In this document: piece after piece, positions 1 through 21,044 of the stretch
Layout of the letters: every line of letters starts with the position of its first letter
Numbering within the stretch: the first letter of the stretch is position 1
Virus record (IMG/VR): IMGVR_UViG_3300049460_000375
Coordinates: 1-21,044 of that record
DNA: 21,044 nucleotides
Strand: one strand, 5' to 3'
From: a virus
Made by a program: the position numbers and the translations under genes
Notes under the pieces: generated by a model
Told to the model about the DNA's origin: nothing
Databases searched by the model: none
What the model saw: the letters and a program-made list of their open reading frames with translations, nothing else

Positions 1-321
1 TCATGCGCGCATCCTCAGGATCAAGGCGACCAGACCGTCGCCACTCGGCTCCAGTTGCAGCAGGTCGTACTCGCCACCGCCGTCCAATGCCGGCAGCTCG
101 ATGGTGACCAACAGGCCCTGCTCCAGCCCCTGCGAATCGCTGACGCGAATCTCAAACCGAGGCTCACGCAATCCGGTGTTGAGCTTGCCGAACTTCGGCT
201 GCAACCAGGGCGCTGCGAACATGCCGAGGACTGGCTCATCACGGCCCTCGATTCTCGCGGTGTCGCCCAGCGTTTCGAACACCACCGCGTCAACCTCGGC
301 GATCAGATCACGAAAGCCCAC
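1..321 (-). CDS. Head-tail joining protein, lambda gpFII-like
   Basis: Short protein expected to join the finished head to the tail. It is the last head gene of the cassette and ends with TGA at the window edge, so the gene is complete. I chose the GTG at 319-321: it starts 2 nt after the capsid stop codon and has a GGAG about 7 nt upstream, giving 106 residues beginning VGFRDLIAEV. A GTG at 361-363 would give 120 residues but would overlap the capsid gene by about 40 nt. Lambda gpFII is about 117 residues. Visible features are a short acidic N-terminal helix followed by beta-rich sequence (residues about 40-106), consistent with the gpFII/Phage_attach fold. Family assignment rests on position and general character rather than a diagnostic motif. 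Confidence 0.6.
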   Translation of the reverse strand: MGFRDLIAEVDAVVFETLGDTARIEGRDEPVLGMFAAPWLQPKFGKLNTGLREPRFEIRVSDSQGLEQGLLVTIELPALDGGGEYDLLQLEPSGDGLVALILRMRA

Positions 322-323
322 GG

Positions 324-1319
324 TCAGAGCTCCAGGAGGATCTGTGCACGCGGTCGAGTGCACAGGTGCAACGGGTTGGACTGGGCTTCACCGGCCATGC
401 CTTTGTTGAACGGCAGTGGCTCAATCATGCTGTAGTACGGAATGCCCTGAGTGTTGACCGTCTCCATATAATCGGCCGGAGCGAACACCGAGATGTACAG
501 ATCCGGCACACCTTCAGGGACCAGCAACGCCTTGTCGTCGTGGACGAAAGACACCCCGGCGACTTTGCCACGGTAACGTTCCCAGATAATGCCGCCGAAC
601 TCGAAGCTTTCCCGGGCATCACCGCGCAACGCTGCCGCTTGCTGGCTGTTGAGGTAGGTTTCCTTGACAGCCTTGTGAACGATCAACTTGTTCCAGAAGT
701 TCTTGCCGCAGAAGGCGCGAGAGCCGGTACTGGTCACACTGCCCAGCGCGTCCTCCTGCATATCCAGTGCTTCGCCGCACTTAACCCGCAGCTCCGTGCT
801 CGGCTCCGCCAAGCCCATGGGCAGCTTCTGACGCTGCACACCGAAGCGGTCGTAAAGGTCCAACAGCACCGTCGAACCATCGGCATCGAGGATCAGGCCA
901 TTAAGTGCGCCCATGCGCTGGAACTCATGGGTCGCGTCCAATTGACGGCGCGCTTTGGCCAGGCGGGCATTGACCACATCCTGCACCGCCTGCAGCTCGG
1001 TGCGCGTACCGAAAGCACGAATGCCCTGGATCTCGTCGGCCTTGATGGTGAAGCGCTCCGGCAGGTGGACGGTGTTGAACGGGATCAGGTTGCGCTTGCT
1101 GGCCGCGACCACCAGGCCAGAGCCACCCCGCTCACCGGCAGGCACCAGTGCCAGGGTGTCGCCGTCCTTTTCGATCTGTACAGTCAGGGTGGTGATGCCT
1201 TCCTCGCGGAACAGGCCCAAAGCGCTGATGCGCCCTGGCAAATAGGGTTGATCGTTGAGTGCAGCAGTCAGCGCAGTGACGGTGAACGCTTCGTCGTCAA
1301 AAATGGCGATCTCGGCCAT
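324..1319 (-). CDS. Major capsid protein, lambda gpE family
   Basis: Main structural protein of the icosahedral head. The product is 331 residues beginning MAEIAIFDDEAF, close to the 341 residues of lambda gpE. The start at 1319 is preceded by TGGAGAG with good spacing; an upstream in-frame GTG at 1352 would put the leader inside a terminator hairpin and is unlikely. Family-typical stretches are FNTVHLPERFTIKADEIQGIRAFG near the first third (quoted only as landmark FTIKADEIQGIRAFG) and the C-terminal PDYMETV-like segment ADYMETVNTQG. It lies after decoration protein D, as in lambda, but separated from it by a minus-strand terminator. It is followed directly by the gpFII-like gene, so no gpFI homologue is present between them. 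Confidence 0.93.
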   Translation of the reverse strand: MAEIAIFDDEAFTVTALTAALNDQPYLPGRISALGLFREEGITTLTVQIEKDGDTLALVPAGERGGSGLVVAASKRNLIPFNTVHLPERFTIKADEIQGIRAFGTRTELQAVQDVVNARLAKARRQLDATHEFQRMGALNGLILDADGSTVLLDLYDRFGVQRQKLPMGLAEPSTELRVKCGEALDMQEDALGSVTSTGSRAFCGKNFWNKLIVHKAVKETYLNSQQAAALRGDARESFEFGGIIWERYRGKVAGVSFVHDDKALLVPEGVPDLYISVFAPADYMETVNTQGIPYYSMIEPLPFNKGMAGEAQSNPLHLCTRPRAQILLEL

Positions 1320-1337
1320 GGGTACTCTCCAGAAATG

Positions 1338-1358
1338 AAAAAACCCGCTCAAGGCGGG
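1338..1358 (-). terminator. Rho-independent terminator between D and E
   Basis: On the minus strand, CCCGC (1358-1354), a five-base loop and GCGGG (1348-1344) are followed by six T residues (1343-1338). It lies between the decoration protein and the major capsid gene, inside the head operon. It may partially terminate transcription to set D/E expression ratio, or be read through by an antiterminated polymerase. Confidence 0.7.
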
Positions 1359-1381
1359 CTGGGTAAACGCGGCTGATGGTC

Positions 1382-1726
1382 TTAGCGGACGATCAGGAAG
1401 TGGGTGGCCAGGTCCTTTTCAGCCTCAGGATCAAGCCCAGTCAGATGCACTTCGCTGACTTCGGCCAAGCGCACCACGGCGCGACCACGGCGCACGATGT
1501 CCGACTCTCCCAACTGCCCGTAGAGGATCGCCACGGCAGCCTGAGTTCCGTCTTCAGCGGCTGGGTCATACGGCGCAAACTCGCCCGTGGCCGTCACCAG
1601 ACCGAGGACTTGGCCGGGATTCAGCGCAGGCCCAGCGGCAACGTTGATCGTTTCCCGCGAGATGTTCCCGGCGCCCTCGGAGAGGAGAAATTCACCCGCG
1701 TGGATCGGCTCTTTTTTGATGGTCAT
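1382..1726 (-). CDS. Head decoration protein, lambda gpD family
   Basis: Small capsid-stabilising protein that binds the outside of the expanded head. The 114-residue product matches lambda gpD (110 residues) in size and in the family pattern: an N-terminal ISRE-type segment (ISRETINVAAGP, about residues 22-33), the GQVLGL turn and a TG-rich middle, with the A(V/A)AIL strand near residue 65. Start at 1726 has a strong AAAGGAG site. Its ATG overlaps the stop of the protease gene as ATGA, implying translational coupling. Position between protease and capsid is as in lambda. Confidence 0.92.
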   Translation of the reverse strand: MTIKKEPIHAGEFLLSEGAGNISRETINVAAGPALNPGQVLGLVTATGEFAPYDPAAEDGTQAAVAILYGQLGESDIVRRGRAVVRLAEVSEVHLTGLDPEAEKDLATHFLIVR

Positions 1727-2877
1727 GGTCTTGCTCCTTTCGCGCCGTGCGCAGTTCCAGATTGAGCCGCTTGTCGCGAAGCCCAGATCGAGGTGGGGTC
1801 AGGTTGTTTGGCCAGCACCTTCGGTGCTGGGTCGTTGTCCAGCGGCAGGCTGTTATCGATTTCAAAGCCCTTGCCACTGGTGACGATTTTGTCGAACAGA
1901 CGCGCCCGGACCGCCGCAGCATCCAGCCCCGCTGACACGTATTCGGCGCTGAACTCCGGCAAACGCGCCGCCACGCACAGGTCATTCACCGCCTTGGCGC
2001 GTGCCAGGCCGGCCAGAACAATCTCTTCGCTTTCGAGCTGGGTCGAGTTGAGCAGCGGCTCGACCAGGTTGCTGATGCCCGCCGCCGTGCAACGCTGGGT
2101 GATCATCAGTGCCAACTTGGCCGAATCGACCACCACCGGCACTAATGGCGGATCGATCGGCTCCAGCTCCGGATCCGGCTCGGGTGGCTCGTCGAGCTGG
2201 GCCAGCAACTCAGCCGGTGCGTGCTGGTAACGCTGCAACACCGCGCCTTGGCCGAGGCATGCTTTGACCTTGATGCCGTCGCCGACTTCATCGGCCAGGC
2301 CCAGGGCCAAAGCTTCATTGGCCGTCAGCCAGGTTTCGGCGTTGACCATTCGACGCAGCTCGGCGTCATCGATGTTCGGTGCCTTGGCCTTGTAGGCCGC
2401 GATGATCGCCTCCAGGGTCTGATCCAGGACATCAGCGACTCGACGGAAGTCCTCAGCATCCCCTCCGGCATAGGTGTAAGGGTTGTGAATCATCAGCATG
2501 GCGTTCGACGCAATGACTACATGGTGTGCACCGCACACCGCCACGCTGGCCGCACTGGCCGCCAAGGCGTCAATCCGTCCGGTGCAACGCTCGCCCAGAC
2601 GCGACAGCGCGTTGTGCATCGCCAGCCCGTCGAACAAGTCGCCGCCAATGCTGTTGAATGCCGCAATGACCGGAGAGACTCCATCATCCATCGCACGCAG
2701 ATCCTGCACGAACTGATTGGCAGTAATGCCCCAGGTACCGATCTCGCCATAGACAAAGACTTCGATCACCCGCTCAGCGGCCTCGCCGCTTGCCTGCAAC
2801 GCGTACCAAGTCTTGTCCTGAACCTGCACCCGCTGGCCCGCACGGTTGTAAACGCGCGGTCGCGCTTTCTTGCTCAT
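1723..2877 (-). CDS. ClpP-like head maturation protease
   Basis: Serine protease that processes the procapsid and probably carries a scaffold-like C-terminal part. The 384-residue product has a ClpP/S49-type fold: the N-terminal strand EVFVYGEIG, NSIGGDLFDGLAMHNAL (oxyanion and helix region, about 75-91), the nucleophile region ALAASAASVAV with Ser108 the likely catalytic Ser by alignment to E. coli ClpP, and MIHNP with His131. The C-terminal third (about 225-384) is rich in Pro, Glu and Ala and has no protease motifs, in the place where lambda gene C contains the nested scaffold Nu3. Whether an internal start makes a separate scaffold here is not visible; no good in-frame ribosome site stands out. 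It overlaps both the portal gene and gene D by ATGA. Confidence 0.9.
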   Translation of the reverse strand: MSKKARPRVYNRAGQRVQVQDKTWYALQASGEAAERVIEVFVYGEIGTWGITANQFVQDLRAMDDGVSPVIAAFNSIGGDLFDGLAMHNALSRLGERCTGRIDALAASAASVAVCGAHHVVIASNAMLMIHNPYTYAGGDAEDFRRVADVLDQTLEAIIAAYKAKAPNIDDAELRRMVNAETWLTANEALALGLADEVGDGIKVKACLGQGAVLQRYQHAPAELLAQLDEPPEPDPELEPIDPPLVPVVVDSAKLALMITQRCTAAGISNLVEPLLNSTQLESEEIVLAGLARAKAVNDLCVAARLPEFSAEYVSAGLDAAAVRARLFDKIVTSGKGFEIDNSLPLDNDPAPKVLAKQPDPTSIWASRQAAQSGTAHGAKGARP

Positions 2878-4355
2878 GGTTGCTCCTTGTCATCGTTGGT
2901 GACGATGGCGTCGAGAGTGTTGTAATTAAGGCCAAGGGTCGTGGCGCGTTGCAGATCAGCCGCGTTTTCCGCATCGACCGTTTCCGCGTCATAGCCGGTG
3001 CGCAGGACCATCTCGCTACGCGAAGCGAAACCGGCTTGCACTTCCATGCGACGGGCCTGAACGTCCTGCACCGGCTGGATGTAGGCCCAACCTTGTGGCA
3101 CCCAACGAGTACGCAGGTATTCACGGCGCCGCTGGGTGTAGTCCTCCAGCACCAGCACACCCGACAACACGGCCATGTCCATCCAGGCCGCCCGCACTGG
3201 GCGGCAGAGTTGGTGCACGTAGACACCGAATTGCAGTTGCTCAAGCCGACGCCGAAACTCGTTGAGCACCACACGCAGCGCCCGGTCGTTGACCTCGCGC
3301 ATGTCGCCGGTGAGGATCTCGTAAGGCGTCCCTGTCCCCGCCGCCGCAGCCATCAGCTGCTGCCGCATGAAGTCCGGATAGTTGTTGCCCGCATCCGGCG
3401 GTTTGGAGAACTCCACCTCTTCACCCGGCCCCAGCTCCTGCATGGTGCCGGGCTCCAGCGCCACCATCGGCGTGAAGCCATCACGGTCAGTGCTCAACAA
3501 CTGTCCGGTGAGTGGATCCCTGGGCACTGGTCCGGAGTCCGGAGCCGGCCGACTGATGAAACCGGCAAACAGGTTGGCCACCTCCTGACGGAACAACACT
3601 GCGTCGTCGTAGTTGTCGAGACTGCGCAGACGCTTGAGCACCGGCGACAATCGCGGCACGCCGCGCAGCTGACCCGGCTCGATCGGCTCAAAGATATGCA
3701 GCACCTGTGACGCAGGCACGCGCACCAACTGGTTGTAACCGGCGTTCAGCGACGACGCATCGCGCGGATGCGACAGGTACATCCAGTACGCTACCCGCTT
3801 GCCACCCGGTGTGAACTCGATCCCGGCGCGGATGATGTTGCCGGTTTTGGTGGTTTCAAACTTGTCATGCGGTACGAACTCCGGGGCCAGGATCTGGAGC
3901 TGCAGCGGTACCGCGAGGCCTTCGTCCAAAGCGCGAGGTCGTAGCCGCACAAAACATTCACCTGAAGTTTCTACCGTGCGCGCCGCCAGCGCCTGCTGGC
4001 CGTAGAAGTCGGTGCACTCATCGGCGTCCGACTCATCGACCCAGTCGTCCCAGAGTTCCTGCAGCAATTTGCGCAGGACTTCGTCGTCGGTTTTCGGTCG
4101 CGGCGTGATGCCGGTACCGATCAGGTTGCTGACGCGCTTATCAATCACGTTGAAGGCATACGGGTCATTGCGAACCGCTGCCCGGGAGCGCGAACGCAAG
4201 TTACGCAATGCCGGGGTGTTGATGCTGTTGACCCCGTTGTCGGGAGCATCCCAGCCAGTGGATCGTCGGCCCTCCCCGGCACCTTCGTAACTGGCCTTGA
4301 TGTTCGACGGCAACACGAATCCGTTACGGGTGAGCGTCGGAAAGTGACGGGCCAT
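2874..4355 (-). CDS. Portal protein, lambda gpB family
   Basis: Forms the dodecameric ring at one head vertex through which DNA is packaged and ejected. The 493-residue product has the Phage_portal_2 pattern: RARSRAAVRNDPYA-like N terminus (residues 52-67), a VSNLIGTGI segment near 75-83, VETSGECFVRLR near 130, and GTGTPYEILTGDM near 350, followed by the C-terminal EFRRRLEQLQ helix. Its ATG overlaps the TAA of gpW by one base (TAATG), and its stop overlaps the protease start as ATGA. The tight coupling in the lambda order W-B-C supports the call. Confidence 0.94.
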   Translation of the reverse strand: MARHFPTLTRNGFVLPSNIKASYEGAGEGRRSTGWDAPDNGVNSINTPALRNLRSRSRAAVRNDPYAFNVIDKRVSNLIGTGITPRPKTDDEVLRKLLQELWDDWVDESDADECTDFYGQQALAARTVETSGECFVRLRPRALDEGLAVPLQLQILAPEFVPHDKFETTKTGNIIRAGIEFTPGGKRVAYWMYLSHPRDASSLNAGYNQLVRVPASQVLHIFEPIEPGQLRGVPRLSPVLKRLRSLDNYDDAVLFRQEVANLFAGFISRPAPDSGPVPRDPLTGQLLSTDRDGFTPMVALEPGTMQELGPGEEVEFSKPPDAGNNYPDFMRQQLMAAAAGTGTPYEILTGDMREVNDRALRVVLNEFRRRLEQLQFGVYVHQLCRPVRAAWMDMAVLSGVLVLEDYTQRRREYLRTRWVPQGWAYIQPVQDVQARRMEVQAGFASRSEMVLRTGYDAETVDAENAADLQRATTLGLNYNTLDAIVTNDDKEQP

Positions 4356-4561
4356 TAGAGTCCTTTGCCTCCGTGGGTCAGCCTGACCACGCGCGAGCGC
4401 GGCCCGGCAGCATTGATCAGCGACGAGCGGATTTCCTCGCGAGCCTTGAGCAGCTCGTCGACGGTGCGGTACTCCACGGTGCGGTCGGTGTAGCGCACGA
4501 CTTTTTCACCACGTGCGATGGCCGCCTCAACCGCATCGAGGTGCTTCTGGGTAAATGACAT
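4355..4561 (-). CDS. Head completion protein gpW
   Basis: Small head-tail joining protein that stabilises packaged DNA and prepares the portal vertex for gpFII. The product is 68 residues, the same length as lambda gpW, with the usual two helices around a short beta hairpin (VVRYTDRTVEYRT, about residues 21-33) and a basic C terminus. It sits immediately before the portal gene as in lambda. The ribosome site is weak (GAAGAGATCC upstream of ATG). The preceding 66 bases contain a possible terminase 3' remnant, described under findings. Confidence 0.9.
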   Translation of the reverse strand: MSFTQKHLDAVEAAIARGEKVVRYTDRTVEYRTVDELLKAREEIRSSLINAAGPRSRVVRLTHGGKGL

Positions 4562-4627
4562 ATTGGATCTCTTCAGATAGAGAGAGTGAAACGGGTTGGC
4601 TTGGGTGCGAAGTCGATAACCAACTGT

Positions 4628-5593
4628 TTAATCGCAGGCTTCGTCCCAAACCTTTGCCAGCCAGACGTTGTAGAACATCCGCATAAGCGATGCATCGCCA
4701 TCGATTTGTTTGGCTCTGGCCCATTCATACTGCTTAGCAAGGTGTGTCCACCCCAGCCAACCGGGCGGCGAATAGAGTGCATTGAGATGGAAACCACTCG
4801 TTTCGCCGTCGCCTTCCGAATGAGAACGCCACTCGCCCAGACTGAGCATCTCACCCAAATGGTGTTCTGCGATTGGAGAGCTACAGAAGGCGTTTATGCA
4901 CCGGTAATGCACCGTCTGAAAGTCAGACGAATACTGCATTTGTTCCCACTCCAAAGTTTGCATGTGGTCGCAATGAGGGCACGGCACGTAGTAGTGGCGC
5001 TGATCGCTTGCTGAGAACAAGCTATCAATCTTTGAGTTATCTTTGATTGTCGGTGTACCAGTGAAATAGAACTTTGGCGCACGGACTGACGTATCGTGGC
5101 AACGTTCAGCCAACTCGATTAAGTCGACGCCTTCCTCAGGCCAATGGTCTATTTGTTCACCACAGACATAATCAACGGGGAACGCTTGACCGACCAACGA
5201 GCCTGCCCAAACTAAACGAAGCGAACCGCCTTCAAAAGACCTGGTGCACGCGCCACCGCGAGGCGAAAAACATTTGTGAAGGATCGGACTCGCCTTAAAG
5301 CTTTTGTTGATGCGGTAGCCCAGTCGCGCTGCAAGGCGACCTGTAGGCAGCAAAACCAATATGTTCGATGGCGATGTATGGACCAGGGATCCGATCCAGT
5401 TGATAGCAACCTGAGTTTTCATCAACCCCGAAGCGGCCATGACCACCACTCGCTTGCAAGGGTGGGTCAGTGAAAGACACCGCATTGGCTCTTGGGCATA
5501 TGGTGTTTTTTTTACACGGTACGGACCCGGCTCAAGGCCGGAATCTCGCGGGATCCACATATGCTTAGCAGCCCACTCATCGACATAAGTCAT
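4628..5593 (-). CDS. Truncated TerL-like paralogue (ATPase half only)
   Basis: A 321-residue diverged copy of residues about 25-357 of the neighbouring terminase large subunit; by hand count roughly 60% of the first 107 aligned residues are identical. Kept: the Walker A-like loop ASGLMKT (54-60), the coupling-motif region FYFTGTPT (about 175-182) and the zinc knuckle C205-x2-C208 / C232-x4-C237. Changed: the Walker B GDEID of the terminase is GEQID here (145-149), replacing the Asp with Glu and the likely catalytic Glu with Gln. Absent: the first 24 residues (TerS-binding region in lambda gpA) and the whole nuclease and C-terminal domains. The ATG abuts the TAA of full-length terL, so it is probably translationally coupled. 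GC is near 51% in sampled lines versus about 62% in terL. The long open frame despite strong divergence argues for selection. Function is unknown; a non-hydrolysing modulator or decoy of packaging is my inference. Confidence 0.85.
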   Translation of the reverse strand: MTYVDEWAAKHMWIPRDSGLEPGPYRVKKTPYAQEPMRCLSLTHPCKRVVVMAASGLMKTQVAINWIGSLVHTSPSNILVLLPTGRLAARLGYRINKSFKASPILHKCFSPRGGACTRSFEGGSLRLVWAGSLVGQAFPVDYVCGEQIDHWPEEGVDLIELAERCHDTSVRAPKFYFTGTPTIKDNSKIDSLFSASDQRHYYVPCPHCDHMQTLEWEQMQYSSDFQTVHYRCINAFCSSPIAEHHLGEMLSLGEWRSHSEGDGETSGFHLNALYSPPGWLGWTHLAKQYEWARAKQIDGDASLMRMFYNVWLAKVWDEACD

Positions 5594-7597
5594 TTAACGT
5601 CTCTTCAAGTAGCCGCTACTGGAACTACGGCGTTGAGGTAATGCCGAGGGTCGCGATTGCACGACTGCAACAGCGGCTTGCTGGGTGGCAGCGGGGGTTG
5701 CTTGTTCGGCAGTGAGTCGTTCGCCTTGAACAGGTTTGACGCTCAAGGCGTCGTCAAATAGACCGGACTGCGCCAGGGACTGACGCACACGCTCCCAGTC
5801 GTGTTCCTTGTAACGGTTGAGACCCAGGTAATGCGCCATGGCCAGGCAATACACCATCAAGTCGAGCGCTTCGTTACGCTCGGCCTTGCCCTTGACCCAC
5901 TCGATGCGCTTGTGGCCGCGGATGTAGCGCGCAACCTTGCGCTCCGCGACGCACTGATCAAAGAAGTCGTCCGGCAAGTCATTAGCGAAGTGCAACGCAC
6001 CTGGCCCGGTAGGGAACGAATAACGGTTATAGATCCAGTCCTTGGCCGTGTCGGTACCGACGAACCACAGCTCGGCGCCGTTGCGTTCGGTCTGGCCCTT
6101 CCAGGTCACGTCGACCATCGACGGGCGCTGAGCAATCACCGGCTTACCGGGTTTGCTCGCGCCCTTGATGGCGAACACATTTCGCCAGCGGCGAACGCGG
6201 CAGAACTGGTAGACCTCATCGGTGTGGTGGCCACCGGAGTCGACGGCTACCGCGAGAATGCCAAGACCGACACCGCAGGGATGGCGATATTTAGCCTTAA
6301 GCAATTCGTCCAACGCCGCCCAGGTGCGTTCATCTGCGGGATCGCCCGAGACCACCTGGTAGTCGACGACCCAGCGCTCCATGCCGACGCCCCAGCCCAT
6401 GGCCATGAACTCCAGGCGGTTGGCCTGGACGTCGACGGAGCCGGTGATCATCAGCACCGCCGCCGACAGTGAGCCTAGGGTGAAGCCTTCCAACCGCGCC
6501 CGCTGTCTAAGCTCATCGGCTTTGGTTTGCTCTTGTGCGCTGTCCCAGACCTTCGCCAGACGGGTGTTGTAAAACACCTGCATCGGTTCCAGGTCGCCTT
6601 TGGCCTGGGCTTTCTTGGCCTTCTCGAATTGTTTGGCCAGCGACTTCCAGTCCATCCAGCCCAACGGCGAATACAGCGCGTTAAGGTGGAAGCCCACCGT
6701 CTCGCCATCGCCTTCGGCATGGGCACACCATTCACCTTTGGCGAGCATTTCGCCTTTATGGTATTCATCGATCAGCACATCGCAGTCAGGACCGGCGCAC
6801 TGGTAATGCACGACGCTGTAGTCCTTCGAGTAATGCAGTCGCTCCCACTCAAGGATTTGCATGTGCCCGCAGCTCGGGCACGGCACGTAGTAGTAACGCT
6901 GGTCGCTGCCCTCGAAAAGGTCGGAGATCCGCGAGGCGCCCCTGATCGTCGGCGAGCTGGAGAAATAAAACTTCGCATTGCGGCCGAAGGTACTGCCCCG
7001 CGTCTCCGCCAGCTCGATGGGGTCGCCCTCTTCACCGATGTCCACTTCCCAGCGATCGATCTCATCACCGTAAACGTAGCGCGCCGACAGCTCCGAGAGG
7101 TTGGCCGCCGAGCCAGCGGTGGTCACGTACAACGACCCGCCCTCGAATTCCTTGGTGTCCATGGTGTTGCGCGAATCCCGCGAACGGCTGGACGCCACAC
7201 GCTCGCGCAGTACCGGCGTGGCCTTGATGGTTTTGCCGATCCGCGACGACACCCGCTTGGCCAGGCCGAGGCTCGGTAGCAGAGTCAGGATATTGGACGG
7301 CGCCATGTGGATCAGACCGCCGATCCAGTTCAAGGCGATCTGCGTTTTCATCAGCTGCGAGGCGACCATGGTGATCACGCGTTTGCAGGGGTGAGCCGGC
7401 GACAGGCAGCGCATGGGTTCGCGGGCATAGGGCGTGCGGGACGTGCGGTACTGGCCTGGCTCAGCGGCACCGGTGTCACGCGGGATACGCATGTACTCGT
7501 CGGCCCACTCATCGACCCAGACGTCCGGGTCAGGATGCAGCCCACGAAAATATGCCTCCCGGTACACCTCAGCACCGTCAGGGATTTCCGTGGGCAT
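5594..7597 (-). CDS. Terminase large subunit, lambda gpA family
   Basis: Motor ATPase and cos-cutting nuclease that packages phage DNA. The 667-residue product is about the size of lambda gpA (641). Domains in order: N-terminal TerS-interaction segment (about 1-30), ATPase with the deviant Walker A VASQLMKT ending at K84-T85, Walker B GDEID (D178, E179), coupling-motif region YFSSSPT (211-217), zinc knuckle C240-x2-C243 / C267-x4-C272, then the RNase H-like nuclease with acidic residues D389 (SVDVQ), D453 (AVDSGGHHT) and D580-region (NEALDLMVYCLAMAHYLG, about 575-592), and a low-complexity Ala/Gln/Ser tail. Start lies 4 nt after the terS stop with a poor ribosome site, suggesting coupling. 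All expected catalytic residues appear present. Confidence 0.97.
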   Translation of the reverse strand: MPTEIPDGAEVYREAYFRGLHPDPDVWVDEWADEYMRIPRDTGAAEPGQYRTSRTPYAREPMRCLSPAHPCKRVITMVASQLMKTQIALNWIGGLIHMAPSNILTLLPSLGLAKRVSSRIGKTIKATPVLRERVASSRSRDSRNTMDTKEFEGGSLYVTTAGSAANLSELSARYVYGDEIDRWEVDIGEEGDPIELAETRGSTFGRNAKFYFSSSPTIRGASRISDLFEGSDQRYYYVPCPSCGHMQILEWERLHYSKDYSVVHYQCAGPDCDVLIDEYHKGEMLAKGEWCAHAEGDGETVGFHLNALYSPLGWMDWKSLAKQFEKAKKAQAKGDLEPMQVFYNTRLAKVWDSAQEQTKADELRQRARLEGFTLGSLSAAVLMITGSVDVQANRLEFMAMGWGVGMERWVVDYQVVSGDPADERTWAALDELLKAKYRHPCGVGLGILAVAVDSGGHHTDEVYQFCRVRRWRNVFAIKGASKPGKPVIAQRPSMVDVTWKGQTERNGAELWFVGTDTAKDWIYNRYSFPTGPGALHFANDLPDDFFDQCVAERKVARYIRGHKRIEWVKGKAERNEALDLMVYCLAMAHYLGLNRYKEHDWERVRQSLAQSGLFDDALSVKPVQGERLTAEQATPAATQQAAVAVVQSRPSALPQRRSSSSGYLKRR

Positions 7598-7601
7598 GGG
7601 T

Positions 7602-8159
7602 TTAACTCGTGGTCAGGGCGTGTTCAAGATCCGCCGAGGACAAGCGTTCTGCATCCTCAAGCGAGCGACGGATAGCGGCGGTCAGGTGCTTTTCGATTTG
7701 CCAGGGATCGGTCATGACGGCCAGTTCCGGTGCCAGTTGCGGGGGCATGCCCAGCAGCTGGTCCCGCAACAGGCGGCCTGCGTTGAAGGCGCCGGTTTCC
7801 ACCGCGATACGCTCGACCAAGGTGCCCTGCTGTTTGTGGAAGTTGGCTTGCTCTTGCAGGGCCAGGTAATGCTCGCGCAGAGCCCGGGACTTTTGGAAGT
7901 CCACCGCCTGCCCGACTTGCGGCACCGCAGGTTCTTCGGCGGCGATTTCAGCCTCCCTTTGAAGGCGAAGCCGTTCGTGTCGGGTGGCGACGGCGGCTTT
8001 GCTTGGGTCGGCGGACTCGACCAGCAGGGCTTCGGTGGCTTCCAGCTCCACCTTGCCATCGTCGGTCAGTACCAATCGATCCTGATTGGCCAACTTGGAC
8101 ACATACGATTTGGCCCAGCCACGCCGTGCCGCAAACTCCGTTTTGCTGATTACAGTCAT
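7602..8159 (-). CDS. Terminase small subunit, Nu1-like
   Basis: DNA-recognition subunit that binds cos and recruits the large subunit. The 185-residue product starts with a winged-helix-type domain (about 1-50; SKTEFAARRGWAKSYVSKLA is the helix-turn-helix), matching the Nu1 pattern, followed by a charged helical stretch (EAEIAAEEPAV, then SRALREHYLALQEQANFHK) that is probably the dimerisation coiled coil. The C terminus (about 130-185) is the expected TerL-binding end. Lambda Nu1 is 181 residues. Start at 8159 has AGGA about 9 nt upstream. It is the first gene of the packaging operon and lies next to the presumed cos region. Confidence 0.9.
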   Translation of the reverse strand: MTVISKTEFAARRGWAKSYVSKLANQDRLVLTDDGKVELEATEALLVESADPSKAAVATRHERLRLQREAEIAAEEPAVPQVGQAVDFQKSRALREHYLALQEQANFHKQQGTLVERIAVETGAFNAGRLLRDQLLGMPPQLAPELAVMTDPWQIEKHLTAAIRRSLEDAERLSSADLEHALTTS

Positions 8160-8323
8160 GATGGAATGTCCTGTTCAGCTAATGAATACGGGGGGTTCAC
8201 CTGTTCACCCCAGTTCACTAAGCAGGTGAACTGTCCGCTAACACTTTCCCGCGGGTTTCCGACCCCGTACCCCCCGAATAACCCCAGGGTCCCCGGCAGT
8301 TTTCGGCGCCCTGGCGCGATTTA
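8160..8323 (-). promoter_or_regulatory. Candidate cos region with GTTCAC boxes
   Basis: This 164-bp stretch has no gene and lies just upstream of terS, where lambda-type phages place cos. It contains TGTTCAGC (8172), GGTTCACC (8194), TGTTCACC (8202) and AGTTCACT (8212), with an inverted copy making a perfect 8-bp repeat CAGTTCAC (8211-8218) / GTGAACTG (8226-8233). These could be TerS-binding sites (cosB). A GC-rich stretch follows (about 8235-8320), with a CCAGGG (8284) / CCCTGG (8309) inverted pair; the nicking site (cosN) may lie there but I cannot place it. TGTTCACC also resembles the octamer bound by P4 alpha protein as I recall it. Confidence 0.5.
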
Positions 8324-8668
8324 TCACCCCTGTTCGCCGCTAGCAGGTGGCACTTCGGAAACGCCCAGCCGCTTGGCGGCCCAGCGTTCGTAAAGACCGA
8401 TGGCGACATCTGCGCCGGCCATTGCGGTCAGGCAACCCAAGCTGCCCGCCGTCCAGATCGTCATGCCCGCGCCGATCATCAGCATCATCGCTGACACGCC
8501 GCAGACAATGCAGGCACCGGACCGAAGCGCCAGGCGTCGCAACAACGCCCAGCCCCGCGCCCCGTCCTTGTCGGCGCGCCACATCTCTCCCGACACGCCA
8601 CCGACCAATGCCAGGACGATCACTAACCAGATTGGCATCTCTGCCAGCGCTTGTTGCTCGTTCGTCAT
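8324..8668 (-). CDS. Holin, three-transmembrane type
   Basis: Inner-membrane protein that times lysis by forming holes. The 114-residue product begins MTNEQQALAEMPIWLV; the ATG at 8668 has GGAG 7 nt upstream, so I prefer it over an in-frame start 7 codons earlier. Three hydrophobic segments are visible: MPIWLVIVLALVGGVSG (about 11-27), CIVCGVSAMMLMIGAGMTIW (about 53-72) and LGCLTAMAGADVAIGLY (about 77-93), with a charged Lys/Arg loop between the first two and a polar C terminus. It lies downstream of the Q-like gene and upstream of cos, a normal place for a lysis gene. No endolysin or spanin is next to it, so these would be elsewhere in the phage. Confidence 0.8.
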   Translation of the reverse strand: MTNEQQALAEMPIWLVIVLALVGGVSGEMWRADKDGARGWALLRRLALRSGACIVCGVSAMMLMIGAGMTIWTAGSLGCLTAMAGADVAIGLYERWAAKRLGVSEVPPASGEQG

Positions 8669-8687
8669 CGCCCTACTCCATAAACGC

Positions 8688-8713
8688 AAAAACCCGGCGC
8701 AATGGCCGGGTTT
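8688..8713 (-). terminator. Terminator upstream of the holin gene
   Basis: On the minus strand, CCCGGC (8710-8705) and GCCGGG (8698-8693) form a 6-bp stem with a 6-base loop, followed by five T residues (8692-8688). It would stop transcripts coming from the replication operon before the lysis and head genes. With a Q-like protein encoded just upstream, it could be the site at which late antitermination acts. Confidence 0.7.
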
Positions 8714-8810
8714 GGTGTGTGGTGCTTGCCGCTCTTTGCGGTCGCACCTATCGAAGATGGGTACTTTTTACAGGTGGATTTTACTGGCAGCAAGCTAGTT
8801 TTAATGCCAT

Positions 8811-8862
8811 GGAGCAATACGGGTGCAACGTGGGTGTGACGCAGGTGCAACAGGGGTACAAC
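8811..8862 (+). repeat. Five 11-bp-phased iterons
   Basis: Octamers GGAGCAAT (8811), GGTGCAAC (8822), GGTGTGAC (8833), GGTGCAAC (8844) and GGTACAAC (8855) start exactly 11 bp apart. The spacing puts every copy on the same face of the helix, as in iterons bound cooperatively by an initiator or regulator. The consensus is GGTGCAAC with three variable bases. Confidence 0.75.
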
Positions 8863-8891
8863 GCATTCAATCGGCTATCGCTTCTGGTGCC

Positions 8892-9161
8892 CTGTCCTAC
8901 CTGTCCCACTATGCAGGGGCGAAGTAGGACAGCTACAGGCGCCTAAATTTGGGGCTCTGCCCTACTGTCCTACTTTATTTACTCTTTTCTTGTGTATAGA
9001 GAGAAAGCTAAAAGCACGCGTGCGCGCCATGAGCGCGACTACGTGCCCGCTATGCTTACGTGTGCATGGGGCGGGCAGAGGTTGGACAGTAGGACAGTCC
9101 AGCAACGACGCGCCTGCACCTGTCCGACTGCATTAAATGGCAGTCGGACAAGGCCGGACAG
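8892..9161. repeat. Cluster of GTAGGACAG / CTGTCCTAC boxes
   Basis: The core GGACAG or its complement occurs at 8892 (CTGTCCTAC), 8901 (CTGTCC), 8924 (GTAGGACAG), 8965 (CTGTCCTAC), 9081 (GTTGGACAG), 9089 (GTAGGACAG), 9120 (CTGTCC) and 9156 (GGACAG), with GTCGGACA in between at 9143. Chance expectation over 270 bp is well below one. Boxes occur in both orientations and flank an AT-rich tract, suggesting a multi-site protein target. Confidence 0.7.
9121..9150. repeat. Perfect 11-bp inverted repeat
   Basis: TGTCCGACTGC (9121-9131) is the exact reverse complement of GCAGTCGGACA (9140-9150), with an 8-base AT-rich centre. Both arms end in the GGACA box found throughout this stretch. No T-run follows on either strand, so a dyad protein site or RNA hairpin is more likely than a terminator. 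It lies 44 bp beyond the stop codon of the Q-like gene. Confidence 0.8.
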
Positions 9162-9193
9162 CAGGAAAGCAGTAAGCGGAGTGATGCCAGGTT

Positions 9194-9559
9194 TCATGCA
9201 GCCTTACCCATCAGCATGCCCTGAATGAACTCATGAGCTTCGTGCAACCGCATGTAGTAGGTTCGAGAGCTGCATGCACAGTGCAGAAGCTTCTGCGAAA
9301 GGAAGCTTTCCTGGTTGCAATAATGCTCCAACACAACCAAGGCAAGCCGGGGCGGCAAGTGCTTGTGAACAATCAGCTCGATATCCGCCGACTCATCCAG
9401 CAGCACCCGACTGCCGCGAGTACCGCGTATTAGCTCGCCCTTGCACTCCATCAACATGGCGATCATGTTGCCGCCAGTCGATCCGCCGTAGGTCACAGTC
9501 ATCGGAGAATGCAGATCCTGCGCCCAGAGCTTGAGCATCTCATCAATTCGCTTAATCAA
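9194..9559 (-). CDS. Small Q-like late regulator (putative)
   Basis: A 121-residue protein at the end of the replication operon. I do not recognise the family with certainty. The C-terminal part (about 68-115; LPPRLALVVLEHYCNQ, then CSSRTYYMRLHEAHEFI) resembles the helix-turn-helix of sigma region 4 and of small phage Q/ArpU-type antiterminators. The position, last early gene and upstream of holin and head genes, is that of lambda Q. The start is probably the TTG at 9559, which has GAGG about 9 nt upstream and overlaps the end of the primase gene; the ATG at 9538 has no clear ribosome site. The role in late transcription is inferred from context. Confidence 0.5.
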   Translation of the reverse strand: MIKRIDEMLKLWAQDLHSPMTVTYGGSTGGNMIAMLMECKGELIRGTRGSRVLLDESADIELIVHKHLPPRLALVVLEHYCNQESFLSQKLLHCACSSRTYYMRLHEAHEFIQGMLMGKAA

Positions 9560-11768
9560 AGCAAGGCACCTCTACCAGGGGCGACTGCAACGCAGACACA
9601 CGCCCCCAAGTCGCGGGCTTCTGATAGGCCCATTGCCGGATGCCGCTCTTTACCAACGCCGGCATGCGCTTCTTCCGCCAGCCCAGGCGATGCATGATCG
9701 CACCAACCCGCATTTGCTCCGGCTTGCCCCAATGGCCGTAGTCCAATTTGAGGGCTTGGGTCAGGATCTCGTTGCCGGTCGCGGTTTCGCCGATCTGCGA
9801 ATCCTCTAACCAAGTCAGGATCGGCCCTTCCCATTCGTCGACAACGAAGCGCTCGTCTTGGGCTTCAGCGAACATCCAGGACTCGTCTTTCGTCACCCAC
9901 CAGATATCGCCGGCCTCGAAGCAGAACACCGCTTCAGCCCACAGCTGGTCGCGAATATCACGCAGTGTTTCCAAGTCGACCTTGTTGCAGAACACTGGCC
10001 AGTAACGCCGGTTGCCGGTAGCGTCCTTGAGGTATTCCTCTTGGTTGGTGGTCCCCACGAACACACACTGGCGTGGCACATCGTTTGTTCTGCGGCCGTA
10101 GCTTTCGCGGTAGGTGTCAGTGGACGCTGAGAAGAACTGCTTGGCCTTAGTGCTTTCAGCCTTGTTGAAGCTGTCTAGCTCCCCCAGTTCGACGATCCAC
10201 TTGCCGCGAATCGCCTGGAAGCTGTCCTTGTCGCCGAGGGCAAAAGGCGTGTCCATGAACCACTCGCCACCGAGAATGCCCATGGCCGTGGACTTGCCTT
10301 CACCCTGCCCGCCTTCAAGGATCATCACCGAGTCAGCCTTGCAGCCAGGACGCATCACCCGAGCCACCGCCGAGATCGGCCAGCGCTTGCCGACTTTGGC
10401 CGAGTATTCGTTGGCATGGACCCCAAGCACGTCCGTCAACCAGGTTTCCAGCCGAGGCACGCGATCCCATTCGAGCTTTTCCAGATACTCACGCACCGGG
10501 TGAAAAGAATGGTCGTGGGCAACCACGCTGACCGCCTCGATCACATGGGACGCTTTGACTCGCAGGTTGTATTGCTGCGCGAGCCACTTCATCACCCGCA
10601 TGTCATCGATGTCGGCCCAGTCGCCAGCACCGCCGCCAAAGGGCGCCGACCGGAGCTTGACGATCTTGGAGCTGAACACGCTATAACCAATGACTCCTGC
10701 CCAGCGCTCATCATTGCCCAAAATCAGCTCGACGTTTTGCATGTGCGCAATCAGAGAGCCGTTTTCGGTGCGAGCCAGTTGATCCTTCCAACCACCCGCT
10801 GCCGGAGGTTTGACCACCGCCAACACCTGGCGGCGGACAGCCTCCAAACCTTCAGCAATGTGCAGATCGTTGAAGTCAGTCCACTTGATTTCGCGCTCGC
10901 CCGAGAAGACTGGCGCGACTACCTGGCCACCGACGATCAACGCAGCATTGGTGGCTTTTTCCTCACCTGGGTTCCACGGATCGCCATTCGAACGCTTCGT
11001 CTTCCAGTCATCATCCCGGCAGAGGATCAGCGGGCAACCGGGAAAACGCTCCCGCATGGCCTTGGAGACAGGTAGCAAGTTGCCCGCATCGAAGGCAATA
11101 GCGACCGTCAGAGAGGTCGCCATGTGCAGACTGGCGCCTGTGGCGTAGCCCTCGCACACGAGTACTGGTTCCCCTGGCTCGGGGTGCGGGCCGATCAAAT
11201 GAAAAGCGCCCTCTTTCGACATGCCGTAGGGCCAGTAGGCTTTGTCACGACCGGTGCCTTCTTGCTTTGCCGGGAAGATCACCTGCAGGCCGACGATCTG
11301 ATCCCGCACGTTGCACATAGGCACCAAAAATGCGCCGGTACGTGGCGCATAGCGAACCTTGAACCCAACGATCTGCTTTCGATCCAGGTAGGCGCTCTTG
11401 CCCTTTTCCGGCATACGCTTGAACAAGCCGGCTGCACGGTTGGCCGCTCGCCGTGCCGCGCTGGCCGCTACTTCTGCGGCCTTACGCTTGGCGTCTTCCT
11501 GCCGAGCACGCATGACTTCGCGCTCTTCCGGACTCATGCGCCCGGCCTTCACCTTGATCTTTTGCGACTCGCCCGAGCGCCAGTCACCAAAGCTGCCGAA
11601 GATCAGCGTTTCGTTCTTCTCGGTGCGATGCTCGTGGACGACGTACCAACCGTTTTTTTCCTTGCCCTTGTCCTGAGCGGTCTTGCACCTGGTGAGCTTG
11701 CCAAAGATCAGCGGCTTTTCAGGTTCAAGGCCGTAGTCTGCGAATTGATTCAATACCTCATCGAGCAT
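9552..11768 (-). CDS. Toprim-VapE/VirE primase-helicase
   Basis: Replication protein that probably primes and unwinds phage DNA. Starting at the ATG at 11768 (GGGAGG 8 nt upstream, overlapping the zinc-finger gene by 11 nt) it has 738 residues. The N-terminal part (about 1-130) resembles the zinc-free primase entry domain with a charged helical linker (80-112). Toprim-type motifs follow: CEGYATG with E206 and CRDDD (250-254). The C-terminal half is an SF3-like VirE/VapE ATPase: Walker A GGQGEGKS (486-493), Walker B region ELGELD (527-532), sensor TTN (573-575) and arginine finger region GNRRYWP (585-591). The in-frame extension upstream to 11939 is spurious. This is a single-protein replication module like P4 alpha in logic, though its family is VapE. 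Confidence 0.92.
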   Translation of the reverse strand: MLDEVLNQFADYGLEPEKPLIFGKLTRCKTAQDKGKEKNGWYVVHEHRTEKNETLIFGSFGDWRSGESQKIKVKAGRMSPEEREVMRARQEDAKRKAAEVAASAARRAANRAAGLFKRMPEKGKSAYLDRKQIVGFKVRYAPRTGAFLVPMCNVRDQIVGLQVIFPAKQEGTGRDKAYWPYGMSKEGAFHLIGPHPEPGEPVLVCEGYATGASLHMATSLTVAIAFDAGNLLPVSKAMRERFPGCPLILCRDDDWKTKRSNGDPWNPGEEKATNAALIVGGQVVAPVFSGEREIKWTDFNDLHIAEGLEAVRRQVLAVVKPPAAGGWKDQLARTENGSLIAHMQNVELILGNDERWAGVIGYSVFSSKIVKLRSAPFGGGAGDWADIDDMRVMKWLAQQYNLRVKASHVIEAVSVVAHDHSFHPVREYLEKLEWDRVPRLETWLTDVLGVHANEYSAKVGKRWPISAVARVMRPGCKADSVMILEGGQGEGKSTAMGILGGEWFMDTPFALGDKDSFQAIRGKWIVELGELDSFNKAESTKAKQFFSASTDTYRESYGRRTNDVPRQCVFVGTTNQEEYLKDATGNRRYWPVFCNKVDLETLRDIRDQLWAEAVFCFEAGDIWWVTKDESWMFAEAQDERFVVDEWEGPILTWLEDSQIGETATGNEILTQALKLDYGHWGKPEQMRVGAIMHRLGWRKKRMPALVKSGIRQWAYQKPATWGRVSALQSPLVEVPCFD

Positions 11769-11985
11769 GCCGGGCCTCCCGCGCTTCGTCGATAGACTGG
11801 CAGATGACGCATTGGGTGCATCCCGGCAGAGCCAACCGACGCGGCTCCGGAATAGGTCCGTCGCAACCTTCACAGAACAGAAATGAATGCGCCACCAAGG
11901 CAGGCCTGGCGGCGTTCCGTGCAGCCAGCGCCTGATCAAGCCGCTCCTGTACTAGATCATTAGCAAAATCTGCGATGTCAGCCAT
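11758..11985 (-). CDS. DksA/TraR-type zinc finger protein
   Basis: A 75-residue protein beginning MADIADFANDLVQERLDQAL, the typical N terminus of small phage TraR-like proteins, followed by a C4 zinc finger CEGC-x17-CVIC. TraR-type proteins bind in the RNA polymerase secondary channel and alter promoter choice without ppGpp; this is family knowledge. The ATG at 11985 is preferred to the GTG three codons earlier because the family starts with MADI/MADV. It overlaps the CII-like gene upstream and the primase gene downstream, so all three are coupled. Confidence 0.88.
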   Translation of the reverse strand: MADIADFANDLVQERLDQALAARNAARPALVAHSFLFCEGCDGPIPEPRRLALPGCTQCVICQSIDEAREARHAR

Positions 11986-12496
11986 TGTTGGCACCCCGCG
12001 TTGTTTGATTAACGTAGGTGGCGCGGTTGAACATCCCCAGCAGTCCTTGAATGCCGCGAAATACCTGTAGGCGAATTGCGGCCAGTTCGTGGTCCGTCAC
12101 CACGCCGTCGCCGATGCTCTTCGCCCAGGTATCAGCCAAGTCAGCCACCTGCCGAAAATACTCAGCTATGCCGATGGTCAAGGTTTCGGGCATATCGTTG
12201 GTATATGCCTCGGCCAATTCCTGCCAGGTCGTATCCCCCACCAACGCGTGCACCGCATCCAAAATGCGACGGTCCTTGGTCAGCTCCAGAATTTCGCCGA
12301 ACTCCTGAATGTTCACTGCATGACCGGGGTGGGTTGGAGACAGCTTGTGCTGCAGTGTGGTGGCGTTTCTGCCGGTGGTGGCGGCAATTGCAGCAGCGCC
12401 ACCGGGGTAGTCCCGAGCAGCATGGTAAAGCGCCAAATCGAGCGGCAGGATTTCCCGCTGTGCTCGTTCAACGCAACTCAGAGCGATTCGGCTCAT
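11978..12496 (-). CDS. CII-like regulator, CP76 family
   Basis: A 172-residue putative transcription regulator. The N-terminal half carries the CP76 signature: LDLALYHAARDYPGGAAAIA (about 19-38) followed by a helix-turn-helix type region with TTLQHKLSPTHPGHAVNIQE (about 46-65; 20 residues) and EILELTKDRRILDAV. In family members this protein takes the CII role in the lysis-lysogeny choice. The start has AAGGA about 9 nt upstream. It follows the Cro-like gene after a structured 331-bp gap and precedes the DksA-like gene with an 8-nt overlap. Confidence 0.85.
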   Translation of the reverse strand: MSRIALSCVERAQREILPLDLALYHAARDYPGGAAAIAATTGRNATTLQHKLSPTHPGHAVNIQEFGEILELTKDRRILDAVHALVGDTTWQELAEAYTNDMPETLTIGIAEYFRQVADLADTWAKSIGDGVVTDHELAAIRLQVFRGIQGLLGMFNRATYVNQTTRGANNG

Positions 12497-12596
12497 GGCA
12501 TTAATCCTTGTAAGTTGCCAGTGCCGCGCGACATGTAGTGGTGATACATTTGCCGCGTGGCTTGAAAGGGCCCAAAAGCCGGTTAGATCTTCAGGA

Positions 12597-12823
12597 TCGA
12601 CACCGGCACCGTGCCGAGGCGAACGATCCGTCGTTCACCTCTGGCGCAACAGCTGTCCAATCTGTGGTGGAAAAGGCAGCAACACCAAGACATCCGTGTC
12701 TTGGAAAGCGCGGTAAAGATCGACGGTTCGCATGTGGTGTGCCCGCCTATCTTTATCGCGACCCGACAGCGCTGTGGTGGTGCGTGTCGGGAGGAACTGG
12801 GCGGCCCTTGGGTCGCCTTTTTT
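12597..12823 (+). ncRNA. Candidate structured small RNA, antisense to cro-cII leader
   Basis: A plus-strand RNA of about 227 nt is suggested by a possible promoter (TTGAAA 12562-12567, 16-bp spacer, TAGATC 12584-12589), successive hairpins, and a terminator at the end. Hairpins: CGGCA/TGCCG (12604-12616), GAACGA-TCCG-TCGTTC (12621-12636), CCAAGACA-TCCG-TGTCTTGG (12685-12704) and CCCGACA/TGTCGGG (12762-12791). Two have the same TCCG loop. It would be complementary to the leader between the cro-like and cII-like genes, comparable in logic to lambda OOP RNA. The promoter is weak, and the repeats could instead act in the minus-strand transcript. Confidence 0.35.
12800..12823 (+). terminator. Plus-strand rho-independent terminator
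   Basis: GGCGGCCC (12800-12807) pairs with GGGTCGCC (12810-12817), including one G-T wobble, and is followed by six T residues (12818-12823). The minus-strand reading lacks a T-run after the stem, so the direction is plus. No plus-strand gene lies upstream, which is the main reason to suspect a small RNA. Confidence 0.75.
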
Positions 12824-12827
12824 CTAT

Positions 12828-13085
12828 CTAAGCTGCTGCTTTTTGGGGGGTCGAGGCATGAAGCAACCAAGCCGCATCAAAAGCATTGCCCTTTTGCTCT
12901 GCAGCAGTCGCCAAAAGCGTGGCGTACTGGGTTTCACCGGTGTAATCGGTTCGCGGCAGGCTGGCTGCCAGACGCCATTTATTCAGCGCCTGATAGCTCC
13001 GGTTGCATACCTTGGCGGCAGCACCGATGCCCCCTACGGCTTCAAAAGCAAACGCGATGGCATTTGGAAAGTCTGATGGGTTCAA
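12828..13085 (-). CDS. Cro-like HTH regulator
   Basis: First gene of the leftward early operon, divergent from the CI repressor. The 85-residue product has a YdaS/Cro-type helix-turn-helix: FAFEAVGGIGAAAKVCNRSYQALNKW (about 12-37, the turn being around GGIGAAAKV), followed by LPRTDYTGET, typical of this family. The start is a TTG at 13085 with GAGGG about 9 nt upstream; an in-frame stop lies a few codons before it, and no ATG fits. It is expected to bind the same operators as CI and favour lytic growth. Confidence 0.82.
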   Translation of the reverse strand: MNPSDFPNAIAFAFEAVGGIGAAAKVCNRSYQALNKWRLAASLPRTDYTGETQYATLLATAAEQKGNAFDAAWLLHASTPQKAAA

Positions 13086-13101
13086 TTTTTTGGCCCTCTA
13101 T

Positions 13102-13174
13102 TCAACTGTTGGTTGATAGTAAAGGTCAACTGACGGATTAGCAACTTCTATGTGATCATCAACTCATGATTGAT
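13102..13174. promoter_or_regulatory. Three-operator divergent control region
   Basis: Three similar 15-bp sites: 13102-13116 (TCAACTGTTGGTTGA), 13126-13140 (TCAACTGACGGATTA, weaker right half) and 13159-13173 (TCAACTCATGATTGA). The first and third are inverted repeats with consensus TCAACTNNTGNTTGA. The third overlaps the repressor start codon. The lytic promoter (minus) is probably TTGCTA (13144-13139), 17 bp, TACTAT (13121-13116). The repressor promoter (plus) may be TTGATA (13113-13118), 17 bp, GATTAG (13136-13141). Bound CI would block both depending on site order. Confidence 0.65.
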
Positions 13175-13891
13175 AAAGAAAATTTGCGACACATGTTTGC
13201 CGAAAGGCTCCACGCTGCCCTAGACGCTAATAACGTCCGCAAGCATGGGCGAGGTGCTGACGTCCTCAAGCAACTGAAATCAAAAGGCGTTATCAAGACG
13301 CCCCAAGCGGTGAGCAAATGGCTCAATGGCGCAGCTATGCCGGAAGTCGATAGCCTCACTGCGATATCTGATTGGTTAGGTGTACGCAGAGAGTGGCTTG
13401 AACATGGCGTAATGCCTGTTTTCCCTGATGAAGCGCCACCTAGAAGCGTGGCCAGCAATATAGACAATGTGCAGACCACCGATACCAAAATGGGTAAGGT
13501 TCCGCTGATCTCGTGGGTTCAAGCCGGCTCATGGTGCGAAATGGGCGCTAGTGTCGAGTCCTTCGATGCGGAGCTTTGGCTCCCCTGCCCGGTCAATATC
13601 AGCAAATCCGGGTATGCGTTACGCGTTGTTGGTGACTCCATGACCAACAACGGCCCAGGCAGAAGTTATCCGGCAGGCTCCGTAATCTTTGTAGACCCTG
13701 AGCTTGCTGTAAACAACGGTGATCGGGTCATAGCAACATTACCTAGCACCAACGAGGCGACCTTCAAAGTCTTAGTTCAGGACGCTGGGAAGCACTACCT
13801 GAAGCCTATAAACCCACAGTATCCGATCATGGAACTCACTGAAGAAATGCAGATTTGCGGGAAAGTCATCGGCACTTTCACCCCTGAATGA
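13166..13891 (+). CDS. CI-type repressor with S24 peptidase domain
   Basis: Maintains lysogeny and is self-cleaved on RecA activation (family knowledge). The 241-residue product has an N-terminal helix-turn-helix domain (about 1-75; TPQAVSKWLNGAAMP is the recognition region) and a C-terminal LexA/CI peptidase. The cleavage site is the Ala120-Gly121 pair in VQAGSW, the nucleophile Ser158 is in VVGDSMTN and the general base Lys201 in ATFKVLV. All three are intact, so the prophage should be SOS-inducible. There is no Shine-Dalgarno sequence before the ATG, as in poorly led or leaderless repressor mRNAs, and an operator overlaps the start codon. Confidence 0.95.
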   Translation: MIDKENLRHMFAERLHAALDANNVRKHGRGADVLKQLKSKGVIKTPQAVSKWLNGAAMPEVDSLTAISDWLGVRREWLEHGVMPVFPDEAPPRSVASNIDNVQTTDTKMGKVPLISWVQAGSWCEMGASVESFDAELWLPCPVNISKSGYALRVVGDSMTNNGPGRSYPAGSVIFVDPELAVNNGDRVIATLPSTNEATFKVLVQDAGKHYLKPINPQYPIMELTEEMQICGKVIGTFTPE

Positions 13892-13947
13892 GCCTTTTCC
13901 TTTTCCCTAGGCTGTACAGAAAGGCAACAAATTTCACCTGACAGTTG

Positions 13948-13976
13948 TTGACATGATTTAACCGATGATTGATATT
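13948..13976 (+). promoter_or_regulatory. Sigma70 promoter for the rightward small-gene operon
   Basis: A consensus TTGACA (13948-13953), exactly 17 bp, then GATATT (13971-13976). It lies between the repressor stop and the first small gene at 14012, so transcription would begin near 13983. Together with the tight gene spacing it suggests the operon through the integrase can be expressed independently of the repressor gene. Confidence 0.7.
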
Positions 13977-14011
13977 CGCCTCACTCTTCCACCACAGAGC
14001 GAGGCAATACC

Positions 14012-14188
14012 ATGCACACCACAGCCACCCTGCACGTCCATCCGACTGCTGATGAACCATTCCGCATCCTTGAAGTTCGCCGCATTGCACGCAATTGCGG
14101 CTGCACGTTCATCCCTAGCAAATCCAAGCCGCAAGCCCGTACTGCAACAGCTCCGTTCGATCCAAACGACGGAGGACGGGCAGCATGA
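14012..14188 (+). CDS. Small hypothetical protein, 58 residues
   Basis: Begins MHTTATLHVHPTADEPFRIL and ends in GGRAA. A GAGG site lies about 8 nt upstream of the ATG and the stop overlaps the next start as ATGA, which supports translation. The middle contains RRIARNCGCTFIPSKSKP, with a Cys-Gly-Cys, but no recognised domain. It is the first gene after the promoter at 13948. Function unknown. Confidence 0.7.
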   Translation: MHTTATLHVHPTADEPFRILEVRRIARNCGCTFIPSKSKPQARTATAPFDPNDGGRAA

Positions 14189-14775
14189 GCAAGTTCAAAC
14201 TCGACAACCGCACCCTGCAGTTGCTCAACGCCCAGGTCAATTTGAGCGGCACCTTCAATCACGTACTCAGGTCGGCCCCGAAGCGCGAGTCCGTAGCATT
14301 TCGCCTCAAGGTTGAACGCGGCACATCGGACACCCTCTTCGTCATTGAGCCGGGCAGCGAGCGCCACACGCTAACCCTACCGAACGAAAAGAAGATGCAC
14401 CTCAAGCTGGCCGAATTCATTGAAGAGATCGTAAACGGCCCGCTCGACACCTCTGATACAACCGACCTGCAGAACGCTCCACACTCCAACCGCGAATACG
14501 CCCGGTTTGATATCGAGCATAAACAGCGAGTGTTCGAGCTAATTCGCACCGGCGGTTCCGTGAGCCTCGACATGGGTTTCGAACTGCCCATCCATGTCGC
14601 GATCCATCGAACCCAAACACGCACCGGCATCACCACCATCATGAGCATCGGCGTGAAGCGCCCGCGCACGAAGTGCTTCAGCGTGTGCGGTACAGATACT
14701 GAGATTTACGAAAAGGTTGCCGAATCCATCAACCACCTAGCTGCAGTGGCGACTCCCGCCGCGCATGCAGCCTAA
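14185..14775 (+). CDS. Hypothetical prophage protein, 196 residues
   Basis: Unrecognised. The product is soluble, with alternating strands and helices and no membrane segment. It starts MSKFKLDNRTLQLLN and has repeated beta-like stretches (VAFRLKVERG, DTLFVIEPG, VAIHRTQTRTGITTIMSIGVK). Basic and acidic residues are evenly spread, and the C-terminal tail is Ala-rich (AAVATPAAHAA). It is translationally coupled to the preceding gene (ATGA) and followed after 9 bases by the KilAC-like gene, so it belongs to the rightward operon. Confidence 0.8.
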   Translation: MSKFKLDNRTLQLLNAQVNLSGTFNHVLRSAPKRESVAFRLKVERGTSDTLFVIEPGSERHTLTLPNEKKMHLKLAEFIEEIVNGPLDTSDTTDLQNAPHSNREYARFDIEHKQRVFELIRTGGSVSLDMGFELPIHVAIHRTQTRTGITTIMSIGVKRPRTKCFSVCGTDTEIYEKVAESINHLAAVATPAAHAA

Positions 14776-14784
14776 GGGGGAGCT

Positions 14785-15069
14785 ATGGATCGGACGCTTG
14801 TTCAAGCCGCAAAATATCTGGGTACCACCCGCCCCAAGCTGATCGGCCTCATGCGGGAAAAGGGGCTGCTCGACTCGCAGAAACTTCCGGCCTATCCGAC
14901 TCGGGATCGCGAATATCTGGGGGTCAAAAACAGTAGCTGGTATCACGAGACTTTCGGCACGCAGTACTGCCAGTCAACCAGAGTGAAACAAGCCGGCATC
15001 AGCTGGCTTGCCGAGCAACTGGGGCTGAACCTACCAGAAATCCCGGTAGACAACCGTGACGTGGCCTAG
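14785..15069 (+). CDS. KilAC-like / antirepressor-type DNA-binding protein
   Basis: A 94-residue protein resembling the KilA C-terminal (antirepressor) domain found alone in many phages: TLVQAAKYLGTTRPKLIGLM (about 4-23) is the helix-turn-helix, LLDSQKLPAYPTRDREYLGV the wing, and QSTRVKQAGISWLAEQL the last helix, with the T-x-x-G spacing usual for KilAC. A GGGGGAG ribosome site precedes the ATG. It lies far from cro and in the repressor-side operon, so its role may be regulatory rather than true antirepression. It overlaps the next small gene by 14 nt. Confidence 0.65.
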   Translation: MDRTLVQAAKYLGTTRPKLIGLMREKGLLDSQKLPAYPTRDREYLGVKNSSWYHETFGTQYCQSTRVKQAGISWLAEQLGLNLPEIPVDNRDVA

Positions 15070-15235
15070 GGAGTTCGCCCGCCAGATCGTCGCTATGCCC
15101 ACACGAGAGGAGCGCAATGCCGCGCTCCTTGAGGTGCCTGAGCATCTGCGGGAGCTGACAAAACGTCATTGCCTAAACGCCTGGAATCACCCATCAAGAC
15201 TCAAACGCAAGGAGGCCGAGCAGCCGCATGAATGA
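15056..15235 (+). CDS. Small MTWPREFA-type phage protein, 59 residues
   Basis: A GTG at 15056 begins MTWPREFARQIVAMPTREER, followed by RNAALLEVPEHLRELTKRH, a helical pattern I recognise as a recurring small protein in Pseudomonas prophages. It overlaps the KilAC-like gene by 14 nt and its end overlaps the PrtN-like start. The ribosome site is weak, so coupling is likely. Function is not known to me. Confidence 0.7.
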   Translation: MTWPREFARQIVAMPTREERNAALLEVPEHLRELTKRHCLNAWNHPSRLKRKEAEQPHE

Positions 15236-15548
15236 CGCCAACCAAACACCGCTACGACTACTTCCCGCGCCGGATAACTCTACCGTCGAGATGCTGCACC
15301 GCCTCTTCGGCGACGTGCTCATCCCACTCGAAAAGCTGCGCGTGCACTACTTCAAGAACCTCAATGAAAAGACGTTCACCGAGGCGATCAACAGCGGGCG
15401 GATTCAACTACCGGTGACAACCATCGACCACAGCGTGAAGGCGCTGAGGTACGCCCATATTAGGCACGTAGCAGCATTGATCGATATCCGCGCCTACAAA
15501 GCAGACGAAGACATGCCGCGACCGTCAAACGACAAGCCGGAGGCGTGA
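15228..15548 (+). CDS. PrtN-family (pyocin activator) protein
   Basis: A 106-residue protein with the PyocinActivator pattern: MLHRLFGDVLIPLEKLRVHYF (starting at residue 22), then an AINSGRIQLPVTTIDHSVKA turn and the closing VAALIDIRAY helix. In P. aeruginosa, PrtN activates pyocin genes during DNA damage; short phage-borne relatives are common and are thought to be DNA-binding or excisionase-like regulators. AAGGAGG lies 12 nt before the ATG, slightly far. The gene overlaps the preceding small gene by 8 nt. Targets of this copy are unknown. Confidence 0.72.
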   Translation: MNDANQTPLRLLPAPDNSTVEMLHRLFGDVLIPLEKLRVHYFKNLNEKTFTEAINSGRIQLPVTTIDHSVKALRYAHIRHVAALIDIRAYKADEDMPRPSNDKPEA

Positions 15549-15632
15549 AATACCTCCCGATCCTGACTACGAATAAAAAACCAATAATCGGCTGCCACCA
15601 CCAGCCAAGCGAAACCACCAGGAGCACACCAC

Positions 15633-16052
15633 ATGACCGCAATACAAATCGGTGCATTGATCGTTCTGATCGTACTTGTCGGCTTCACCTATTGGGCAGG
15701 CTATCGCGGTGGCCTTATCGATGGAAGTATCGAAGGCATTGACGAAGGCAAGGCCATTCAACAGGCAGACAACTCGGAATCGATTCGGGGACTGCAGCTT
15801 ATTGCTGATCAATGGCACGGTCATTACGAATCAATCTACGCACGCTACATGCGCGCCTTAGAGGCTTCCAAACTGGGAGAGACAGAACGTCAAACCCTAC
15901 TGGAAATTGCTGAAAAGCTGCGAATCGCTGCCGAGACGTTCAGCGCATTCCGTACAGGCAAGAAACTCGAACGCGACACCCTTGCGCTACGCGATCAAGC
16001 GCTCGCCATGGCCGCTCTGTTGGAGCCAGAGACACAGGAGAAAGCAGCATGA
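15633..16052 (+). CDS. Membrane-anchored coiled-coil protein
   Basis: A 139-residue protein with one N-terminal membrane helix (IQIGALIVLIVLVGFTYWAG, about 4-23), a short Gly-rich turn and a long charged helical region (about 55-135; ALEASKLGETERQTLLEIAEKLR) likely to form a coiled coil. No signal cleavage site is evident, so it is probably an inner-membrane anchor with a cytoplasmic or periplasmic stalk. The start has AGGAG about 9 nt upstream. It could be a superinfection-exclusion or lysogenic-conversion protein, but no sequence feature proves that. Confidence 0.75.
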   Translation: MTAIQIGALIVLIVLVGFTYWAGYRGGLIDGSIEGIDEGKAIQQADNSESIRGLQLIADQWHGHYESIYARYMRALEASKLGETERQTLLEIAEKLRIAAETFSAFRTGKKLERDTLALRDQALAMAALLEPETQEKAA

Positions 16053-16270
16053 ATCGCCTTATCCCAATGTTGCGCCTGACTCCCCAGGCAGCCGGCGAGC
16101 TGCAGGGGCGATGCACCAAAGCCACCAGCCAGCTGCAGGAGCTGATGCGCTTTCGCAAAGAGTTCGACCAGCAGCTGGCCGTACTGATCGGCAACGACGC
16201 CGTCCACAAATTGAACAAAGACACCAAAAACGCTCTGCTACTTGCGGACCTAGTCAAGGAGGCAGCATGA
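16049..16270 (+). CDS. Small helical hypothetical protein, 73 residues
   Basis: Begins MNRLIPMLRLTPQAAGELQG, followed by an all-helical stretch with heptad-like spacing (TSQLQELMRFRKEFDQQL). No recognised domain. It is coupled on both sides by ATGA overlaps and has an AGGAG site. The end KEAA and the following GGAGGCAGCATGA junction are repeated at the end of the next gene. Confidence 0.7.
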   Translation: MNRLIPMLRLTPQAAGELQGRCTKATSQLQELMRFRKEFDQQLAVLIGNDAVHKLNKDTKNALLLADLVKEAA

Positions 16271-16632
16271 GACGAGATTCTCGCCACCATCGCAACACGG
16301 CTAACGCCTCACCAGCGCCTAACGGACCAACTCGCTATAGAACACCGGAGGAAAGCGGCATGACGATGGAACTGCACACCACCCAAACATCGACCGCTTT
16401 GCTCCGCAACGCTAATGGCGTCAACGCACCAGAAACAAACAGTCTCTGCTGCGCAGCAGCAGGCATTATTGCCCCTCTCAGCGCCACTGCCGAGGCACTT
16501 ATACCCCACGAAAAGCTGCGCGAGGCAGCCACACCCGATGCAACGCTAATCGCTCAGAATCGCCCGCCCGCGCAGCCTGTTGTGGGGCATACGCAGATGC
16601 AAGCTGTCACCATCGCTCAGGAGGCAGCATGA
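16267..16632 (+). CDS. Hypothetical prophage protein, 121 or 90 residues
   Basis: Two starts are possible. The ATG at 16267 overlaps the previous stop (ATGA) and has GGAGG 4 nt upstream, giving 121 residues. The ATG at 16360 has GGAGGAAA with better spacing (8 nt) and gives 90 residues starting MTMELHTTQ. The protein is low in recognisable structure, with Ala- and Thr-rich stretches and a double Cys (SLCCAAAGIIAPL, about residues 56-68 of the long form). Function unknown. The stop overlaps the DUF4224 start. Confidence 0.55.
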   Translation: MRRDSRHHRNTANASPAPNGPTRYRTPEESGMTMELHTTQTSTALLRNANGVNAPETNSLCCAAAGIIAPLSATAEALIPHEKLREAATPDATLIAQNRPPAQPVVGHTQMQAVTIAQEAA

Positions 16633-16883
16633 ACAAAGAGAACTCGTTTCAGCTGCCGAGTGAGACGCTTACAGAAGAGGAGTTAGCCGCTATTACAGGC
16701 TACAAGATTCCGTCCTGCCAACGTCAGTGGCTGCAACGCAATGCTTGGGAACACGTGCTCACAGCCGCACAACGCCCCGTTGTAGGTCGCGTGTACGCCC
16801 GCCTGAAGCTAGCCGGGGTCAAACCATCAGCAACCAATGCAGTAGCTGAAACCTGGTCCCTTGATCTCTCACGTGTAGGTTAA
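16629..16883 (+). CDS. DUF4224 protein, likely excisionase-related
   Basis: An 84-residue protein with the DUF4224 pattern LTEEELAAITGYKIPSCQRQ (about 14-33) followed by WLQRNAWEHV and a short strand region GRVYARLKLAG. The family is usually encoded directly before phage tyrosine integrases, as here (2-nt gap), and is thought to act as an excision factor or integrase partner; that role is inferred from context. GGAGG lies 4 nt upstream of the ATG. Confidence 0.82.
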   Translation: MNKENSFQLPSETLTEEELAAITGYKIPSCQRQWLQRNAWEHVLTAAQRPVVGRVYARLKLAGVKPSATNAVAETWSLDLSRVG

Positions 16884-16885
16884 CG

Positions 16886-17953
16886 ATGCGCCAGAAGAAA
16901 GCCGCAAACCGGGATCTGCCGCCACGGATGATCCGCCGTAGCCGCAAAAGAAAGAACGGAAGTACCTGGGTGGGCTACTACTACAACGGTCGGGACGCCG
17001 AAGGGAACCGAGTCGAAATTCCGCTCGGCGGCGACCTCGATGAAGCCAAAGTCGAATGGGCACGTCTGGATCGCAAAGCCACACCCAAGCCTGCTCACCT
17101 GATGGGCAGGTTTTTCGACGACTACGAAAGAAAGGTCATCCCTGGGCTGAAGCCCGGCACCCAAAAGGACTACTTGAAAGGCCTCAAACAACTACGCAAC
17201 GCGTTCGAATCGGCCCCTGTAGATGCGGTCACCCCGCAAGTGATTGCCCAGTATCGCGACGCCAGAACAGCAAAGGTGCGCGCCAACCGCGAGATCGCCC
17301 TCCTCTCAACCATATTCACCTTTGCCCGCGAATGGGGGCTCACTGAAAAGGCAAACCCTTGCGCCCGCTTGCGCAGGAACAAAGAAACACCCCGCGACTT
17401 CTACGCAGGCAAAATCGTTTGGGATGCGGTGTACACAGAGGCACCGCCCGAGCTTAAAGACGCAATGGACCTAGCCTACCTAACCGGCCAGCGCCCCGCC
17501 GATGTGCTCAAAGCATCAACTGCCGACTTGAACAACGGGTTCCTGATGGTAGGCCAGGGCAAGACTGAGAAACGCCTGCGTATCCGACTACACGACGGCG
17601 CAGACGCATCAGGGCTCAGCATCTTCCTCGATGCCCTGCTCGAGCGCAAAGCCATGGCCGGTATCAGAAGTTCAAGCCTGATCACCAACCAGGCGGGCCT
17701 GCGAATGAGTTACGCAATGCTGAGAAATCGGTGGGATGAAGCCCGAGAAAAAGCAGCCGCGAAGGCCGCGGCCGAAGGTGATGCAACGCTTACCGCCGCG
17801 ATCCGCCAGTTCCAATTCCGCGACATCCGACCAAAAGCTGCCAGCGAAATTGACGACATTAGTCATGCTAGCCGCCTACTTGGCCACTCAACTCAGGAGA
17901 TGACGAAAAAGGTTTATCGCCGTGTTGGTGAAATTGTACGACCCACAAAATAA
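16886..17953 (+). CDS. Tyrosine site-specific integrase
   Basis: Catalyses prophage integration and excision at att. The 355-residue product has an N-terminal arm-binding domain (about 12-70, strand-rich around TWVGYYYNGRD), a core-binding helical domain (about 70-165) and a catalytic domain with R203 (TGQRPADV), K226 (QGKTEKR), the box II motif RDIR (312-315), H334 (LLGHST) and the nucleophile Y344 (KKVYRRVG). Box II has Arg where many integrases have His (HxxR), as seen in several lambda-like members. It is the last gene of the rightward operon, next to the presumed att end of the prophage. Confidence 0.95.
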   Translation: MRQKKAANRDLPPRMIRRSRKRKNGSTWVGYYYNGRDAEGNRVEIPLGGDLDEAKVEWARLDRKATPKPAHLMGRFFDDYERKVIPGLKPGTQKDYLKGLKQLRNAFESAPVDAVTPQVIAQYRDARTAKVRANREIALLSTIFTFAREWGLTEKANPCARLRRNKETPRDFYAGKIVWDAVYTEAPPELKDAMDLAYLTGQRPADVLKASTADLNNGFLMVGQGKTEKRLRIRLHDGADASGLSIFLDALLERKAMAGIRSSSLITNQAGLRMSYAMLRNRWDEAREKAAAKAAAEGDATLTAAIRQFQFRDIRPKAASEIDDISHASRLLGHSTQEMTKKVYRRVGEIVRPTK

Positions 17954-18198
17954 CTAATGGGCACGATGGATCGCTACCAGCTGGTTATCCCTGAAAGGGC
18001 AAATCGACCCATAGCTGCCGGTGACGATAGTCAAAAATGGCGATTAGCGGACGGTCGACTAACATCTGCTTCGGGCCAGAAGCAAACGGTCGACCCAGGG
18101 GCCACCATCGGGCAAAAGCAGACCTTAACCCGGCCATGCTACCGATTCTTTGCTGCCGTTAAGAGGCCATAAGCGAGCGGAATTTTATTCTGATTGCA
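17954..18198. other. Non-coding prophage boundary with imperfect repeats
   Basis: No gene is supported. Three similar boxes occur 35-36 bp apart: AGCGGACGGTCGAC (18046-18059), AGCAAACGGTCGAC (18081-18094) and AGCAGACCTTAACC (18117-18130). The attachment site is probably here or nearby because the integrase ends at 17953 and base composition changes at about 18180. No tRNA end is visible, and without the other prophage end the core cannot be placed. Confidence 0.5.
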
Positions 18199-19149
18199 CT
18201 AGATTGAAGCACTGAATGGCAATGCTTTAATGTATCGCTCCATGAATAGCCAATCTGGCGCGCCATGACCATCGACCGGCAGATACATTAAGGATTCTTT
18301 CATCCTCGCTATGCCCCACTTCCTCCCGTAACTATAACGGTATCGCTCCTTCTTAATGAGAGCACATAAAAACAGCGCAACATATTTGTTGATATTGAAT
18401 TTTGGCGTGAATATATGAACGTCTTCAGTCGAGCAAAACGGCTTATCCTGATAAAACGCATTAGCCACGCTATTTCCGTTACGAACTACGGAAATAACTC
18501 CTGCTTGGTGCATTGGCGCATGGTCGGTTTTACTTGTGACGCCGTTATTAAATTCTGAAGCGCTCACAAAAGGATATTTGCCTACGCCATTTAGCTCTTT
18601 TTTTCTCGGTCCGCGCCCTCTATCAATTTCAAATATGTCTTCATATTTGAAAGGCTTCAAGGCGCTCAGGTCTAGCTCAACAATTTCGTCAATCAAGCTT
18701 TGTGAAATATTATCTGCGGCAGCTATATTGGCGTGCCTCACCCACTCAGGTACCGAGTCCAACGCAGGAATTTTTATTTCTGAAAGTGTTCTATTTGCCT
18801 GTCGACCATAATTATATCTATATTTATTTGCACGCAAGCAGGCGCAGTAGAATATCTTCTCCTGACTTGACATGTCGACTTTTGCAGTTAAATAATATAA
18901 GTCCCGACCACTATAGAAAGGTTCAGATTGCAAGAAAGACTCCATAACGGAACCTCCGCATGCGACTGTAATTGAACCAGCAGGAAGAGGATTTAAGCCC
19001 TCGACCAAGCAGATTCTTGCGGACACTCCGTTATTTTTTGCCGTTCGAGATACAAACGGCACACCATCAGGATCAACAACTTGCTTGTTTAGTTCAAGAT
19101 TCGATCCGTATCTAACTTCAAACAAATCTGCAACGCTTACAAGCTTCAC
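18199..19149 (-). CDS. Type IIB/I restriction-modification specificity subunit (BcgIB-like)
   Basis: DNA-recognition subunit that directs the adjacent methylase-nuclease to a split target. The 316-residue product is built of two similar target-recognition halves: FEVRYGSNLELNK, PFVSRTAKNNGVSARI, EPFYSGRDLYYLTAK and KYRYNYGRQANR (about 11-120) match FEIDRGRGPRKKEL, PFVSASEFNNGVTSKT, KPFCSTEDVHIFTPK and RYRYSYGRKWGI (about 172-290). A helical linker lies between them (about 138-165). It starts at a GTG that overlaps the methylase stop (GTGA). BcgIB, as I recall, is about 340 residues. The gene is AT-rich compared with the prophage, indicating separate transfer. Confidence 0.88.
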   Translation of the reverse strand: MKLVSVADLFEVRYGSNLELNKQVVDPDGVPFVSRTAKNNGVSARICLVEGLNPLPAGSITVACGGSVMESFLQSEPFYSGRDLYYLTAKVDMSSQEKIFYCACLRANKYRYNYGRQANRTLSEIKIPALDSVPEWVRHANIAAADNISQSLIDEIVELDLSALKPFKYEDIFEIDRGRGPRKKELNGVGKYPFVSASEFNNGVTSKTDHAPMHQAGVISVVRNGNSVANAFYQDKPFCSTEDVHIFTPKFNINKYVALFLCALIKKERYRYSYGRKWGIARMKESLMYLPVDGHGAPDWLFMERYIKALPFSASI

Positions 19150-21044
19150 TCTGGTGCCTCCAAGTCATCCTCAAGCCCAGACTCATCAACTTCTAGAATT
19201 TCTTCCTCCCGCAAAATATTGAACACTAGAAATTTCTTTACAGCCTCCTCGAAGTCAGCCTTCAACACCCCGGAGTAATCTGTTTCCATATAAGCTTCTG
19301 CGCACCATTCGTCATCTGCAGTGACTTGTTTTTTAACACATAAGCCAGGTATATCTTCTCTGTTCTTATAGGAATAAAGCCATTTCTCTCTAATCTCCTC
19401 CCAGCGGCCGGAGAAGTCTGTCCGACCTTGCTGCTTGGTTTTCTCAAACCCATCATCTTTCCAATACCCAAACCACGTTTTTCTGCTTTCAGCTGCATGT
19501 GGTTTGTGAGCGGTGAAGACCATAATGCATGTGATAGTCCCCACCGGGGTGAAAAGCTCATCAGGCATGGACATAACGGCTTCAAGGCAGTGTTTAGATA
19601 ATAAGCTATGCTTTGTTTCATGCGGTGTTATCACACAAGACATCGGAACAATGGCGATTCCTGTGCCCCCTACTTTCAAACAATCAAGCATGTGCTCAAC
19701 GAAAGCTAGCTCATGAAGACCTTTCCCCTTCTGAGCATAAGGTGGATTTATCATTCCTATATCAGGCTGACGAGAAATAATCTCCTTAGTAATCGCATCA
19801 TCAAAACAGCTTCCTTGATGCAAATTAGCTTTTCCATCACCGCGAAGAATCATATTACTTGCTGCAAGCGCATACATATTTGGTTGCTGTTCTACACCTA
19901 TCAACCCGTATTGCTTTACTCTTGATTTCTCCTCATCGGTTATGCATTTTTTAAACATTTGATGCATTGCGGAAACAAGGAAACCTCCGGTACCACAGCA
20001 GGGGTCAAAAACCGTGCTGTCCTTTTGCACGTTTGCAATTCGTGAAAAAAGATCTGTAATATGACGAGGAGTTAGAACGATTCCAAGTGCCTTTTTATCA
20101 CCGCCTGTGTATCGCAGAAACTCGCCATAAAACTGGCCAATAATATCGTAATCATGGTAGACACTTATGAACGGCCAGGCATGGATATTAATTTTGTCAA
20201 TTAAGTTATAAAGCGGACTTTCACCCGTTAGTTTGTCCGCTCGACTCAATTCTGGATGAACGCGCAGAAATGAGTATGGCTGAATCATGTTTTGTTTTTT
20301 TGCGTGAGGTATATCAGACTTCTTGATTTCCTCCTCAATAGCATCGCAGAGTTTCTCTGGCAGCTCGTCTGGGGTGTACACAGAAAATACTTTTGAGAAA
20401 ACAAAATTACTTAAAGCAATCAAAACCCCGCTTACTAAAAGTGGCTTTTCACTTTCACTGAGTTTTGCGTAATCACGCATGTAATTGTGAAGATCTTTCG
20501 AGAAAGACATTAAATCCGAAAGGCGCCCTTTTTCAACCTCTGGATCGTAGGTTGCATGTTCGATTAGATTCTCAAAACCTATTATTTTATCGATCTGGGT
20601 GCCACTTTTATTATTCAAAGGCTTGTAGTCAGGAATTACGCCCGCTACGCTTCTAGGTTGTAAATATGTCGAAATACGCAAGCTGCCTTTTGTCTGTCCG
20701 CTACAGCCTATAGCGATGACATTAAACTCTTTTGCGAGATAACTTGCGTAATGGAGAGCACCATCAGCAGCAAAATCTTTGGGGCAGTCCAAGAGTTCGC
20801 TAGCGTGCTTTTTATTATCCGCCTTGCATTCAAAAATGATTACAAAGTCTTGTATTTTTTTTGATTTTATTATGAATTCCGGAGCACCTACGCCACCCTT
20901 TCCAGTTTTGCTTGCACTTCTAAGCAGGCTTTGTATTTTTGTATTCTGACTTTTCTGCTCTTCAATTATTATATCTTCATTGTCGAAGTAACCAAGATTT
21001 CTGAGCGTATCCCTAACTATATTTTCAGTAATTCTTTCGTTCAT
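19146..21044 (-). CDS. Fused nuclease-adenine methylase (BcgIA-like)
   Basis: Cuts and methylates DNA together with the specificity subunit. The 632-residue product is close to BcgIA (about 640). The N terminus has a PD-(D/E)xK-type nuclease: G-A-P55-E56, then FECK with E72 and K74. The N6-adenine methylase domain follows: motif X region GIVLTPRHI (321-329), motif I DPCCGTGGF (347-355) and motif IV NPPY (433-436). The C terminus is acidic. The ATG at 21042-21044 lies at the window edge; an upstream start outside the window is possible but MNERITENIVRDTL is a sensible beginning. Low GC, with T-rich stretches near 25% GC at 20821-20880, differs from the prophage. Confidence 0.88.
   Translation of the reverse strand: MNERITENIVRDTLRNLGYFDNEDIIIEEQKSQNTKIQSLLRSASKTGKGGVGAPEFIIKSKKIQDFVIIFECKADNKKHASELLDCPKDFAADGALHYASYLAKEFNVIAIGCSGQTKGSLRISTYLQPRSVAGVIPDYKPLNNKSGTQIDKIIGFENLIEHATYDPEVEKGRLSDLMSFSKDLHNYMRDYAKLSESEKPLLVSGVLIALSNFVFSKVFSVYTPDELPEKLCDAIEEEIKKSDIPHAKKQNMIQPYSFLRVHPELSRADKLTGESPLYNLIDKINIHAWPFISVYHDYDIIGQFYGEFLRYTGGDKKALGIVLTPRHITDLFSRIANVQKDSTVFDPCCGTGGFLVSAMHQMFKKCITDEEKSRVKQYGLIGVEQQPNMYALAASNMILRGDGKANLHQGSCFDDAITKEIISRQPDIGMINPPYAQKGKGLHELAFVEHMLDCLKVGGTGIAIVPMSCVITPHETKHSLLSKHCLEAVMSMPDELFTPVGTITCIMVFTAHKPHAAESRKTWFGYWKDDGFEKTKQQGRTDFSGRWEEIREKWLYSYKNREDIPGLCVKKQVTADDEWCAEAYMETDYSGVLKADFEEAVKKFLVFNILREEEILEVDESGLEDDLEAPE

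Follow-up and report, generated by a model that had tools for sequence, protein, structure and literature searches.

A rare gene between terL and gpW corresponds to the ATPase part of the large terminase subunit and probably encodes a pseudo-ATPase

The window, by which we mean the whole stretch of 21,044 nucleotides analysed (IMG/VR virus record IMGVR_UViG_3300049460_000375), carries a lambda-type head module on its minus strand. A probable terS (7602..8159), named by position and size and without a Pfam match, is followed by a complete gpA-type terL (5594..7597; 667 aa), which is assigned from its reading frame, Pfam and alignment and has an intact Walker B GDE. Next comes a half-TerL gene of 321 aa (4628..5593), then a spacer from its stop codon to gpW (4562..4627), and then a gene for a gpW-like head-tail adaptor (4355..4561; phrog_2545). 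The portal, a Clp-type protease, decoration protein D and capsid E are encoded 3′ of gpW, in that order and on the same strand. The host is probably Pseudomonas: among named phages, those of Pseudomonas have the closest TerLs (65.6% identity and below) and portal genes (72–73% DNA identity). Near an integrase (16886–17953), the minus strand also encodes a DNA specificity subunit (18199–19149) and an N6 methylase or type IIG-like restriction-methylation protein (19146–21044), which may be either cargo of a prophage or DNA of the host.

The half-gene ATG (5593–5591) directly abuts the terL stop codon (5594–5596), and the reading frame on the minus strand contains no internal stop across its 321 codons. 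This agrees with an earlier note on the same DNA, which had claimed an intact gene of this length between terL and gpW. The note had further limited the homology to the ATPase part of TerL and described the start and the post-ATPase parts of TerL as absent, and our comparisons bear this out. The half protein matches Pfam GpA_ATPase (PF05876; E 3e-50) over residues 21–255. Its match to GpA_nuclease (PF20454) covers only columns 2–52 of 294, at residues 266–319, which in the fold comparison still fall in the region that aligns with ATPase domains of TerLs. The alignment with the adjoining TerL spans residues 26–354 of 667 and has 181 of 330 positions identical (55%), so that 45% of aligned residues differ, rather than the approximately 40% given earlier. 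The half protein is thus without the TerS-binding N-terminus, the complete nuclease and the portal-binding C-terminus. In lambda TerL, portal docking occurs via the C-terminus, and the TerS site is at the N-terminus (PMC9026076, accessible part). Alignment and predicted model both place the ends of the half gene at the borders of the ATPase domain of TerL.

An SD-like GAAGAG lies within the 3′ end of terL, 7 nt ahead of the half-gene ATG (5601..5606, minus strand), and a second one lies 7 nt ahead of gpW (4569..4574, minus strand). Both were read in the sequence and are putative ribosome-binding signals. At an empty site, in contig L090, GAAGAG stands at the terL end, ahead of gpW. Within positions 4300–5800 we found no sigma-70-like promoter (0.6 expected) and four terminator-like sites (1.7 expected). 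The half gene is likely made together with TerL through coupled translation. In the window it follows the terL TAA in frame (5591–5596), such that stop readthrough would yield a fusion. A conserved readthrough fusion was rejected, given a one-base shift at this point in L006 and L172.

The earlier note had proposed a search for further half-TerL copies beside a complete terL. We found at least eight additional IMG/VR contigs that bear the half gene at the same junction and in the same architecture. To gather carriers, we queried IMG/VR with the half protein, two relatives, TerL and a junction pattern; three of these scans took the best 80 of 155, 80 of 598 (TerL query) and 80 of 156 stretches. 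Two of the contigs (L003 and L004) encode a half protein identical to that of the window, and the others encode proteins with 89% (L005), 66% (L172), 62% (L006, L007 and L008) or 60% (L171) identity to it. In all there are six distinct half proteins (L007 equals L006), which belong to phages of three TerL lineages. None of the six has an internal stop, and five are intact to the end. The sixth, in L171 (5989–7101), is shifted by one base in its last codons, which lengthens the frame into gpW, and its P-loop Lys is changed to Asn; this copy is possibly in an early state of decay. The absence of stops and frameshifts that had been reported for the window therefore extends to five of six distinct copies. 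Presence in one assembly only, which would have pointed to an artefact, is contradicted by identical and diverged copies in other contigs.

We distinguished 146 terL/gpW junctions, counting those with a terL of at least 60% identity and a recognized gpW, and excluding 51 rows with an unmatched gpW or a contig end and 91 rows with a TerL below 60%. The junction is empty (up to 15 nt) in 124 of them, as the earlier note had expected of lambda-type cassettes. The half gene occupies 8 and another insert occupies 14; because this set was partly gathered with the half gene as query, 8/146 does not represent a frequency. The half gene is rare. A profile search of 398 bacterial genomes (E 1e-60) found no half frame, with matches in 66 genomes that were all frames of at least 609 aa, and a search of a second, overlapping draw of 398 genomes (E 1e-100) also found none, with matches in 39 and frames of at least 660 aa. 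Both draws were made around genome G287, which has an 86% identical TerL and is taken for Pseudomonas, and up to five candidates were scored per genome. Among 50,697 phage records there was no match at 60% or more, and the 113 plasmid records with a match were all below 60%. A scan of genome contigs gave five relatives with 26–38% identity, all of which are full-length TerL frames. As a separate observation, two metagenome contigs have a gpA-type TerL that is broken near TerL residue 195 into two frames that overlap (L185:2101-4249 and L186:3134-5282). These regions are equal at 2148 of 2149 bases and may reflect a genuine split, a programmed shift or a shared error.

The half proteins differ from TerL at residues expected to be catalytic. 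We take the names Walker B, catalytic Glu and coupling motif from the alignment and from general knowledge of the protein family. In the window, the Walker B pair at residues 146–147 (5153..5158, minus strand) is EQ, where TerL has DE. Among 253 distinct full-length TerL frames this pair is DE in 250, DD in 2 and GE in 1, compared to EQ in 4 and DN in 3 of seven half frames, which represent the six distinct proteins with that of the window counted as two frames. The catalytic Glu is accordingly present in 251/253 TerL frames and in 0/7 half frames, where Gln or Asn replaces it. TerL Arg200 is Arg in 251/253 TerL frames and Cys in 7/7 half frames; in the window, this is Cys165 (5099..5101, minus strand). 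The note's statement that the coupling motif is kept applies to part of it: where TerLs mostly have SSSPT (176 frames) or TSTPT (55), the half copies have SGTPT (4) or TGTPT (3). The zinc knuckle, by contrast, is retained as had been stated, with its four cysteines (C205, C208, C232 and C237; 4883..4981, minus strand) present in 6/6 distinct copies.

Conservation along the domain is uneven. Thirty-three sites fixed in 23 or all 24 of the TerLs compared are absent from all six half copies, and 26 of these 33 fall in residues 91–191; the losses include R141, replaced by D, and E147, replaced by Q or N. In addition, every one of the six copies has lost the same six columns of TerL (SRDSRN). Conversely, 73 sites are invariant across half copies and TerLs and are scattered over the whole domain. 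Identity between half-gene lineages is lowest at residues 96–140 (36–43%) and amounts to 93% at residues 196–215, 59% at 216–245 and 76% at 246–280, in the zinc-knuckle part. The P-loop region of the window reads ASGLMKT (5414..5434, minus strand; ASQLMKT in TerL). Nucleotide binding may persist, because the P-loop segment (residues 49–62) is 79% identical between lineages. The half protein is probably a pseudo-ATPase and not a working ATPase. Judging from the replaced residues, we consider it very likely that catalysis has been lost.

An AlphaFold model of the half protein has a pLDDT of 93.4 and a pTM of 0.91, and it leans to the TerL fold by construction, since the input alignment comprised 6 half copies and 35 TerL rows. 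The model resembles HK97 TerL (Z 21.5, 245 residues, 3.0 Å), the ATPase domain of P74-26 TerL (Z 20.7, 233 residues, 3.0 Å) and T4 gp17 (Z 18.0). It also matches residues 17–295 of the Avs3-bound PhiV-1 TerL chain (8dgc_E; Z 17.1, 227 residues, 3.3 Å), a non-specific result that any ATPase domain of a TerL should give. A sequence search of solved structures yielded nothing for TerL, and the half-protein profile gave matches at chance level only (E ≥0.19). The predicted structure indicates that the half protein keeps the TerL ATPase fold.

A tree built from 58 ATPase-domain rows unites the half copies in one clade with a support of 100/100 and a stem of 0.89. This clade joins the TerLs of the same phage group with 93/97 for the 29-row set, which is under the starred level, and the tree program warns of long branches. 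The half gene has a single origin, in a TerL of the gpA type from this group of phages, which probably infect Pseudomonas. The TerLs of the carriers belong to three lineages that are interspersed among other TerLs. At least three changes of presence are required on the TerL tree, in a count where rows without a visible half gene were coded as lacking it, though some of them leave the junction uncovered. Synonymous divergence of the half gene across lineages is near saturation, as it is for terL. Because the half genes form one clade, occur with three TerL lineages and have near-saturated dS, we read their history as a single, old insertion followed by many losses or by exchange through the flanks. 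A fresh tandem duplication was rejected because of the single clade with its stem of 0.89. Recent horizontal spread is not supported, in that the carriers have the same order in the half-gene tree as in the TerL tree, with the grouping of the window and L172 in the half-gene tree supported by only 91/65. Between lineages, dS of the half gene is at least that of terL, except for L006 and L171 (0.20 in the half gene versus 0.51 in terL), a pair in which terL identity is patchy.

The 3′ end of terL is repeated ahead of gpW in L172, where 20/24 bases match and the best match elsewhere has 13. The repeat is weak in L006 (15/24, elsewhere 13) and L171 (15/24, elsewhere 14) and is hardly or not present in L005 (13/24, elsewhere 12) and in the window (12/24, elsewhere 12, i.e., the background level). 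The repeat in the L172 spacer is what a tandem duplication with an inner loss would leave.

The half gene is under purifying selection that is weaker than that on TerL. For the two close pairs tested, its dN/dS by the Nei-Gojobori method is 0.34 (window and L005; bootstrap 0.20–0.58) and 0.24 (L006 and L171; bootstrap 0.14–0.41), and both intervals lie below 1. The corresponding values for the ATPase part of TerL are 0.043 and 0.039. Random uniform changes in the amount separating the window from L006 left an open frame in 2 of 20,000 trials, and in the amount separating it from L172, in 0 of 20,000; random changes for the close pairs alone left approximately 3% of frames open. Because dN/dS is below 1 yet above that of TerL, and because simulated frames break, we conclude that the frame is kept while evolving faster than TerL. 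The selection on the open frame that had been presumed earlier is thus borne out. Neither of the signs named in the note as pointing to a decaying duplicate, namely mostly frameshifted homologues or a dN/dS near 1, was found. Some of the half copies may nonetheless be decaying, since selection is much weaker than that on TerL, and L171 has both its shift and its P-loop substitution of Lys by Asn.

Comparison with a close relative shows the half gene as an insertion. L090 has a TerL 96% identical to that of the window and lacks the half gene. The terL DNA of the two is 90–98% identical until the last approximately 200 bases, where identity is 75–81%, and past the insert the first comparison windows are again 90–94% identical. 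In all six copies compared, GC3 of the half gene is 0.50–0.60, as opposed to 0.68–0.76 in terL. The half gene is therefore moron-like in two respects: it is present or absent at a fixed site between close flanks, and its base composition is unlike that of its neighbours.

Other inserts at the terL/gpW junction measure 506–532 bp (six cases: L116, L126, L140, L147, L152 and L156) or 729–737 bp (eight cases: L162, L167, L117, L118, L121, L149, L229 and L231), and most contain a leftward gene. This gene encodes about 145 aa (144–161 aa in 11/14 inserts, 109 aa in L140 and 80 aa in L156), and the L116 insert lacks any ATG frame that reaches 60 aa. Two leftward proteins were scanned, and both match phrog_2266, a family of unknown function; a model of one phrog_2266 protein had no match in the PDB at E ≤0.001. 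The larger inserts also bear a rightward ORF of about 83 aa, which in the one case scanned matches phrog_25421 (E 3.7e-6), likewise of unknown function. We rejected an assignment of this ORF to the Acb2/Tad1 anti-CBASS proteins, for which one of seven members gave one weak match (E 0.043, below the Pfam cut-off). Against PDB sequences, its profile gave a repeat protein with non-significant single stretches, and all else was at E ≥0.95. Because other optional genes occupy the same place, we regard the junction as a cargo site, which supports an accessory and non-essential role of the half gene.

The half protein is without the TerS contact, the complete nuclease, the portal tether and probably hydrolysis, and therefore seems unlikely to package DNA but able to bind. 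We consider it reasonably likely that it works through binding in place of TerL. One dead subunit is reported to stall the lambda motor, and the T4 motor is reported as impaired (PMC8589836, accessible part). A dead subunit beside the phage's own TerL should therefore harm the phage's own motor, which favours a partner outside the motor. Such a partner could be a bacterial defence protein, since the Avs1–Avs4 sensors are reported to recognise the terminase large subunit, the portal or one other phage protein (PMC12931631, accessible part).

Our preferred reading, which we put forward only tentatively, is that the half protein is a selected, dead TerL-ATPase paralogue that mimics TerL to occupy a host TerL sensor. 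The gene would be passed on as an accessory that only few phages have at the terL/gpW junction, and its product would act by binding instead of hydrolysis, presenting a TerL ATPase surface to a TerL binder. The target would be an immune sensor by which the host recognises the large terminase, of the Avs type of STAND ATPases, and the dead single-domain copy would occupy this sensor without triggering it. A host TerL sensor as the target is somewhat doubtful when taken as a claim of its own. A TerL-like decoy made together with TerL is plausible because Avs sensors are reported to recognise TerL; that the dead copy of the phage's own ATPase serves as a decoy antigen against host terminase sensors, appearing simultaneously with TerL, nevertheless has a low probability in our estimation. 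The terminase mimic proposed in the earlier note remains plausible, given a selected ATPase-only copy at a junction where most relatives have no insert, but it is probably not a working ATPase. The note had suggested that such a mimic might tune packaging, poison competitors or join mixed motors; to these possible roles we add that of a decoy for a host sensor. Similarly, the note's description of an intact, selected, ATPase-only copy of TerL stands, except that every copy has another residue in place of the catalytic Glu and carries an altered coupling motif.

The ends of the half gene would equally suit a protein that binds a packaging motor. One possibility is a dominant-negative poison, in which the dead domain enters the rings of co-infecting phages, or binds a terminase redirected by a satellite, and stalls them. 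The replaced catalytic residues, the predicted retention of the domain fold and the reported complete stalling of lambda motors, and impairment of T4 motors, by one dead subunit (PMC8589836, accessible part) are all consistent with it. However, the phage's own TerL, which is 55% identical in its ATPase part, adjoining and probably co-translated, would suffer first, and the half protein has neither the tether to the portal nor the part of TerL that binds TerS (domains as mapped in the accessible part of PMC9026076). We consider this explanation unlikely. An accessory or regulator of the phage's own motor is improbable to a similar degree. Here the non-hydrolysing domain would tune assembly, cos cleavage or ATP use of the adjoining TerL, which would fit a gene directly behind terL, on the same strand and with an SD-like site within the terL end, as well as lambda terminase rings, in which one TerL is reported to be less tightly bound (PMC10810279, accessible part). 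On the other hand, 138/146 distinct junctions are without the half gene, including that of L090 despite its 96% identical TerL, and the reported stalling of the lambda motor by a dead subunit (PMC8589836, accessible part) applies to this role as well.

The scaffold could also have been re-used for a new binding job unrelated to TerL, e.g., binding of nucleic acid via the zinc knuckle. Residues 196–215, which include two of the four cysteines, and 246–280 are much better conserved between lineages (93% and 76%) than residues 96–140 (36–43%), but the segment with the other two cysteines (216–245) reaches only 59%, while the P-loop segment (49–62) has 79%. Moreover, the 73 invariant sites are spread domain-wide, as they would be if the overall TerL surface were retained, so we give this explanation a small probability. 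A decaying duplicate without function, already disfavoured, is very improbable: although constraint is weaker than in TerL, GC3 is low, active-site residues are replaced and L171 has its 3′ shift and P-loop change, the dN/dS intervals exclude 1 in two pairs, frames are open across near-saturated dS, and the start is constant and the end nearly constant in three lineages.

TerL is widely conserved among tailed phages, and immune sensors of bacteria target it. An ATPase domain that occurs naturally as a separate gene beside a complete TerL, with its catalytic residues replaced, would either block the sensing of TerL or show how a coordinated motor tolerates a dead partner. Among the matches listed, we found no description of an ATPase-only TerL paralogue in the open-licence literature.

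Several known systems invite comparison. We liken the half gene to the moron or accessory genes of temperate phages. Like these, it is optional, sits at a fixed junction that takes other cargo and has a lower GC content; unlike these, it lies on the head-gene strand, derives from terL itself and has no promoter that we could find (0.6 expected). Relative to TerLs of the gpA type (lambda gpA; PF05876 and PF20454), it shares the homology of the ATPase domain, the predicted fold and the zinc-knuckle cysteines. It differs in being without the TerS-binding N-terminus, the complete nuclease and the portal tether, in having other residues where TerL has its catalytic Glu and one conserved Arg, and in adjoining a complete terL. 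No link is drawn to the Pseudomonas helper and satellite phages AH14a and AH14b, where the TerL of AH14a is a 440-aa protein (PMC4936722, accessible part). The half protein is also reminiscent of the ATPase-dead TerL used in motor doping (T4 gp17 Q163A; PMC8589836, accessible part), as a non-hydrolysing unit that could enter or disturb a motor. However, gp17 Q163A is a laboratory mutant, whereas the half gene is natural and separate, encodes the domain alone and has presumably lost hydrolysis. Finally, the predicted ATPase fold of the half protein is the same as that of the Avs3-bound PhiV-1 TerL (PDB 8dgc, Z 17.1; PMC12931631, accessible part). The PhiV-1 TerL is longer, at 538 residues, and is the protein seen bound to the sensor, whereas the decoy role of the half gene is our proposal.
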